Assembly: GCF_019900845.1 (NCBI RefSeq)
Contig: NZ_CP074570.1
Location: 1,240,001-1,304,000 of the forward strand
Direction of reading: 5' to 3'
Source: Paraneptunicella aestuarii
Lineage (GTDB): Bacteria > Pseudomonadota > Gammaproteobacteria > Enterobacterales > Alteromonadaceae
Length of the DNA stretch: 64,000 bases
This document shows positions 1 through 64,000 of this stretch, piece by piece. A program made the translations under genes and the position numbers. A model generated the notes under the pieces. That model made no database searches. It was not told where the DNA came from and saw only the letters and a program-made list of their open reading frames with translations. Each line of letters starts with the position of its first letter. Position 1 is the stretch's first letter.

Positions 1-113
1 TTTGCAGGAGATGAAATCAAGGCTGGGGAATATAGCTTCAAGGCTTGGGGTAATTCGGCAAACCGCTGAACAATTTGAGTAAAACGGTTGTCCTGCAAAT
101 TGTGTTGAATCAT
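1..113 (-). CDS. Unknown protein, N-terminal part only (runs off window start)
   Basis: An open frame on the minus strand begins with ATG at 113 and stays open to the edge of the window, giving 37 residues that start MIQHNLQDNRFTQIVQ. I do not recognise the family from this fragment. It is followed at distance by a YbaN-type gene on the same strand, with about 190 bases of non-coding sequence between them. The start is the first ATG after in-frame stops, but there is no clear ribosome-binding site, so the call depends on the part of the gene outside this window. Confidence 0.4.
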   Translation of the reverse strand, partial: MIQHNLQDNRFTQIVQRFAELPQALKLYSPALISSPA

Positions 114-307
114 AGCGTTAACCAACTTCCTGATTGCGAAAAGTAGGGACGAGGGCAGTCAATGCCCCCTGATTGCCTAGCTTTTTATCGCACGGAAGTT
201 GCGCTGACAATGAAACGCATACGTATTCATAATAATTAGTCAAAAGGAAAGAATGGAAAACCCTTGCCAATTAAGGTGTGTATGCATTTAACCGAATGAA
301 TTCCTTA

Positions 308-679
308 TTATTCTTGCATACATTCAGAACAGGTTTTTAATCGCGCTACAGAAACCAATCCAATCAGCAGCAATAAAGCGGTTCCGAATTGCGGCCAACC
401 TGCTGGAACGGCAAAGGCCAGAGAGCTACCGCCAAATAACACAATCATGGAGATAGCGGTTATTTTGGTTTTGGGAGAGACACAGCGATTTTGTTCCCAA
501 CGCTTTAGCATGGAACCAAAGAGCTGCGTGTTGTGTAACCATTGATGCAAACGTGGTGAAGACTTGGCAAAACAACCCGCAGCTAATAGTACAAATGGTG
601 TAGTAGGCAGTACCGGCAGGAAAATGCCAAGAAATCCAATGGAGAGTAGCAAGAACCCCATAGCACTAAGTAAATACAT
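308..679 (-). CDS. ybaN: YbaN family (DUF454) inner-membrane protein
   Basis: This 123-residue protein has the usual YbaN layout: a first hydrophobic helix (residues 3-25), the loop motif LPVLPTTPF around residues 22-30 that typifies DUF454, a charged middle segment with WLHN, and a pair of C-terminal hydrophobic helices (about 72-110). It should sit in the inner membrane; the molecular function of the family is unknown. A Shine-Dalgarno-like AAGGAA precedes the ATG. It stands alone on the minus strand, divergent from acnB across a 500-base gap. The C-terminus carries two cysteines (CSEC) not needed for the family call. Confidence 0.85.
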   Translation of the reverse strand: MYLLSAMGFLLLSIGFLGIFLPVLPTTPFVLLAAGCFAKSSPRLHQWLHNTQLFGSMLKRWEQNRCVSPKTKITAISMIVLFGGSSLAFAVPAGWPQFGTALLLLIGLVSVARLKTCSECMQE

Positions 680-1192
680 ATAATTTCCTTCTTATAAGCA
701 ACTTCATTCACTCTTTTACCCTAAATGACAATCACTTCTGATGATGGGTAAATCGGTTACACGGACAATTTTCAGCAATGTGCTAACTTAATTGTAGCGT
801 AAGTTAAGGAAAGGTGAATCTTCAGGCTGGAATTGATTTTACCCTTGACTCACTGAAGTTTGAAAACCTGCGTTATAAGCAAGTGTAAAAATACAGATAC
901 AGTGTTTATTGATGGCTTGCGCAGCGGTCACGATATTGAAATTTGCAGCGAATAGCATCAAACATGTTGAGTTATGTTGATAAAATTTCAGTTATTGACG
1001 TTCTTTAGAGCGCGGTATAAAAAAATTGAATGGAATTTCCTATTCCTATAAACACTTTTTATGGTCGCTATAACGAAATGAAAGCCGATGCCAATTTTAA
1101 TTTGCCTGGGTTTTCCTTATACTTCGCACCCTAAAATTTCTAGATCCGCATAACAGATGGTTATGCACCGATTAACCAAGAGGAACATTGCA
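680..1192. other. Intergenic region upstream of acnB with one inverted repeat
   Basis: About 510 bases separate the divergent ybaN-type gene and acnB. I see no coding frame of note. A perfect 7-base inverted repeat, TAACTTA and TAAGTTA, occupies 784-806 with a 9-base spacer and could be an operator or simply chance. The last 170 bases are AT-rich and would hold the acnB promoter and leader, but I cannot assign a confident -35/-10 pair. Confidence 0.35.
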
Positions 1193-3805
1193 GTGTTAGA
1201 AGCTTATCGTAAACACGTAGAAGAGCGTGCTGCGGAGGGGATCCCGCCCAAGCCACTCAGCGCAGAACAGGTTGCTGATCTGGTTGAGTTGCTGAAAGCT
1301 CCACCAGCAGGCGAAGAAGATTTTCTGTTGGAATTATTGTCTGACCGTGTACCTCCGGGCGTAGACGAAGCCGCTTATGTAAAAGCTGGATTTTTGACTG
1401 CAATCACCAAAGGTGAAGCGACGTCTCCAGTTGTTTCTAAAGAAGCTGCGGTTCAGCTTCTGGGTAATATGCACGGTGGCTACAACATCGCCACTTTGAT
1501 CGAATTGCTTGATGATGCCGATTTGGCTGAATTGGCAGCAGAAGAGTTGAAACACACTCTGTTGATGTTCGATTCTTTCCATGATGTTGAAGATAAAATG
1601 AAAGCGGGCAACAGCTACGCGAAAGACGTTATCGAATCATGGGCAGACGGCGAGTGGTTCACTAGCCGTCCTGAAATCCCTGAAAAGATTACTGCCACTG
1701 TATTTAAAGTGACAGGCGAAACCAACACTGACGATTTGTCTCCTGCTCCTGATGCATGGTCTCGCCCTGACATCCCGCTACATGCTCGTGCAATGTACAA
1801 GATGACTCGTGACGGTTTGACGCCTGAAACTCATGGTGAAGTGGGTCCTCTAGCTCAAATCGAAGAAGTGAAAGCAAAAGGCCATCCTGTTGCATTCGTG
1901 GGTGACGTTGTAGGTACGGGTTCTTCTCGTAAATCAGCGACTAACTCTGTGTTGTGGTTCTTCGGCGACGATTTGCCGGGCGTTCCTAACAAGCGTGGTG
2001 GCGGTATCTGTATCGGCGGCAAAGTTGCACCTATCTTCTTCAACACAATGGAAGATGCGGGCGCTTTGGTATTTGAAGCCGATGTAGAGCAAATGAACAT
2101 GGGCGATGTGATTGAGATCTTCCCATTGGAAGGCAAAATCACTAACGCTGACACTGGCGCTGTATTGGCTGAATACAGCTATAAGTCTGACGTTATTCTT
2201 GACGAAGTGCGTGCTGGTGGCCGTATTAACCTGATCATCGGTCGTGGTTTGACTGACAAAGCGCGTACCGCTTTGGGTCTTGGAACTTCTGATTTGTTCC
2301 GTAAGCCAGTACAACCAGAAGATTCTGGCAAAGGTTTCACCCTTGCTCAGAAAATGGTGGGTAAAGCCTGTGGCGTTGAAGGTATCCGCCCTGGTACTTA
2401 TTGCGAACCCAAGATGACCACTGTGGGTTCTCAGGATACCACTGGCCCAATGACTCGTGACGAGTTGAAAGATTTGGCGTGTTTGGGCTTCTCTGCGGAT
2501 TTGACCATGCAGTCATTCTGCCATACAGCCGCTTATCCCAAGCCGGTTGATATTGAGACTCAACACACCTTACCTGATTTTATTATGACTCGTGGTGGAG
2601 TGTCGTTGCGTCCTGGTGACGGTATCATTCATAGCTGGTTGAATCGTATGTTGTTGCCAGATACTGTTGGTACAGGTGGTGACTCTCATACACGTTTCCC
2701 ATTGGGTATTTCATTCCCTGCGGGTTCTGGCTTGGTTGCTTTTGCCGCTGCGACTGGCGTTATGCCATTGGATATGCCTGAATCCATTTTGGTGCGCTTT
2801 AAAGGTGAAATGCAGCCTGGTATCACTTTGCGTGATTTGGTACATGCGATTCCTTTGTATGCTATCAAGAAAGGTTTGTTGACGGTTGAGAAGAAAGGCA
2901 AGAAGAATGCTTTCTCTGGTCGTATCCTTGAAATTGAAGGTTTGGAAAACCTGACTGTTGAGCAAGCATTTGAATTGTCTGACGCATCTGCGGAGCGTTC
3001 TGCTGCTGGCTGTACTATCAAGCTGTCAGAAGAATCTATCTCTGAATATTTGCGTTCTAACATCACCATGTTGCGCTGGATGATCAACGAAGGTTATGGC
3101 GACCCACGTACTCTTGAGCGTCGCGCCAAGAAGATGGAAGCATGGTTGGCGAATCCTGAGTTGATGCAAGCTGATGCTGATGCAGAATACGAAGAAGTGA
3201 TCGAAATCGACCTTAACGAGATTAAAGAGCCAATCGTATGTTGCCCTAATGACCCTGATGATGCGAAAACATTGTCTGACGTTGCTGGTGACAAGGTTGA
3301 TGAAGTATTCATCGGTTCTTGTATGACTAACATCGGTCACTTCCGTGCTGCGGGTAAGTTGTTGGAAGCAAACAATAAGCCGTTAAACACTCGTTTGTGG
3401 ATGTCTCCTCCAACCAAAATGGATCAGGCACAGTTGATGGAAGAAGGTTACTTTAACATTTACGGTCGTGCGGGTGTTCGTACTGAAATGCCTGGATGTT
3501 CATTGTGTATGGGTAACCAGGCTCGTGTTGCTGCGGGTTCAACGGTACTTTCTACTTCTACTCGTAACTTCCCTAACCGTTTGGGCGATGGTGCCAATGT
3601 GTACCTGACTTCTGCGGAACTGGCATCAGTAGGTGCGATTTTGGGTAAATTGCCAACGGCTGCCGAGTACATGGAATATGCCAACAAGATCGATTCCATG
3701 AGCGGTGAAGTATTCAAGTACCTGAACTTCGACCAAATGCCTGACTTCAAGAAGGCGGAAGAAGCAGCGAAAGCTAACATTATTCCTACTTTGAACGTAG
3801 AGTAA
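1193..3805 (+). CDS. acnB: Aconitate hydratase B
   Basis: AcnB interconverts citrate and isocitrate through cis-aconitate in the TCA and glyoxylate cycles, and as apoprotein can bind mRNA. From the GTG start at 1193 the protein has 870 residues. The 4Fe-4S ligands fall at Cys710 (GSCMTN), Cys769 and Cys772 (PGCSLCMG), the same numbers as in the Escherichia coli enzyme, which supports this start over the upstream ATG at 1157. AAGAGGA at 1178-1184 gives good spacing to the GTG. Order: N-terminal HEAT-like domain (to about 160), swivel domain ([29 protein letters not shown]), then the catalytic Fe-S domains. It is monocistronic, ended by a strong terminator. Confidence 0.98.
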
Positions 3806-3850
3806 TATTTGCTTAATCAGTTGGCTTTGGGCTGGCTGAGCGATTTAAGA

Positions 3851-3886
3851 AGGGCGTCTTTCTTTATAGAACAGACGCCCTTTTTC
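3851..3886 (+). terminator. Rho-independent terminator of acnB
   Basis: A 9-base perfect stem, AGGGCGTCT (3851-3859) with AGACGCCCT (3873-3881), is followed by a T run. It starts 45 bases after the acnB stop. Confidence 0.9.
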
Positions 3887-4007
3887 TATTTGTTGGTTGG
3901 GCTTTTGGGCTGCTTATTTGGGGGGCTTGTTTAGGCGAAATTCATCAGAAAATTATTTTATGGAGAAGAGGAAAATATTTTGAGTGGCCTATGCATAATT
4001 CTATGTG

Positions 4008-4175
4008 TATAATTAGCGTCGCTAGAAAGAAAGTCTTGATTTACACGTAATATTTCACCGTTGTACTACTGTTGTTTTTGTAATACCTCGTCCTGAAGTT
4101 TAAGTTTGAGCCTACATTTCCGAGCAAGTCCCGCCTTTATAGGCACATATTTAATGATACATTCAGGAGACATTT
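4008..4175 (+). promoter_or_regulatory. Likely -10 box and long 5' leader of the cold-shock gene
   Basis: A consensus TATAAT lies at 4008-4013, and about 155 bases follow before the cold-shock ATG. Long, structured leaders are typical of cspA-type mRNAs, where they act as temperature-sensitive elements. AGGAGA just before the ATG is a good ribosome-binding site. I see no well-spaced -35, so the promoter call is tentative; the long untranslated leader is an inference from that box. Confidence 0.4.
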
Positions 4176-4385
4176 ATGTCTGAAAGAGTTCAAGGAACCG
4201 TTAAGTGGTTCGACGAAACTAAAGGTTTTGGTTTTATTGCACAACAGTCTGGTCCAGACGTATTTGCACATTTCCGTGCAATTTCAAGCGACGGCTTCAA
4301 GACTTTAGCTGAAGGCCAAAAAGTTGAGTTTTCTATTACTCAAGGCCAAAAAGGCCCTCAAGCTGACAACATCGTAGTTCTATAA
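4176..4385 (+). CDS. Cold-shock protein, CspA family
   Basis: A 69-residue single cold-shock domain (OB fold) that binds single-stranded RNA and DNA. Both RNA-binding motifs are visible: RNP1 as KGFGFI (about residues 16-21) and RNP2 as VFAHF (about 29-33). In RNP2 the usual VFVHF has Ala in place of the second Val, a mild variant. The length is normal for the family. The gene is alone between its own leader and a strong terminator. Which of the several csp paralogues it is cannot be told from sequence alone, so no symbol is given. Confidence 0.95.
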
Positions 4386-4409
4386 TATAACTCGATGCTC
4401 ACATCTTCG

Positions 4410-4443
4410 ATAAGGCAGGCTTTTTAGCCTGCCTTATTTTTTT
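4410..4443 (+). terminator. Rho-independent terminator of the csp gene
   Basis: A 12-base perfect stem, ATAAGGCAGGCT (4410-4421) with AGCCTGCCTTAT (4426-4437), has a 4-base loop and a run of T residues to 4443. Confidence 0.95.
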
Positions 4444-4679
4444 CTGAAACCTGACTTTCAGGTATTGAATGTGAAATCCTTCCCCGTCTGATAAGACACG
4501 ACACTAATCATAATTAACAAAAGTAAAAAATAAACTTCTATACTTACTGTTATTCCTGAGCTGCAATCTTGCCGAATGATGATTTTTTCAATGGCGTTAT
4601 ACAAAAGTTCTATTGATAAGTAGCATGTGAGATGAAAAGCTAATCTTAAACGTTTCTTGAAATAAGTGTTTGATTAATC

Positions 4680-6260
4680 ATGAAGAAAAACTTACCTATT
4701 ACTAATGTTGAACGCAAATTTTCAGAACGCGCGAACATTCTTTCTACGACTAATTTAAAAGGCCATATCACTTATATTAATAAGGATTTTATTGATGTGA
4801 GTGGTTTCACTGAGCAAGAGCTGCTCGGGCAGAATCACCATATAGTACGCCACCCTGAAATGCCTCCACCTGTGTTTAAAATGTTCTGGGAAACATTACG
4901 TAGTGATAATTCCTGGATGGGTATCGTTAAAAACAGGTGTAAAAATGGCGATCATTATTGGGTTGACGCTTATGCAACACCAATTAAAACGAAGGGTAAA
5001 GTTGAAGAATACCAATCGGTTAGACGTAAAGCGAAAGCTGAGTATGTAGAACGTGCAGAGAAGGTCTACAAGTCAATCAACGAAGGCAAACCGATACGTC
5101 AAATCAAAGATTCTGTGTCAGTGAAGACCTTGTTGTTACTTTCGGTGATATTACCTTATTTACTGCCTCTAATTGCGTTCTTTGTTTGGGATAGTGCCTC
5201 GACGATTATTGGTGCAGTCATTGTTGCTGCTGTGTCATCTCTGTTTGCCATTAACTATGCGTATCAGCCTTTTGAAAAAGCGATTAGTAAGGCGAAAGAA
5301 ATTACTAATGATACTGTTGCCCGCTATGTCTACACCGGAAGAGCTGATGATGGCGGTTCTATTTTATTAGCGTTGAAACGGTTGGAATCGGAAAATGCGG
5401 CGCTTATTGGACGTATTAATGATATGTCAGTGAAACTGTCTGAAAGTGCTAACAATCTTAGTAAAGCCGTTTCTGAATCAGAATCCGGCATTAATATGCA
5501 GTTTAAACAGACTGAAAAAATGTCGCTGGCTGTTGAGGGGATAAATCAAAGTATCTCCAATGTAGCCAACAGCACCCAGGCAACATCTGTGGCAGCAGAA
5601 GAGGCCTTGGCGAGAGCTTCTTCAGGTAGGGAAGTTGTTGACGCTAATGCCGTGTCAGTGAGTGAATTGCGTGGGCAAATTAACCGTGCAGCACAGGTTG
5701 TCAGTGGGGTTTCAAGAAGTAGTGAAGATATTGCTAAAATACTCGATGTTATTATCGGAATCGCGGATCAAACCAATCTTCTTGCTTTAAATGCGGCTAT
5801 AGAGGCGGCTAGAGCCGGAGAACTCGGACGTGGTTTTGCTGTTGTTGCTGATGAAGTTCGATCACTTGCCAGCCGTACACAGGAGTCAACGGGCGAAATT
5901 CGACAGGTTATTGAAAAGTTACAGATTGGCGTGGCAGAAGCTGTCAATGTTATGGATAAGGGAGAAACCATGGCACAAGAGAGCGTTGAGAAAAGCCAGC
6001 AAACGGCCTCTAATCTGGCTGACATTCTGCATTCGATCACAGATATTTCCCATCTGAGTGAGCAGATATCGTCAGAGGTACGTGAGCAATCAACCGTGGC
6101 TGGTAACATGAGTCGTTGTGTTGAAGACATCAAGACGCAATCTGAGGTAAACATGCGTGCCGCAAACTTGAGTCGAAAGGTCAGTGAAAACACTGTGACC
6201 ATTACAGAAAGACTGGATCAGCTAACTTCTCAATTCTGGGATAATCAACAATTGCATTAG
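4680..6260 (+). CDS. PAS-domain methyl-accepting chemotaxis protein (Aer-like)
   Basis: This 526-residue protein resembles Aer-type energy or redox taxis receptors. An N-terminal PAS domain (about 20-125; [17 protein letters not shown] is the typical Aer-type stretch) is followed by two hydrophobic helices (about 148-170 and 175-195) forming a membrane hairpin with no periplasmic sensor. The C-terminal signalling domain carries the conserved hairpin tip ([16 protein letters not shown], then [15 protein letters not shown], about 365-400). It should relay signals to CheA/CheW in chemoreceptor arrays. No che genes lie nearby, so it is an orphan receptor. Whether the PAS domain binds FAD is not shown by the sequence. 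Confidence 0.93.
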
Positions 6261-6284
6261 AGCTCTTAACCTCAACTGGTTATT

Positions 6285-6304
6285 TAACCCCATAGATGGG
6301 GTTA
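6285..6304 (+). terminator. Possible terminator hairpin between chemoreceptor gene and rsgA
   Basis: A 9-base perfect stem, TAACCCCAT with ATGGGGTTA, closes on a 2-base centre. The T run is poor (ATTTAG). It sits between two convergent genes and may serve both. Confidence 0.5.
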
Positions 6305-6382
6305 TTTAGAGTTTCCGTTATTTGAGAAACAGGACGTTGTTTGTATTTGATTTAACGAACAACGCCTGCCCCCGAATGGATC

Positions 6383-7417
6383 TTATTTGTCGTTATTTTT
6401 GAATTTCATAACGGTTTTGCATAGTTTTCCAAATTGTCTTTCTTTCTCTCTTTTTTCTGCAATGGAAGCGCTGTTGTATGCCTCTTCCCTTAGCAATTTT
6501 TGATAGTTTTCCAACCTTCTTCTATCCAGTTCACCAGCTTCAACGGCACGTAGAACTGCACAGCCCGGTTCATTGCTGTGTCGGCAATCGTTAAATTTGC
6601 ACTGCTGTGCCAAGGATTCAATATCGGTAAAGGTGTGCTTTATCCCTTCCTCGCAATTTACGATTTGTAGTTCGCGCATTCCAGGGGTATCGATAAGCAC
6701 TCCGCCATCTTCCAAAGGGATTATATGGCGCTGAGTGGTTGTATGACGGCCTTTGCTGTCAGATTCTCGAATGTTGCCTGTAGCTTGTTCACTCTTGTCA
6801 GACAAGCTATTTACCAAGGTGGATTTACCTACGCCTGATGAACCGAGAAAACAAAGTGTATTGCCTTTGCCACAAAAACTTTTCAGTGGCCTTAGCGAAC
6901 CTGCGTCGAGAGCGTTAACAGCAAACACTGCAAGCTGAGCATCAAGCTGTTGTACTTGCTCTACTTGCGTTTCCCAATCTGCGCATAAGTCCTGTTTGGT
7001 GAGCACGACAACAGGAGTAATGTCTGTTTCCTTGCATAGCGCCAGATAACGCTCAATACGATTCAAACTAAAGTCATCATTTAATGAACACACAATAAAT
7101 GCGGTATCCACGTTCGAGACCATAAGTTGCGTTTCTAACTGGCTTCCAGCGGACTTTCTGGCGATTTGTGAGAATCGTTCCAGACAGCGACTAATATGCT
7201 GTTTTTCATCTATCAGGATCCAGTCTCCAGTGGCAAGCCTGGGAGAGGAAGCAAGTAATGGCAGAGTGAAATAGCCCGTTTCGTTCAGGCATTCAATATG
7301 CCCTTGATGCACCGAAGACACTCTGGCGATTTGGCAGGACTCAAATTCCTGTAAAGACAGTTGTTGTTGGAAAAAGGGTTTCCAGCCGTAACGAGATAAT
7401 AATGATGGATTAAACAT
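6383..7417 (-). CDS. rsgA: RsgA-type small-subunit-dependent GTPase
   Basis: A 344-residue circularly permuted GTPase of the RsgA/YjeQ family, which acts in late maturation of the 30S ribosomal subunit. The G4 motif TKQD (about 139-142) precedes the P-loop GSSGVGKSTL (about 192-201) and the G3 motif DTPG (about 244-247), the hallmark order. The C-terminal zinc finger is intact (C...CRHSNEPGC, about 273-286). An N-terminal OB-fold region is present but short of the usual basic tail. Gammaproteobacteria often carry two RsgA-like genes, and this copy is not beside psd or orn, so it may be the paralogue rather than the housekeeping copy. A short ORF and hairpins lie upstream on the same strand. 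Confidence 0.9.
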   Translation of the reverse strand: MFNPSLLSRYGWKPFFQQQLSLQEFESCQIARVSSVHQGHIECLNETGYFTLPLLASSPRLATGDWILIDEKQHISRCLERFSQIARKSAGSQLETQLMVSNVDTAFIVCSLNDDFSLNRIERYLALCKETDITPVVVLTKQDLCADWETQVEQVQQLDAQLAVFAVNALDAGSLRPLKSFCGKGNTLCFLGSSGVGKSTLVNSLSDKSEQATGNIRESDSKGRHTTTQRHIIPLEDGGVLIDTPGMRELQIVNCEEGIKHTFTDIESLAQQCKFNDCRHSNEPGCAVLRAVEAGELDRRRLENYQKLLREEAYNSASIAEKREKERQFGKLCKTVMKFKNNDK

Positions 7418-7520
7418 GATAAGCCCTGACGTTATTACGTCATATGTAAGTCTTACAACATACGGGGCTGTGTGCTTTTATGTTTTTAATAACGTTGTTT
7501 CAGTAAAAACAGGCACAATT

Positions 7521-7562
7521 AGCCCCGGCTAAAAGCCGGGCTGAAAAGCGAAGGTTTCGCTT
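7521..7562 (-). promoter_or_regulatory. Two hairpins between a 12-codon ORF and rsgA
   Basis: Reading the minus strand towards rsgA, a small stem (AAGCGAA with TTCGCTT, within 7546-7562) is followed by a GC-rich stem (AGCCCGGCT with AGCCGGGGCT, 7521-7542). A weak T-rich stretch follows. The position, between a short ORF with a strong ribosome-binding site and rsgA, is the layout of a leader/attenuator, but the lack of an immediate T run weakens the terminator reading. Confidence 0.4.
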
Positions 7563-7563
7563 A

Positions 7564-7602
7564 TTAACGTGTTGTCGCCCGGAAGAAGTTGCTTGCAATC
7601 AT
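7564..7602 (-). CDS. Possible 12-residue leader peptide upstream of rsgA
   Basis: On the minus strand an ATG at 7602 opens a 12-codon frame, MIASNFFRATTR, ending TAA. It is preceded by GGAGG at an ideal 6-base spacing, the strongest ribosome-binding site in this neighbourhood. Hairpins follow directly and rsgA begins about 150 bases further on. I do not recognise the peptide. It could be a regulatory uORF that couples translation to the downstream hairpins, or the start of a decayed gene. Confidence 0.4.
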   Translation of the reverse strand: MIASNFFRATTR

Positions 7603-7704
7603 GTCTATCCTCCGTCAATAAGTAATGTTTAACAGCCAGAAGTGTAAACCCAAATATGGCTATGAGAAAGTCTTTTAAATCAGGTTATAAAACCCATTCA
7701 ATGA

Positions 7705-8022
7705 TTGGATATAGCTGAAATATCGACAGTCTCTAATAATCCCATTACTCTTACAGATGTTTATATTTGGATGGAGAAGGCGATGACGGGCTCATCTCAA
7801 CCAACCTCAGTCAATGGTGCGGTTATTGACGCTGTTACTAGCGCTAACGTTAAGGTACTTGGTGACTCGCCAGCTATAGCTATTGGAAGTTTGTATCAGC
7901 AAATAGGGAATGCCGTGGCGATGGCGGCAGCGAATACTGTTTATGCTCAGCAACAAGCTAATACATCCTATCAAGCTGCTACCACATTGGGTGTCACCAA
8001 GTTGTTTTCGCAGAATAAATAA
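7705..8022 (+). CDS. RebB-like protein (R-body / killing-trait family)
   Basis: The last 70 residues match the RebB family: VNGAVIDAVTSANVKVLGDSP, then an alanine-rich helix and the closing AATTLGVTKLF. RebB-type proteins polymerise into R bodies, the coiled protein ribbons of Caedibacter and relatives, and homologues are widespread in marine proteobacteria, often with no known role. The frame begins with TTG directly after an in-frame TGA, and no good ribosome-binding site is visible; ATG at 7771 is a possible shorter start. No rebA, rebC or rebD partner is in the window. panE begins 17 bases downstream. The family call is from motif memory. Confidence 0.7.
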   Translation: MDIAEISTVSNNPITLTDVYIWMEKAMTGSSQPTSVNGAVIDAVTSANVKVLGDSPAIAIGSLYQQIGNAVAMAAANTVYAQQQANTSYQAATTLGVTKLFSQNK

Positions 8023-8039
8023 ATGTCGGATATTTTACG

Positions 8040-9050
8040 TTGAAAGTTGTTATTTATGGCGCCGGTTCAATCGGTTGTTACATTGGGGCAGTGTTATTTA
8101 AACAAGGTGTTGATGTGCAGTTGTTGGGGCGTCAACGATTGAGCGATGCGGTTAACCAACAGGGCGGGGTTCACATATCGGATTATGAAGGGCGAGATGA
8201 ATTTATTTCTTCTGTACCTTATCAAACCAATAGCGCCATTCTTCAGTCGGCGGATATTGTGTTAGTGACACTAAAATGCACAGCAATGAAAGAGGCTGCT
8301 GAGGTCTTGGCTGAACATTGCAAGCCAGGATGTATTGTGGTGTGTTTGCAAAACGGCGTTGGTTCAGAACAAGTGGTTATGGAGCAAGCTACTCAGTGCC
8401 GAGTGTATTGTGGCATTGTGCCTTTTAATGTTGTACAGGGCGAACATGCCTGTTTTCATCGTGCGACAGAAGGAGCGTTGCATTTTCCTGATATTCCCGA
8501 GATGAATCCGATTCAGCAGGCTTATTTGTCGTATGGTTTACCTTGTGAGCTGGAACCGGATATGCCAGCCATTATCTGGGGTAAATTGTTGTTAAACCTT
8601 AATAATGCGATTAATGCATTGTCGGATTTACCCTTAAAAACCGAGTTATCACAACGTGGATATCGCTTGGTATTGGCAAGGTGTCAGGAAGAATTACTCG
8701 CGGTATGCAAAGCCCGAAATATTAAGCTGGCTCAACTTACGGCGGTGAAGCCTCATATCATCCCTAAAATTTTAAAACTCCCTGATTTTCTATTTCGCAT
8801 TATTGCGCAAAAAATGTTGGCGATTGACCCCAAAGCGCGTTCTTCCATGTGGGAAGATTTGCAGGCGGGACGCGAGACTGAAATTGATTTCTTAAATGGT
8901 GCCGTTGTAACAATGGCGGAATCTGTAGGTATGGATGCGCCAGTCAATCGAAAGATAACAAGCCTCTTAAAGCAAAGCTCATTATGCAGCTCATCACGTA
9001 ATTCTAGAACAAACTTCAGTGCTCGTGAGTTACAAAAAGCATTAGTTTGA
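8040..9050 (+). CDS. panE: 2-dehydropantoate 2-reductase
   Basis: PanE reduces ketopantoate to pantoate with NADPH in pantothenate synthesis. The 336-residue protein opens with the Rossmann motif VVIYGAGSIGCYIGAVL. It contains VTLKCTAM and VCLQNGVGSE (about 80-107), typical of the KPR N-domain. The C-terminal domain has IWGKLLLNLNNAINAL (about 180-195), with the catalytic Lys in WGKL, and SSMWEDLQAGRETEIDFLNG (about 265-285). The start is TTG. It is about 30 residues longer than Escherichia coli PanE at the C-terminus. Members of the KPR family outside pan operons can have other 2-oxo-acid substrates, so the exact substrate is inferred. Confidence 0.85.
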   Translation: MKVVIYGAGSIGCYIGAVLFKQGVDVQLLGRQRLSDAVNQQGGVHISDYEGRDEFISSVPYQTNSAILQSADIVLVTLKCTAMKEAAEVLAEHCKPGCIVVCLQNGVGSEQVVMEQATQCRVYCGIVPFNVVQGEHACFHRATEGALHFPDIPEMNPIQQAYLSYGLPCELEPDMPAIIWGKLLLNLNNAINALSDLPLKTELSQRGYRLVLARCQEELLAVCKARNIKLAQLTAVKPHIIPKILKLPDFLFRIIAQKMLAIDPKARSSMWEDLQAGRETEIDFLNGAVVTMAESVGMDAPVNRKITSLLKQSSLCSSSRNSRTNFSARELQKALV

Positions 9051-9249
9051 TTTCAATCAAGCTCTCATTATTTATGCATATTATTTGATTTATCTGGCTT
9101 GCCAAAAGCTTAGTATGGGAGCTACCAATGTGGGGTTTACCAATATGCTTTGCGTTCAAGAGCATAGTGATGAAGTTAGACTATTGAATAATATGCAAAA
9201 AGCATTGTGAATCTTATAGTCTATATCAAGACAATTGGACAGATATCCT

Positions 9250-10605
9250 ATGCCAGCCAAATCTATTGAAAAATTGAATGAAGCGTTTGGGGAACATATC
9301 GTCAACTACGTTTCTGATATTTTAAAGCCCAAAGCCGAGTCAATCGCTGCTACTTTCTATCGTGAACTAAGTCATGAGGCTGAATCTTCCTTTTTTCTGG
9401 ATAACGAGAAAGTCGAGAAGCAACTTAAGTTCTCTTTTACCCGATGGGCAGAAACTATCTTTAGCTTAAAGAAGGATTTTGATAAGGAAGGGTTTTATCA
9501 ACTCCATAATGACATTGGTACTATCCACGCTCGAATCGGTGTGCCAATGGAACTGGTTGATTATGGTATGCAAATTGTGAAGGATTACAGTTTTCAACTA
9601 TATCTCAATTCTGCGGACAACAAGTACCACGCCGAAGGCGTTGTATACATCAACAAGCTACTTGATGCCTGCCTGTCGGTGATTAATCAAAGCTATGTTA
9701 ACCGTTCTATGGTTGATGAACGTAATGCCCAAGCACTGCGTTTAAAAATGGCTTCTTCTGATTTGTCTCTTGAGTGTGAGCGTATTCGCTCTGAAATGAT
9801 TGCCTGGAGTCGTGAGATTATTACCTTTTACGCTTCCGGGAATATCTCTGCTATGAGAGCCATTGCTGATGTTCGACATACCAATTGTGGTTTGTGGTTT
9901 GTGCATAAGGCTGGCCTTTACTTCCCCGATTCGCCTGAGCTGGAACAGATAGGCGCGCTATTGGATGATATCAACGGTTATGTGCAAGCCAGATTTGTCA
10001 TGGAGGAATGTCAGTGTAATGAACAGGCTGGTGTTGTCATCAATGGCCTGAACGTTAAGGTGAACGAGGTATGTTGGTTGTTGGAACAGGTTTCCGACAA
10101 AAACAGCAAGGAAACCAATTCGAAAGATCCGCTGACTCAGCTACTTAGTCGTCGATTTGTTGATGGCATATTCAAACGTGAAATTGCGCTATGTGAAAAG
10201 CAAAAAGAACGATTTGGCTTGCTGATGATCGACATCGACAATTTTAAACTGGTCAATGATACCTACGGGCATCAGGTAGGTGACAGGGTGTTGCGCGATG
10301 TGTCGAGCAATATATTACATAATGTACGACCAACCGATTTTTGCTTCCGTTATGGTGGCGAAGAAATTCTGGTTTTGCTCAGTGCGGTAGACAAGCAAGG
10401 TGTGTTGCAAAAAGCAGAACAGATTAGGCAATGTATCGAGTCTCATATTACTTGCATATCGGAACATAAATCGTTGCGAGTGACTGTCAGTATTGGTGTC
10501 GCTGTGTATGATGGTCATCCCGATTATCAACATACTATCAACGAAGCTGATATGAATTTGTACCGAGCCAAGAATAACGGTAAAAATATGACGGTTGCGG
10601 CCTGA
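9250..10605 (+). CDS. dosC: Globin-coupled diguanylate cyclase, DosC-like
   Basis: This protein of about 451 residues matches Escherichia coli DosC end to end: an N-terminal globin-coupled sensor (about 1-150), a middle domain containing CGLWFVHKAG, and a C-terminal GGDEF domain. The expected heme-ligating proximal His is in IHARIGVPMELVDYG (His93 here). The cyclase signature is GGEE in FRYGGEEILVLL. It should make cyclic di-GMP from GTP in response to oxygen or another heme ligand. No DosP phosphodiesterase follows it, unlike the Escherichia coli dosCP operon. The start could also be TTG at 9235; ATG at 9250 is preferred, though neither has a strong ribosome-binding site. Confidence 0.88.
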   Translation: MPAKSIEKLNEAFGEHIVNYVSDILKPKAESIAATFYRELSHEAESSFFLDNEKVEKQLKFSFTRWAETIFSLKKDFDKEGFYQLHNDIGTIHARIGVPMELVDYGMQIVKDYSFQLYLNSADNKYHAEGVVYINKLLDACLSVINQSYVNRSMVDERNAQALRLKMASSDLSLECERIRSEMIAWSREIITFYASGNISAMRAIADVRHTNCGLWFVHKAGLYFPDSPELEQIGALLDDINGYVQARFVMEECQCNEQAGVVINGLNVKVNEVCWLLEQVSDKNSKETNSKDPLTQLLSRRFVDGIFKREIALCEKQKERFGLLMIDIDNFKLVNDTYGHQVGDRVLRDVSSNILHNVRPTDFCFRYGGEEILVLLSAVDKQGVLQKAEQIRQCIESHITCISEHKSLRVTVSIGVAVYDGHPDYQHTINEADMNLYRAKNNGKNMTVAA

Positions 10606-10954
10606 GTCATTCGATAGCTTGAACCCGGTTCGTTTTTCTTTATGACTTTCTATGTTGGTAGAGAGTCATTAATAGGTGGTTATTTGACTTATCCTCTCCT
10701 GTATTTATTTTATTTCTCACTTATTTACAATTTTAAAAAGTTCTATACATCCTGCTGATATAATCTTGGATCTTGGTGATTTTGGCCTTATTTTAGTGCC
10801 AATTTGACAAGTTCTTGTCACAACTTGGCGCGAATGGGTAGATAAGTCTATAACCAGAAGTGCGATGTGGTTAAGCCAACTTAAATAAACAGATTTCTGG
10901 AAAAGGAACGGTTGGCAACGGTAGTAAGTAATTTTTAATGGAATTGAGTCGGGC
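10606..10954. promoter_or_regulatory. Upstream region of the RND operon with a perfect palindrome
   Basis: This 349-base gap has no convincing gene. It contains the 16-base palindrome TGACAAGTTCTTGTCA at 10805-10820 (arms TGACAAG and CTTGTCA), about 135 bases before the efflux operon. Such a site is a plausible TetR-type or MarR-type operator, but no regulator gene lies beside the operon. Confidence 0.45.
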
Positions 10955-12109
10955 ATGAAAGAAAAATTGATCAAAATTGGGGTGCCATTCGCCATATTGT
11001 TCTTGGGTGTGATGGCGGCGGCAGGCATGGTCTCTGCAACTGCTAATAAGGATAGTGAAGAGAAGGCTCCGCCTTCTCCGCCATTGGTGAATGTGGCAAC
11101 TGTCGTGCCTGAACAATATCAAGTGAATATTGATGCCTGGGGTGAGTTACGTCCCAAGGAAATGACACAACTATCCAGCTTTGTTACCGGAGAAGTGGTA
11201 GCCATTCACGAAGCCTTTAAATTGGGTGGGTTAGTCAAACAAGGCGATGTACTGGTCAATATTGACGATGCCGATTATCGCGCCGCATTAAGTGATGCCG
11301 AATCCAACCTTGCTGCTGCGCAGTCTAATTTGGAGCAAGAAATTGCCGCAGCAGAAGTGGCCAAAGAAGAATGGTCTACTGTTTCCAAAGATAAAATTAC
11401 CGCTCTGGCGCTGCGCAAACCGCAAGTGCTAAGCGCTAAAGCGCGTGTCAAATCGGCCGAAGCAGCACTTGCCCGAGCGCAGAGAAATCTTGAACGTTGC
11501 AAGGTGAAAGCGCCTTATGATGCTTTGGTTGTGTCTCGTAACATTGGCTTGGGTCAAGTAGTGAATCAGGGCAGTGTGCTTGGTGAAGTCTACAACGTAG
11601 AAAGTGCCGAGATTACCTTGCCTATCGCGGGTTTTGATATGCCCTTTTTGCCTCATATTACCGATACCTTCAAGGCCGAGTTGGAAGTTGTTGGTGGAAG
11701 CGGGGTGACTCGATCGGTAAATATCGATCGGGATGCAGGATTAATCAATAGCAAAACCCGTATGAGCAGTTTAATCGCTGTGCTGGACGATCCTTATGGC
11801 CTGAGAAATCAGGTGACGCCTGTGAAATTTGGTAGCTATGTCAAAGTCACTATCCCTGGTGCGGTATTAGACAATGTGGTGGTTATTGCTCAGGAAGCCG
11901 TAACAAATAAACGAGTCTGGCTACTGGACGAGAGCAATCAATTGTTTGAGCGTGATGTCACCATCCTGAGAGAAGAAGGTGAGCGTTTACTAATAGGCGC
12001 AGGGTTAAAGGCGGGAGAACGTTTGGTTACTCATGCCCCTGAATTTCCCAGAGAGGGAATGAAAGTGACGCCTTCTGAGGGCAATGACACAGTTGCGCAG
12101 GTGAATTAG
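10955..12109 (+). CDS. RND efflux periplasmic adaptor (membrane fusion protein)
   Basis: A 384-residue HlyD/AcrA-type adaptor. A single N-terminal membrane helix (about 5-26) anchors it; there is no lipobox. Then come a lipoyl half (GELRPKEMTQLSSFVTGEV), an alpha-helical hairpin (about 110-170, LSDAESNLAAAQSNLEQE), the second lipoyl half (KAPYDALVVSRNIGLGQVV), a beta-barrel and a membrane-proximal domain. It would link the inner-membrane pump encoded next to it with an outer-membrane channel. The stop is 2 bases from the next ATG, so the two are surely co-transcribed. No TolC-type gene is present; an unlinked channel is expected. Substrates cannot be told. Confidence 0.9.
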   Translation: MKEKLIKIGVPFAILFLGVMAAAGMVSATANKDSEEKAPPSPPLVNVATVVPEQYQVNIDAWGELRPKEMTQLSSFVTGEVVAIHEAFKLGGLVKQGDVLVNIDDADYRAALSDAESNLAAAQSNLEQEIAAAEVAKEEWSTVSKDKITALALRKPQVLSAKARVKSAEAALARAQRNLERCKVKAPYDALVVSRNIGLGQVVNQGSVLGEVYNVESAEITLPIAGFDMPFLPHITDTFKAELEVVGGSGVTRSVNIDRDAGLINSKTRMSSLIAVLDDPYGLRNQVTPVKFGSYVKVTIPGAVLDNVVVIAQEAVTNKRVWLLDESNQLFERDVTILREEGERLLIGAGLKAGERLVTHAPEFPREGMKVTPSEGNDTVAQVN

Positions 12110-12111
12110 TC

Positions 12112-15100
12112 ATGTTGGATACAGATCGTGGCTTAATCGCCTATTTTGCACGGAATCCGGTTGCCGCTAATTTATTGATGTTTGTCATTATCGTTATGGG
12201 GATGATGACGTACTTCAGTATTCAGCGCCAAATGTTTGCTACCACAGAAATTAACTACATCAATATTCGAGCTATTTATCCGGGCGCAGATCCACAGGAA
12301 ATGGAAGAAAGCGTCATGATTAAAATGGAAGAATCATTACAGGATGTGACGGGTATCGACAAGATGGTGACTCGTGTGAGTCGTGGTAGCGGCAGCATTA
12401 GTTTAGAGATTGATGTCGGTGAAGATCTGAGTGATGTACTGGATCAGGTAAAATTACGAATCGACAGTATAGCGACATTTCCTAATGGCATGGAACCGCC
12501 CATTATCTACAAACGAGAATTTACTCAAACCGTGATTGAGCTGGTCTTAACCGGGCCAGATGATCCACTCAAATTGAAAGAGTTTGGTAAGCAGGTTGAA
12601 GACGAACTATTGCAGTTAGATAACGTGACGTTAGTGAACTTCGATAGCATGCCAGAGAACGAAATCTCCATTGAGATATTGCCTGAAACCCTGCGTCAAT
12701 ATGGCCTGACGTTGGCACAGGTAACAGAAACTATTCGCAAATATTCTCGCAATCAGTCTGCAGGGACTATCGATACTCAATCCGGGATCATTGCCATTCG
12801 TTCCGAGCAGCAAGCTTATACAGGCGCGGAGTTTTACGCCATTCCTATCGTGACCGGAGATAACGGCGAACAGGTGCTATTGGGCGACATCGCCAAGATT
12901 AAAGATGGCTTTGAAGAGCGTATTCATTACATGCGTTATAACGGTCGGGAAGCCACTATAGTGAATGTGTTAGCGACCAAAGACCAATCCATGCCGATTG
13001 TATCTGACAGTGTGCGCAAGTATATGGAAGCGAAACAGAAAACCTTGCCTGAAGGTTACAACATGGAAATTCTGGTGGATATGACCTACTACCTGAATGG
13101 TCGCCTCGACATGATGTTGCGTAATCTTGCTCAAGGGGCTGTACTGGTGTTTGTTATGCTAGCCTTGTTCTTGCGCTTCAAGTTGGCGTTGTGGGTAATG
13201 GTTGGTTTACCACTGACCTTTCTGGGGGCGATTTTGATGATGCCTTTGTTGGGCATTAGCATCAACATCACGTCTTTGTTTGCCTTTATCATGGTGCTGG
13301 GGATAGTGGTGGATGACGCTATCGTCATAGGGGAAAGTGCCTCTACAGAAATAGAGAAACGAGGGCACAGTGTTGAGAATGTCATTCGTGGTGCTAAGCG
13401 TGTTGCCTTGCCGGCGACCTTTGGGGTGCTAACGACTATTGCGGTATTTATGCCTTTCATGTTCTCCAAAGGGGTTGAGTCGGGCGGCTTTATTTCAATT
13501 GCTGGCGTGGTTATTTTGTGCCTGTTTTTCAGCTTGGTGGAATCCAAATTGATACTGCCGGCGCATTTGGCCGAGAGCAAATTCCGTAACATCACTGAAA
13601 ACAGCTGGCGTCATAGCTTTAATCGCGGTTTTCAGCATTTTGTTGAAGATATGTATCAGCCGTTTTTGAAGCGCTGTGTTGAATATCGCTACATTACCTT
13701 TGCTTGTTTTGTTGCTTTGCTGATTATCACTGCGACCATGCTAAAAACCGGCATTGTGCGTTTTGTGCCTATGCCCAGTATTCCTCATGATTTCCCATCT
13801 ATCAGTATCGAGATGAATGAGAATGTGTCTGAGCAGCAGACCATGGATGCCATTCGCACTTTGGAGCAAATGATCCGTGATGTAGATAAAAGTGTTATCG
13901 CTGATACTGGTTCGCCCATGGTGGCGCATATCATGGCTTATGCGCGAAGCGCGAATGCAGGGCGAATTGTTGCGCCGCTGGTGGATGAAGAGTCCCGTCC
14001 ATTCGATACCTTTGAGTTGGCGCGTCGCTGGCGAGAAGCGATTCCCCCTATTCCCGGTTTGAAGAAAATCACTATTCAGGACGAAGTCATTGAAGCGGGT
14101 GACGAAGGTGAGTTGAGTTATCGCATTTACGGTAAGGATCTGGATGAGCTAAACGCCGCTGGTCGCATGTTGATGAATCGCTTGAATCAGGTTGAAGGTT
14201 TGTCCGATGTCGGTTCAAGTATTGATGCTGCTAATAAGGAAATTCAATTGCAGTTAAAACCAGTGGCTTATCAGTTGGGCTTAACACCCGCCGATGTTGC
14301 CAGCCAGGTTGGCTTGAGTTTTTATGGTGGCGAAGTACAGCGTGTATTGCGCGACGGCGATGAAATCAAAGTGATGGTGCGTTACCCGCGTTACACTCGT
14401 GAGCAAATCGCATCATTGAAACAAACCCGAGTCGCAACACCTCAAGGTAATGAAGTGATGTTGGGGGATATCGCTGAGCTATACGAGCAGCCGGGTTTAA
14501 GCTATATCCGTCGTGATGAAGGCTTCCGCACAGTGCGCGTATACGCTTCTATTGATGAAAAGATCATTACGCCGGGCGAAGCCGTTGAGAAGGTTAAAAA
14601 TGAGATTTTGCCTGACGTTATTAAGGTCTACCCTACGGTAAAATCCAAGCTGGGTGGGCAAGTACAAGAACAGCAAGAGCAGCAATTGGAAATGGCAAAG
14701 TTTGCTGTGGCTGGATTACTTGCGGTGTATTTCTTGCTGGCGATTCCATTGAAAAGCTACGCGCAACCTTTCATTATTATGTCGGTGATCCCCTTTGGAC
14801 TAACAGGCGCGGTATGGGGGCATTTCTTCCTTGGCTATGATATCAGCATGATGTCTATGTTCGGCATTATTGCCGCCGCCGGGGTGGTGGTTAACGATAG
14901 TTTGGTATTAACCGATTACGTGAATCAGCTCAGAGCCGAAGGCCATAGCATTATTGATTCAGTGGTTAATGCAGGAAAAGCCAGATTCCGGGCGATTTTG
15001 CTGACTTCGCTAACAACATTCTTCGGCTTGGTTCCCATTATGTTTGAGACCAGTCTACAGGCCAGATTCGTTATTCCTATGGCGATTTCGTTGTCGTTTG

Positions 15101-15273
15101 CTGTGGCTTTTGCCACCCTGATTACCTTGTTACTCGTTCCTTGTTTATATCTGGTGTTAGAAGATTTAGGTCGCGTTTCTTCGGCAATTTCAGCTCGATT
15201 CAAGAAATTAAGAGGAAAGCATGAAGAGCAAGATAAGCCACAGACCACGCCGTTAGAATCTTCTGTGGATTAA
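12112..15273 (+). CDS. RND family efflux transporter permease
   Basis: A 1053-residue inner-membrane proton-driven RND pump (AcrB/MexF superfamily, closest in style to the divergent AcrB/D/F-like group). There are two sets of transmembrane helices, each after a large periplasmic loop. TM4 carries the proton-relay pair in GIVVDDAIVIGE (about 395-406), and the second half has the matching VVNDSLVLTDYVN (about 925-940). The first helix is at about 18-38, and the C-terminus is a charged cytoplasmic tail. It follows its adaptor by 2 bases. Likely export of hydrophobic or toxic compounds; the substrate is unknown. Confidence 0.93.
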   Translation: MLDTDRGLIAYFARNPVAANLLMFVIIVMGMMTYFSIQRQMFATTEINYINIRAIYPGADPQEMEESVMIKMEESLQDVTGIDKMVTRVSRGSGSISLEIDVGEDLSDVLDQVKLRIDSIATFPNGMEPPIIYKREFTQTVIELVLTGPDDPLKLKEFGKQVEDELLQLDNVTLVNFDSMPENEISIEILPETLRQYGLTLAQVTETIRKYSRNQSAGTIDTQSGIIAIRSEQQAYTGAEFYAIPIVTGDNGEQVLLGDIAKIKDGFEERIHYMRYNGREATIVNVLATKDQSMPIVSDSVRKYMEAKQKTLPEGYNMEILVDMTYYLNGRLDMMLRNLAQGAVLVFVMLALFLRFKLALWVMVGLPLTFLGAILMMPLLGISINITSLFAFIMVLGIVVDDAIVIGESASTEIEKRGHSVENVIRGAKRVALPATFGVLTTIAVFMPFMFSKGVESGGFISIAGVVILCLFFSLVESKLILPAHLAESKFRNITENSWRHSFNRGFQHFVEDMYQPFLKRCVEYRYITFACFVALLIITATMLKTGIVRFVPMPSIPHDFPSISIEMNENVSEQQTMDAIRTLEQMIRDVDKSVIADTGSPMVAHIMAYARSANAGRIVAPLVDEESRPFDTFELARRWREAIPPIPGLKKITIQDEVIEAGDEGELSYRIYGKDLDELNAAGRMLMNRLNQVEGLSDVGSSIDAANKEIQLQLKPVAYQLGLTPADVASQVGLSFYGGEVQRVLRDGDEIKVMVRYPRYTREQIASLKQTRVATPQGNEVMLGDIAELYEQPGLSYIRRDEGFRTVRVYASIDEKIITPGEAVEKVKNEILPDVIKVYPTVKSKLGGQVQEQQEQQLEMAKFAVAGLLAVYFLLAIPLKSYAQPFIIMSVIPFGLTGAVWGHFFLGYDISMMSMFGIIAAAGVVVNDSLVLTDYVNQLRAEGHSIIDSVVNAGKARFRAILLTSLTTFFGLVPIMFETSLQARFVIPMAISLSFAVAFATLITLLLVPCLYLVLEDLGRVSSAISARFKKLRGKHEEQDKPQTTPLESSVD

Positions 15274-15297
15274 TATAGGTTTATTGGAGGCAAAGCA

Positions 15298-15759
15298 TTG
15301 AACACTGTCGTTTCCATTAAACAGGTCACTGCGGAGTTGATCCCGGGGCATCAGATTGCCTCGGGGCTTGCCTCCAATAGCCCCTATCCTGCGGGGAGTA
15401 TCGAATTGCAAATCCCTCATTTCAAAGCACTCGGTTTGGATTTAAGCCATTACCGTGCTGCGACACTGAATTTGTCGATTAAACCTTATCGCTTTGAATG
15501 GTTAGTACCAGATTATAAATTTGAGCAAGTTCAATGGATTGAAGGTTTTAACCCGGAAACTTTCTGGTTTGCTCAATGTGTTATTCGCTTTCAGGAAAAA
15601 GACTATAACGCCTGGATTTACTACCCGCATCCTGAAACTAAAACCCAGCACTTTCATTCTGAGCAGGTGCTGGAAATTATCTGTGAACCTGTTCCTGATA
15701 TTGCTTACGGCGACAGCCTGATTTTGCAATATGATCCGCAGAAAATACGGTTATACTAA
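15298..15759 (+). CDS. Conserved hypothetical protein behind the RND operon
   Basis: A 153-residue soluble protein with no signal peptide or membrane helix. It starts at TTG 15298 after TTGGAGG at good spacing, 24 bases after the pump gene, so it is probably in the same transcript. It is rich in aromatic residues (YRFEWLVPDYKFEQVQWIEGF; WIYYPHPETKTQHFH) and looks like a compact beta-rich domain. I do not recognise the family. Its position suggests a job linked to efflux or envelope upkeep, but that is inference from spacing only. Confidence 0.75.
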   Translation: MNTVVSIKQVTAELIPGHQIASGLASNSPYPAGSIELQIPHFKALGLDLSHYRAATLNLSIKPYRFEWLVPDYKFEQVQWIEGFNPETFWFAQCVIRFQEKDYNAWIYYPHPETKTQHFHSEQVLEIICEPVPDIAYGDSLILQYDPQKIRLY

Positions 15760-15791
15760 CCCCTATATTTCCGCTCTATTTTCGATGTTGA

Positions 15792-16286
15792 ATGAATGCC
15801 ATGAAAGCTCCAGTTTCTTCCTCCTTTAATACGGTTTTTGTTTATTTATTGGCTACCGTTTTTGCTTTCTTTTTCTCTGTTGCCAATGCCGACATGCTCG
15901 GGATGACCAAGCAATTCTCAACGATCACTATTGATTTAAAAAACAAGCAATTACAAGTCGAATACGCCGATACCTGGGAGCTAAGAGCACAAGGCTTGCA
16001 AGATCGAAAATCCCTTTGCGAGCAATGTGGCATGTTGTTCAATTTTGGCAATTCAAGACAAGTCTCCATGTGGATGAAAGATACCTACATCCCTCTCGAT
16101 GTGGCCTTTATCAATCGCGACGGCATTATCGTTAATATCGAATCCATGAAGCCCCTGGACACCACATCCATTCCATCAAAAGGCAAAGTGCTCTACGCAC
16201 TGGAAATGAACCTTGGATGGTTTAAAGCTAATGGGATCAATGTGGGGGATAAGATGGTATTAAGGGTAAGTAATGCTGCCCAATGA
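15792..16286 (+). CDS. DUF192 family exported protein
   Basis: A 164-residue protein with an N-terminal signal-like helix (about 14-33, ending at VANA) followed by a DUF192 domain: ELRAQGLQDRKSL, then GMLFNFGNSRQVSMWMKDTYIPLDVAFI and IVNIESMKPLD, which are family hallmarks. DUF192 proteins are small beta-rich periplasmic proteins of uncertain role. The CxxC in SLCEQCGMLF (about 75-80) is common in the family. It begins 32 bases after the previous gene and may be the last gene of the efflux transcript. Confidence 0.88.
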   Translation: MNAMKAPVSSSFNTVFVYLLATVFAFFFSVANADMLGMTKQFSTITIDLKNKQLQVEYADTWELRAQGLQDRKSLCEQCGMLFNFGNSRQVSMWMKDTYIPLDVAFINRDGIIVNIESMKPLDTTSIPSKGKVLYALEMNLGWFKANGINVGDKMVLRVSNAAQ

Positions 16287-16348
16287 TAGAGTTAGCCGCG
16301 AATTTATATAGTTTGTTTTTTCGTTGATATTTAGATCTAAATATTGGT

Positions 16349-16600
16349 TTAGCGCTTGAAACGATAAATCCCGTTAATAGTTTCGACTTCAAGACCACAC
16401 TTATTCTTAAGAAAACGTATGTGTTCATCTACAGCTCCCCTACATTGCTCAAGTTGTTCTCTTGTCGCTCCGATAAGTAGTAATGCATCAATTTGAGCTG
16501 CGCCAGAGTCGGCTTTTCTTCCAAGCCAGTTTTTTCCTGTAATGGAGCCTCCAACTTTTTCCAGTAAATATTGTGTTTCAGCAAGATTATCGTTGCTCAT
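16349..16600 (-). CDS. Small hypothetical protein, possible winged-helix fold
   Basis: From ATG 16600 this gives 83 residues beginning MSNDNLAETQYLLEKVGG. The frame is open further upstream, but the extension is hydrophobic and unlike a start. The C-terminal half (EQCRGAVDEHIRFLKNKCGLEVETINGIYRFKR) resembles the recognition helix and wing of small winged-helix proteins, where a segment like HIRxLK..G..IE...G.YRF is common. That is a visual resemblance only. It is alone, convergent with the DUF192 gene and divergent from the glucokinase-like gene. Confidence 0.55.
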   Translation of the reverse strand: MSNDNLAETQYLLEKVGGSITGKNWLGRKADSGAAQIDALLLIGATREQLEQCRGAVDEHIRFLKNKCGLEVETINGIYRFKR

Positions 16601-16780
16601 CTGACTCGCTTTTTTTAAGGATCTTTGTATTAACATCAAGTAGTTATACAAGCTTATTACTATAAGCTGCAAACTTTTACTGATCTGCAATTTAATTTAG
16701 CTTTATGACACTCCGCAGGTTGCTTTTTCTACCTCCTTGCCATTAGTCTTAGCATCATCAAAAACGGTTATATTAAGACT

Positions 16781-17536
16781 ATGAAAGTATTAGGTGTAGA
16801 TGTTGGCGGGTCAGGGATAAAAGCCGCTGTAGTGGATACTTTGACTGGGGAAATGGTGACAGAACGTCATCGTATTGATACCCCGCAACCAGCGACTCCA
16901 CAAGCAGTTGCTGAAACCATTGCTGCACTGGTTAAGCATTTTCAGTGGCAAGGGCCGATTGGATGTGGTTTTCCGGCGGCGATTGTTCACGGTGTTGCCA
17001 AGACGGCTGCGAATCTGGACAAGGCATTTATTGGTACGGATATCGAAGCCTTGTTTAAATCAGTGACAGGCTGTGAAGTGTATTGTGTTAACGATGCCGA
17101 TGCTGCTGGCATGGCGGAATTTACTCAAGGCAGTGGTAAAGGCAAGCAAGGGACGGTGATTTTTATCACTATCGGCACTGGGTTAGGCACGGCGATTTAT
17201 ACCAATGGTACGTTGTTGCCGAATACCGAGTTGGGACATGTCTATCTTCCCAATGGTAAGGAAGGCGAGCATTGGGCGTCGGATGCGACTCGTAAAAGAA
17301 AAGAGCTGCCCTGGAAAAAGTGGGCGGGGCGCTTCAATGATTATTTGCAGAACATGGAAGCCTTATTCTGGCCTGATTTGTTTATTTTTGGCGGCGGTGG
17401 CAGTAAGAAGCTGGACAAGTTTCAGGAGTTTTTAAACATCAACACGCCTTATGTCGCCGCGAGCCTGTTAAATGAGGCCGGGATTATCGGCGCTGCTATT
17501 TATGCTGCCAGTGAACTAGAGCGACGCTCGAATTAG
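16781..17536 (+). CDS. ppgK: ROK-family kinase, polyphosphate-glucokinase-like
   Basis: A 251-residue ROK kinase. The N-terminal phosphate-binding motif [15 protein letters not shown] (about 4-18) is the PpgK form. The catalytic Asp is in [12 protein letters not shown] (about 104-115), and a second nucleotide loop is [12 protein letters not shown] (about 127-138). It has the family's ELGH (about 148-151) but then lacks the cysteine-rich ROK zinc motif, as PpgK proteins do. It would phosphorylate glucose with polyphosphate and/or ATP. Length matches PpgK of about 250 residues. It stands alone on the plus strand. Confidence 0.82.
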
Positions 17537-17576
17537 CCGAAGCCATGCTTCGTTCACAATCGTGAATAGCTGGAAA

Positions 17577-18527
17577 TTAAACTCGGGCTCCTTGTAGCCC
17601 GCCTGTGTGTAGTATCAGAATACGGCTTTGTGCTGGAAAATAGCCGCTTTCAATAAGCTGTTTTAAAGCATAAAACAGCTTGCCACTGTACACGGGCTCT
17701 ACGGGAATGCCGTATTGTGCGTTGAATTGTGAGCAGAAGTCTTTCAGATAATCCGGGGCTTTTGCATAACCGCCGCAATGATAGTCATGCAATATTGTCG
17801 CTTTCGGAACATTGGGCGATTGCAGCTTTTCGACTAATTCTTCAAGATAGTCTTCTCCTTCTAATACCGCCCCTTTGAGTACCGCAATACCAATAAGCTT
17901 GGTACTGAGTTTTGTGTCATAAATTGCCTGATTCAACCCTGCCAGCGTGCCGCCGCTGGCGACGGGGCATAATATGTAGTCGAACTGATAGTTTGGTTCA
18001 GAACTCAGTTCAGCAATGATATTCGCAACCCCTTCCAGTGCCTGTTCGTCAGAGCCACCTTCGGGAATGATTAGCGCTTCGGGATATGTTTGTGACAGTT
18101 GTTCCAGGTAAACATTGTCATGACGTTGTTGGTATTCCATCTTGGTGACATAGTGAATATTCGCCCCCCAGTTTTCAATATCTTGTAGCATGGGCGTGGG
18201 ATTGAGTTGATAGTTGCCACGGACAATGGCGTGAAGCTTAATATTCAGTTGCTGACAACAGTACCCTAGTGAATGTAAGTGATTGGAATAACCGCCGCCA
18301 AAGCTGACGATTTGCCTGGGAAGTGCTTGTTTGGAAAGCTGGGGTGAGCGTGTCAGGTGTCCTTGCAGCTTGCGCCATTTATTGCCTGAGATTATGGGGT
18401 GAATAAGATCATCGCGTTTCACGTAAACCGACAAATTGCCTTCTGGGCACCAATCCACAGGTAACTGTTGAATGGGAGACGGTAATCTTAGAGACAGGCG
18501 ATTTACAAGGTTATCAATATCTTGCAT
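17577..18527 (-). CDS. PLP enzyme of the ACC deaminase / D-cysteine desulfhydrase family
   Basis: A 316-residue fold-type II PLP enzyme. The PLP lysine is in SGNKWRKLQGHL (about 47-58), followed by the family's VSFGGGYSNHLHSLGY (about 73-88) and the glycine-rich phosphate loop VASGGTLAGLNQAI (about 190-205). The family covers 1-aminocyclopropane-1-carboxylate deaminase and D-cysteine desulfhydrase; in marine gammaproteobacteria it is usually annotated as the latter type, but the residues needed to separate the two cannot be judged here. It is divergent from a MAPEG gene with about 37 bases between starts. Confidence 0.85.
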   Translation of the reverse strand: MQDIDNLVNRLSLRLPSPIQQLPVDWCPEGNLSVYVKRDDLIHPIISGNKWRKLQGHLTRSPQLSKQALPRQIVSFGGGYSNHLHSLGYCCQQLNIKLHAIVRGNYQLNPTPMLQDIENWGANIHYVTKMEYQQRHDNVYLEQLSQTYPEALIIPEGGSDEQALEGVANIIAELSSEPNYQFDYILCPVASGGTLAGLNQAIYDTKLSTKLIGIAVLKGAVLEGEDYLEELVEKLQSPNVPKATILHDYHCGGYAKAPDYLKDFCSQFNAQYGIPVEPVYSGKLFYALKQLIESGYFPAQSRILILHTGGLQGARV

Positions 18528-18564
18528 AGTGTGCGCAATTCATCCATTGGTTTGAGGAAAATGT

Positions 18565-18969
18565 ATGGAAACTTTATTAATTAGCCTGTTTATTGCCACG
18601 ATTTTACCTATTGTCGCTAAAGCACCACTGGCGTATGCCATGTTCAAAGACAGAGGATACAATAACCGTTATCCCAGATCGCAACAAGCGGGGTTAACCG
18701 GCTTTGGAGCCCGAGCTAAAGCCGCTCATGAAAACAGTTTTGAAGCCTTGCTGATGTTTTCGCCGGGCGTGTTGGCGGTGCTGGCGTTGGATGTGGCAAC
18801 TGAATGGACGCAATACTGTGCTATCGCTTTTATTTTTGCTCGCATCATGTACCTCATCATGTATTGGATTGATGTACATATTGCCCGCAGCTTGTTTTGG
18901 GGTGTCGGCTTTTTCGCATCCTTGGCGATACTGTGGGATGCCATGGTTCAAGTTGCGGCGATTTACTAA
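18565..18969 (+). CDS. MAPEG family membrane protein
   Basis: A 134-residue protein with four hydrophobic helices (about 3-22, 60-80, 82-103, 112-132), the MAPEG arrangement. The stretch NRYPRSQQAGLTGFGARAKAAHENSFEAL (about 33-62) contains the conserved RAKAAHENSFE typical of bacterial MAPEG proteins related to microsomal glutathione transferases. Function in bacteria is mostly unknown. It is divergent from the PLP enzyme gene and convergent with aceK. Confidence 0.9.
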   Translation: METLLISLFIATILPIVAKAPLAYAMFKDRGYNNRYPRSQQAGLTGFGARAKAAHENSFEALLMFSPGVLAVLALDVATEWTQYCAIAFIFARIMYLIMYWIDVHIARSLFWGVGFFASLAILWDAMVQVAAIY

Positions 18970-18989
18970 TTCATTTCGTTAACATTCCG

Positions 18990-19038
18990 TCACCTATAGA
19001 TGTTGGCTACAGGATAGGGCATTAATTTCTATAGGTGA
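18990..19038. repeat. Hairpin between the MAPEG gene and aceK
   Basis: The arms TCACCTATAGA (18990-19000) and TCTATAGGTGA (19028-19038) form a perfect 11-base stem over a 27-base loop. There is no T run on either side, so it is not a plain terminator, although it lies between convergent genes. The arms resemble the outer stem of the structured repeat near 31510-31634 (TCACC..TAGAGA with TCTCTA..GGTGA). Confidence 0.5.
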
Positions 19039-19069
19039 TATTTGAGTCTCATTTTCTATTATTGCTTAA

Positions 19070-20788
19070 TTACCGCTTAAACCTCTGTGATTCCGGGTAA
19101 GGCACAACGTGCAGTATTTCCCCTTTTGCCAGTTTGGCTTGCACGTCTTTCCAATATTCAGGGCTGAACAAATCTGAGTGAAGCTCTTTAAATATCTGCT
19201 TTAAGTGCTTTTTACCTAAAATGAAATGTTCAAATTGCTCTGGAAATACGTCGTTTGGCGCTACGGATAAAGTGTCCATAGCGTAGGGGTCATCGTTGTG
19301 AGGCAGAGCGCGGAAGTTGCGTTCCGACATATAGCAAATTTCGTCATAATCGTAAAAGATCACGCGACCATGTCGGGTAATTCCGAAGTTTTTATGCAAC
19401 ATGTCACCGGGGAAAATGTTGGCTGCGGCAATTTGTTTGATGGCTTTACCTAAATCATAAACTGCACTGCGAATGTCTTCTTCTGTTAGATTTTCCTGTT
19501 CCAGATACAGGTTGAGCGGTGTCATCTTACGCTCAATATACATGTGCTTGATGATGATGTGGGTGTCGTTAATTTCGATACTTTTGCTACAGCTCTCCTG
19601 TAGCTCTTTCATCAATGCATCTGAAATGCGATCTTTGGGTAAACAGAAGTTGGAAAACTCATGGGTATCCGCCATGCGACCAATACGGTCGTGGTTTTTC
19701 ACCAGCTTGTAGCGGTCAATCACATCATCTCGAGTGATCTTTTTACTTTCTCCGAACTCGTCTCTGATAATTTTGAAGACCACACCATAAGACGGCAAAT
19801 GAAACACCTGCATAACCAGGCCTTTGATACCCGGCGCGATTTCAAATTTGTCATCGCTGTTCGCCATGTGTTCCAGATAATTACGGTAAAACACGGTTTT
19901 ACCATGTTTGTAGAAGCCTAGGGCTGTGTAGAGTTCGAAGTTCTTTTTGTTGGGCAGTAATTCTTGCAGAAATTCTACTACGGCAGCCGGGTGTTGGGTG
20001 TCGGCCATAAAGTAGGCGCGGGCGAAACCAAACAAAACACTAAAATCTCTGCGATCAGTGAGTAGCGTATCGACGTAGATTTCCCCTTCGTCACTGAGCT
20101 GCAACACGATAACGAAAGGGATGGATTCTTGTGGCATGCAGATTCTGCCAATGAGATAAGCGGCTTTTCCCCGGTAGAAAACCGATTTAAGCAATTCAAC
20201 CTTTTCAACCATTTTCCGTGTTTTTGCGTCCATTTTGCTTTCAATTTCACTAGAAACATTGTCGAGGTCGCGTTCATAATTTTCAAAAGGAATGCGGAAA
20301 GAATATTGTTTGAAAATGTTCTCTATGGTTGAACGTACGCTGTGCTGTGTTTCAAAAGTATTGACTACAATTGGAATATTGTGATGGTTTAAATGGCATC
20401 GGCTGGCGTGTACGAACATGATGTCGTCGGTTATCAGTTGGTGTTTGAATACTCTACCGATAACCGAATTGAAAAAGGTTTCTGCCAGCTCAAATTGCGG
20501 ATGTTGGTCAATGAGTTGAATAAACTCGCGTTTTACATTCTGCCAAAACCGCAGCTTTTGTTTTTGTGGTAAGTAAGCTTCATAAATACCCGTCACGGTT
20601 TCATTGAGGCTTTGCTCGTATAGGTCTATGCGTTTTTTGGATGCTTGCTGGCAAGCGTGCCATTGGGCTTTTTCAAAGCGTTGCTTGGCTTCTGCTGTAA
20701 TGTTGCAGTACAGGCGGAAACTCTTGTCGAAGCCTTTCAAAATGGCATAGGCAACCTGATGGGGAGGGTAATTGTCGCTGTTTGGCAC
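19070..20788 (-). CDS. aceK: Isocitrate dehydrogenase kinase/phosphatase
   Basis: AceK phosphorylates and dephosphorylates isocitrate dehydrogenase, setting the split between the TCA cycle and the glyoxylate bypass. The 572-residue length is usual. Visible family features include the regulatory N-terminal half with FFNSVIGRVFKHQ, and the kinase half with GIKGLVMQVFHLPSYGVVFKIIRDEF (ATP-binding, Lys in VFKII), DMLHKNFGITRHGRVIFYDYDEICYM (catalytic loop and DYDE) and NDVFPEQF near the end. It is not next to aceBA here, which is common outside enteric bacteria. It is divergent from a response-regulator gene, with starts 97 bases apart, so promoters probably overlap. Confidence 0.97.
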   Translation of the reverse strand: MPNSDNYPPHQVAYAILKGFDKSFRLYCNITAEAKQRFEKAQWHACQQASKKRIDLYEQSLNETVTGIYEAYLPQKQKLRFWQNVKREFIQLIDQHPQFELAETFFNSVIGRVFKHQLITDDIMFVHASRCHLNHHNIPIVVNTFETQHSVRSTIENIFKQYSFRIPFENYERDLDNVSSEIESKMDAKTRKMVEKVELLKSVFYRGKAAYLIGRICMPQESIPFVIVLQLSDEGEIYVDTLLTDRRDFSVLFGFARAYFMADTQHPAAVVEFLQELLPNKKNFELYTALGFYKHGKTVFYRNYLEHMANSDDKFEIAPGIKGLVMQVFHLPSYGVVFKIIRDEFGESKKITRDDVIDRYKLVKNHDRIGRMADTHEFSNFCLPKDRISDALMKELQESCSKSIEINDTHIIIKHMYIERKMTPLNLYLEQENLTEEDIRSAVYDLGKAIKQIAAANIFPGDMLHKNFGITRHGRVIFYDYDEICYMSERNFRALPHNDDPYAMDTLSVAPNDVFPEQFEHFILGKKHLKQIFKELHSDLFSPEYWKDVQAKLAKGEILHVVPYPESQRFKR

Positions 20789-20884
20789 TACTATTTTCTG
20801 AATTTTTATCCACGCTTGTCTTGGGTTTTAGCAGAAAATGAATACAATTGGCGAGCGATTATTTCATTTTTTTATTGTTGGGTT

Positions 20885-21253
20885 ATGCAGTATCAAGTTT
20901 TAATTTGTGATGATTCCAAGCTGGGAAGACGTACGGTAAACCGTTGTTTACCTGACGGCTTTGCCGGTGAAATACATATGGCTTCTAATGGTCAGGAAGC
21001 CTTGGACGTGTTGCGAGCCCATGCAATCGATGTGTTGTTCTTAGACCTTACCATGCCCGTGATGGATGGTGTCGAGGTGTTGGAATATATATTAAAAGAG
21101 AAAATTCCGGTGTCGGTGATTGTGGTGAGCGGTGATGTTCAGCCACAAATGCAGCAGCGAGTCATTGAGCTCGGCGCATTGGAGTTTATTCCTAAACCAT
21201 TACAAGCGCAGCAACTGGTTGACACTCTTCAACGCTGGGAATTGCTCAAGTAA
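20885..21253 (+). CDS. Single-domain response regulator (CheY-like)
   Basis: From ATG 20885 the protein has 122 residues and is just a receiver domain. Acidic residues in VLICDDSKLGRRTV, the phosphoacceptor Asp in VLFLDLTMPVMDG (about 53), the Ser/Thr switch (VVSGD) and the Lys in EFIPKPLQ (about 104) are all present. The open frame extends further upstream, but that part overlaps the start of aceK and has no receiver homology. With no output domain it would act by protein contact, like CheY or as a phosphorelay step. No histidine kinase is adjacent. Confidence 0.88.
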   Translation: MQYQVLICDDSKLGRRTVNRCLPDGFAGEIHMASNGQEALDVLRAHAIDVLFLDLTMPVMDGVEVLEYILKEKIPVSVIVVSGDVQPQMQQRVIELGALEFIPKPLQAQQLVDTLQRWELLK

Positions 21254-21280
21254 GAGTGAGAGCGAGCCCTGGTAGCTTTA

Positions 21281-21913
21281 GTGAGTCAGAATGTGCGTAA
21301 AGAGTGTCCCAAATGCTTACGTCCTCAAAAAACCTGCCTGTGTTCCTGCATTACTTCAATTGATAATCATATTGAGCTGGGAATTTTGCAGCACCCCAAT
21401 GAATTGGGTCATAGCAAGGGAACGGCAATCATTGCGCAGTTGTCTTTGAATAAGGTTCGACATTGGATGGCAGAAGATGTGGCGCATTTGGTGGATTTCC
21501 ATTCATGGATGGCGAGTGGAAGTGTTTACTTGCTTTATCCGCCAACAGAAGATGATACTGGAACATATCAAACGTACACGATTAGGCAATTAGCCGATTT
21601 GAGTGATGGCAACTCTCCCGAGAAATCTCATTTTAACCCCATTAAAGTATTAATGCTTGATGCCACATGGCGTAAAAGCTACAAGATGATGCAGGTCAAC
21701 CCGATATTGCAGCAACTTGATCGTGTTATATTGAACCCTGCTCATCATTCTGGATATCTCATTCGTAAGCAGAAAAACGAGAGGTCGTTATCTTCTATCG
21801 AAGCTATCTATGAGTTACTTTCACAATTAGAATCTGATCCCGATAAGTATCAACCTCTGTTGGATGCTTTTGCAAAAATGCAGCAAACCCATTTGTCCTA
21901 TCGCAGAAAATAA
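21281..21913 (+). CDS. DTW-domain protein, tRNA-uridine aminocarboxypropyltransferase family
   Basis: A 210-residue protein beginning with a cysteine-rich zinc-binding-like segment (CPKCLRPQKTCLCSCI, about 9-24), then ILQHPNELGHSKGTA, and the DTW-type motif in VLMLDATWRKSYKM (about 125-138; here DATW). Members such as TapT transfer an aminocarboxypropyl group from S-adenosylmethionine to uridine in tRNA (acp3U). The start is GTG at 21281, 27 bases after the response regulator. Which paralogue it represents, and which tRNA position, is not clear from sequence. Confidence 0.85.
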   Translation: MSQNVRKECPKCLRPQKTCLCSCITSIDNHIELGILQHPNELGHSKGTAIIAQLSLNKVRHWMAEDVAHLVDFHSWMASGSVYLLYPPTEDDTGTYQTYTIRQLADLSDGNSPEKSHFNPIKVLMLDATWRKSYKMMQVNPILQQLDRVILNPAHHSGYLIRKQKNERSLSSIEAIYELLSQLESDPDKYQPLLDAFAKMQQTHLSYRRK

Positions 21914-22042
21914 ACTGGATAGGATCCAGTTTCGGTAAGTTTTTGGATTTTTTGGTCAAGTTTTTGGAAATTACCGCCTTTTCCTGAAATTGCTCAAATT
22001 TAGCCCTTGACATCTAGACGTCTATTAGGCAAATTGCTGTGC

Positions 22043-22111
22043 ATGAAAACGATTCTCCGCACTACCATTATTATGATGATTACCACCTTTTCGGAGGGGG
22101 TCGCTGGTTAG
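22043..22111 (+). CDS. thrL: thr operon leader peptide
   Basis: A 22-codon frame, MKTILRTTIIMMITTFSEGVAG, lies 115 bases before thrA. Five codons are Thr and four are Ile, the composition expected for ribosome-mediated attenuation by threonyl- and isoleucyl-tRNA, and the N-terminal MK and C-terminal G residues recall the Escherichia coli thrL peptide. It is followed at once by a terminator hairpin. There is no strong Shine-Dalgarno sequence, but the codon content and position are hard to explain otherwise. Confidence 0.85.
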   Translation: MKTILRTTIIMMITTFSEGVAG

Positions 22112-22131
22112 TGCAACAAAAGAATTTTTGC

Positions 22132-22170
22132 AAAAGCCCGTGACCTGACAAGGAAACGGGCTTTTTTTTT
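22132..22170 (+). terminator. thr operon attenuator
   Basis: AAAAGCCCGT (22132-22141) pairs perfectly with ACGGGCTTTT (22156-22165), followed by a T run to 22170. It lies 20 bases after thrL and 56 before thrA. Stalling of ribosomes at the Thr/Ile codons should favour an antiterminator upstream; the exact alternative pairing was not worked out. Confidence 0.9.
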
Positions 22171-22225
22171 GCTTAAATTCTTTAACTGGTTTAATGATTT
22201 GGCTTGGTCTTCAACGGAGTAGTGA

Positions 22226-24685
22226 ATGAAAGTTCTAAAATTTGGTGGTTCCTCACTGGCTGATGCAGACAAGTATCTGCGTGTAAAAGAGATAAGCCTT
22301 AACGCTCACAACGAAAGTGGTGCAGCGGTTGTGCTGTCAGCCCCTAAAGGTGTTACCAATGCGTTGGCTGCTTTATGCGAGCAGGCTTCGAAAGGTGAAG
22401 ACTATGGGGAGTTATTGGGGAAATTGAGCAGTACCTTAAATGGTATTGCGAGTGATTTATCAACACAGTTACCCAACTTTGAGTTTGCCAAAATGCAACG
22501 CTTTATTGGCGAGCATATGGAGCAACTCGGCAATCACCTGCAAGGTATGAGCTTGTTGCGTTGCAGCCCTGATGCAATCGTGGCACAGATTGTCAGCCTG
22601 GGTGAATATGTGAGTGTGAATCTGTTCTCTGAAATTCTCACTGCCACCGGCCAAAAGAATCTAATAGTTGATCCTGTTGACTACGTTGTTTCTGAAGGGG
22701 ATTATCTCGACAGTATCGCCGATTTGGAAACCAGTAAAGCCAAGTTTTCTGAACTCAATGCCGAAGAAGGTGCAGTGCTTATCATGCCTGGTTTTGTTGC
22801 GGCAAACGCTGACGGTGAGAAAGTCACATTAGGTCGCAACGGTTCCGATTATTCTGCTGCTATTCTTGCCGCTTGTATCGACGCCGACTGCTGTGAAATC
22901 TGGACTGACGTGGATGGTGTTTATAATGCCGATCCGAATCAGGTTGAAAGTGCGGTATTGCTCGACAAGCTGACGTATCAGGAAGCCATGGAGCTTTCCT
23001 ATTTTGGTGCCAAAGTGCTGCATCCGAAAACCATCGGGCCTATCGCTCAGTTTTCTATTCCCTGTTTGATCCGTAATACCTTAAATCCGGAAGCGCCGGG
23101 CACCTTGATTAGCCATGAAGCCAGCACTCAATGGACTCAGGTGAAAGGTATCTCTCTGCTTGAAAATATGAGCATGTTTAACCTGTCTGGCCCGGGAATG
23201 AAAGGCATGGTTGGTATGGCAAGCAGAGTGTTTGAAGTGATTTCCAATGCCAATATCTCGATCAGCTTAATCACTCAGTCTTCCTCTGAATACAGCATCA
23301 GTTTTTGTATTCACAGTAAGGATAGCGATCGTGCTTTGAATATGTTGGAAGATTCTTTTGCTCTTGAGCTGAATAACAAATTGTTGGAGCCAATTGAAGT
23401 ACGTAACCATTTGGCCATTGTGACTTTAGTGGGTGACGGTATGCGCCACACTAAAGGTTTGGCTGCCAAGTTTTTCAGCGCATTGGCGCAAGCTCGCGTG
23501 AACAATGTGGCTATTGCTCAGGGCTCGTCTGAACGTTCGATTTCAACCGTAGTTGAACAGCGTAAGGCGAAAAAAGCGGTGAAGGTTATTCATCAGAATT
23601 TTTTCTCCAATCTCCACACCATTGACGCTTTTGTGGTGGGGTGTGGCACCGTAGGCGCAGAATTGCTGTCGCAGATGAACAAGCAACAGGCGAGTTTATT
23701 GGAGCGAAAGATTAGTTTGCGCGTTTACGGTATCGCCAATAGCAAGCAGGTGTTGCTGGATAGTAATGGAATTGATCTTGCGAGCGATTGGCAGTCCAGT
23801 TTGCAGGAATCTTCTGAACAGTTGTCTGTGGCTGGATTGAGAGCATTTGCCCATGACAATAGCTTGGTAAATCCGGTCATGATTGATTGTACAACCAGTG
23901 ATGATATCGCCAGCTTGTATATTGATTTCATGAAGTCGGGCTTCCATGTGGTAACGCCAAATAAGAAAGCCAATACCAATGATATGGCTTTCTACAAAGA
24001 GTTGCGTAAGGTGGCTCAATCCTCTAATCGTCAGTTCTTGTATGAAACGACGGTGGGGGCGGGATTACCTGTTATCGATAACTTGCAAAAGCTGATTTAC
24101 GCCGGTGACGAACTGATTCAGTTCGAAGGTATTTTGTCGGGTTCATTGTCGTTTATCTTCGGCAAGATGGATGAAGGCATGGCGCTTTCTGAAGCCACTC
24201 AACTGGCGTTACAGAAAGGTTATACTGAACCTGATCCTCGTGATGATTTAAGTGGCCTTGATGTTGCTCGCAAGCTGTTGATTATGGCGCGTGAAGGCGG
24301 TTTGCAAATGGAATTGAATGAAATTGAAGTGGAGTCTGTATTGCCTGAGGGGTTTGACGCATTGGGCTCCGTTGATGAGTTTATGGCAAAGCTGCCTCAA
24401 CTGGACGAGCTGTATCAACAACGTATCAATAAGAATCAGCAAGAAGGTAAAGTATTGCGCTATGTCGGCAGTATCAAGGAGGGAAAATGTAAAGTGAGTA
24501 TCATTGCGGTTGATAGTCAACATCCACTTTATGCTGTTAAAAATGGTGAGAACGCGCTTGCGATTCATAGCCATTATTATCAGCCAATCCCTTATGTTAT
24601 AAGAGGTTACGGTGCGGGCGCAGCGGTAACAGCCGCAGGTGTTTTTGCCGATGTATTACGTACTATGCCTTGGAAACAGGTATAA
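22226..24685 (+). CDS. thrA: Bifunctional aspartokinase I / homoserine dehydrogenase I
   Basis: An 819-residue fusion, the usual ThrA length. The aspartokinase domain opens with VLKFGGSSLAD (about 2-12) and has FVAANADGEKVTLGRNGSDYSAA (about 192-214). Two ACT domains follow (about 315-450; LISLITQSSSEYSISFC), where threonine should inhibit. The homoserine dehydrogenase half begins FVVGCGTVGAELL (about 470) and contains ETTVGAGLPVIDNLQ and GILSGSLSFIFGKMDEG (about 605-650). It catalyses the first and third steps from aspartate to threonine. It is the first structural gene of thrABC, controlled by the upstream leader and attenuator. Confidence 0.98.
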   Translation: MKVLKFGGSSLADADKYLRVKEISLNAHNESGAAVVLSAPKGVTNALAALCEQASKGEDYGELLGKLSSTLNGIASDLSTQLPNFEFAKMQRFIGEHMEQLGNHLQGMSLLRCSPDAIVAQIVSLGEYVSVNLFSEILTATGQKNLIVDPVDYVVSEGDYLDSIADLETSKAKFSELNAEEGAVLIMPGFVAANADGEKVTLGRNGSDYSAAILAACIDADCCEIWTDVDGVYNADPNQVESAVLLDKLTYQEAMELSYFGAKVLHPKTIGPIAQFSIPCLIRNTLNPEAPGTLISHEASTQWTQVKGISLLENMSMFNLSGPGMKGMVGMASRVFEVISNANISISLITQSSSEYSISFCIHSKDSDRALNMLEDSFALELNNKLLEPIEVRNHLAIVTLVGDGMRHTKGLAAKFFSALAQARVNNVAIAQGSSERSISTVVEQRKAKKAVKVIHQNFFSNLHTIDAFVVGCGTVGAELLSQMNKQQASLLERKISLRVYGIANSKQVLLDSNGIDLASDWQSSLQESSEQLSVAGLRAFAHDNSLVNPVMIDCTTSDDIASLYIDFMKSGFHVVTPNKKANTNDMAFYKELRKVAQSSNRQFLYETTVGAGLPVIDNLQKLIYAGDELIQFEGILSGSLSFIFGKMDEGMALSEATQLALQKGYTEPDPRDDLSGLDVARKLLIMAREGGLQMELNEIEVESVLPEGFDALGSVDEFMAKLPQLDELYQQRINKNQQEGKVLRYVGSIKEGKCKVSIIAVDSQHPLYAVKNGENALAIHSHYYQPIPYVIRGYGAGAAVTAAGVFADVLRTMPWKQV

Positions 24686-24828
24686 AAAGTAAATGATGTG
24701 AATTGGGGTATAAACAAGGGGGATAAAAAGGCCGCTTTATTGGGATTTAGCGTGTGCGCTAGCCCAGTGTTCATGGTAGCCTTAAGCCCTTTTCCCGATT
24801 CAACACGTGTGACAAATAAGGCTGTAAA

Positions 24829-25776
24829 ATGTATCTGAAAGTATTTGCTCCGGCATCTGTGGGTAATGTGAGCCTGGGTTTTGATATGCTGGGTGCAGCA
24901 TTACTCCCTATTGACGGTTCTATTTTAGGTGATGAAGTCGAATTGGAATCCAGTTCAGAGTATGTTCTTTCCTATGCCGGAAAGTTTAAAGATCGCCTTC
25001 CTCCCGATACTCAGCAAAACATTGTCACTCATTGTTATGAGCATTTTATTCAATGTTTAGATAAGCAAGGTGTTGCTCATTCTCCGGTGCATATGACCTT
25101 ACACAAGCACTTGCCCATTGGCAGTGGTTTGGGGTCGAGTGCTGCGTCAATTGTGGCAGCTTTGTATGGGTTAAACGAGTTTTACGGTAAACCCTTTGAT
25201 CAGGAAGCCTTGCTTGCCATGATGGGCGAATTGGAAGGCCAAATCAGCGGCAGCATTCATTACGACAACGTCGCCCCGAGCTATTTGGGCGGCTTGGTAT
25301 TGATTGCCGAGGTAAATGAGCAAATCGCCATTCAATTGCCTACCATTGAAGAATGGTATTGGGTGGTTTGCTATTCTGGCGTGAATGTTTCCACGTCTGC
25401 GGCACGTAAGATATTGCCTAAGGAATTCAGCATGTCGACCACCATTAATTTTGGGCGTCAATTGGCTGTATTTGTGGATGCGTTGCATCGTCAGGATGCT
25501 AAGCAGGCATTATCTGTAATGCATGATGTGATTGCAGAACCTTATCGTAAGTCGTTGTTGCCTTATTTTGATGAGTCCAGACAGTTTGCGCTGGAAAATG
25601 GTGCTGGCGCTTTTGGTATTTCAGGCTCTGGCCCAACAGTATTTGCGTTGTGTAACGAGCTATCTCAAGCTGAAAAAATAAATGATTGGTTGAACGAAAA
25701 TTACATTCAGAATGAAGACGGTTTCAGCCATATCTGTAAACTGGATCTGCAAGGATCCCGAGTTGTGAAGGAATAA
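24829..25776 (+). CDS. thrB: Homoserine kinase
   Basis: A 315-residue GHMP kinase that phosphorylates homoserine. The start region VFAPASVGNVSLGFDMLGAAL and the ATP loop LPIGSGLGSSAASIVAAL (about 91-108) are diagnostic, and the C-terminal GAFGISGSGPTVFAL (about 263-277) closes the fold. It lies 143 bases after thrA, an unusually long gap for this operon, and 3 bases before thrC. The gap contains no obvious terminator, only a weak GC-rich dyad near 24748-24765 (TTAGCG and CGCTAG), so co-transcription with thrA is likely but not certain. Confidence 0.97.
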   Translation: MYLKVFAPASVGNVSLGFDMLGAALLPIDGSILGDEVELESSSEYVLSYAGKFKDRLPPDTQQNIVTHCYEHFIQCLDKQGVAHSPVHMTLHKHLPIGSGLGSSAASIVAALYGLNEFYGKPFDQEALLAMMGELEGQISGSIHYDNVAPSYLGGLVLIAEVNEQIAIQLPTIEEWYWVVCYSGVNVSTSAARKILPKEFSMSTTINFGRQLAVFVDALHRQDAKQALSVMHDVIAEPYRKSLLPYFDESRQFALENGAGAFGISGSGPTVFALCNELSQAEKINDWLNENYIQNEDGFSHICKLDLQGSRVVKE

Positions 25777-25779
25777 ATT

Positions 25780-27066
25780 GTGCAATTGTTTAATTTGAAA
25801 GTCTCTTCTGATGAAGTCAGTTTTGCCGAAGCGGTGAAAAAAGGACTGGGGAAAGAGCAGGGGCTGTACTTCCCTAAATCCATAACGCCATTTGATGATA
25901 TCGATGCGCTATTGGCATTGCCGTTTGTTGAGCGTAGCAGCAAGATTTTACAGCAGCTGATTGGTGATGAGATTAAACCAGAGGTGTTGTCTCGCTTGGT
26001 TGAACAGGCGTTTACTTTTCCTGCTCCTATCGCCAATGTGGAAGAGGGTGTTTATTGCCTGGAATTGTTTCATGGCCCTACGTTAGCCTTTAAAGATTTT
26101 GGCGCTCGTTTCATGGCGCAGTGTTTGTCTGAGTTATCTAAAGGCCAGAAGATCACCATTTTAACTGCGACTTCAGGTGACACAGGAGCGGCTGTGGCTC
26201 ATGCCTTCCATGGTATTGAGAATATTGAAGTTGTGATTTTGTTCCCGAAAGGCAAAATTTCCCCATTGCAGGAAAAACTGTTTTCAACCTTGGGTGGCAA
26301 TGTTCACACTGTTGCGATTGAAAGCGATTTTGATGCTTGTCAGCAATTGGTCAAAACGGCCTTTGATGATCCGGATGTGCGTGAAGGCTTGCATTTGAAC
26401 TCTGCCAATTCAATCAATATTAGTCGTTTGATGGCACAGATTTGCTACTACTTTGAAGCCTTCTCTCAGCTTTCTCCGGAAGAGCGTGCGAATACCGTGG
26501 TGTCTGTACCTAGCGGTAACTTTGGTAACTTGACTGCGGGTATGTTTGCCAAGGTGTTAGGTTTGCCAGTGAAGCGCTTTGTCGCTGCGACTAACCTGAA
26601 TGATACGGTTCCGCGTTATTGGTCTACGGGTGACTGGTTGCCGAATCTGACTCAAGCGACTATGTCTAACGCAATGGATGTAAGCCAACCTAACAACTGG
26701 CCTCGCATTGAAGCCTTGTTTGAGCAGGGTTATCTGGATCGCTCCATCTTGTCAGCCGTCTCCATTGATGAAGAGTATACGCAATTGGCAATGAAGTGCC
26801 TGGCGAACGTGGGCTATGTGAGTGAACCTCACGCCGCCGTTGCTTATAAGGCATTAAAGCGTGAGTTGCATGAAGGGGAAACCGGTATTTTCCTTGGAAC
26901 GGCTCACCCTGCGAAATTCCGCGATACGGTAGAAAATGTGCTTGGGCAACCCATTCATTTGCCAGAAGCTTTGGTTGAGGTGGCTGACAAGGAAAGCTTG
27001 TCTGTTCCTCTTGCTAATGATTATGAACAACTGAAACAACATTTGTTCTCAATTCTTGAACCGTAG
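25780..27066 (+). CDS. thrC: Threonine synthase
   Basis: A 428-residue PLP enzyme that turns O-phosphohomoserine into threonine. The PLP lysine is in [14 protein letters not shown] (about 98-111), followed by [19 protein letters not shown] (about 126-145) and [16 protein letters not shown] (about 245-260). Length and motifs match the short Escherichia coli class. The start is GTG at 25780, 3 bases after thrB, so translation is coupled. ung begins 14 bases after its stop. Confidence 0.97.
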
Positions 27067-27080
27067 GTGATACTCGGGAA

Positions 27081-27743
27081 ATGATGGAAACCTGGAAAGA
27101 TGCATTGGCTGAGGAAAAAGCTCAGCCTTATTTTCAACAGATTCTGCAATTTGTTGAACAGGAACGCGCTTCTGGTAAAGCGATATATCCACCGGCAAAG
27201 GATGTGTTTAACGCATTCCGTTACACTGAATTTTCAGATGTGAAGGTGGTGATATTAGGGCAGGATCCTTATCATGGTCCGGATCAGGCTCATGGATTAT
27301 GCTTTTCTGTTTTGCCAGGTATTAAGCCGCCGCCTTCGCTACAGAATATGTACAAGGAACTGGCACGCGATATTCCAGATTTTCAAATTCCCAACCATGG
27401 CACCTTGACCCATTGGACAGAACAAGGCGTATTGTTGCTAAATACGGTGTTGACGGTTCAGCAAGGTATGGCACATTCTCACAGTAAGATTGGATGGGAA
27501 CGTTTTACCGATAAAGTCATTGCGCAATTGAATGAACATCGTCAGGGGATTGTGTTTTTATTGTGGGGCAGTCACGCACAGAAGAAAGGCAGTATCATAG
27601 ACACAAGTAAGCACTTCGTGTTGAACACCACTCACCCATCTCCCTTATCTGCACATCGAGGCTTTTTGGGTTCGGGTCACTTTTCTCAGACCAACAGAAT
27701 CTTGCAGCAGCAAGGTTTGTCGCCTATTGATTGGCAGGTTTGA
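27081..27743 (+). CDS. ung: Uracil-DNA glycosylase
   Basis: A 220-residue family-1 UDG that removes uracil from DNA in base-excision repair. The water-activating motif [18 protein letters not shown] (about 60-77), LLNTVLTV (about 121-128) and the DNA-intercalating loop [18 protein letters not shown] (about 186-203) are intact. Start could be the first or second of two adjacent ATGs. It follows thrC by 14 bases and may be read from the thr transcript, an unusual partner for an amino-acid operon. Confidence 0.98.
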
Positions 27744-27930
27744 CATCTGCCTCTAGTAGCCTGCTCAACTTGACCAGTTTGGGCAGATGATATCTCTGCT
27801 AAATCTATGGTAAATAAAATATTTACCTTAAATTCGTGGCGTTTTAATATCGAATAAAATTACACCAATTCGCTTATTTACTCGTGCTAATTTTTAGGCT
27901 ATTTACATGTTTTTTACAGGCCATAAAACC

Positions 27931-27960
27931 AAAAAAGCCCCGCATTATGCAGAGCTTTTT
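27931..27960 (-). terminator. Terminator shared by ung and the DUF3545 gene
   Basis: AAAAAGC and GCTTTTT form the outer stem with an inner GCA/TGC pair and a mismatched internal bulge. Runs of A and T at both ends make it usable in either direction between these convergent genes. Confidence 0.65.
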
Positions 27961-27966
27961 ATTCAA

Positions 27967-28143
27967 TTAAATGTCCAGTTTTTGTAAGTCGTAATCATTA
28001 AGCATGTCGAGATCTTGCAGTTCTCTACGTAATTTATACTTGTCTTTAAGCGCTTCTATTTCTCTCCACAAGCGTTTCTTTCTCTTGGCTTTAACCTGAT
28101 TGGTATCAGTATCTAGGTGAGATATTAAATCAGACTCTGTCAT
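27967..28143 (-). CDS. DUF3545 family small protein
   Basis: A 58-residue protein, MTESDLISHLDTDTNQVKAK onwards, highly charged and helical. The segment RKKRLWREIEALKDKYKLRRELQDLD (about 21-46) is the DUF3545 core; these small acidic-basic proteins occur in Alteromonadales and Vibrionales and have no known function. GGAGA precedes the ATG at good spacing. It is convergent with ung and lies downstream of pgi on the same strand with a 200-base gap, so it probably has its own promoter. Confidence 0.85.
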   Translation of the reverse strand: MTESDLISHLDTDTNQVKAKRKKRLWREIEALKDKYKLRRELQDLDMLNDYDLQKLDI

Positions 28144-28349
28144 GACGCTCTCCTTCTGGATTAGGCTAACGGAACTCGAATACGAACTACTGATTTACTG
28201 TAAAGCTAATCATTTTTTATCATAGCTTGCGCCAAAGTAAAACCTTTTTGTTAACTTTTTATTAACAAGAATTGAAGCTTTGATGACTTAATCAGTTTTT
28301 ATTAGCTTATCTCTAAAAGGAGAGATATTTTCACCCGTGTAATGATGAT

Positions 28350-29990
28350 TTATTGAGTGGAATCTCGGAATCGTTGTACCAGGCTATTGGTAGAGGCATC
28401 GAAATCCAGATTGCTGTCTGGCATTTCAAGCTTATCCAATATCTGATTTCCCAGAATTTTACCGAGCTCAACACCCCATTGATCAAATGAGTTTACGCCC
28501 CAGATCACTCCCTGAACGAATACCTTGTGCTCATATAAAGCGACCAAAGCGCCAAGAGTGTGAGGGTTTAATTCCTCAAATAGTAGCGTGTTGCTCGGTT
28601 TGTTGCCGGGCATGACTTTATGCCGAGCCAGGCACTCATGCTCTTGCGCTGACAAGCCTTTACCCTGTAATTCGGCAAAGGCTTCATCAAAGGTTTTACC
28701 CTGCATTAAGGCTTGAGACTGGGCAAAGCAATTTGATGCCAACATGGCATGATGCTTCCTGTTTTGATTTGGTACTCGCAACGGCAGCATAAAATCCGCA
28801 GGAATAAGTGTATTGCCCTGATGCAATAATTGATGGAATGAGTGTTGACCATTCGTTCCTTCGCTACCCCAAACAATTGGCCCTGTGTCGTAATCGACTT
28901 CTTCGTCTCTGGCAATGCGTTTACCGTTACTTTCCATATCGAGTTGTTGAACGTAGGCCGGAAAGCCGCGTAGATAATGGTAGTAGGGTAATAGCACATA
29001 GCTTTGTGCCTGAAAGAAATTACGATACCAGAGGCCAATAAGCGCCATGATAACCGGCATGTTGTTTTCCAGTGGTGCTGTCTGGAAATGCTTGTCCATT
29101 TCAAATGCGCCTAGCAACATGGCTTTGAAGTTATCGAAACCAATGGTTAGCGCCAGCGGCAAGCCAATAGCCGACCACATGGAATATCGTCCGCCAACCC
29201 AATCCCACATTGGGAAAATGTTGTCTTCATCGATTCCAAAGTTGGTTGCAGCGGCAATATTGGATGAAACGGCAACAAAGTGTTTGGCTATATCTTTCTC
29301 TGAACCGCCTTGCTGTAAGAACCATGCTCTTGCTGTCAGGGTATTTTGCAGGGTTTCCTGAGTCGAAAAGGATTTCGAGGACATGATGATCAGGGTGCGC
29401 TCAATGTCGAGTTCAGCCAATACATCCTGAATATGGCAAGCGTCTACATTGGCAACAAAATGCACTTTTAAACCTTTTTGCCAATAAGGCTTTAAGGCTT
29501 CCGACATGATCTTGGGGCCGAGAAATGAACCTCCAATGCCGATAGAAACTACATCGGTAATGCTTTGCCCTGTGAAACCTTTATGCGCACCGGAATAAAT
29601 AGAGTCGACGAATGATTTGATTTTATCCAGCCCGGCCATGACGTCGGGCATGACATTTTGCCCTGCTACTTCGACAGGTTTACCGGAAAAGTTACGTAGT
29701 GCAGTGTGTAGCACGGCTCGTTTTTCTGTGGTGTTGATGGTTTCACCACGAAACATGGCACTGCGTTTTTCTTTTAACTTTGCTTGTGACGCGAGCTCAA
29801 TAAGGGCTGCTTTAATTTCGTCGTTAAGCAGGTTCTTGGAGTAATCCAGCGTAATACCGCAACCGCTGATTGTGTATCTCTCTGCACGCTGAGGATCGGC
29901 TTTAAACCAGTCCCGCATGTGTTGGCCTTGTATATTTTGGGCCAATAAAGTGAGTGATTGCCAAACTGCTGATTGGGTCAGACGACTCAT
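28350..29990 (-). CDS. pgi: Glucose-6-phosphate isomerase
   Basis: A 546-residue Pgi, interconverting glucose 6-phosphate and fructose 6-phosphate. Signatures: [21 protein letters not shown] (about 145-165), the phosphate-binding [11 protein letters not shown] (about 205-215), [20 protein letters not shown] (about 264-283), the catalytic Glu region [18 protein letters not shown] (about 380-397), and [24 protein letters not shown] (about 485-508). It is transcribed on the same strand as tal, 274 bases downstream of it, with a structured repeat in the gap. Confidence 0.98.
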
Positions 29991-30127
29991 GCATTCTCCT
30001 ATTCAGGTCAGCGGTAGAGATTACTTTTGATTAACGAATATTGAACTTCATTAGTATCTTAATGCATTAAGATGTTTTGGTTAAACGCTAATTTCTCTAA
30101 CGCTAAAATAAGTGTGCGTAACTGCAA

Positions 30128-30248
30128 GTCAGCAACAGAAATTTATCGCAGACTCGCCGTGAATCAATCCATTGAGGCTCCACAGCCGCTTCCCTGCGGC
30201 TGAGGGTCTGCTCAAAACTTTCTGTTGCTGACTGATAGTTTGGAACAG
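30128..30248. repeat. Structured palindromic repeat, copy A (between tal and pgi)
   Basis: A perfect 14-base outer stem, GTCAGCAACAGAAA (30128-30141) with TTTCTGTTGCTGAC (30219-30232), encloses three more stems: GCAGAC (30148-30153) with GTCTGC (30206-30211), a small TCAAT/ATTGA hairpin near 30164-30175, and CAGCCGC (30183-30189) with GCGGCTG (30196-30202) over a 6-base loop. The tail CTGATAGTTTGGAACAG continues the similarity to copy B. The core is nearly identical to copy B, whereas the outer stem differs while pairing is kept. Confidence 0.85.
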
Positions 30249-30263
30249 CTATTTAGACGATTT

Positions 30264-31232
30264 TTACATATGGTTTTTCAACATGCTTTCCAACTTGATT
30301 TGATCCGCAGTAAAGTTGCGAATACCTTCAGCCAGCTTTTCTGTTGCCATTGCGCTTTCATTCATTTGCCAACGGAACTCTTGCTCAGTCATCTGTTCTG
30401 CCATTGGTTTTTCAGATTGCGCTTGTGTTGAATCTACCGGTTGTAACTTAATGGGCAATTCAGCGTTACTGTCCTGTAATTCTTGTAACAGTTGTGGGCT
30501 GATTGTCAGGCGGTCACAACCTGCCAATTCAGTAATCTCACCAATATTGCGGAAACTGGCGCCCATGACAACGGTTTTATAACCTTGTTGCTTGTAATAA
30601 TTGTAAATTCGGGTAACGGATTGTACGCCCGGATCTTCGCTGGGGCTGTATTCTTTCTTATCTGTATTGGCTTTATACCAATCAAGAATACGGCCAACAA
30701 AAGGGGATATAAGATAAACACCCGCTTCGGCACAGGCTCGTGCTTGGGCGAAACCGAATAACAGGGTCAGGTTACATTGAATGCCTTCTTTTTCCAGTTG
30801 CTCTGCGGCACGAATACCTTCCCAGGTTGATGCAATCTTAATCAGGATGCGATCTTTGCTGATGCCTTGCTCTTCGTATAATGCGATCAGACGATGAGCT
30901 TTTGCGATGGTTGCTTCGGTATCAAAAGACAAGCGTGCATCCACTTCTGTGGATACTCGACCCGGTACAATATCCAGGATTTCCTTGCCGATGAGGATGG
31001 AAAGTTTGTCATTGGCATCTTGAAGGCGCTGATGCTCGTCGGTTGATTGCTGTTTTGCCCATTCTACAGCTTCACGAATAAGTCCTTCGTATTGAGGAAG
31101 TTGGGCGGCTTTTAGCATCAGGGAAGGGTTGGTTGTGGCGTCTACTGGCTGGTATTGGCGAATAGCTTCGATGTCGCCAGTATCGGCAACCACGGTAGTG
31201 ACTTTACGCAATGCGTCTAATTGACTGGTCAT
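30264..31232 (-). CDS. tal: Transaldolase
   Basis: A 322-residue class I transaldolase of the pentose phosphate pathway, moving a dihydroxyacetone unit from sedoheptulose 7-phosphate to glyceraldehyde 3-phosphate. Motifs: [14 protein letters not shown] (about 30-43), [22 protein letters not shown] (about 95-116), and the Schiff-base Lys in [19 protein letters not shown] (about 130-148). [34 protein letters not shown] follows. Structured repeats lie just before and just after the gene. It may be read with pgi, though the gap of 274 bases and the repeat make that uncertain. Confidence 0.98.
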
Positions 31233-31509
31233 GATTTCCTCTAACTACAAGGGGTAAAAACGGCTAAGACATAGGGACTTTTCAAAGACAATTACCCAAG
31301 TTTGCTATTCTGAAATAGCAATGTGACTTATTGATGAATTTGTGAGTCGTATTAGCTGTAAATATATGAACCTGCGCTTTGCAGAGCATGGTTGCTCAAA
31401 CAGGTTTCTGCATTATAGCGCTACTGCAAGGGAACAACAAAAGTTGCTGCTTATATGAAAGTACTTTTTTGTTATCTGTTTGATTATCTCTAAATAGCTG
31501 TGTTTAATT
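31233..31509. other. Upstream region of tal, no gene seen
   Basis: Together with repeat copy B this makes a 495-base gap between tal and the macrodomain gene. It is AT-rich with a local inverted repeat (CTTTGCAGAGC) near 31376-31386, and would hold the tal promoter. No coding frame is convincing. Confidence 0.4.
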
Positions 31510-31634
31510 GTCAGTCACCCATAGAGATTTATCGCAAACTCGCCGTGGATACTTCCATGTAGGCTCCACAGCCGCTTCCCTGCGGCTGAGGGTTTGCTCC
31601 TAATTCTCTACAGGTGACTGATAGTTTGGAACAG
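31510..31634. repeat. Structured palindromic repeat, copy B (between tal and macrodomain gene)
   Basis: TCAGTCACC (31511-31519) pairs with GGTGACTGA (31613-31621), and TAGAGA (31522-31527) with TCTCTA (31605-31610), leaving a symmetric CA/CA bulge. Inside are GCAAAC (31534-31539) with GTTTGC (31592-31597), a TGGA/TCCA mini-hairpin, and CAGCCGC (31569-31575) with GCGGCTG (31582-31588). Against copy A, the G-C pair in the GCAGAC stem has become A-T on both sides, and the whole outer stem has changed with pairing kept. Confidence 0.85.
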
Positions 31635-31727
31635 GTATATAGCCTGTTGAGGCTAATAACATTGACCTTTTTCTCTAGTCTTGTATAACCTCCATATTGA
31701 ATTTAAGGGCTTGTTAACGGTCAATTT

Positions 31728-32249
31728 ATGACGGCAAAAATTACGATTATTCAAGAAGATATAACCACCTTGGGGGTTGATGCCATTGTCAATGCGGCAA
31801 ACAATAGCTTGCTGGGTGGCGGCGGTGTGGATGGTGCGATCCACCGTGCGGCTGGCGCAGAGCTGCTGGCTGAATGTCGTACCTTGAACGGTTGTCCAAC
31901 AGGGGAAGCGAAAATAACGGCGGGATATCAACTACCAGCAAAGCACGTTATTCATACTGTGGGTCCTATTTGGCAAGGTGGAACGCATAATGAAGCGGAG
32001 TTACTGGCAAACTGTTATCGCAATAGTTTGAAAGTGGCGGCTGAGAATGATGTGCGTAGTATTGCGTTTCCGGCTATTAGTTGTGGTGTGTATGGCTATC
32101 CTGTATCTGAAGCTTGTGCCATTGCCATGCATACTGTGGCAGAGGAAAGTGCCGGTTACGATTCGCTCAGAAAAGTCATCTTCTGTGCGTTTAATGACGA
32201 GATTTACCAAGCATACCTAACCGCGATGCAGTCCTTGCAACTGCATTAA
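31728..32249 (+). CDS. Macrodomain O-acetyl-ADP-ribose deacetylase (YmdB type)
   Basis: A 173-residue single macrodomain. The ADP-ribose-binding loops are clear: [27 protein letters not shown] (about 17-43) and [18 protein letters not shown] (about 105-122), with [12 protein letters not shown] between. It should hydrolyse O-acetyl-ADP-ribose or remove ADP-ribose from proteins or nucleic acids. In enteric bacteria YmdB also modulates RNase III; that cannot be assumed here. The start is ATG at 31728. Downstream yaaA is 100 bases away. Confidence 0.93.
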
Positions 32250-32349
32250 TTATTCTGTTTTGTTAGAATGCTCTTCCTGTTCGCCTGGGGCGTTGGTTTG
32301 TCTTGTGCCCCCAATGTTTTGTTCAAATCTCATATAAATAGAGAGCCCT

Positions 32350-33123
32350 ATGCTAATTGTTATTTCCCCAGCTAAAAATCTTGATTACGACACACCAGCT
32401 ACAACCTCAGTGATGACTCAGCCTGAGTTGCTTGATGAGGCTTCTGTGCTGATTAAACGCTGCCGAGAATTAGCACCACAGGAAATTGGTTCTTTAATGA
32501 AAATCAGTGACAAGTTGGCGCAACTTAACGCCGAACGTTATGCAAGCTGGCATCTGCCTTTTACTCCCGAGAACGCTAAACAAGCGGTGCTGGCCTTTAA
32601 TGGCGATGTTTACACCGGGCTAGAAGCGGGGTCTTTGGATAAAGACGATTTAGTCTTTGCTCAAAGCCATTTACGTATTTTGTCGGGCTTGTATGGATTA
32701 TTGAAACCTCTTGATTTAATGCAGCCTTATCGTTTGGAAATGGGGACGTCACTTGCTAATGAGCGTGGTAAAAACCTCTATGACTTTTGGGGCGAAACGA
32801 TCACCAACCATGTTAATGCCGCCATGCAGGCTCAAGGTGACAATGTGTTGATTAACCTGGCGTCGAACGAATATTTCAAGTCAGTAAAGCCTAAATTATT
32901 AGATGGCGTTGTGATCACGCCAGTGTTCATGGACAAGAAAAACGGGCAATACAAAGTCATTAGTTTCTTTGCGAAAAAAGCCCGTGGTCTGATGGCGCGC
33001 TACATCATTAAAAATCGTTTGCAGGAAGTTGAGCAATTGAAACACTTCGATTACGCCGGTTATCAGTTCTCAGAAGAAATGAGCAAAGGCAATGAATTGG
33101 TGTTTACGAGGGAAGAACAGTAA
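32350..33123 (+). CDS. yaaA: Peroxide stress protein YaaA
   Basis: A 257-residue member of the UPF0246/DUF328 family. The start [16 protein letters not shown] and the segments [44 protein letters not shown] and [12 protein letters not shown] are diagnostic. In Escherichia coli YaaA limits free iron during hydrogen peroxide stress and its fold binds DNA. It also neighbours the thr operon there, so the general location is conserved, though here ung, pgi and tal lie between. Confidence 0.95.
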
Positions 33124-33160
33124 GCCTGATATCTATAGAAAATCCCCAATGAAAATAAAC

Positions 33161-33208
33161 GTTATTTCATCTATAATTCAGTTTTTAAGACAAAATAGAT
33201 GAAATAAC
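33161..33208 (+). promoter_or_regulatory. Inverted-repeat operator upstream of hipBA
   Basis: GTTATTTCATCTA (33161-33173) and TAGATGAAATAAC (33196-33208) are perfect inverted repeats of 13 bases separated by 22 bases, ending 8 bases before the hipB-like ATG. HipB-type antitoxins bind paired palindromes in their own promoter, so this is the expected autoregulatory site. The spacer TAATTCAGTTTTTAAGAC is AT-rich and could contain the -10 region. Confidence 0.8.
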
Positions 33209-33216
33209 ATTTAATT

Positions 33217-33480
33217 ATGCTCAACGAAGATTGGTTTAAAAAACAGGGAAAGTTCATTCAAAAAATGCGGAAGCGCAAGTTCCCTAACGATACACAAACT
33301 CGTTTTGCTGCTCGTATAGGTGTCGGTGTCACCACGATACGTAATCTGGAAGCTGGAAAAGGCGGTGTTGCCTGGGAAACTGTTGTTAAAGCGCTTGATA
33401 TTCTAGGCATGAAAAATCAACTTGATGCTTTGTTTGTGGAACCTCCTGAAATCAAAATCAAAAGCGGTGAAAGCTGGTGA
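33217..33480 (+). CDS. hipB: HipB-like antitoxin, Xre-family regulator
   Basis: An 87-residue helix-turn-helix protein. The HTH lies at about 25-60 (TQTRFAARIGVGVTTIRNLEAGKGGVAWETVVKALDILG). It overlaps the following hipA-like gene by 4 bases, so translation is coupled. It should bind the kinase toxin and repress the operon through the palindrome just upstream. The C-terminal tail is short and hydrophobic-acidic, as in toxin-binding tails of this class. Assignment as HipB rests on the neighbour. Confidence 0.88.
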   Translation: MLNEDWFKKQGKFIQKMRKRKFPNDTQTRFAARIGVGVTTIRNLEAGKGGVAWETVVKALDILGMKNQLDALFVEPPEIKIKSGESW

Positions 33481-34700
33481 GCGTTTTCAACCTTTATTAT
33501 CAAACCTCGACTGGCAGTGTTCTTAAGTGTGCCCGAATACAGTTAAATGAAAACGCTCGAGGGCAGTTAGAATCAGTTTATTTTAGCTACCACCCTGACT
33601 TTCTTGATTCTGATGAACAACCTATCGATCCAAGATTGTTGCCTAAATCTTCTAATGTTGTTGAGTTAACTTGCGACAGAGAAGCGCCGGGTTTTATTGA
33701 TGATGTGTTGCCCGATGATTGGGGCAAGAAGGTATTGGCAAGAGTTAATAACCTCACGCATAAGCCCTGTATTTCAGAATTGCTTGAGTTAATGAATCAC
33801 TCTACGGTGGGAGCACTTTATTTCATTGCTGAAAATGATGAGCAAACTGCTGATTACGGGTTGGGGTGTGAGAAGTCGAACCTTGAGGAATTGCATAGTA
33901 TTGCCAGTAAGATTGATTCAGGTTTGGTCAAGTCTGAGGAAATTGAGCGTATTAAGTTAAATATGTTTAGCCGAGGCTCCAGTGTTGGCGGGGCTCGCCC
34001 TAAGGTGTTGGTGCATGATGAACAGCATGGCTATATTGCAAAATTTTCCAAACAAAGCGATGAATTTAATTATGCGATGGTTGAAAATGCATGTCTGAGT
34101 CTAATGCGCCAAGCCGGAATTATGGTCGCTGATACTCATGTGGAAACCATTCAGCATCAGCAAGTTAGTAACGATGTTTTATTTGTTCGGCGCTTTGATG
34201 TCTCAGAACAAGGTGGGCGATATCATCAATTAACGGCAAATGCATTGTTAAAGAGTTTAGACAACCAAACAGATCCTCTATTGATGAAATATGATCATAT
34301 TTCCGATTTAATCTGCCGTTATTCGGCATTTCCTGAAAGAGATAATCAGCAACTATTCGCCCAAATGTTGTTCAACAAGGTGTTGAACAATACTGATGAT
34401 CATCTAAGAAATTTTAGTTTTACCTGTCGTGAAGATGGGTGGCAACTAAGCTCTGCCTATGATGTTGTTCCCTCGCTTGCTCACGGTCAGTATCATCAAC
34501 TAAAGGTTGGTTTAAGCGATTATCTTCCTGAGCTTTCAGAGGCCGTTTCTGTTCATAAGAAGTTTAACCTGACCAAGCAAGTTGCGCAGGATGTCATCGA
34601 ACGAGTGAGTGACGTCAGCCAAAATTGGAAAACTGTTTTTGCTCAATTGGGTGTGAGTGAAGAAGATCTGGCGTTATTACAGAATGTAATTCGTCCTTGA
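33477..34700 (+). CDS. hipA: HipA-like serine/threonine kinase toxin
   Basis: A 407-residue HipA-family kinase starting at GTG 33477. Features in order: N-terminal subdomain with PGFIDDVLPDDWGKKVL (about 72-88), the glycine loop SSVGGARPKVLVHDEQHGYIAKFS (about 163-186, with Lys for ATP), the catalytic NKVLNNTDDHLRNFSF (about 300-315) and the metal-binding YDVVPS (about 325-330). HipA toxins phosphorylate targets such as glutamyl-tRNA synthetase and cause growth arrest and persistence. The key residues look intact, so it should be active. The module breaks an otherwise core region, suggesting acquisition. Confidence 0.92.
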   Translation: MSVFNLYYQTSTGSVLKCARIQLNENARGQLESVYFSYHPDFLDSDEQPIDPRLLPKSSNVVELTCDREAPGFIDDVLPDDWGKKVLARVNNLTHKPCISELLELMNHSTVGALYFIAENDEQTADYGLGCEKSNLEELHSIASKIDSGLVKSEEIERIKLNMFSRGSSVGGARPKVLVHDEQHGYIAKFSKQSDEFNYAMVENACLSLMRQAGIMVADTHVETIQHQQVSNDVLFVRRFDVSEQGGRYHQLTANALLKSLDNQTDPLLMKYDHISDLICRYSAFPERDNQQLFAQMLFNKVLNNTDDHLRNFSFTCREDGWQLSSAYDVVPSLAHGQYHQLKVGLSDYLPELSEAVSVHKKFNLTKQVAQDVIERVSDVSQNWKTVFAQLGVSEEDLALLQNVIRP

Positions 34701-34739
34701 TGGGCCTGCTCAGATTGCCCCAGTCCAGATTAGCCCAGC

Positions 34740-35198
34740 TTAATCCGTCACCAATTCTTGCTTAAACGTCAAGGTTTGCTTTTCGTTGCCATGAACAATA
34801 TCAATGGAGAATCGGAAGGTTTCCCTGTCTCTAAATGGCAGCTGTGCCAAATAATAGATTGAATCCTGTTCCTGCACTTGCTCGAATGTCAGTTCTTTAA
34901 TTGTACCTAACAGGTTTGTTGCCGTGCCCGTTATGGCAACGTTTTGTGCTTGCTTGCTGTCATGATCCAATACCGAAATGTTGACGAATGCATTGTATTT
35001 ACTACGCTGGATTTGGTACTGACGAGCAATTTCCGGCTGCAAAAAAGTGCTGTTCAAAACAATGTAATGTACGTCCCAATTGCCCAGCGTTTTATATTGC
35101 TCGGCTTGCGCAGAGCTGGCTATGGTCAGCCAGCTTAGCAGAGAAATAATCAAATACATTGAGCGTTTGGGCGTATCGATCAACTTTCTCAATATCAT
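34740..35198 (-). CDS. DUF4426 family exported protein
   Basis: A 152-residue protein with an N-terminal signal peptide (MYLIISLLSWLTIASSAQAEQ, with the probable start at the internal Met14 or the upstream ATG). The mature part is a beta-rich domain: YIVLNSTFLQPEIARQYQIQRSKYNAFVNISVLD is typical of DUF4426, a periplasmic family usually found next to yggT and proC in Alteromonadales and Vibrionales. Its ATG overlaps the yggT stop by one base. Function unknown. Confidence 0.85.
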   Translation of the reverse strand: MILRKLIDTPKRSMYLIISLLSWLTIASSAQAEQYKTLGNWDVHYIVLNSTFLQPEIARQYQIQRSKYNAFVNISVLDHDSKQAQNVAITGTATNLLGTIKELTFEQVQEQDSIYYLAQLPFRDRETFRFSIDIVHGNEKQTLTFKQELVTD

Positions 35199-35740
35199 TA
35201 GAAAACACCCAGTAAATCTTGCAGTAATAGTTGAAGAAACTGTAAGGCAATAATGGCAAACAATATGGATAAGTCCAATCCACCAAGTGGCGGGATAACC
35301 CGGCGAATAGGCGCCAAAAATGGCTCGGTAAGCTGTTGCATCACCAATTCTATCGGGTTATAGCCTTGGCTTACCCAGCTTAGTATTGCTCTTAGAATAA
35401 GCACCCAAAATATCAGTGAGAAAACTTCTTTTAAAACAATCAAGAAGCCCGTGATCACTAACGAAATGGGGTTGATATTGGCTACCCCTTGCATGAGGCC
35501 AAGTAAAAACACCTTCAACATGGCAACAGCCAAGGCCAACACCAGGGTAGCAGTATCAAGGCGACTAATGGGCGGAATGATTCTGCGCATTGGGCCAACA
35601 ATAGGATGCGTCGCCTTCACGACAAATTGGCTGAAAGGATTATAAAAATCCGCTCTGGCCAGTTGTAACCACAACCTGAGTAATACCACCATCAGGTATA
35701 AATCTAAGAGAGTTCCAACTAAAAACTGGGTTGCATTCAT
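35198..35740 (-). CDS. yggT: YggT family inner-membrane protein
   Basis: A 180-residue protein with two tandem YGGT units: FLVGTLLDLYLMVVLLRLWLQ plus NPFSQFVVKATHPIVGPMRRIIPPI, and a second copy with ILRAILSWVSQGYNPIELVMQQLTEPFLAPIRRVIPPLGGLDLS. Four to five membrane helices are visible. The family is linked to osmotic and membrane homeostasis in bacteria and to cytochrome assembly in chloroplasts. It lies between proC and the DUF4426 gene in the conserved yggS-proC-yggT order. Confidence 0.95.
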   Translation of the reverse strand: MNATQFLVGTLLDLYLMVVLLRLWLQLARADFYNPFSQFVVKATHPIVGPMRRIIPPISRLDTATLVLALAVAMLKVFLLGLMQGVANINPISLVITGFLIVLKEVFSLIFWVLILRAILSWVSQGYNPIELVMQQLTEPFLAPIRRVIPPLGGLDLSILFAIIALQFLQLLLQDLLGVF

Positions 35741-35761
35741 GGATTGTCCATCATTAATAAT

Positions 35762-36580
35762 TTAAAACTGTTTCGACATTTCTTCTGCACGATCCACCGC
35801 CGCCTGCATGGCATCAGCGACTATCTTTTCCAGATTTGACTGCTGGAAATGTGCAATAGCTTGCGCAGTGGTTCCGCCTTTAGACGTAACTTGGGCGCGA
35901 AGCTCTGATAATTCAAGTTCTGGATGTTTACAAACCATTTCAGCGGAACCTAACATGGCTTGTTGAACCATTAAACGCGCGGCGTCGTGGTCAAATCCAA
36001 GCGCTTCTGCTTTGGCTTGCATTGCTTCCAAAAACAGAAAAAAGTAAGCAGGACTGCTGCCTGCGGCGGCGATGACGCCATTAATTTGCTCTTCCTGCTC
36101 AGCCCAAACGGTTTCACCTACCATATTGAACAGGTCTTCTGAATATTGACGTTGTTCATCGCTGGCATTGTCACTAAATAATCCGGTTAAGCCTTTGCCA
36201 ATCGCACTGGGTGTATTGGGCATGGTGCGAATGAGAGGGCATTCACCTCCCAACATTTCTTTTAAACGCGCGCTGGTTAACCCGGCAGCGATAGAAACAA
36301 ATAACTTTTGTCGCTTGTTGTGCTCTGGCGAGAATTGAGCACAGACCTCTGCCATTAACTGAGGTTTGACTGACAGCACGACCACTTCTGAGCGCGAGAT
36401 GGCGTCATTATTGTCTTGAGTGATATTAATGCCGAAGTCTTGTTGTAGCGCCTCTAATTTGGGAAGACTGGGATTACTGGCAGTGATCAAATTAGCTGGG
36501 TAGCCGTTGGCAACCATTCCGGTGATGATGGCACGGCTCATATTGCCTGCGCCAATAAACGCGATTGCTAGGTGCTTCAT
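35762..36580 (-). CDS. proC: Pyrroline-5-carboxylate reductase
   Basis: ProC makes proline from pyrroline-5-carboxylate. From ATG 36580 it has 272 residues: Rossmann motif IAFIGAGNMSRAIITGM (about 5-21), VVLSVKPQLMAEV (about 65-77), VSIAAGLTSARL, RTMPNTPSAIGKGLTG (about 118-133) and the C-terminal VTSKGGTTAQAIAHFQQ (about 225-241). The frame is open another 21 codons upstream, but that stretch is unlike ProC. It follows yggS on the same strand with about 155 bases between. Confidence 0.96.
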   Translation of the reverse strand: MKHLAIAFIGAGNMSRAIITGMVANGYPANLITASNPSLPKLEALQQDFGINITQDNNDAISRSEVVVLSVKPQLMAEVCAQFSPEHNKRQKLFVSIAAGLTSARLKEMLGGECPLIRTMPNTPSAIGKGLTGLFSDNASDEQRQYSEDLFNMVGETVWAEQEEQINGVIAAAGSSPAYFFLFLEAMQAKAEALGFDHDAARLMVQQAMLGSAEMVCKHPELELSELRAQVTSKGGTTAQAIAHFQQSNLEKIVADAMQAAVDRAEEMSKQF

Positions 36581-36734
36581 TCGGATTTTACATTCCTCGT
36601 TTAGCTCATGAGTGCGCCTATGATAACAATCATGAGCGCACATTATGAGTTATTTGCTGAAATATTTGTTTTAGCCTTATTTTGAAAGTGAATTTCAATC
36701 TCGCCGCAATCTCGCACAATATCGCGAAAAAGCC

Positions 36735-37439
36735 TCAGCCTTGGGATGCCGGATAATCTCTCGCACCAAATATCGCAGTGCCTATTCTTACCATAGTTGA
36801 GCCGCAAGCAATTGCCATGTCTACGTCACCCGACATGCCCATTGAAAGGGTATCGACTTGTGGATACTTCTGCTTAAGCTGGTGATACAAATCCTGCATT
36901 TGGGTGAAGGCAAAACGTTGTTCCTGCTCTGACTCTGTCGCCGCAGGAATCGCCATCAGGCCGCGTAAATTCAAACGAGGTAATTGGCTAATTGTTTCTG
37001 CAAGCGGCATCACTTCTTCCGGCAATAAACCCGATTTGCTGTCTTCATCACTGATATTAACCTGAATACAGACTTGTAATGGTGCAAGGTCTTCGGGGCG
37101 CTGTTCGTTTAAACGCTCTGCTATTTTGGCTCTATCGACCGATTGAACCCAGTCAAAATGTTCCGCAACCACCTTGGTTTTATTGGACTGAAGCGGGCCA
37201 ATCATGTGCCATTGGATGCCTTCGAGGTCTGACAAGTCGGCAATTTTTTGTATGCCTTCCTGTACGTAGTTTTCACCAAACATACGTTGTCCGGCGTTCC
37301 ACGCTTCCCTAATTGCTTGATTTGGCTTAGTTTTACTAACAGCTAATAATAGTATCTCTTGAGGATTACGGCCTGCTTTTAAGGCGGAATCCTGTATAGT
37401 GTCGAGTGCGCTTTTCAGGCGATTTGCTATTGTTAACAT
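36735..37439 (-). CDS. yggS: YggS-type PLP homeostasis protein
   Basis: A 234-residue single-domain protein with the alanine-racemase-like barrel that binds PLP (PLPBP family). The PLP lysine is in LLLAVSKTKPNQAIREA (about 31-47), then RMFGENYVQEGIQK, WHMIGPLQSNKTKVVAEHFDWVQSVDR (about 78-104), VCIQVNISDEDSKSGL, and near the end LSMGMSGDVDMAIACGSTMVRIGTAIFG (about 195-222). It buffers PLP and has no known catalytic activity. Start ATG 37439 is chosen; it is divergent from pilT with about 50 bases between starts. Confidence 0.96.
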   Translation of the reverse strand: MLTIANRLKSALDTIQDSALKAGRNPQEILLLAVSKTKPNQAIREAWNAGQRMFGENYVQEGIQKIADLSDLEGIQWHMIGPLQSNKTKVVAEHFDWVQSVDRAKIAERLNEQRPEDLAPLQVCIQVNISDEDSKSGLLPEEVMPLAETISQLPRLNLRGLMAIPAATESEQEQRFAFTQMQDLYHQLKQKYPQVDTLSMGMSGDVDMAIACGSTMVRIGTAIFGARDYPASQG

Positions 37440-37490
37440 GATATATAAAGAGTGTTGTCGCTCATTCAAATTGATACGGGAGTACAGGTT

Positions 37491-38537
37491 TTGGATATTA
37501 CCGAACTTTTAGCCTTTAGTGTGAAGAATAATGCCTCGGATTTGCATTTGTCGGCAGGATTGCCCCCCATTATTCGTGTCGATGGTGAAATGCGTAAGCT
37601 GAATGTGCCTGAAATGGATCACAAACAGGTACACGCATTGATTTATGAAATCATGAATGATCGACAGCGTAAGGAGTATGAGGAACGATTAGAGACCGAC
37701 TTTTCCTTCGAAGTAAAAGGGCTTTCTCGCTTCCGTGTTAACGCTTTTGTGCAAAATCGTGGCGCTGCCGCAGTGCTAAGAACCATTCCCAGCAAAGTCT
37801 TGTCTCTGGAAGAATTGGGCGCACCGGATATTTTCAAAACTATCATCAATCAGCCTACCGGTATTGTCCTTGTAACGGGGGCAACCGGTTCCGGTAAGAG
37901 CACTACCTTGGCGGCGATGATTGATTACGTTAATTCGCAAAAACGTGAACATATTCTAACTATCGAGGATCCGATTGAATTTGTTCATGAGAACAAACTG
38001 AGCCTGATTAACCAGCGTGAAGTGCATCGCGACACCCACAGCTTTAACAATGCCTTGCGTTCGGCGTTACGTGAAGACCCGGATGTTATTCTGGTTGGGG
38101 AATTACGTGACCTTGAAACCATTCGTTTGGCCATTAGTGCTGCTGAAACCGGGCACTTGGTATTTGGTACGTTGCACACCAACTCAGCGCCGAAAACGAT
38201 CGACCGTATTATTGACGTGTTCCCGGCTGAAGAAAAAGCCATGGTGCGTTCCATGTTGTCGGAATCTATTCGTGCGGTTGTGTCTCAAACCTTGTTAAAA
38301 CGTATTGGTGGTGGGCGTGTTGCCGCTCACGAAATCATGATTGGTATTCCAGCGATTCGAAACCTTATTCGTGAAGACAAAGTGGCTCAAATGTATTCGG
38401 TGATTCAAACCGGACAACAGCACGGTATGCAGACCATGGATCAATGTTTACAGAAGCTGGTAGCGCAAGGCTTGATCACGCCACAGGATGCCGCTGATAA
38501 GAGCATCGACAAGAAGAGCATGTCTCCAGGGTTCTAA
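37491..38537 (+). CDS. pilT: Twitching motility ATPase PilT
   Basis: PilT is the hexameric ATPase that retracts type IV pili. From TTG 37491 (GGGAG nearby) it has 348 residues and begins LDITELLAFSVKNNASDLHLS, as PilT proteins do. Walker A is GATGSGKSTTLAAMID (about 130-145), the Asp box is ILTIEDPIEFVHE, Walker B DVILVGELRDLETI and His box GHLVFGTLHTNSAPKT. The retraction-specific AIRNLIRE (about 285-292) is present. Upstream in-frame codons before 37491 are not conserved. It pairs with pilU. Confidence 0.97.
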   Translation: MDITELLAFSVKNNASDLHLSAGLPPIIRVDGEMRKLNVPEMDHKQVHALIYEIMNDRQRKEYEERLETDFSFEVKGLSRFRVNAFVQNRGAAAVLRTIPSKVLSLEELGAPDIFKTIINQPTGIVLVTGATGSGKSTTLAAMIDYVNSQKREHILTIEDPIEFVHENKLSLINQREVHRDTHSFNNALRSALREDPDVILVGELRDLETIRLAISAAETGHLVFGTLHTNSAPKTIDRIIDVFPAEEKAMVRSMLSESIRAVVSQTLLKRIGGGRVAAHEIMIGIPAIRNLIREDKVAQMYSVIQTGQQHGMQTMDQCLQKLVAQGLITPQDAADKSIDKKSMSPGF

Positions 38538-38637
38538 CCCTGACTAATAAATGGTGGCAAGGAGTGGATATTGCTCGGTCATGAGAATATCCGCTTTTTA
38601 AAAGACTCTGTATTAGCAATGTAAAAGAGTGAGCAAG

Positions 38638-39750
38638 ATGGATTTAGAGTTATTTTTGCAAAAGATGGTTGATGAGGGAGCATCCGATTTATTTATTACC
38701 TCTGGTTTTCCGGTGAGCGCGAAAATCAGTGGCAAGATGACACCACTGTCGCCGGAAGTGATAAGCGCCGAGCAATCTCTGGAACTGGTGAAAAGCACCA
38801 TGAGCCCAGAGCAGGTTGAAGAGTTCACCAAGTCTCGTGAATGCAACTTTGCTATTGCTCGGGATGGCGTTGGGCGTTTTCGTTGTAGTGCTTTTTGGCA
38901 GCGGGATTGCGCGGGTATGGTGGTGCGCCGTATTGTCACCCAAATCCCCAAAGCGGAAGATTTAGGACTGCCCGAAGTGTTGAAAGACATCATTATGGCA
39001 AAGCGCGGTCTTATCCTGTTTGTCGGTGCTACCGGAACGGGTAAATCGACTTCTTTGGCTGCCTTGATTGGACATCGTAATCGCAATTCCTACGGTCACA
39101 TTCTGACCATTGAAGACCCGATCGAATTTGTGCATGAGCATGAACATTGTGTGGTAACACAGCGCGAAGTCGGGATTGATACCAAGTCTTTCGATGATGC
39201 TTTGAAGAGCTCATTGCGTCAGGCGCCTGATGTTATTTTGATTGGTGAGATCCGGTCGATGGAAACCATGGAATATGCCATGTCGTTTGCCGATACCGGA
39301 CACTTGTGCGTGGCGACATTGCACGCCAACAATGCTAACCAGGCCATTGAGCGTATTATGCACTTGGCTCCGCCAGATCAGCACGCCAAGTTGCGTTATG
39401 ACTTAAGCTTGAACATGCGCGCTATTATCGCTCAGCAATTGGTGCCTACCGCTGATGGAAAAGGCCGTGTTGCTGCTATTGAGATCCTGCTTAATTCTCC
39501 CTTGGTTCAGGATATGATCCAGCGTGGCGAAATTGCCGGCTTGAAAGATGCGATGAAAAAAGGCAAGGAAATGGGCATGCAAAGTTTTGACATGGCGCTT
39601 TATGAGCTGTTTAAAGAAGGCAAGATCACCATGGATCAAGCATTGCATCATTCCGATTCGCCAAATGATTTGCGCTTGATGATCAAGTTGGATAGCAATA
39701 GTGGCACGAATCTGGGCTCCTTGAGCGACGTCACCATTGATATGGATTAG
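38638..39750 (+). CDS. pilU: PilT-dependent retraction ATPase PilU
   Basis: A 370-residue paralogue of PilT that aids pilus retraction under load. It starts MDLELFLQKMVDEGASDLFITSGFP, has Walker A GATGTGKSTSLAALIG (about 131-146), LTIEDPIEFVHEHEHCVVTQREVG, and DVILIGEIRSMETMEYAMSFADTGHLCVATLHANNANQAIERI. The PilU-type C-terminus is longer than that of PilT. ATG 38638 is preferred to GTG 38629. It follows pilT by 100 bases and is likely in the same operon. Confidence 0.95.
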   Translation: MDLELFLQKMVDEGASDLFITSGFPVSAKISGKMTPLSPEVISAEQSLELVKSTMSPEQVEEFTKSRECNFAIARDGVGRFRCSAFWQRDCAGMVVRRIVTQIPKAEDLGLPEVLKDIIMAKRGLILFVGATGTGKSTSLAALIGHRNRNSYGHILTIEDPIEFVHEHEHCVVTQREVGIDTKSFDDALKSSLRQAPDVILIGEIRSMETMEYAMSFADTGHLCVATLHANNANQAIERIMHLAPPDQHAKLRYDLSLNMRAIIAQQLVPTADGKGRVAAIEILLNSPLVQDMIQRGEIAGLKDAMKKGKEMGMQSFDMALYELFKEGKITMDQALHHSDSPNDLRLMIKLDSNSGTNLGSLSDVTIDMD

Positions 39751-39853
39751 ACTTGTCGGTTGTTAATGTTTCAGGAGGAAGGTCGAGCTTTCCTCCTGAG
39801 CTACATGTTTAACATTCTTAAATACGCAATCAAATTCACTAAGGTATCGCCGA

Positions 39854-40165
39854 TTGATTAAAGTCTTCGCCAGTGAAAACCGCCTTCAAGTCCAGCAAAT
39901 TAAAGACCTGCTGGAATCCCACCATATTCCCTGCTTTATTAAAAACGAATACGCCATCGGTGCGGTTGGCGAATTGTCACCCTTTGATGCCTGGCCAGAA
40001 GTCTGGTTGACTGACCCGGAATGGGAACCTAAAGCCAACTCGTTAATTCAGGAATTCAGTTTGCCGCCAGTGACCAATGAAGATTGGTTTTGTCGTCAAT
40101 GTGGGGAACGCAACGCCTCAACCTTTGAGATATGCTGGAATTGCGGCAAAGCAATGCCAGGCTAA
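39854..40165 (+). CDS. DUF2007-type protein with C-terminal zinc ribbon
   Basis: A 103-residue protein. The N-terminal part (IKVFASENRLQVQQIKDLLESHHIPCFIKNEYAIGAVGELSP, about 2-43, then WPEVWLTDPEWEPKANSLIQEF) is the DUF2007 putative signal-transducing fold. The C-terminus has two CxxC knuckles, FCRQCGE and CWNCGKAMPG (about 79-100), likely to bind zinc. The start is TTG. It follows pilU by 103 bases and meets the convergent acr3 gene 5 bases after its stop. Function unknown. Confidence 0.85.
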   Translation: MIKVFASENRLQVQQIKDLLESHHIPCFIKNEYAIGAVGELSPFDAWPEVWLTDPEWEPKANSLIQEFSLPPVTNEDWFCRQCGERNASTFEICWNCGKAMPG

Positions 40166-40170
40166 CTGGT

Positions 40171-41199
40171 TTAACTAAACCAATGCTTGGTTCGATTAGC
40201 AAAGGCAACCAGAGATAGCATCACAGGCACTTCAACCAGTACACCAACCACTGTTGCCAGTGCTGCACCAGAATGTAAACCAAACAGAGAGATTGCAACG
40301 GCGACTGCCAATTCGAAAAAGTTAGACGTGCCTATCATGCACGCCGGGGCGGCGATGTTGTGAGGCAGCTTTAATTGTTTTGCGAGAAAGTATGCAATGG
40401 CAAAGATACCGTAGGTTTGAATGAGTAAAGGAATAGCTATCAAAACGATGGTTTGAGGCTTGCTTAAAATGGTTTCAGCCTGAAACCCAAACAGCAGAAC
40501 CACGGTAGCCAGTAGCCCTATTATCGACCAAGGTTTGAGCTTGCTAACAAACTGATTTAACTGAGAGTGATCATTGTTTTTGTCGAGCAAGGAACGAGTC
40601 AATGCACCTGCAATCAGAGGCAATAATACATATAGCACAACAGAAATCAGCAAGGTTTCCCAAGGAACCTGAATATCCGTAACTCCTAATAAAAATGCGG
40701 TGATAGGCGCAAAGGCGAAAATCATAATGATGTCGTTAATCGAGACCTGCACCAAGGTGTAGTTAGGGTCGCCTTTGGTTAACTGGCTCCAGACAAACAC
40801 CATGGCGGTACAGGGCGCAACGCCAAGAAGTATCATGCCTGCGATATATTCTGATGCAGATTGTGGATCGACCCAGTCAGCAAAAATGCCTTTAAAAAAC
40901 AGCCAGCCTAATAAAGCCATGGTAAAGGGCTTGATGAGCCAGTTAATGACCAGAGTGAGCGCTAAACCTTTGGGTTTTTTGCCTACGTCTTTGATAGCTG
41001 AAAAGTCCACTTGAATCATCATGGGGTAGATCATCAGCCAGATAAGAACGGCAACAACCATGTTCACATGGGCATATTCAATGGCTGCAATACTGGCGAA
41101 TACGCTTGGTATCAAGATGCCAAGCAAAACGCCAATCACAATGGCTACGCCAACCCAAACAGAAAGAAAACGTTCAAATAACCCCATAAAATTCTCCAA
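40171..41199 (-). CDS. acr3: ACR3 family arsenite efflux transporter
   Basis: A 342-residue inner-membrane carrier with about ten hydrophobic helices. The ACR3 signatures are [39 protein letters not shown] (about 123-161), holding the conserved Cys, and the C-terminal [27 protein letters not shown] (about 285-311) with a conserved Glu. It expels As(III) that ArsC produces from arsenate. It is the last gene of arsR-arsC-acr3, 8 bases after arsC. ATG at 41187 is an equally possible start. Confidence 0.95.
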
Positions 41200-41207
41200 A
41201 ATTTGAG

Positions 41208-41681
41208 TTAGTTTGCGCTTGCACCCAACGCGGTAAGCGCTTGTTTTAACTGCTCAGGTTGTTGAATATGCGCGATGTTTTTTAGAGCAGAGACTCGCTC
41301 ACTAATTTCACTCATTACAGCATGGAATGCCTTTTCGATTTCAGCATCTGTCCCTTCTATTTTCGACGGATCGGCTAACCCCCAATGGATTTTTATCGCT
41401 TTGCCAAACCAGACGGGGCAGGTTTCATTGGCTGCGCTATCGCATACCGTGATAACAACATCCGGCTCGAAGTTTTCCAGTTCGTCCCATGATTGACTTT
41501 GGAGCCCATCAATAGAAATGCCTGCGTCTTGCAGATACTTCAACGTTAGAGGATGTACTTGGCCTGAGGGCTGACTCCCCGCACTTTTTGCTTCAATTTC
41601 GCCTTGAGAAAGATGATTGGTAATAGCTTCGGACAAAATACTGCGGCAACGATTATGAGTGCAGATATATAAAATTTTCAT
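41208..41681 (-). CDS. arsC: Arsenate reductase, low-molecular-weight phosphatase type
   Basis: From ATG 41681 this is a 157-residue LMW-PTP-fold ArsC. The catalytic P-loop CTHNRCRS (about 7-14) follows KILYI, and the late Cys pair region [32 protein letters not shown] (about 75-106) contains the redox cysteines expected in thioredoxin-coupled enzymes. It reduces arsenate to arsenite for export by the neighbouring Acr3. The frame is open 10 codons further upstream. Confidence 0.93.
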
Positions 41682-41732
41682 GCCTGATTTTCTCTTGATT
41701 ATCGCCTTCACTTGATTATCGTCTTCACTTGC

Positions 41733-42092
41733 TTACGCAGGCTGACATCGTGTTTGGCTGGTTTGAGCCTTTTCCATACGCGCGATCACTTGTTCTAAAT
41801 AGTCCGTTGAATGTTTCGCGGTGTTACGTAACACGTCTTTGCACCAGTTGGGAAGTACAGGATTCAGCTGATAGTAAACCCACTTGCCGCGTCTCTCATC
41901 CTGCAACAAGCCGCATTTTCGTAGTTCTGCCAGATGTCTCGATACTTTCGGTTGAGACAGTTCCAGCGCGGATGTCAGGTCACAAACACAAAGCTCTGAA
42001 TACATGAGTATCAGCAGCAAGCATTTCAGCCGGGTGTCGTCGGCCAGGCATTTGTAAAATGCGACCGGATCCTCAATAGCTGCAATAGGCAA
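41733..42092 (-). CDS. arsR: ArsR family metalloregulator
   Basis: A 119-residue winged-helix repressor. The metal site is ELCVCDLTSALELSQPKVSRHLAELRKCGLL (about 31-61): CVC is the ArsR thiolate pair for As(III), followed by the recognition helix and then the wing DERRGKWVYYQL. It heads the arsR-arsC-acr3 operon and should bind the palindrome 40 bases upstream. Start ATG 42092. Confidence 0.93.
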   Translation of the reverse strand: MPIAAIEDPVAFYKCLADDTRLKCLLLILMYSELCVCDLTSALELSQPKVSRHLAELRKCGLLQDERRGKWVYYQLNPVLPNWCKDVLRNTAKHSTDYLEQVIARMEKAQTSQTRCQPA

Positions 42093-42134
42093 ATGGGCAT
42101 ACTCACTTCAAATAACATATGCGGGAAATCATAT

Positions 42135-42150
42135 ATATGAAATTTCATAT
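42135..42150 (-). promoter_or_regulatory. Palindrome upstream of arsR, likely ArsR operator
   Basis: ATATGAAATTTCATAT at 42135-42150 is a perfect 16-base palindrome about 42 bases before the arsR start, in AT-rich sequence. Its dyad symmetry and position fit a dimeric ArsR operator. Confidence 0.7.
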
Positions 42151-42229
42151 GTAAAGTGATGTTTTTATGACATGGGGATTTGTATCAGGGAATTGCTGCG
42201 AACCGGCCTATAAACTGTCTGGTTGATAC

Positions 42230-42658
42230 TCAGGAATATTGGGCTTCCAGCCAACTTTCAATAATCAGGCAAGCGGAGACACTGTCGATTTTTCCCTTTT
42301 CCAGCTTTTTATAACCGCCCAGTTCGAACAACCTGGCTTTGGCGTCGGTTGTGGTCAGGCGTTCATCGTAGGTCTCGACAGGGATTTTAAATTTGTTGTG
42401 CAGGCGGTTGGCGAACTTCTTTGCGGCAAAGGTCACTTGCTGAGTCGTGCCATCCATATTGAGCGGAAGACCCACTACAACAATATTGGGTTTCCATTCA
42501 TCATAAATAGCAGCGATGGCATCCCAATCTGGAATACCATCTCTTGCTTTTAATGCGGGAAGAGGCGAGGCGGTTCCTGTTACCTCTTGTCCAATTGCGA
42601 CACCAATACTTTTGCTACCGAAGTCAAATCCCAAAATACTACGATTGGTTTGTGTCAA
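42230..42658 (-). CDS. ruvX: Putative pre-16S rRNA nuclease / Holliday junction resolvase-like YqgF
   Basis: From TTG 42658, preceded by AAGGA at good spacing, this gives 142 residues, the normal family length. The RNase H-like fold shows [17 protein letters not shown] (about 8-24), [15 protein letters not shown] (about 63-77) and [16 protein letters not shown] (about 100-115) with the acidic active-site residues. YqgF trims the 5' end of 16S rRNA. The gene lies directly behind algH in the rsmE-gshB-algH-ruvX order. The longer open frame would overlap algH and is rejected. Confidence 0.93.
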
Positions 42659-42687
42659 TTGGACATCCTTTTTGAATGAATCGTTGT

Positions 42688-43248
42688 TTATGCGTGTCCG
42701 GCATAGGGCGACAGTCGCCAAATATCGATACCCAGTTTATCAATTGCCGCTTGCCATTTATTCTCGACGGGCACTTTAAACAGAATATTTTTATCTGCTT
42801 CTACCGTTAGCCAGGAATTGTCTTCCAATTCTTTTTCAAGTTGACCGGCAGACCAGCCTGAATAGCCTAGCGCAATGATGGAATCTTCTGGCCCTTGATC
42901 ATTACCAATCACATCAAGAATATCTTTTGAAGTGGTGATCATAATCTCGGAATCGAGCTTCATGCTTGAACTCCAGCCAATCTGTGTGGAGTGCAAAATA
43001 AAACCACGATCTCGGCTAACTGGCCCACCCATCATCACAGGATTATTGGCGTGGAAATGATCCACTGGGCCTGCTGTTTCGGTCATACCCATGAGCTCTT
43101 CCAGAGTCATACCAGCCAGTTGATTTACCACAATGCCCATCGCGCCTTCTTCAGTATGTTCAATGATATATGCCACCGATCGAGAGAAGTACGAACCTTC
43201 CAAAGATGGGGTAGCAATTAGAAGATGATTCTGTAAGCTTTTGTGCAT
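42688..43248 (-). CDS. algH: YqgE/AlgH family protein (UPF0301)
   Basis: A 186-residue protein of the AlgH family: [40 protein letters not shown] (about 4-43), the conserved [22 protein letters not shown] (about 64-85) and [25 protein letters not shown] (about 126-150). It was described as a transcriptional regulator of alginate in Pseudomonas, but no DNA-binding domain is visible, and the role is unclear. It sits between gshB and ruvX as in many gammaproteobacteria. Confidence 0.95.
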
Positions 43249-43299
43249 ATTAACGCCTCTAAGTTGAGCCTGCTGATATGAATGCCTTGTTCGACTTAA

Positions 43300-44265
43300 C
43301 TATAGTCCTTTCTGGGGGCTTTTGAGACATTTTTCAATGGCGTCAAATAATTTGCCCGTAATGCTGATGTCGTAAGCCGCTTCGATCTCCTGAACACAGG
43401 TTGGGCTGGTAACATTGATCTCGGTGATCCTGTCGCCAATCACATCAAGGCCAATAAACAACAAGCCTTGAGCGCGTAAAACCGGGGCAACGGTTTCAGC
43501 CAGTTTTCGGTCGCTTTCAGAAATCGGTTGTGGACGCCCAGTACCGCCAGCCGCCAAATTGCCACGAGTTTCTCCAGCCGAAGGCAAGCGCGCCAGGCAA
43601 TAAGGCATGACTTCGCCATCAACGATCAGAATACGTTTGTCACCGTCTTTAATGGCTGGTAGGTATTCCTGAAACATGGCATAACGAGTGCCATGTTGAG
43701 TTAGTGTTTCGATGATAACGCCAAGGTTATTGCCGTCTGCTTTCACGCGAAAAATCGAAGCGCCGCCCATGCCGTCCAAAGGTTTGCAAATCATATCTGT
43801 ATGCTTGGCATGAAACTCACGAATAAGCTTGGCATTGCGCGTTACCAGCGTATCGGGAATGAGGTCAGGGAAAAACGAGGTGGCGAGCTTTTCATTAATA
43901 TCACGCAATGCCCGGGTTTTATTCACCACCAATGTGCCAAGGCTTTCCGCCAGTTCCAGCATTTGAGTGGCATACAGGAATTCACCATCAAATGGAGGAT
44001 CCTTACGCATTAAGATCACATCTAAACTGTCCAGGCCAATATGTTGGGCTTCGCCAAGGGTAAACCAGTTTTCGGGATCGCGTTTAACTGACAGAGAATG
44101 AGCGATGGCATTAGGATGACCGTTAATCAGATACAGCCCAGACATTTCAATATAATAGAGTTCATAGCCACGGCTTTGCGCTTGCAATAGCATAGCGAAG
44201 CTGGTGTCTTTTTTGATATTGATGGATTGAATAGGATCCATCACGATGCCAAGTTTGATGCTCAA
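43300..44265 (-). CDS. gshB: Glutathione synthase
   Basis: A 321-residue ATP-grasp enzyme joining gamma-glutamylcysteine and glycine. IKLGIVMDPIQSINIKKDTSFAML is the typical start. LMRKDPPFDGEFLYATQMLELAE (about 85-107), ICKPLDGMGGASIFRV (about 155-170) and the C-terminal GLLFIGLDVIGDRITEINVTSPTCVQEIE (about 268-296) are conserved. It follows rsmE by about 250 bases and precedes algH by about 50. Confidence 0.97.
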   Translation of the reverse strand: MSIKLGIVMDPIQSINIKKDTSFAMLLQAQSRGYELYYIEMSGLYLINGHPNAIAHSLSVKRDPENWFTLGEAQHIGLDSLDVILMRKDPPFDGEFLYATQMLELAESLGTLVVNKTRALRDINEKLATSFFPDLIPDTLVTRNAKLIREFHAKHTDMICKPLDGMGGASIFRVKADGNNLGVIIETLTQHGTRYAMFQEYLPAIKDGDKRILIVDGEVMPYCLARLPSAGETRGNLAAGGTGRPQPISESDRKLAETVAPVLRAQGLLFIGLDVIGDRITEINVTSPTCVQEIEAAYDISITGKLFDAIEKCLKSPQKGL

Positions 44266-44460
44266 GGTTTAATCCCCGTCAATTGCTTGATTGATAGTTG
44301 ATGATACAACGAAATGAACTTAAAGATTGGTGCAGGTTGATATTATTCAAGCGCCAAAGTGCCAGAAAAGATGTAACAAGATTCGATCCTGAGACGTCAT
44401 TTTAGATGTTATTTCCGGTTTGAGATTTTTAACGCTGTGCTTAAATCCAATCGTTAAAAT

Positions 44461-44483
44461 AAGCGTCATGAAGGCTGACGCTT
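44461..44483 (-). terminator. Probable terminator of rsmE
   Basis: AAGCGTCA (44461-44468) and TGACGCTT (44476-44483) form an 8-base perfect stem, 36 bases after the rsmE stop on the minus strand. The following T-rich stretch is short (ATTTTA). It may allow partial read-through into gshB. Confidence 0.55.
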
Positions 44484-44519
44484 AATCTTAATTTCGGTTT
44501 TTTCATTTCATTTCTGATT

Positions 44520-45248
44520 TTACAAATCGCCAAAATGACTTTGCAGTACGGTGATGGCTGCCAGAGCTGCGGTTTCTGTTCTTAGTACGCGAGGGCCAAG
44601 CAACGCTGCATTAAATCCGCTTTCACTACTTTGGTAGATTTCGTTATCCGACAAACCACCTTCTGGGCCTATGAGCAAACGGAAGCCATGCTGATTCGGT
44701 TTAAATTCACGTATGGTTTTTTCTGCTTTGGGATCCAGTGTCAGGCGTAATTGCTGGGTCGATTGGCTCAGCCATTCGTGCAGCGTAATCGCTTCGTGCA
44801 GTGTAGGAACCACATTCCTGCCACACTGTTCACACGCCGATGTAATCACTTTAAACCAGTGTTGTTGCTTCTTGTCCCAACGCTCTGCATTGAGCTTAAT
44901 TGGACAACGTTCAGTAATGATGGGCGTGATTTCTGTCACCCCCAATTCCACCGATTTTTGCAATACAAAGTCCATGCGCTCACCTTTGGAAATACCTTGT
45001 CCAAGGTGAATCGGTAAGGGAGATTCTACGCTCATAGTGAGCTGAGCTTCTATCAAGGCACTGGCTTGGCGCTTTGATTCCATCTGCAATGTTGCACTGT
45101 ATTCATTACCGTCCCCATTGAACAAAATAATGGGATGGCCTTCTTTTAGCCTTAATACTGTTAGTAAATGCTTACTTGCTTCTTGTGTTAGGTCAATCGT
45201 CTGGTCAACGATAATGCTGTTGGGATGAAAAATTCTGGGAATACGCAT
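44520..45248 (-). CDS. rsmE: 16S rRNA m3U1498 methyltransferase
   Basis: A 242-residue SPOUT methyltransferase. The N-terminal PUA-like part is followed by QGISKGERMDFVLQKSVELGVTEITPIITERC (about 88-119), a strong RsmE signature. The knotted S-adenosylmethionine site is LLIGPEGGLSDNEI (about 188-201) and LGPRVLRTETAALAAITVLQ (about 215-234). It methylates U1498 of 16S rRNA. It begins the operon with gshB, algH and ruvX. Confidence 0.96.
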   Translation of the reverse strand: MRIPRIFHPNSIIVDQTIDLTQEASKHLLTVLRLKEGHPIILFNGDGNEYSATLQMESKRQASALIEAQLTMSVESPLPIHLGQGISKGERMDFVLQKSVELGVTEITPIITERCPIKLNAERWDKKQQHWFKVITSACEQCGRNVVPTLHEAITLHEWLSQSTQQLRLTLDPKAEKTIREFKPNQHGFRLLIGPEGGLSDNEIYQSSESGFNAALLGPRVLRTETAALAAITVLQSHFGDL

Positions 45249-45439
45249 AACTGTCTACTTTTCCGTGCTGAACGCTTGCTGTTTAGGGGAACCTCTACTG
45301 ACCGAAAGTGGTGTAAAAATTGTGTCAAAACGCAACAAGTGTCTATATAACGGCGGGTAAAAATAATAAACTAAAACTCATTTTCGGATTGCTAATACTG
45401 TGGCACTCTTGCCCTTCATTGTAAATAGAGACGAGCACA

Positions 45440-46324
45440 ATGGAATACATTATTGAAGTTGACGGTTTGGCCAAGTCCTTTCAAGGAATGACCGCCGTTA
45501 ACCATATTAGTTTTAAAGTGAAAAAGGGTCAGTGCTTTGGTTTGTTAGGGCCAAATGGTGCTGGCAAGACCACAACCATTGAAATGCTGGAAGGCATTCT
45601 CCCCAAAGATGCAGGCACCATTAAATATCATGGTGAAGAGATGACCCGTGAAGCCTTGCATAAAATCGGTATTCAATTTCAGCATACAGCGTTGCAGGAT
45701 TTTCTGACCACGCGCGATACCTTGAAGCTGTTTGCGGCTTTTTATAATAACCCGGTTCCTGAAGCTGAGCTTATCAAGCTGTGCGACCTTCAAGAGTTTA
45801 TTGATCGTGACCATCGCAAATTATCGGGTGGTCAGCGTCAGAGATTATTATTGGCTCTAGCCTTGGTGAACGACCCCGATGTACTGTTCCTAGATGAACC
45901 AACTACCGGAATGGATCCTCATGCTCGTCGTAAGTTCTGGGACTTGATCAATGGCATTAAGCATCAGGGTAAAACCATTATTTTGACCACTCACTATATG
46001 GATGAAGCGGAATATCTGTGTGATGAAATCGTGATTATGGATAAGGGAGCTATTATTGAAAGCGGGCACCCCAATTCTTTATTGGCCAAGCACTTTACAG
46101 GTGCATTGATTCGTCTTGATCCTCAAGAATTGCCTGAATCTATTCATACACGTTATCAAGTTACCAGTACCGAAGGTTTCTGCGAATTTGCCACAGACAA
46201 TGTGCAACGTGCGATTCAAGAACTCACTTCTGAGAATATTTCTTTGGAGGGTATGCATATCAAGTCTGCCAACCTGGATGACTTGTTTTTGAAATTAACT
46301 GGCCAGCAGTTGGAGGAAGTCTAA
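45440..46324 (+). CDS. ABC transporter ATP-binding subunit (ABC-2 exporter)
   Basis: A 294-residue ATPase of the DrrA/CcmA/NodI-like group. Walker A is GLLGPNGAGKTTTIEML (about 34-50), the signature LSGGQRQRLLLALALV (about 126-141) and Walker B DVLFLDEPTTGMDPHARR (about 147-164), with H-loop LTTHYMDEAEYLCDE. The C-terminal accessory region ends DDLFLKLTG. It overlaps the permease gene by one base, so the two form an exporter. Substrate unknown. Confidence 0.93.
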   Translation: MEYIIEVDGLAKSFQGMTAVNHISFKVKKGQCFGLLGPNGAGKTTTIEMLEGILPKDAGTIKYHGEEMTREALHKIGIQFQHTALQDFLTTRDTLKLFAAFYNNPVPEAELIKLCDLQEFIDRDHRKLSGGQRQRLLLALALVNDPDVLFLDEPTTGMDPHARRKFWDLINGIKHQGKTIILTTHYMDEAEYLCDEIVIMDKGAIIESGHPNSLLAKHFTGALIRLDPQELPESIHTRYQVTSTEGFCEFATDNVQRAIQELTSENISLEGMHIKSANLDDLFLKLTGQQLEEV

Positions 46325-47382
46325 TGGGATCATTTCGTAGTGCCTGGAATCGCTTTTATGCCATGTTTAAGGCTCGAAATCTGGAGTTCTTCCGAGACAG
46401 AGGCTCACTTGCCTGGTCGATACTGTTTCCTATTGTGATTTTAGCGGGTATCGCTTTCGCTTTTGACGGCGATGGTCAAACCCAGTTTAAGATCGGCGTG
46501 ATGGACAGTGTTCCTGAACAAGCGAAAGCTGAGGGCGTAAGTAATAACGATGCCAAAACTAACTTCTATGGTTTGAAGTATCTGGAGTTTGTGGTTTATA
46601 ACGATTTGCAAAACGCACAGGAAAAAGTGCAAAAGCACGCCATAGATATCTTGATTGATCATCAGAGTAAACAATATTGGATTAACCAATCTTCACCGCA
46701 GGGTTATTTTGTTGAACAGCTTTTACTTGGGCATGACGACAACTATCAACGTGTGACCTTAGATGGTAAAGAAGTGCGTTATATCGACTGGTTGCTGCCC
46801 GGAATATTGGGCATGAACATGATGTTCAGTAGTTTGCTTGGCGTGTCTCATTCCATTGTGCGTTATCGTAAAAACTCGGTCTTAAAACGTTTGAAAGCGA
46901 CGCCCTTAAGAGCCATTGAGTTTGTGTTTGCTCAGATCATGTCACGCTTGTTCATTGTATTGGTGATGTCGGCTTTTGTTTTCGTAGTCTGCGATTTAAT
47001 GTTCGATTTCTACATGATTGGAAGCTATTTAGACCTGTTGGTCATTGGTGTTCTGGGTAGCTTATGTATGATTTCTCTTGGACTGCTGGTGGCAAGTCGT
47101 AGCCGAAGTGAAGAACTGACAGGCGGTATCATGAACGTGATCACCTGGCCTATGATGATCTTGTCTGGGGTGTGGTTTTCGCTGGAAGGTGCGCCAGAGG
47201 CTGTCGTTCAGTTATCACAGGTATTCCCTTTAACTCATGTGTTAAATGGTGCCAGAGCAATCATGACCGACGGCTCTTCGCTATGGGATCTGCAATTTGA
47301 AGTGGGATTGCTATTAGTGCTAACCGTTATTTTTATGACGCTATGTTCCTGGCTGTTCCGATGGGAAGGCGACGGGCGGTAG
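46324..47382 (+). CDS. ABC-2 type transporter permease
   Basis: A 352-residue membrane protein. A first helix (about 25-43) is followed by a soluble loop (about 45-150) and then five helices near 155-350, the ABC-2 layout. LLPGILGMNMMFSSLLGVSHSIVRYRKNSVLKRLKATPLRAIEFVFAQIMSRL (about 156-208) is typical of the family. It is coupled to the ATPase by a 1-base overlap and ended by a strong terminator. Confidence 0.92.
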   Translation: MGSFRSAWNRFYAMFKARNLEFFRDRGSLAWSILFPIVILAGIAFAFDGDGQTQFKIGVMDSVPEQAKAEGVSNNDAKTNFYGLKYLEFVVYNDLQNAQEKVQKHAIDILIDHQSKQYWINQSSPQGYFVEQLLLGHDDNYQRVTLDGKEVRYIDWLLPGILGMNMMFSSLLGVSHSIVRYRKNSVLKRLKATPLRAIEFVFAQIMSRLFIVLVMSAFVFVVCDLMFDFYMIGSYLDLLVIGVLGSLCMISLGLLVASRSRSEELTGGIMNVITWPMMILSGVWFSLEGAPEAVVQLSQVFPLTHVLNGARAIMTDGSSLWDLQFEVGLLLVLTVIFMTLCSWLFRWEGDGR

Positions 47383-47411
47383 TCTGTAAGTGGTGAAGAT
47401 GAATTTGCGAT

Positions 47412-47437
47412 AAGGGTAGCGGTTGCTACCCTTTTTT
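47412..47437 (+). terminator. Rho-independent terminator of the ABC exporter operon
   Basis: AAGGGTAGC (47412-47420) and GCTACCCTT (47425-47433) pair perfectly over a GGTT loop, with a T run to 47437. It marks the end of the core genome before the integron remnant. Confidence 0.92.
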
Positions 47438-47507
47438 AATTCTGTGCGTAAAGCATAAATTGGCACAAAGTTTAAAGTATAAGATGACCAACGTCGTGCG
47501 CAGGGTA

Positions 47508-47768
47508 AGCGAGCAATTTGTTGATAAAAATGAGAGCTCATAAGGCTTGGTTTTGTGTAGCTGCGCTTATTTTTTTCGACGGTTCAAACTTAGATGTAGC
47601 TCGATGGCTAAGGAATTGTTCAAGTTTGGTATTGAAGGTAGCTTTTGGATACTTCAAGTCATAAAGCAGAATAAAGCGCCTGAACCAAGCTAAATATGAT
47701 TTTTTAGTTTGCAAGCTATAATGCTTTATTAGCAACTATGTACGTACATATTTAATAAAAGGTGATAT
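47508..47768 (-). pseudogene. intI: Integron integrase (intI) remnant, N-terminal fragment
   Basis: Reading the minus strand from 47768: ISPFIKYVRT, a TAG stop (47736-47738), then LLIKHYSLQTKKSYLAWFRR and FILLYDLKYP, ending ISAATQNQAL, a TGA stop (47538-47540), then ALIFYQQ before similarity fades. This order matches the N-terminal DNA-binding domain of integron integrases (SPF..VR....KHYS..T...YL.W..RFI, then an STQNQAL-type helix). Two in-frame stops and an ATA where ATG is expected show decay. The catalytic domain is missing, because only about 125 bases remain before the upstream exporter. Its orientation, divergent from the cassette to its right, is that of a real integron. The family call is from motif memory. 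Confidence 0.8.
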
Positions 47769-48056
47769 TTAATATCTTTATTTGTTTTGTGATCTTTATT
47801 TTCCTCTTGTGCAAATCTGCTCGCATTCTGAATAAGTGGGGAGTTGTAAGTTTTTGATTTTAATAGAAGTGTAGTTTGAAGTCCAAATTCGCAGAGACCT
47901 ATATAAATTCCAATTCTCGCTTTCCCCAAACTGTCATATGAATAAGAGGCTAGCAATTCGATTTAACCTACTGCTAATATTGGAAAAAATATCATTTTTT
48001 GAATTTTTAGTATGGTGTTAAAAGTGGGCATGCTGGGGATTCGCAGTGATACACTG
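47769..48056 (+). other. AT-rich region between intI remnant and cassette, attI position
   Basis: In an integron the attI site lies between intI and the first cassette, which is this stretch. It ends ACACTGTTAGCACAAT at the cassette junction (GTTAGCAC begins at 48056). There is no attC-like hairpin here, which fits attI rather than a previous cassette. A frame on the minus strand (47729-47956) has no resemblance to known proteins and is probably not a gene. No promoter could be assigned with confidence. Confidence 0.5.
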
Positions 48057-48080
48057 TTAGCACAATGAGAAGGGAGGGGT

Positions 48081-49295
48081 ATGTCATACTCAGCACAGGT
48101 GTTTAGAATTTTGATTGCATCTCCTAGTGATGTAAGTCAAGAACGTGATATCGCAGTAAAAACTATCCAAGAGTGGAATGACTTAAATTCTTCGGAGCGA
48201 CAAATTGTTTTGTTGCCTCTTAGGTGGGAGACCCACTCCGCACCTGAATATGGAAAAAGGCCCCAAGAAATAATAAATCGTCAGGTGGTGGATCAATGCG
48301 ATCTTTTAGTTGGGGTATTCTGGACAAGAATAGGAAGTCCAACAGGTGTAGCGGATAGTGGAACGTTAGAGGAAATTGAGCGAGTTGCGAAAGATGGGAA
48401 GCCAGTGATGCTCTATTTTTCGAAGGCAAATCAAAACCCTGACGATATTGATTTGGATCAATTGAAAAGGCTAAGAGAATTCAAGTCTAAGACTTTTCCG
48501 AAAGCCTTAGTAGAGAATTACTCAAGCCAAGTCGAATTTAGGGATAAATTATCTAAACAACTTGAGATACAAATAAGGGGGCTTCTTGCAGAAAAAGGAA
48601 TAAAAGAAGAGTCAGACATGACGAGCCCGATAACTGATATACAGTTACATTTCTCAGACCCATCAACTGGGGCAGATCTTGGAGAGGAAATAGATTTAAC
48701 AGGTACCTACATTGAAGTAACGGATTATGATGATATTCCTGATTATGAGGAGGAGCAGGAAGTTAAGCGATCAAGATCTCGAAGTTCATTGTCACATATG
48801 ATTATCTCTTCACGCCATAGAGATAAAGACTACTACCGAGATAGGGTTAGGAGATTTGTTGATAATAATTTTAGATCGAGAATAAGATTTTGGCTAAAAA
48901 ATGTGGGAACGATTGGGGCAAGGGATGTATATATCGACCTTAAGGTGAAATCAAGTGGTTCTGGTCTGACTATATTCTCAGATCGCCAGATTGAGGACGA
49001 GAATGGGAACGTTTTTATTTTACCTAGTGGTGATAGTGAGCTAGAAGTGACTAAAGTAGATAGCGGTATATGGTCTAGTGCTATTGAGATGAGAGCTCTT
49101 CAGCCAAAAAGAGAAGTTAGCCCAAATAAGAAGATATCCCTAGGGGCTAAGGAAAGTTGCGAAATATCAGTAGAAGCAAACATATATGCAGATACACTAC
49201 CAGAGCCTATCTCAAAGACACTAAAGATTAACTATGAACTAAAGTTAGTTGAAGCCAGTTATAGAGAGATCTTGGAAGAGTTATCTAAAGAATAA
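48081..49295 (+). CDS. DUF4062 (TIR-like) protein on an integron cassette
   Basis: A 404-residue protein. Residues 1-150 form a DUF4062-type domain: VFRILIASPSDVSQERDIAV (about 7-26), the acidic WETHSAPEYGKRPQEIINRQ region and CDLLVGVFWTRIGSPTG (about 73-89) with SGTLEEIERV and GKPVMLYFS. This fold is related to TIR domains and turns up in signalling and antiphage proteins. Residues 180-404 are a second, beta-rich region that I do not recognise, after an acidic and Arg-Ser-rich linker (about 213-250). It starts 24 bases into the cassette, with GAGGGG before the ATG, and base composition is more AT-rich than its neighbours. The attC site follows 15 bases after the stop. Function inferred only as a possible defence effector. 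Confidence 0.8.
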   Translation: MSYSAQVFRILIASPSDVSQERDIAVKTIQEWNDLNSSERQIVLLPLRWETHSAPEYGKRPQEIINRQVVDQCDLLVGVFWTRIGSPTGVADSGTLEEIERVAKDGKPVMLYFSKANQNPDDIDLDQLKRLREFKSKTFPKALVENYSSQVEFRDKLSKQLEIQIRGLLAEKGIKEESDMTSPITDIQLHFSDPSTGADLGEEIDLTGTYIEVTDYDDIPDYEEEQEVKRSRSRSSLSHMIISSRHRDKDYYRDRVRRFVDNNFRSRIRFWLKNVGTIGARDVYIDLKVKSSGSGLTIFSDRQIEDENGNVFILPSGDSELEVTKVDSGIWSSAIEMRALQPKREVSPNKKISLGAKESCEISVEANIYADTLPEPISKTLKINYELKLVEASYREILEELSKE

Positions 49296-49310
49296 CGAAG
49301 TAAATTATTG

Positions 49311-49419
49311 TGCTAACAATTGGCTTTAGAGGGACTTGCTCTCCGCGGTGTTTCGTTTGTGGCGAATGCCACAAGCCTCACACCGCTCCGGCAAGCCCCT
49401 CAGCCTGAGCGTTAGCACA
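49311..49419 (+). repeat. attC recombination site of the cassette
   Basis: A 109-base imperfect palindrome bounded by GTGCTAAC (49311-49318) and GTTAGCAC (49412-49419). Inside, AGAGGGACTTGC pairs with GCAAGCCCCTC with a shift, CCGCGGTGT with ACACCGC, and GTGGC with GCCAC at the tip. The opening resembles the start of Vibrio-type attC repeats (TAACAA..GGC..AGAGGG). The sequence GTTAGCACAAT at 49412 recurs at 48056, the left end of the cassette, so the cassette (about 48057-49412, 1356 bases) looks like a canonical insertion at G|TT. Confidence 0.85.
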
Positions 49420-49518
49420 ATAAAGGAAACATCAGTCGAAGCGGAAAGTGCATCAATAATTAAATGCCCCTTCCTCATCAACGGAATTAACGGACAACTT
49501 ATTCTTTTATGCACAATC

Positions 49519-50328
49519 CTATTGGCAGTTAGGTTTCACTGGCGCTGCTTTGTAATAAGAATTTGCTTGCGGCATATGTTGCTGTAATTGCTCCATTCGC
49601 GTACCGGGAGATGGGTGAGTAGAAAGCAGCTCAGGAGGGCGATTACCTTCGCTAGCCTTCTCCATATTCTTCCAAAGTTCAACTGACTGCTCGGGTTTAA
49701 ACCCGGCTTTTGCCATTAGATCCAAACCAATTATGTCAGCTTCTGACTCGTGAGTACGGCTAAAAGGAAGTTGTACGCCCACTTGCACGCCAAGTCCAAT
49801 GGCCGACATAATCTCCTTGCTGTGACCTACCTGATTCGATTGCAGTATCTGGTTGGTCACTTGCATGCCCACATTAATCAGTGTGCCAGAAGACATGCGC
49901 TCATTACCGTGATCAGCAATAACGTGACCGACTTCGTGCCCAATAACCGCAGCTAATTGATGTTGGTTTTTAGCGACTTTTAATAAGCCGGTATAAACGC
50001 CTATTTTGCCACCGGGCAGTGCAAAGGCATTCACTTGATCATCTTCAAATACCACCACTTCCCATTCGCCGGAATAAACACTTTTTGGTACTTGAGCGGT
50101 AATGTGTTTGGCAACGCAGCTTACATAGGCGTTTTGGGTTTTAACGGCTGACGGTTTGCCTTCGGTTTTCATGGTGTCGAAGGCTTGTTGCCCCATGCCA
50201 ATCATTTGGCTGCTGGAATAGAGTTTTAACTGGTTTCTGCCGGTTGGTGATTTGGCGCAAGACACAATACCAACAGAACTAACGATAAAAGCGAAACAAC
50301 AAACTAACTTTAATGTGCGATTGGACAT
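49519..50328 (-). CDS. M48 family metalloprotease, lipoprotein (LoiP/YcaL-like)
   Basis: From ATG 50328 (AAGAGG at good spacing) this is a 269-residue lipoprotein: signal peptide with lipobox ending VSC (about residue 24). The zinc motif HEVGHVIADH (HExxH) is at about 131-140, and the third ligand Glu lies in SRTHESEADIIGLDLM (about 192-207). Then HPSPGTRMEQL closes the M48 fold. It probably degrades misfolded envelope proteins at the outer membrane. It is convergent with the integron cassette and begins a stretch of core genes. Confidence 0.93.
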   Translation of the reverse strand: MSNRTLKLVCCFAFIVSSVGIVSCAKSPTGRNQLKLYSSSQMIGMGQQAFDTMKTEGKPSAVKTQNAYVSCVAKHITAQVPKSVYSGEWEVVVFEDDQVNAFALPGGKIGVYTGLLKVAKNQHQLAAVIGHEVGHVIADHGNERMSSGTLINVGMQVTNQILQSNQVGHSKEIMSAIGLGVQVGVQLPFSRTHESEADIIGLDLMAKAGFKPEQSVELWKNMEKASEGNRPPELLSTHPSPGTRMEQLQQHMPQANSYYKAAPVKPNCQ

Positions 50329-50475
50329 GCTATTCATCCTCTTACTGTGCCCAGGGAAATTCCGTAGATTAATAATAGTCGCTAATGAGTCGAATTCATT
50401 TGAAATTGAAAGGTTTATTTAAGGCTTGCTGCATTTCTATCTGGAAAAAAGAGCAAGCCTTGACGGCAGCGCTGT

Positions 50476-50877
50476 CTATTCTTCGATGATCTCAAAGCTA
50501 TGAGTTATCTCGACAGATTTACCCAACATGATGGACAAAGAGCAATATTTGTCGGCAGACAAATTGACCGCTCTTTCAACATGTTTTTCAGAAATTCCTT
50601 TGCCGCGAACAATAAAGTGCAAGTGCATGGTTTTAAACACCGCCGGAACCGCATCGACACGCTCGGCTTCCAGTTTTACTTCAACGCCGGTGACTTCCTG
50701 TTTCGCTTTTTCCAGAATATTAACTACATCGATAGAAGAGCAGCTTCCTGTGGCCATTAACACCATTTCCATGGGGGTAGCAGACACTTTCTTCTGACCG
50801 TCCAGAAGCACCTTGTTGCCGTTTTCCGTTGTTCCTTCAAAAAGTAAATCGTGTTGCCATTTCACTGTTGCTTGCAT
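50476..50877 (-). CDS. OsmC family protein (YhfA type)
   Basis: A 133-residue OsmC/Ohr-fold protein: VLLDGQKKVSATPMEMVLMATGSCSSIDVVNILEKAK (about 22-58) contains the N-terminal Cys of the family, and the C-terminal KYCSLSIMLGKSVEITHSFEI (about 109-129) the second Cys. The pair typically reduces peroxides. YhfA-like members are cytoplasmic with poorly known substrates. It is on the minus strand, alone. Confidence 0.9.
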   Translation of the reverse strand: MQATVKWQHDLLFEGTTENGNKVLLDGQKKVSATPMEMVLMATGSCSSIDVVNILEKAKQEVTGVEVKLEAERVDAVPAVFKTMHLHFIVRGKGISEKHVERAVNLSADKYCSLSIMLGKSVEITHSFEIIEE

Positions 50878-51313
50878 GAGAAAATCCTGCGTTCTAATTT
50901 TTTATTGGTTAATGGAAAAATTGGGCTGAATGCATTTACCCAATAGATAAACACCAGAATCATATCCCCAAAAGGCTCATTAAGGGAATGAGTTGAAGCT
51001 GTTTTGCTGAGCAATTCCCTGTAAACCTATCAGGTTAAATGTTTACAGCAATGAAAAGTGCAGCTTCACAAATGTGAATATGTTGATTCAGAATATAATT
51101 TATGTGCCGATATTTTTGGGTAAGTTAGATGCCAATTGCAGGTAATTTAATGCTGTTTTCCTGATTTTTGCGCATATTTTGTGAGTTAACTTGCCAAGCA
51201 TATATTCCATGACTATACAGATATAGCAATGGCTTTATGATGGCGCTCAGATGTTGCAGATATGTCAGATGTTGACGTCAGGATCGAATTAATTATGCAA
51301 AGGATAAAGGTAT
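50878..51313. promoter_or_regulatory. Intergenic region with an inverted repeat, upstream of an exported protein
   Basis: A gap of 436 bases between divergent genes. CTGTAAAC (51019-51026) and GTTTACAG (51041-51048) are an 8-base inverted repeat that could form a hairpin or an operator. AAAGG precedes the downstream ATG at 51314. No coding frame seen. Confidence 0.45.
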
Positions 51314-52093
51314 ATGAAACAGGTTTTCTCATCGCTATTACTTCTAATATTTACTTCCTGGTTTTCGGCTTACGCTGATGAAATAGTCCCCGATTACACG
51401 AATCCCGTAGTGGGATTAATCGGCGCTAGTTCAGTCGACCCGGAAACATCTCCTTTTAACACAATCGGCCTTACTGCTTTAAATGGCTCTTCCTTTAGAG
51501 GCTTGGCTGACTATATGAAAGCGCGCAGTATTCATCAGGCCAAGGGTATTGTTTATCGCGAAGTAGCGGAAGCTGGGGCGACAACTAACGGCCAGAATGG
51601 TTATTTGAGTGTTCTGGAACAAGCTAAACGGTTAGTTGAACACACAACTACATGGAACGATGGTGTTCATCTAAAAGCGGCGGTTATCTTTCACTTTAAC
51701 GATTGTTTACATTCTATCGCTGGACTGTGTGATGAGCAGGATGTACTGAACATCACGGTTGCGAATGTAAGAGAAGCTATCGAGTATCTACAAGCTGCCA
51801 ATGTGAAAGTATTCATCACCAGATTGATCGATTATGATCGACTAGACTTGCCTTTGGTCGAAGAAATCTACTCTCAGATCTCACCGGGCTTTAAAGTGGC
51901 CTCAGAAGCTAACTACAATTTGTACAAATCCATTTATGAAACTGAAATGGAGCAATTAAACGGCGTTACCGTAATTGATGTTTGGCAGGGAATGGAACAT
52001 ATTGGTGACGGACTGCACGCTGACCACAGTTCCAAGATGCGAGCCTCGAAACGATTGCATCGAGCGTTACGACGCTATCTTCGAGCTCAATAA
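51314..52093 (+). CDS. Exported SGNH-hydrolase-like protein
   Basis: A 259-residue protein with a clear signal peptide (about 1-21, ending AYAD). The mature part has SGNH-like blocks: VVGLIGASSVDP (about 31-42; nucleophile Ser in the GASS block), IFHFNDCLH (about 124-132; the N block) and a C-terminal GDGLHADHSSKMRAS (about 235-249; Asp-x-x-His). This would make it a periplasmic or secreted lipase/esterase-like enzyme. The block spacing fits, but the call is from motifs only. It is a single gene just before the tRNA-Arg pair. Confidence 0.6.
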   Translation: MKQVFSSLLLLIFTSWFSAYADEIVPDYTNPVVGLIGASSVDPETSPFNTIGLTALNGSSFRGLADYMKARSIHQAKGIVYREVAEAGATTNGQNGYLSVLEQAKRLVEHTTTWNDGVHLKAAVIFHFNDCLHSIAGLCDEQDVLNITVANVREAIEYLQAANVKVFITRLIDYDRLDLPLVEEIYSQISPGFKVASEANYNLYKSIYETEMEQLNGVTVIDVWQGMEHIGDGLHADHSSKMRASKRLHRALRRYLRAQ

Positions 52094-52157
52094 AAGAGCA
52101 AATTGACTATTAATTAATAGTTGAACAAGATTTAGCGAAATTTCACTGAATTAATAG

Positions 52158-52185
52158 TTGATTTAATTTAATTGAAATGTACAAT
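52158..52185 (+). promoter_or_regulatory. Promoter of the tRNA-Arg genes
   Basis: TTGATT (52158-52163) and TACAAT (52180-52185) are spaced by 16 bases, followed by the GC-rich GCGCACCGC expected at a stringently controlled stable RNA promoter. The first tRNA begins 66 bases after the -10 box. Confidence 0.75.
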
Positions 52186-52251
52186 GCGCACCGCACTTGA
52201 GAACTGAATCGTTCACAGATATCATCCAAGTTGCATTAAAGAAAAGACAGC

Positions 52252-52328
52252 GCGTGTGTAGCTCAGCTGGATAGAGTACCTGGCTACGAACCAGGCGGTC
52301 GGAGGTTCGAATCCTTCCACACGCGCCA
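52252..52328 (+). tRNA. tRNA-Arg (anticodon ACG), copy 1
   Basis: A 77-base cloverleaf: acceptor GCGTGTG with CACACGC, D arm GCTC..GAGT region, anticodon stem CCTGG/CCAGG with loop CTACGAA (anticodon ACG), T arm with GGTTCGAATCC, discriminator G and encoded CCA. It follows the same scheme as the Escherichia coli argV-type genes, although the acceptor stem differs. ACG becomes ICG by deamination and reads CGU, CGC and CGA. Confidence 0.97.
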
Positions 52329-52355
52329 TTTCTTATTCTTTAACTCCTTTTCTGC

Positions 52356-52432
52356 GCGTGTGTAGCTCAGCTGGATAGAGTACCTGGCTACGAACCAGGC
52401 GGTCGGAGGTTCGAATCCTTCCACACGCGCCA
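52356..52432 (+). tRNA. tRNA-Arg (anticodon ACG), copy 2
   Basis: Identical over all 77 bases to the copy 27 bases upstream, with the CCA encoded. The two are probably processed from one transcript. tRNA-Arg genes are common integration targets, and the accessory island begins right after this copy. Confidence 0.97.
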
Positions 52433-52747
52433 TTTTCTATTTTCGCTATTATTTCCCTCATATCCCAGCAATGCCTTAGTGGCTCTGCAATTGCCGATTT
52501 TGAAAAAGTTCGAAAACCTCTGTTGTTATATTGCTTTTCCTAAACTGCCACATCGCTACGATAGGCTACGGCCGAAATGTTTCTGATAATGATGAAGAGC
52601 CGCTTGCAAGAGTACAAAGGCATTGAATCCTTGTCGATTAATCTCATGGCTCGCATCGGATACCGGTGTTCTAAAGCGCATTTACTTTTTGCGCACTTTA
52701 ACCTATAAGACAATGTAAGAAATATTCATATTTATTGGGGTGAAACC
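52433..52747. other. Non-coding stretch between tRNA-Arg and parD
   Basis: About 315 bases with no convincing gene, repeat or att duplication. I looked for a second copy of the tRNA 3' end here and in the island and did not find one. The last 50 bases (AAATATTCATATTTATT) are AT-rich and likely hold the parDE promoter. Confidence 0.4.
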
Positions 52748-53011
52748 ATGTCACAAGCAAAAACACAAACTTTAAGCCTTGGTGAGCACTGGAATGCCTT
52801 TATCGCCGCACAAATAGAAGATGGGCGCTATGCCTCAGCCAGTGAAGTAGTAAGGGATGCGCTACGCCTGATGGAAGAAAAACGTTCTGCTTCCAAGCTT
52901 GAGCAACTGCGTGCTGCTTTGCGTGAAGGTGAAGAAAGTGGTGATGCCGGTGTGTTTGATCTCGAAGCTATTAAACGTGAGGCGCTCAAGGAAATGGAAC
53001 TTTCAAAGTAA
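52748..53011 (+). CDS. parD: ParD-like antitoxin, module 1
   Basis: An 87-residue type II antitoxin. The ribbon-helix-helix N-terminus LSLGEHWNAFIAAQIEDGRYASASEVVRDALRLME (about 10-45) is a textbook ParD/CopG start, and the C-terminal tail is the toxin-binding part. It ends exactly where the toxin gene begins. It shares LSLGEHW, GRY.SASE.VRDALR and EE with the second ParD near 56.4 kb, so the two modules are related. Confidence 0.9.
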   Translation: MSQAKTQTLSLGEHWNAFIAAQIEDGRYASASEVVRDALRLMEEKRSASKLEQLRAALREGEESGDAGVFDLEAIKREALKEMELSK

Positions 53012-53302
53012 ATGCTGTTAATTCATATTCAGGTCAAGGCCAAGGACGATCTCAAGAAAATCCTGATACATTCGATTGAGCAGTGGGGACTGGAACGAGC
53101 AGAGCAGTATTATGATGAGCTTGGTGCAGGAATTACCTCTATTGCCGAAAACCCTCAGTTAGGTTTTGCGCGTGATGATCTGAAAACGGGCTATCGTCAG
53201 CTTACGGTTGCAAAACACTGTGTTTTCTATCGTGTCTCAAAATCAAAAATCCATGTAATCCGAATCCTGCATGAAAGAATGCTGAAATCAGGCCATCTCT
53301 AA
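53012..53302 (+). CDS. parE: ParE-like toxin, module 1
   Basis: A 96-residue RelE/ParE-superfamily toxin: LIHIQVKAKDDLKKILIHSIEQWG (about 3-26), YYDELGAGITSIAENPQLGFARDDLKTGYRQLTVAKHCVFYRVSKSKIHVIRILHERM (about 33-90). ParE toxins poison DNA gyrase. The ATG abuts the parD stop, so translation is coupled. Key family features (the YR and HERM ends) look intact. Confidence 0.9.
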   Translation: MLLIHIQVKAKDDLKKILIHSIEQWGLERAEQYYDELGAGITSIAENPQLGFARDDLKTGYRQLTVAKHCVFYRVSKSKIHVIRILHERMLKSGHL

Positions 53303-53512
53303 TCTGGCGTTATTAATTCCTCTATCCTTTCGCCCTATAATTGTACTGATGAAACGTTGGGCAAGTTGCGTTTCTCTGGGTTGATGACGCGCTCGACGTG
53401 CAGCAATCCAGGTGCAACGAATATCGCTCAATCGTGCTCAACGGCGTAACGCTTGAAGCCATTCAAAATTGACTGAGACATCACTCCACTTGCGAATGAA
53501 CATGCATCGCCT

Positions 53513-53805
53513 TTGTTCTTATCACAGCGCGGCATAGGCCAAGCCCTCAGCGTTCCTGCGGTTACAAACCTTGCTAATAAATGGAGCAATGGAGCTGGAC
53601 TACAAGGTAACTATGATTCGCATAGCTTACGCAAAACACGGGGCTTGCATATTTTAACGTGCCAGTTTGTCAACGCATCGCCAACCGCGCCAGCGTCACC
53701 TTGCCCATTAAAGCATTCGGTCACGCCACCCAAGTTCAAACCCTCAAATACCTCAGCATCCTGCTACTAGAAGTGCCTGATTTATATTGCGATTTAGAGT
53801 TGTGA
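53513..53805 (+). pseudogene. Tyrosine recombinase remnant, frameshifted C-terminal part
   Basis: One frame reads LFLSQRGIGQALSVPAVTNL and NKWSNGAGLQGNYDSHSLRKTRG, the box with His-x-x-Arg of tyrosine recombinases. A different frame continues VCQRIANRASVTLPIKAFGHATQVQTLKYLSILLLE up to a stop at 53803-53805, with the expected GHA and Tyr boxes. The switch of frame between about 53640 and 53670, plus the missing N-terminus, marks a pseudogene. Whether it is a prophage or integrative-element integrase is not clear. The site beside tRNA-Arg suggests it once drove insertion here. Confidence 0.75.
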
Positions 53806-53890
53806 ATAGTTCGCCTTTGAGGTCAAAAAGGATAATAGATAAATCTATTATGCTTTGTGGTTTTCGCCTTTTGGTGGTAACAATCACAAT

Positions 53891-53912
53891 CGTCAGCTTT
53901 GTCCCCAGAGGG
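53891..53912 (+). repeat. Short direct repeat, degenerate copy 0
   Basis: CGTCAGCTTTGTCCCCAGAG resembles copies 1 and 2 (CGTCCGCTTTGTCCCGAAAG) at most positions. It lies upstream of the unknown gene at 53967, so the three copies border and separate two genes. It also overlaps a local GTCCCC/GGGGAC dyad and a TAACAA/TTGTTA outer pair. Confidence 0.5.
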
Positions 53913-53966
53913 GACGTTGTTAGTTGAGGTGATTTATAATAAAGGTACATCAAAAAGGAGACTAGG

Positions 53967-54596
53967 GTGAGCGATGTAGATAACAAATTAGACGATAAGT
54001 TTTATGAGTTTTTGCACCTGATAACAGTCCTATGCGAATGCTACGACTCTAAAAATGAGGAGGTTCTTGCTTTACCAATAAGTACGGCAATACGAGTCCT
54101 GCTTCATGATACAAAAAATAGCACGTCCCTATTAACTCATCTTAATAAAAGTAAAGAAAATTTCTTTAGCACCAACCTCAAAGATTCAAGAGAATGTGTT
54201 CACCTAGGGCTGGTTAGAAGAGTCAATATCGGCGTAAAGGATGGCGTTGGCGGAGAAGCTAAATACCTTCCCTTATGCTATGGGAAATACTTTTCGACAG
54301 AAGAGCAAGGTAAATATCTTAGTTTCAATGAATGGTGGGAAAAAGAAGGTATATTTGTCAATGAACAATCGACATTAACTAGAAAAGACCTAGTTCTTAA
54401 CGTAACAAATAAAGACGGTGGGGCACATTTCGACAAGAAAGTTAAAAAGAATTATGATGCTTTTAGGCATTCATGGTCTGGAGGTTCTTGTTTGTCTGGA
54501 ATTAATTCAGGTATTAAAAGAGGTTACGATAACATCCCAATCTATCCTGCAATTAGACAAATCGGGTATGAATTACTACGCACGCTAAAAGATTAA
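53967..54596 (+). CDS. Unknown protein of the accessory island
   Basis: A 209-residue soluble protein starting at GTG 53967 after AAAAGGAGA, a strong ribosome-binding site. The C-terminal half has FNEWWEKEGIFVNEQSTLTRKDLVLNVTNKDGGAHFDKKVKKNY (about 118-161) followed by a run of Gly/Ser and PAIRQIGYELLRTLK. The GGAH..KK block looks like a conserved family motif that I have seen in accessory-region proteins, but I cannot name it. It is AT-rich, in keeping with transfer. The stop TAA opens repeat copy 1. Confidence 0.7.
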   Translation: MSDVDNKLDDKFYEFLHLITVLCECYDSKNEEVLALPISTAIRVLLHDTKNSTSLLTHLNKSKENFFSTNLKDSRECVHLGLVRRVNIGVKDGVGGEAKYLPLCYGKYFSTEEQGKYLSFNEWWEKEGIFVNEQSTLTRKDLVLNVTNKDGGAHFDKKVKKNYDAFRHSWSGGSCLSGINSGIKRGYDNIPIYPAIRQIGYELLRTLKD

Positions 54597-54615
54597 CGTC
54601 CGCTTAGTGCCGAAA
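54594..54615 (+). repeat. Short direct repeat, copy 1
   Basis: TAACGTCCGCTTAGTGCC then GAAA, starting with the stop codon of the upstream gene. Twenty of its 22 bases match copy 2. Confidence 0.7.
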
Positions 54616-54697
54616 ATGATTAAGTAGAATTGCTGAAAACAAGACTGATATTCTACCAATATATTGGGGTTTCTTATTTCAATAATATGAGGCTAAA

Positions 54698-55402
54698 ATG
54701 ACTGGAATAGCAATAAATAATCATGGAGAGTTTTTTGTTGCATCAAACTTCAGTGATCATGAATGGGAGATGCTAAAGGAAGATTATGTGGTTGGTGAGT
54801 TTTTAATGCCTTGCTGCCGCTCTCCTGCAATACTGAAGACTAGCCCCAATGGATTGAAGTTTTTTGCACATTATTCTGATGAATGTGCCACAGCACCAGA
54901 AACGATATGGCACATTCAAGCAAAAGAATCTCTAGTTAAGGAACTACGTCAAAAATCTATAAATGCGAGGAGCGAGGTGTCAGGCGGAAAAGCCACAGAA
55001 AAATGGAAGGCAGATATATATTTCGAGCACTCAAATAGAAAAATTGCTTTTGAAATTCAGCATTCATATCAACACCTGAGGGATTACTTTAAAAGGCAGA
55101 AAAGATATGAAAAGTCTAATGTGGAATGCTACTGGATTTTGTATAAGCCTCGTTTCGTAACAGTCTCTAAATCAATTGCAAAATATCGGATTAAAGAAGA
55201 GTTTGGCAATATTTTTCCAGAAGAGAAGAAAGTAGCATCTGGGGTTAATCAAATTTCTTCACTCCCAATCGTTTGGTTTGAGTCAGAAGAAAATGAGCAA
55301 ATTAAAGCCCCTGGTTTCTTTTCAGCTAGCAGTAGTTGGTGGATAGATTGCATTCTTAATGGAAGGTTTTGTTATTCCATTGAAGGTTGGAGAATTCAAT
55401 AA
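54698..55402 (+). CDS. CoiA-like nuclease-domain protein
   Basis: A 234-residue protein resembling the competence protein CoiA. It shows CCRSPAILKTSPNGLKFFAHYSDE (about 38-61), the helix HIQAKESLVKELR (about 72-84), the PD-(D/E)XK-like core WKADIYFEHSNRKIAFEIQHS (about 103-123) with Asp, and Glu-x-Gln, and then YFKRQKRYEKSNVECYWIL. CoiA-like proteins are found with transformation genes in Gram-positives and alone on mobile regions in Gram-negatives, where they may act as nucleases. No competence genes are near. Repeats border it on both sides. ATG start, GAGGC upstream. Confidence 0.78.
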   Translation: MTGIAINNHGEFFVASNFSDHEWEMLKEDYVVGEFLMPCCRSPAILKTSPNGLKFFAHYSDECATAPETIWHIQAKESLVKELRQKSINARSEVSGGKATEKWKADIYFEHSNRKIAFEIQHSYQHLRDYFKRQKRYEKSNVECYWILYKPRFVTVSKSIAKYRIKEEFGNIFPEEKKVASGVNQISSLPIVWFESEENEQIKAPGFFSASSSWWIDCILNGRFCYSIEGWRIQ

Positions 55403-55947
55403 ATCGTAACGTCCGCTTTGTCCCGAAAGCCGATCAATAAATAGGTTACTGTGGCACAAGTGCTCTCCAAATCATCACTCAACAAGTGTAGTGATAACCG
55501 GAGAGGCTAAAAAAACAACATTCGCTTCTACAATTCAAGATTGTGCTTGACGGTCTGGCATTCTGTCTTTGGGAATCCGCTCCCAAGAATGAAGCACTTC
55601 AAAAATTTCTTTCGAATTTTCTAATTCTTGGTGCGTCATTCTCTTCTTATTTATTCTTAATCCTTTCCTGTTTTTAGCTTTGAGTTTGATGGAACTACTA
55701 CTTCATTTCTCTACAATACGTCTTATCGCAACAATTATTGTTTCTGAAACTTTTTCTCTTTTAAGATGCTCTTCATAATCGCTGCATACTTGAGGGTTTA
55801 TCGCAAGAAGCGACTAAGTCAGTGTGTCGAAATATGTTTCCCTTTTAAATGTATTAAAGGTGAGTGAATAACTTGAAGGTTCGTCGAACCCCAAAATTGA
55901 AATATGCATTGCCAAATTCAGGGGGAATACGCAGCTGAGGTTAAATA
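55403..55947. other. Degenerate stretch between CoiA-like gene and parE 2
   Basis: About 545 bases with no clear gene. A 34-codon minus-strand frame (55535-55639, MTHQELENSKEIFEVLHSWE onwards) is open, but it has no good ribosome-binding site and stops occur upstream, so it may be the tail of a broken gene. The rest looks like AT-rich debris. Confidence 0.45.
55407..55428 (+). repeat. Short direct repeat, copy 2
   Basis: TAACGTCCGCTTTGTCCC then GAAA, 4 bases after the CoiA-like stop codon. The flanking bases GTAAC and a later GTTAC (55444-55448) form a short inverted pair. Confidence 0.7.
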
Positions 55948-56247
55948 TTAATTTTCAAAGTATCGCACGATATCCATTTGCTGGTGCGGTACACCAATAA
56001 TATCAATGCTTTGTTCACGGATAAGATAGAAAATAAGATGTTCTTGATTAGGGGAGCAATAATAATCATGTGCAATATCTTTGCGATGCTTCCCCAGTAA
56101 TGGATTTTCGCTCAGAATTTGCAGCTTGTTATAAAGTCTACCAATGTATTTATCGGCTTGGTCTTCACTCCAATGCTGGGCAGTGTAAAGCCAGATATTT
56201 TGCATATCAGCTCTAGCTCTTGGTGTGATGTTAATTTTTCTGGGCAT
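55948..56247 (-). CDS. parE: ParE-like toxin, module 2
   Basis: From ATG 56247 this is a 99-residue RelE/ParE toxin: KINITPRARADMQNIWLYTAQHWSEDQADKYIGRLYNKLQILSENPLLGKHRKDIAHDYYCSPNQEHLIFYLIREQSIDIIGVPHQQMDI. The family core is intact. The start overlaps the parD stop by 17 bases. The frame is open 11 codons further, which would overlap parD more deeply and is less likely. It is a different subtype from module 1 (PHQQMD end in place of HERM). Confidence 0.9.
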   Translation of the reverse strand: MPRKINITPRARADMQNIWLYTAQHWSEDQADKYIGRLYNKLQILSENPLLGKHRKDIAHDYYCSPNQEHLIFYLIREQSIDIIGVPHQQMDIVRYFEN

Positions 56248-56491
56248 TGCGTTCCGCTTTAAATGCCCCAAGCATTTCATCCAATGATTCGTTGACGAAT
56301 TCGCCTCGTTCCGCTTGGCTTGCTCCTTCTGCTAAGTGTCGACGCAATATTTCAAGCTTTGTGTTGCGCTCTTCTAATGTGCGTAGAGCATCACGTACAA
56401 GCTCACTCGCAGAGCCATAACGACCACTGGCAATTTCATTTTTAATAAAGACTTCCCAATGTTCGCCTAAAGATAAACTGGTTGTTGCCAT
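56231..56491 (-). CDS. parD: ParD-like antitoxin, module 2
   Basis: An 86-residue ribbon-helix-helix antitoxin: SLSLGEHWEVFIKNEIASGRYGSASELVRDALRTLEE (about 5-41), then a charged tail. Very similar in its N-terminus to the ParD of module 1, on the opposite strand at the other end of the island. An inverted repeat 34-66 bases upstream is a likely operator. Confidence 0.9.
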   Translation of the reverse strand: MATTSLSLGEHWEVFIKNEIASGRYGSASELVRDALRTLEERNTKLEILRRHLAEGASQAERGEFVNESLDEMLGAFKAERNAQKN

Positions 56492-56524
56492 TTCAGTATT
56501 CTCTAATTATTCATATTTAATAAT

Positions 56525-56557
56525 ATTGAATATAAAACAAGTTGATTAATATTCAAT
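56525..56557 (-). promoter_or_regulatory. Inverted repeat upstream of parD 2
   Basis: ATTGAATAT (56525-56533) and ATATTCAAT (56549-56557) are perfect 9-base inverted repeats with a 15-base spacer. ParD proteins bind such dyads to repress their operon. Confidence 0.65.
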
Positions 56558-56710
56558 GATAAATATTGCTGAAACGTGGGGACGAATGCCATTACATGGA
56601 ATTTAGGTATAGAAAAATAAGCTGCGAAGTACGGTTTTACTGATTAAATTGTTTTTGCTATGCCTGAATAGTAGAGAACGATTAATAAAACCGTTCTCTC
56701 TCATGACTGC

Positions 56711-58069
56711 TTAATCCACTTTCTCAAATGTCAGCCCGGCTTTCTCTTGCAAACGTTCTACCAAGGGCATACCGAATAGGCTGGAAGGTGTCCAGAATCC
56801 GCCTTGTTTCTCTGCGGTATTATTGTTGCCTTCCATATTGGCAAAGAAAATCGCGGTTTCTGCCAGCATTTTTGCGGTTGAGCCGTAGCCTGGGTCTCTG
56901 TCTCCTGTGACTTTGGTGCGCAGGGTTTTGCCACCTGCGGTTTCGCCAAAAAACTGTAAGTTGAAGAAGCCGTTTTCTTGCTCTTCTTTGGAGGGGCCTT
57001 CGCCGGGTTTGGGCAAAAAGAACTTTTCTAAAATGGCGCGAGCGGGTTTTATGGCTGCACCTAGCATAAAGGCATTGAGGGCAAAGGATGTCGCCTTGGC
57101 TACCCATTTGCTCTTCATTAGCATGGCTTCATCATATTGGAAATTTTTGCCGTATTTGCCATCTAATAATGCGTGGCTGCGATGAACAATGCGAGTGTTG
57201 ATGGCTGCCATAATAAATGGGGCGATCCAGCGTTTAAAATCGCTATCAAATTTGGCGCTGCCATTACTGGCTTGATGTACGAAAAAGTGATGGCCGTCTG
57301 GGCATAATGCATAAGGGTTGGCTAGTTCTCTACGTAAACCAGGGTTTTCCGTTGCTTCCTTAACAACATTAATCAAGCTGGCAACTGTGCCGCCTGAGAA
57401 TCCGCCATTGGCGGCTTTAACGCGCATTTTTACGCGATAGCAGTATTCGCCATATTGTTCATGAGCTTGTTCTTGTAAAAACAGTAAGCCCAGATCGGAA
57501 GGAATGGAGTCAAAACCGCAGCAGTTAACAATGCGAGCCCCGGTTTCTTTCGCTTTTGCTTCATACTTCTTCAGCATGGCGGCTATCCACTGGGTTTCGC
57601 CTGTCAGGTCGCAATAGTCGGTGCCAGTTTCTGCACACACTTTCACTAATGGCTCTCCATACAGCGCATAAGGGCCAACGGTGGAGACAACGACTTTGGT
57701 ACTGTTGCACATGGCCTGCAAGCTGGCTTCGTCAGCAGCGTCGGCAACGATGAGGGGAATGGTACTCGCTTTATCACCCAATTCGCTTTTCAGGGCATCC
57801 AGCTTTGCTTGTGAGCGTCCGGCAATGGCCCAATTCACTTCTTGTGAGCTGTACTGGTTGCTCATGTATTCGCACAGGATTTTGCCTACGAAGCTGGTGG
57901 CACCGAACAGAACGAAATCATATTGGGATTTTGGCTCTGGTGCTTCTGGTGTATTAACCTCAGTCACTGCGTCTGTAATTTGAGGGTTTACTGTCGTTTC
58001 TGCTTCGGTTTCGATGGGTTGGGCTTTTGAAACTTCGTTGCTTTGATTGTCTTTGTTGTTATCCGTCAT
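56711..58069 (-). CDS. Saccharopine dehydrogenase-like oxidoreductase
   Basis: A 452-residue protein from ATG 58069; an upstream TTG is possible. The first 35 residues are a low-complexity acidic tail, then the Rossmann motif VLFGATSFVGKILCEYM (about 53-69), GRSQAKLDALKSEL, VVSTVGPYALYGEPLVKVCAETGTDYCDLTGE (about 128-159) and CGFDSIPSDLGLLFLQEQ (about 186-203). This is the saccharopine dehydrogenase / trans-acting enoyl reductase family. In bacteria the substrate is often unknown and lysine metabolism should not be assumed. It stands alone on the minus strand. Confidence 0.88.
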   Translation of the reverse strand: MTDNNKDNQSNEVSKAQPIETEAETTVNPQITDAVTEVNTPEAPEPKSQYDFVLFGATSFVGKILCEYMSNQYSSQEVNWAIAGRSQAKLDALKSELGDKASTIPLIVADAADEASLQAMCNSTKVVVSTVGPYALYGEPLVKVCAETGTDYCDLTGETQWIAAMLKKYEAKAKETGARIVNCCGFDSIPSDLGLLFLQEQAHEQYGEYCYRVKMRVKAANGGFSGGTVASLINVVKEATENPGLRRELANPYALCPDGHHFFVHQASNGSAKFDSDFKRWIAPFIMAAINTRIVHRSHALLDGKYGKNFQYDEAMLMKSKWVAKATSFALNAFMLGAAIKPARAILEKFFLPKPGEGPSKEEQENGFFNLQFFGETAGGKTLRTKVTGDRDPGYGSTAKMLAETAIFFANMEGNNNTAEKQGGFWTPSSLFGMPLVERLQEKAGLTFEKVD

Positions 58070-58319
58070 GATGTATCCCAATATGCTTAGGCGATTTGAC
58101 CTATTATGAGGTCAGTTTTTAGCTCGTACAAGCATGCTATGTAAGCTATTTAATAACAATCTGTTGCCAATGAATATTATTCATTATTGGTCATGAGCTA
58201 CACTTTTTCAGAAGATGTGGCACTGTGTTTGTTAAGCGCATATCCTTCGTAGAATCCGTGGTTATCTATGATAGAATCCCGGTCGTAAAATTCGTCCGAT
58301 AAATAGTAGAGGGTCTTAT

Positions 58320-59243
58320 TTGAAACCTGAACTTCCCCAACACAATGCGTTTAGCCTGTTTTCCAGACTCGCAGTGAACAGACTCACAGTAAATAAATGG
58401 CGAGCGTTGTTATTTTTTATTTGGCTGACGGTTTTTCTTTTCTTTGCCGCTGAACCGATTGCTCTATTTTTTGACTATGGAATGTATGCATTCCTTGGTG
58501 TTATCGGGGCTATTTTCGCGAACTCTACTGGCGCTGGTGGTGGCGTTGTATTCGTGCCTTTTTTCGCACATTTGGAATTTGCTCCTGAGAATATTTTAGC
58601 GACCAGTTTTGCAATTCAATGTTTTGGTATGACAGCCGGTTCAATTACCTGGATGAGCTTTTATCGCACACACAAAGCCACTAACTCGCAGTGGCAGTCT
58701 TTGCTCCCCATTTTGCTATTAACCATTCCTTTTTCATTGCTTTCATTAACGACTACCCAGTGGCTGGAATGGGCTGAACCCAAGAGTTTACATCAAACGT
58801 TTGCCATGTTTTCTATTGTTCTGGCGTTGGCGATTTTTGCCAGTGTGCCATTACTGAAACGCGATAATAATCGAGAGGTTTTATCCCGTTTGGATATTGT
58901 TATGTTGCCCCTGATTTGCTTGATTGGCGGTGTTATCACGGCTTGGTTGTCTGTTGGGGTAGGTGAATTGGTTGCGATTTATCTTATTTTCCGCCGTTTT
59001 GATACCTCTTTTTCCATTGCGTGCGCTGTGGTTCTTAGTGGTTTTACCGTTTGGGGCGGAGTGATGTATCACTTGCTTGTAAGCCAGGCTGTTATATGGC
59101 CATTGGTAGCTTTTGCCGGCTTGGGGGCTGTTGTGGGGGGCGTGTTGGCAAAACGCGTTGTTTTGTATTTTTCTGCTACCAATTTAAAACTGTTCTTCGC
59201 CAGTTGGGTGTTGTTTTCAGGTATCGTTTCTGTGCCGGTTTGA
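58320..59243 (+). CDS. TSUP family (TauE/SafE) membrane transporter
   Basis: A 307-residue membrane protein with about eight hydrophobic helices. GVIGAIFANSTGAGGGVVFVPFF (about 60-82) and its repeat in the second half (GGVITAWLSVGVGELVAIYLIFRR, about 200-223) are the TSUP signatures. Substrates of the family include sulfite, sulfoacetate and other organosulfonates; which applies here is unknown. The start is TTG at 58320. The helicase gene begins 10 bases after its stop. Confidence 0.9.
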   Translation: MKPELPQHNAFSLFSRLAVNRLTVNKWRALLFFIWLTVFLFFAAEPIALFFDYGMYAFLGVIGAIFANSTGAGGGVVFVPFFAHLEFAPENILATSFAIQCFGMTAGSITWMSFYRTHKATNSQWQSLLPILLLTIPFSLLSLTTTQWLEWAEPKSLHQTFAMFSIVLALAIFASVPLLKRDNNREVLSRLDIVMLPLICLIGGVITAWLSVGVGELVAIYLIFRRFDTSFSIACAVVLSGFTVWGGVMYHLLVSQAVIWPLVAFAGLGAVVGGVLAKRVVLYFSATNLKLFFASWVLFSGIVSVPV

Positions 59244-59253
59244 TGGATAGTTC

Positions 59254-61170
59254 ATGCAAAAAGTAAAGGACATCTTCGCGGCAGAAGGCGCTTTGGCGCA
59301 AGCAATTGAAGGCTTCCAGCCGAGAAAACCGCAAGTTGAAATGGCACAGGCTGTCGAGACGGCTATCAAGAATAATCAGATTTTACTTGCAGAGGCCGGG
59401 ACTGGTACAGGCAAGACCTTTGCCTATTTAGCGCCATTGTTTTCTTCTCGCAAAAAAGCCATTGTTTCAACTGGAACCAAGACGCTTCAAGAGCAGCTTT
59501 ACCATCGTGATTTGCCGCTGGTTAAAAAGGCTTTGGGTTCGAACAAACACACCGCTTTATTAAAAGGGCGTTCCAATTATTTGTGCCTGTTTCGTTTGCG
59601 TCAGCATAGTCATGGCAATGTTTTCTACGACAAGCAAACGCTATCTGAGTTAACTCAGGTAAAGGAATGGTCAACCAGCACCAAAACCGGTGATGTGGGT
59701 GAGTTGCATAGTATTCAGGAAGGCGCGAGTGTATTGCCTTATGTCACCTCAACCGTCGATAACTGCCTTGGACGAGATTGCCCTGATTATGAAGAATGTT
59801 ATCTGGTTAAGGCTCGTAAGCAGGCGCTGGACGCGGATCTGGTTGTGGTCAACCATCATTTGTTTTTCGCTGATTTAGCCTTGAAAGATACCGGGTTTGG
59901 CGAGCTGGTTCCTGAAGCCGACTGTATTGTGTTTGATGAAGCGCATCAGATCCCGGACATTGCCACTGAATATTTTGGTGAAGCGGCTTCCAGCCGTCAG
60001 ATTCATGAGCTTTGCAAAGATATTGAAATGTTGCAACGTACAGTGCTGAAAGATGCCGACCAGCTTTCTAAAGCGGCGGATAAGCTACTGATGGCAAGTG
60101 CTGACCTGCGCATTCTGTTCCCGGATACGCCGGAAAAAGGCAATTGGCGAGTCATGATGAACCGCCCGGAAATTACTTCACAGATTGAGAAAATCGAATC
60201 GGCATTTGATATATTGTATGAAGTCATCAAAGTGCATTTGGGGCGTGAAAAAGCACTGGATCAGATGTTTGAACGTGCGGCACAGTTGCGCGCCAGTTTG
60301 GGACGCTTAACCGATGTTGAGCGTAATGGCGTGAGTTTTTGGTATGAGACCACACCCAAGCATATTGTGCTGCATTTAACGCCTTTGAGTATTGCTAAAA
60401 AATTTAATGAAATGGTGACATCACCACCGCGCACCTGGGTGTTCACGTCTGCCACCATGAGTGTGGACAATGACTTTGAGCATTTAAAGCGTCAGTTGGG
60501 CTTGGAAGACTCGGTCGATATGATCTTGCCAAGTCCTTTTGATTACCCCAATCAGGCCGTGCTATGCGTGCCACGCTATTTGCCTGCGCCGAATCATGAG
60601 TCAATGGCTCAGGCTTTGTGTGACATCGCCAAGGATGTAGTAAAAGCCAGTGGCGGACGTTGTTTTCTGCTGTTTACCAGCCATTACATGATGCGTAAAG
60701 TCTCGGCCTTGTTATCGAAACGAATTAAAAACACTCTTTTAGTACAGGGCGAAACCAGTAAACGCATGTTGTTGGAACGTTATCTAAAAGAAAAAGATGC
60801 CGTGTTATGTGCCACGGGTGCTTTCTGGGAAGGTGTTGATGTGCGTGGTGATGATCTTACCTGTGTTCTGATTGATAAACTGCCTTTTGCCACACCGGAT
60901 GATCCACTTTTACAGGCGCGTATTGAGGATTGCCGCCGCTCGGGGGCGAACCCTTTTGCTCGTTTACAGATCCCACAAGCCGTTATCACGCTTAAGCAAG
61001 GGGCTGGCCGATTAATTCGTGACACCAGCGACAAAGGAGTATTGGTGATATGTGATAATCGTTTGGTGTCGAAAGAATATGGCGATATTTTCTTGCGTAG
61101 TTTACCCAATATGAAGCGCACGAGAGACCTGAAAGAAACCCTGAAATTTTTAAAGGATATGACCAAGTAA
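59254..61170 (+). CDS. yoaA: DinG/YoaA family ATP-dependent DNA helicase
   Basis: A 638-residue iron-sulfur helicase of the XPD/DinG group. Walker A AEAGTGTGKTFAYLAPL (about 44-60), the 4Fe-4S cysteines at about 109, then CLGRDCPDYEECYL (about 168-181), DEAH box VFDEAHQIP (about 227-235), motif IV-VI ATGAFWEGVDVRGDDL (about 523-538) and QGAGRLIRDTSDKG (about 578-591). YoaA, unlike DinG, lies beside tsaB, as here. It takes part in replication repair. It overlaps tsaB by one base. Confidence 0.95.
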   Translation: MQKVKDIFAAEGALAQAIEGFQPRKPQVEMAQAVETAIKNNQILLAEAGTGTGKTFAYLAPLFSSRKKAIVSTGTKTLQEQLYHRDLPLVKKALGSNKHTALLKGRSNYLCLFRLRQHSHGNVFYDKQTLSELTQVKEWSTSTKTGDVGELHSIQEGASVLPYVTSTVDNCLGRDCPDYEECYLVKARKQALDADLVVVNHHLFFADLALKDTGFGELVPEADCIVFDEAHQIPDIATEYFGEAASSRQIHELCKDIEMLQRTVLKDADQLSKAADKLLMASADLRILFPDTPEKGNWRVMMNRPEITSQIEKIESAFDILYEVIKVHLGREKALDQMFERAAQLRASLGRLTDVERNGVSFWYETTPKHIVLHLTPLSIAKKFNEMVTSPPRTWVFTSATMSVDNDFEHLKRQLGLEDSVDMILPSPFDYPNQAVLCVPRYLPAPNHESMAQALCDIAKDVVKASGGRCFLLFTSHYMMRKVSALLSKRIKNTLLVQGETSKRMLLERYLKEKDAVLCATGAFWEGVDVRGDDLTCVLIDKLPFATPDDPLLQARIEDCRRSGANPFARLQIPQAVITLKQGAGRLIRDTSDKGVLVICDNRLVSKEYGDIFLRSLPNMKRTRDLKETLKFLKDMTK

Positions 61171-61883
61171 TGAATATTCTGGTAATTGATACTGCAACCG
61201 AGGCGTGTTCTGCTGCGTTGAGTGCTGATGGCAATGTTACAGCTCAGTTTTCTGTTTCCCCGCAACAACATAGCCAGTTGATTTTGGGGCGAGTGGAAGA
61301 GCTATTGTCAGGAGCAAATTTGCAGGTGGCGGATTTGGATTATATCGGGTTTGGACGTGGCCCTGGTTCATTTACGGGTGTGCGTATTGCCACAGGAATG
61401 GTGCAAGGTTTAGCCATGTCTGCCGAAGTGCCTGTTGTGGCTATTTCAACGTTGGCTGCCATGGCTCAAGAAGCTTATAACAAGCATAAGGCAAGCACCG
61501 TGGTGGCTGCCATTGATGCCCGCATGGGGGAGGTGTATATCGGGGTTTATCAAGCGGATCAAAATGGCATTATGCAATTACAGGGAGACGAGCAGGTTTT
61601 ATCACCCGGTGAAGCCGTGCAGTTAATACAGGATAATTCATTGAATACCGGTGATTTTTACCCTGTTGGAACTGGGTGGGATGCGTATGAAGAATTACAT
61701 GGATATGGCGTTCAACATACTGAAATAAATAATAAAACTGATATTCTTTACCCCAATGCAGAGTATATGTTGCCATTGGCTGAGTTATTGATTTCTTCTA
61801 AACAAACCTTATCGATAGACGAAATCGAACCTGTTTACTTACGTGATAAAGTGACCTGGAAGAAGCTGCCTGGCAGGGAGTAA
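61170..61883 (+). CDS. tsaB: tRNA threonylcarbamoyladenosine biosynthesis protein TsaB
   Basis: A 237-residue ASKHA-fold protein that supports TsaD in t6A37 synthesis of tRNA. ILVIDTATEACSAAL (about 3-17), QQHSQLILGRVEELL (about 30-45), IGFGRGPGSFTGVRIATGMVQGLAM (about 62-86) and DARMGEVYIGVY (about 115-126) are family hallmarks. Its ATG overlaps the yoaA stop, an arrangement seen in other gammaproteobacteria. Confidence 0.97.
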   Translation: MNILVIDTATEACSAALSADGNVTAQFSVSPQQHSQLILGRVEELLSGANLQVADLDYIGFGRGPGSFTGVRIATGMVQGLAMSAEVPVVAISTLAAMAQEAYNKHKASTVVAAIDARMGEVYIGVYQADQNGIMQLQGDEQVLSPGEAVQLIQDNSLNTGDFYPVGTGWDAYEELHGYGVQHTEINNKTDILYPNAEYMLPLAELLISSKQTLSIDEIEPVYLRDKVTWKKLPGRE

Positions 61884-62060
61884 TTTCGATTGCAATAGGC
61901 ATAATATGCCGTGTTGGAATGTTTTTTGCTGTGCTTTCCAAATGTTAGTGAGTCCGTTATTGATCGCTTTAAGCAGGTTGTTTTAATTTTTAAATAAACA
62001 GGATAGCAGTTGATAAACATAGGCTAGCCTATTAGAAATGCGATTTTTTAAGGTTATTGA

Positions 62061-62390
62061 GTGGAAATAGAATCCTCATTAGTTGCATCACAAAATGCCA
62101 TTGTTGTTACTCCCTCGGTCAAAGAGCCGCAAAGGGAGTCGGATGTCCGTCAACAACAAGAGCAGAAACAAAATGCTGAACTTCCCAAGTTTCAGGCAGT
62201 GGTGCGTAGTGGTGACACTCAAGTATTTGAACAGGCTGAAAAATTTCGTCAAAAGCAGGGCTTTGATGAACAATATCGAGACCAGCCGGGAGCAAAAGCC
62301 CAGCAAGCTATTTCCGCTTATCAGAGCTTATACAAAGAAGCTCGCCGCGAGGAAATTCAGCAACTAATGGGTGTTGATACTTACGTTTAA
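62061..62390 (+). CDS. Conserved hypothetical small protein
   Basis: A 109-residue, highly charged, Gln-rich protein from GTG 62061, with AGGTTATTGA just upstream. No signal peptide or membrane segment. It looks helical or disordered (SDVRQQQEQKQNAELPKFQ, then QAEKFRQKQGF) and has a C-terminal conserved-looking RREEIQQLMGVDTYV. I do not recognise a family. It lies between tsaB and slp in an otherwise core region. Confidence 0.65.
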   Translation: MEIESSLVASQNAIVVTPSVKEPQRESDVRQQQEQKQNAELPKFQAVVRSGDTQVFEQAEKFRQKQGFDEQYRDQPGAKAQQAISAYQSLYKEARREEIQQLMGVDTYV

Positions 62391-62616
62391 TCTGTGCCTT
62401 GTTTTCCTTCTATCATCACAATAAATTCGCACTATTAAGACAGTTTTTTACAAAAAATCGCTAGCATGTCTCCGTTCGGGTAACGCTATAATCTCTCGAC
62501 GAGAATTCAGGTTACTTTCATTCTAATCGGCAAATACTTAAGAAATTGTACTCTGGTAACGTCGTTTCATTTTCCTGAGTTCAGAATTTTTGCAAGCATC
62601 AAAGGAGCTCGCGCTC
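62391..62616. other. Short intergenic region before slp
   Basis: About 225 bases without a visible gene. AAAGGAG at 62601-62607 is the ribosome-binding site of slp. Confidence 0.4.
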
Positions 62617-63318
62617 ATGTTTAAAACGCTATTCGCATTATCTTTTTTTCTTCTATTGACCGGGTGTGCTTCATTTCCCGAATCGGTTCAGCTGCCACCT
62701 GAAACTCAAACTATTCCTTTTGAACAAGTCATGGCTAACCCTGAGGGTTCCAAAGGTGCTTTGGCGCAATGGGGTGGGGTAGTGGCAGAAGTGCAAAACC
62801 TGCAAGATAAAACCTTGCTGGAGATGGTTTACTATCCGCTTCGTGGCTATGGTCGTCCTGTTGTTGGAAATGAAAGTATTGGGCGTTTCCGGGTTTATGT
62901 GAAGGGGTTCCTTGATCCTATGGTGTATCAGAAAGGGCGCAGCATGACCTTCTCTGGTGAGGTGATTGGCATGGAAGAGGGCATTGTTGGTGAGCATAAA
63001 TACATGTACCCAACGTTACAGGCAAAAGGGTATTACCTGTGGGAAGAGATAGACCGCGTTGATGTTACAACTATTTCTGTATGGCCTTACTCTTATTGGG
63101 GGGGCTGGTATGGTTGGCGCAGTTGGCCGTACCATCAACGAGTGATTATTAAACACCGTCATCCGAATTATTATCCGGATAATCGTGATAACAATCGTTC
63201 AAATGATTCACGCACTTCTCCGCCACCACCTCCTCCGCCATCATCGAAGCCATCAACTATTGATTCGATGAGAAAGGAATTGGAAAAGCCTAAAGGCGGC
63301 AAAGTCATTCCGCTGTAA
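62617..63318 (+). CDS. slp: Slp family outer-membrane lipoprotein
   Basis: From ATG 62617 the protein has 233 residues. Signal peptide and lipobox FFLLLTGCAS (lipidated Cys about residue 17). The body has the Slp fold: WGGVVAEVQNLQDKTLLEMVYYPLRGYGRPVVGNESIGRFRVYVKGFLDPMVYQKGRSMTFSGEV. The C-terminal 60 residues are rich in Pro, Asn and aromatic residues (SPPPPPPPSSKP). Slp is a starvation-inducible lipoprotein of unknown function. The open frame extends upstream to a TTG that is unlikely to be used. Confidence 0.9.
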   Translation: MFKTLFALSFFLLLTGCASFPESVQLPPETQTIPFEQVMANPEGSKGALAQWGGVVAEVQNLQDKTLLEMVYYPLRGYGRPVVGNESIGRFRVYVKGFLDPMVYQKGRSMTFSGEVIGMEEGIVGEHKYMYPTLQAKGYYLWEEIDRVDVTTISVWPYSYWGGWYGWRSWPYHQRVIIKHRHPNYYPDNRDNNRSNDSRTSPPPPPPPSSKPSTIDSMRKELEKPKGGKVIPL

Positions 63319-63345
63319 AGCACTTATATAAGAAATCGAACTAAT

Positions 63346-63371
63346 AAAGCGGCAAAAGATTGCCGCTTTTT
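63346..63371 (+). terminator. Terminator of slp
   Basis: AAAGCGGCAA (63346-63355) pairs with TTGCCGCTTT (63360-63369), followed by TT. The T run is short, but the stem is perfect at 10 bases. Confidence 0.85.
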
Positions 63372-63451
63372 GCGCTTTGATAGATGTTTCATCACATGTA
63401 TCGGGGTACACTGCTGCCACTTTTTTGGTTGAGCTAAACATAGATATTTTC

Positions 63452-64000
63452 ATGCAAGAACTTTCTTTTGACCTTGGGCATATCAGACTGACCGGACTGG
63501 GATTTGGAGATCCAACTAACCCCATCATTTTTGCAACACATGGTTGGTTAGACAATGCTGCCAGTTTTATCCCTTTGTCGCAGTATCTGGAAGATTATTA
63601 CATTGTGGCTCTGGACTTCGCCGGGCATGGAAAATCTGAGCATCGAGCGCAAGGTGCGCATTATCATATTTTGGATAATATCTTTGATATGCATTCCTTG
63701 ATTGAATCCCAAGGCTGGAAGGATATTCTGTTTCTTGGGCATTCTATGGGCGGCATTCTGGCGGGAGCTTATGCGGCATGCTTTCCTGAGTTAGTGAAAG
63801 GACTAGTGTTAATGGAAGCTTTTGGTGCCTTGACCAAAGAGCCTGAAAGCAGTCCGCAGCAGTTGAGAGATTCAATTCGCAGCCGTTTGGACGTGAATAT
63901 TAAACCCACGAGTAAACCCACTTCTATAGAACAAGCCGTACAGGCTCGTTTAATGGCTGGAAGAATGCTGAGAGAATCGGCAGAGCTGTTGATGCGTCGC
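63452..64000 (+). CDS. Alpha/beta hydrolase, N-terminal part (runs off window end)
   Basis: The frame opens at ATG 63452 and stays open to 64000 (183 codons). ATHGWLDNAASFIPLSQYL (about 30-48) is the oxyanion-hole region, and GHSMGGILAGAYA (about 96-108) contains the nucleophile Ser of the serine hydrolase elbow. This is a typical alpha/beta hydrolase of the MhpC/esterase kind; the catalytic Asp and His should be further on, outside the window. Substrate unknown. Confidence 0.9.
   Translation, partial: MQELSFDLGHIRLTGLGFGDPTNPIIFATHGWLDNAASFIPLSQYLEDYYIVALDFAGHGKSEHRAQGAHYHILDNIFDMHSLIESQGWKDILFLGHSMGGILAGAYAACFPELVKGLVLMEAFGALTKEPESSPQQLRDSIRSRLDVNIKPTSKPTSIEQAVQARLMAGRMLRESAELLMRR

Follow-up and report, generated by a model that had tools for sequence, protein, structure and literature searches.

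A probable chromosomal integron remnant retaining one DUF4062 gene cassette in Paraneptunicella aestuarii

Between the genes for an ABC-2 exporter and an M48 peptidase, the chromosome of Paraneptunicella aestuarii contains what very probably remains of a chromosomal integron of the type found in its own lineage, with the integrase destroyed and one cassette left. The stretch of DNA that was analyzed, referred to here as the window, comprises 64,000 nucleotides (contig NZ_CP074570.1, positions 1,240,001 to 1,304,000), and coordinates are those of the window unless a genome or locus is named. A first-pass annotation made from the letters alone had read the locus as a decayed integron, and that reading was supported in substance. 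The locus contained the following features.

46324..47382, plus strand: gene for the ABC-2 exporter membrane protein, the left chromosomal neighbor (Pfam ABC2_membrane_3, E 6.5e-30)
47412..47433, plus strand: terminator-like hairpin 3' of the exporter gene (9-bp stem and T tail; a consensus match only)
47517..47759, minus strand: intI relic (TIGR02249, Pfam, and DNA alignment with other copies)
47883..48056, no strand assigned: attI and leader (three-locus alignment of genus integrons)
48057..49411, plus strand: gene cassette of 1,355 bp, beginning with TTAGCACAAT at the attI junction, its last base being the G of the attC R' box
48081..49295, plus strand: cassette open reading frame of 404 amino acids, DUF4062 (PF13271, PADLOC PDC-S60)
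49311..49417, plus strand: attC from R'' TGCTAAC to R' GTTAGCA, 107 bp (fold and covariance model)
49412..49518, no strand assigned: right-hand remnant 3' of the attC crossover, beginning with TTAGCACAATAA (sequence)
49519..50337, minus strand: M48 peptidase gene, the right chromosomal neighbor (Pfam Peptidase_M48, E 5.8e-40)

The inserted DNA probably begins on the left between the terminator-like hairpin and about 47517. On the right, the array seems to have been cut after the attC junction, so that further cassettes may have been lost there, and the right-hand remnant, which breaks off ahead of the M48 gene, may represent the opening part of a second cassette now lost or some other DNA from the end of the array. 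The description of the locus in the annotation as frozen with a single cassette therefore holds for the one cassette that is present but not necessarily for the original state. No direct repeats of at least 7 nt were common to the left and right flanks of the insert. Beyond the M48 gene, an 87-amino-acid open reading frame at 52748-53011 on the plus strand reads by eye as a ParD-type antitoxin.

A truncated integrase gene adjoins an attI site

A 65-amino-acid minus-strand frame at 47541-47735 matched Phage_int_SAM_4 above the cut-off in a Pfam search (E 8.5e-9) and positions 9-68 of the 315-position integron integrase model TIGR02249 (E 8.4e-10), the 38.5 bits of the latter match lying far beneath the whole-protein cut-off of 265 bits. 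When TIGR02249 was searched against the whole genome, the match extended over 47517-47759, corresponding to profile positions 1-76 of 315 and enclosing one TGA and one TAG. The relic was 62% identical over 63 amino acids to the integrase of a congener genome (G001). Its start region did not align; insertions of 10 nt and 5 nt, absent from both other aligned intI copies, shift the frame and then restore it, the TGA comes next, and DNA similarity to the other copies stops after about 76 codons in the alignment. No full catalytic IntI is present at the locus, which retains the N-terminal quarter, the catalytic three quarters being gone. The annotation had described the fragment as the N-terminal domain of an integron integrase, interrupted by an in-frame TAG and TGA and devoid of a start and a catalytic domain, and had proposed similarity to IntI proteins as the check; all of this was borne out. 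The P. aestuarii genome (G000) contained no TIGR02249 match above the cut-off, an absence that is the exception in the family, since 215 of 295 genomes contained an integrase above it. Among the GTDB species contigs, 126 stretches fit the pattern of the intI fragment, and none was confirmed as a relative.

The leader that separates the relic from the cassette was 75-80% identical to those of two other genus integrons over 175-177 columns, whereas beyond CTG^TTA (48056/48057), on the cassette side, identity fell to 45-52% over 29-31 columns. Such identity on the attI side with a drop at CTG^TTA is the mark of a common attI followed by different first cassettes, and we regard the window leader, placed upstream of intI as in an integron, as a genuine attI. 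The attI-type junction proposed by the annotation is thus upheld by about 175 columns common to the three loci. Promoter-like sites that might serve as Pc numbered five versus 5.8 expected, none of them above chance and the stretch no richer in them than shuffled sequence. Just ahead of the intI gene of G001 lies CTGTATATACATACAG (L080 10613-10628), which we take to resemble a LexA (SOS) box; this stretch is missing or altered in the window copy at about 47735-47760.

The cassette ends in a foldable attC site

The word GTTAGCACAAT is found exactly at 48056-48066 and 49411-49421 on the plus strand and in inverted form at 49307-49317. There was no further exact copy in the window, and allowing one mismatch gave 5 matches versus 1.45 expected. 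The annotation had noted the repeats at both ends of the cassette, and the exact copies confirmed them, with the inverted copy in addition. The inverted arms (49305-49317 and 49411-49423) are 13 nt long and 100% complementary, and the bottom strand of 49307-49421 folds into a hairpin of -36.4 kcal/mol (z -7.8) that none of 200 shuffles equaled. The top strand of the same interval gave -34.6 kcal/mol (z -7.3, again 0 of 200), in contrast to the first 107 bases of the cassette, which lacked a fold (z +1.7). A 12-nt word is common to the start of the cassette and the inverted R'' side, a match found in 0 of 200 mononucleotide shuffles. The site has the complementary R'' and R' boxes of an attC (TGCTAAC and GTTAGCA, with AAC...GTT) and forms an imperfect hairpin; its outer boxes deviate from the textbook consensus RYYYAAC/GTTRRRY, the R' box being GTTAGCA, and a strict GTTRRRY/RYYYAAC scan missed 49311-49417, while a relaxed scan found it. 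The "109-base attC hairpin" of the annotation is refined to an attC of 107 bp, counted between the outer R boxes. As the annotation had described, the attC-bearing cassette is oriented away from intI, its open reading frame (plus strand) running opposite to the relic (minus strand); with an open frame and a foldable attC, the cassette is intact.

A covariance model (R1) was built from 22 attC sites of integrons in other genera of the family, with the window's own site left out. The candidates came from 18 of 20 family stretches, L135 and L139 being too short to scan; these 18 yielded 28 attC candidates, from which 5 without TAACAA/GCGTTA and then one misaligned row were dropped. The scan returned 31 candidates on the opposite strand as well, hairpins being symmetric, so that the candidate scan by itself is no proof of strand. 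Applied to every position of the window, R1 placed 49311-49417 first among the 21 matches listed (19.6 bits, E 0.03), the second-best match having an E of 0.34. Genome-wide, where 150 of 1468 candidates were scored, the site was absent from the 7 matches listed at E <= 1, which counts against a strong attC claim from R1 alone, and an E of 0.03 in 64 kb is moderate support. The covariance check suggested by the annotation was in this way positive within the window but not across the genome. An Rfam scan of 44000-52000 at E <= 1 gave no match.

The annotation would have been refuted by the same repeats in non-cassette contexts across the genome; no second copy of the attC sequence was found in P. 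aestuarii, the next matches having E 1.04 or weaker. A DNA search of 290 family genomes found, besides the window's own, a stretch similar to the site only in G032, 82% identical over 101 bases. This stretch (L120 8388-8494) lies directly 3' of a small gene, on whose other side is a clear attC (E 8.7e-6). Its fold was shuffle-like (z +0.4, equaled by 125 of 200 shuffles) and R1 gave only E 2.4, for which reasons it is at best a worn attC; its position behind a gene fits an attC at a cassette end. The small gene, between the worn attC and the clear one (9174-9245) within L120 8388-9245, adjoins a gene that by eye encodes an ATP-binding, OLD-nuclease-like protein. Among 72,556 plasmids, one, from Candidatus Tenderia electrophaga, matched the site in part (82% over 55% of the query); R1 did not list this stretch but found another attC at a distance of about 4.7 kb (E 1.3e-6). 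The phage search gave no match to the attC.

Among the candidates scored genome-wide, R1 found six chromosomal attC matches at E 8.1e-9 to 0.003, located at 3278800-3278900 and 4462988-4463090 on the minus strand and at 1998995-1999095, 1999877-1999937, 981897-981996, and 4757904-4757994 on the plus strand. A weak further match lies at 3700306 (E 0.15). This scatter in a genome without an integrase above the cut-off suggests attG-type insertion or broken-up arrays. At one site (L149, reverse-complemented, 2671-3701), a lone cassette carries a DUF2971 gene (E 9.4e-13) and begins with a word that matches the R'' box at 11 of 11 positions; its right-hand neighbor had 10 partial matches in G001 and so may be a mobile element. 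At another (L154 650-2923), a gene with a TIR domain (TIR_2, E 1.5e-28), whose start resembles that of a cassette at 9 of 11 positions, lies ahead of the weak attC (E 0.15), with ORFs that look by eye like transposase genes in between; this is possibly a second TIR-type cassette gene of the same genome.

Damaged platforms in the genus and the locus in relatives

The P. aestuarii genome contained a second intI fragment at 3,450,154, with two TGA codons in the matched stretch. In this region, which is syntenic with the integron of G001, a tRNA-Met gene lies beyond the cassette-side genes; the synteny identifies the tRNA-Met locus as a site common to both genus genomes and the window copy as additional, the latter being one of two wrecked platforms in the genome. 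The tRNA-side intI (L018 5816-6331) bears its own damage, with different stops and a different end of homology, and R1 listed no attC in that locus at E <= 5. The tRNA-Met integron of G001 contains three attC sites in a row (R1 E 6.6e-11, 1.1e-4, and 1.6e-4) and an intI of nearly full length that is interrupted by one TGA and, when read through, scored 397.6 bits versus the 265-bit cut-off. A second intI fragment in G001, with one TAA, is cut by a contig end (G001:C76; L081 10147-10686); it is 94% identical to the first over 541 bp, which suggests that the platform region was recently duplicated in that genome. All four intI copies in the two genus genomes (G000 and G001) are damaged, and neither genome contained a complete open integrase gene.

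Of 59 family genomes searched, 25, including P. aestuarii itself, contained a match to the exporter gene, and the M48 gene adjoins it in P. aestuarii and in 2 of the 24 others, G034 and G001, in which the matches are spaced about 40 bp and 658 bp apart, respectively. The 658-bp spacer of G001 had no DNA match to the insert. The annotation had proposed a search for relatives with an intact intI at this position; the two genomes in which the genes adjoin contain no integron there. Because both lack the insert, this lineage appears to have gained the integron piece by insertion, a polarity drawn from two relatives (n = 2).

Taken together as a course of events, a platform of intI and attI that carried one cassette or more would have come to lie between the exporter and M48 genes, presumably by duplication or movement of a genus integron. 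The integrase would then have been destroyed as its start region and catalytic three quarters were lost and stops and small insertions arose. With its integrase destroyed, the cell cannot gain or lose cassettes by its own means; given the open frame and foldable attC, a foreign integrase could in principle excise the cassette.

Three other accounts of the locus were weighed against an integron remnant. Scattered attC matches in the genome, together with the DUF2971 cassette whose start matches its R'' box at every position, are what would be expected if a lone cassette had been inserted into a chance (attG-type) site by an integrase elsewhere, the nearby intI fragment being coincidental. We consider this highly improbable, as about 175 columns of the DNA to the left of the cassette are homologous to two attI-intI leaders, and this DNA leads on into intI with the orientation and spacing of an integron. 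It is still harder to see the fragment as what is left of a XerC/D-like or phage integrase and the repeats as transposon ends. TIGR02249 does match other tyrosine recombinases (at E <= 0.001 in all 14 control genomes), but none of those matches exceeded the cut-off, whereas the G001 relative of the fragment exceeds this integron-specific value; furthermore, both of the insert proteins that were searched lacked a transposase match, and the hairpin has the layout of an attC and is the best R1 match in the window.

The third account concerns timing: the platform might have broken down only very recently and still be active in sister strains, which would make the wreck a strain-level event. The undamaged cassette open reading frame and attC are in keeping with a recent date, but the integrase gene has several separate lesions, the attI and intI parts diverge by 20-27% from the other copies, and 4 of 4 copies in two genus genomes are damaged, all of which makes a recent wreck unlikely.

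The cassette encodes a DUF4062 protein with relatives in distant phyla

The N-terminal part of the 404-amino-acid cassette protein matched PF13271 (DUF4062) barely above the cut-off (E 2.2e-5, 25 bits versus 24.7), and the PADLOC candidate PDC-S60 matched residues 6-193 with an E of 1.5e-32, which supports DUF4062. Family matches of the C-terminal region were all below threshold, and a weak match to nucleoside deoxyribosyltransferase (E 0.064) was likewise below the cut-off. In the SGTLEEIE region, Glu97 and Glu98 are invariant in 4 of 4 aligned proteins. We take this region to follow the GTxxE pattern of deoxyribosyltransferases, from which one of the two residues would presumably be catalytic. 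An AlphaFold model made from 4 sequences (mean pLDDT, 51) shows residues 187-392 mostly as strands with two helices (237-263), so the C-terminal region looks beta-rich in this low-confidence prediction. No PDB sequence matched at E <= 1.

A scan of GTDB species genomes, sensitive to close relatives only, found three relatives of the protein: 63% identical in a Nitrospirae metagenome-assembled genome (MAG) (L084), 54% in a Marinilabiliaceae genome (L085), and 49% in a Desulfuromonadales MAG (L086). The Nitrospirae relative is the first gene, about 170 bp from an intact 325-amino-acid IntI in the opposite direction (TIGR02249, 441.3 bits versus the 265-bit cut-off), the same arrangement as in the window. 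Its candidate attC stretch is in the expected place but weak (fold z -0.5, equaled by 55 of 200 shuffles; R1 E 0.38); the folds at the other two loci had z -0.6 (52 of 200 shuffles) for Marinilabiliaceae and z -2.6 (3 of 200) for Desulfuromonadales, and R1 listed nothing in either at E <= 5. Junction words were 8 nt in the Nitrospirae locus (6 of 200 shuffles) and 10 nt in the Marinilabiliaceae locus (1 of 200) and were at chance level in the Desulfuromonadales locus (48 of 200). As the attC folds and models of the relatives are weak, their reading as cassettes is based on the intact IntI beside the Nitrospirae gene and on the junction words; cassette status is firm for the Nitrospirae relative and likely for the Marinilabiliaceae one. 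A comparison with the Nitrospirae gene gave a dN of 0.31 and a dS that was not computable, hence no ratio. In other collections, 0 of 66 candidates from viral contigs were confirmed, 369 genomes drawn from the class contained only the window's own copy at E <= 1e-30, and among 188 plasmid records that matched the protein, none covered 80% of the query at a single place; in the 20 plasmid rows listed, the matches lay in the N-terminal part and reached no further than residue 221.

A possible role in phage defense

DUF4062 proteins are described in a 2026 preprint as TIR-like NADases with antiphage activity (PMC13174449). One of them, KpSwz, shields Escherichia coli from phages, requires E97 and an auxiliary domain, and is triggered by the phage portal protein, and the family is also represented in human TEP1 (PMC13174449). 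By analogy, the cassette product is probably a TIR-like enzyme of the antiphage kind. That it works as a phage-triggered TIR-like NADase, making this an abortive-infection cassette, has about even odds, the defense role being carried over from proteins with other auxiliary domains. Somewhat short of an even chance is the alternative that the gene has nothing to do with defense and encodes an enzyme of nucleoside or NAD metabolism, or is an orphan gene without a selected function. The deoxyribosyltransferase match and the subthreshold matches of the C-terminal region would suit that alternative, while the antiphage activity reported for DUF4062 NADases (PMC13174449), the PDC-S60 match, and the invariant Glu pair speak for defense.

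Our literature search, mostly of papers open without subscription, found none with both DUF4062 and integron, and the words "integron" and "cassette" are absent from the main text of the DUF4062 preprint (PMC13174449). We tentatively suggest, while giving it distinctly less than an even chance, that an unreported integron cassette family extends across distant phyla, consisting of a one-gene abortive-infection system in which a DUF4062 TIR-like NADase is joined to a new beta-rich sensor domain, and that the defense gene here has outlived the machine, a "fossil" of a mobile defense cassette becoming a fixed chromosomal immune gene. If the DUF4062 cassette does work in defense, it connects integrons with the same family of TIR-like NADases that is represented in human TEP1.

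Comparison with known systems

The locus adds another case to the broken intI genes and lone attC cassettes already well documented; the cassette is of more interest than the wreck, which is of a common kind. Nearly one third of intI genes were counted as pseudogenes and 20% of bacteria as having more than one integrase gene in a 2008 study (PMC2426708), and repeated inactivation of intI is reported in Xanthomonas (PMC12444791). As described in these two sources, pseudo-integrons share with the present locus an intI killed by stops, frameshifts, or deletion and cassettes that stay behind. The locus differs in that attI and one intact cassette lie at a second locus rather than the genus-common one and in that the catalytic three quarters of the gene are gone. 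In the terms of IntegronFinder, a lone attC without an integrase is a SALIN, and attC sites without an integrase form a CALIN (PMC12690207). As in these, there is a single attC at the locus with no functional IntI nearby, and no functional integrase was found in the genome. Here, in contrast to the SALIN and CALIN as defined there, the lone attC still adjoins attI and the intI relic, and the DNA therefore records where it came from. The locus illustrates how a lone attC cassette can arise: the platform dies, attI and attC remain readable, and one gene stays open. Since one genome contains attI, the relic, and another wrecked copy, it allows a comparison between the loss of the integrase and what became of the cassette.

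The cassette protein resembles Swarozyc (PMC13174449) in having an N-terminal DUF4062 with a conserved Glu region followed by a C-terminal part. The C-terminal half looks beta-rich in the low-confidence model here, whereas KpSwz as described has helical stalks and an HTH/winged auxiliary domain, and the DUF4062 gene of the window is carried as an integron cassette. Integron cassettes are established as carriers of phage defense (reviewed in PMC12409362, which cites Kieffer et al. 2025 and Darracq, Littner et al.), and the cassettes described there are likewise small, one-gene, and in first position beside attI. The cassette of P. aestuarii differs from them in that its platform is dead, its putative defense role is argued by analogy, and no named family is assigned to it.
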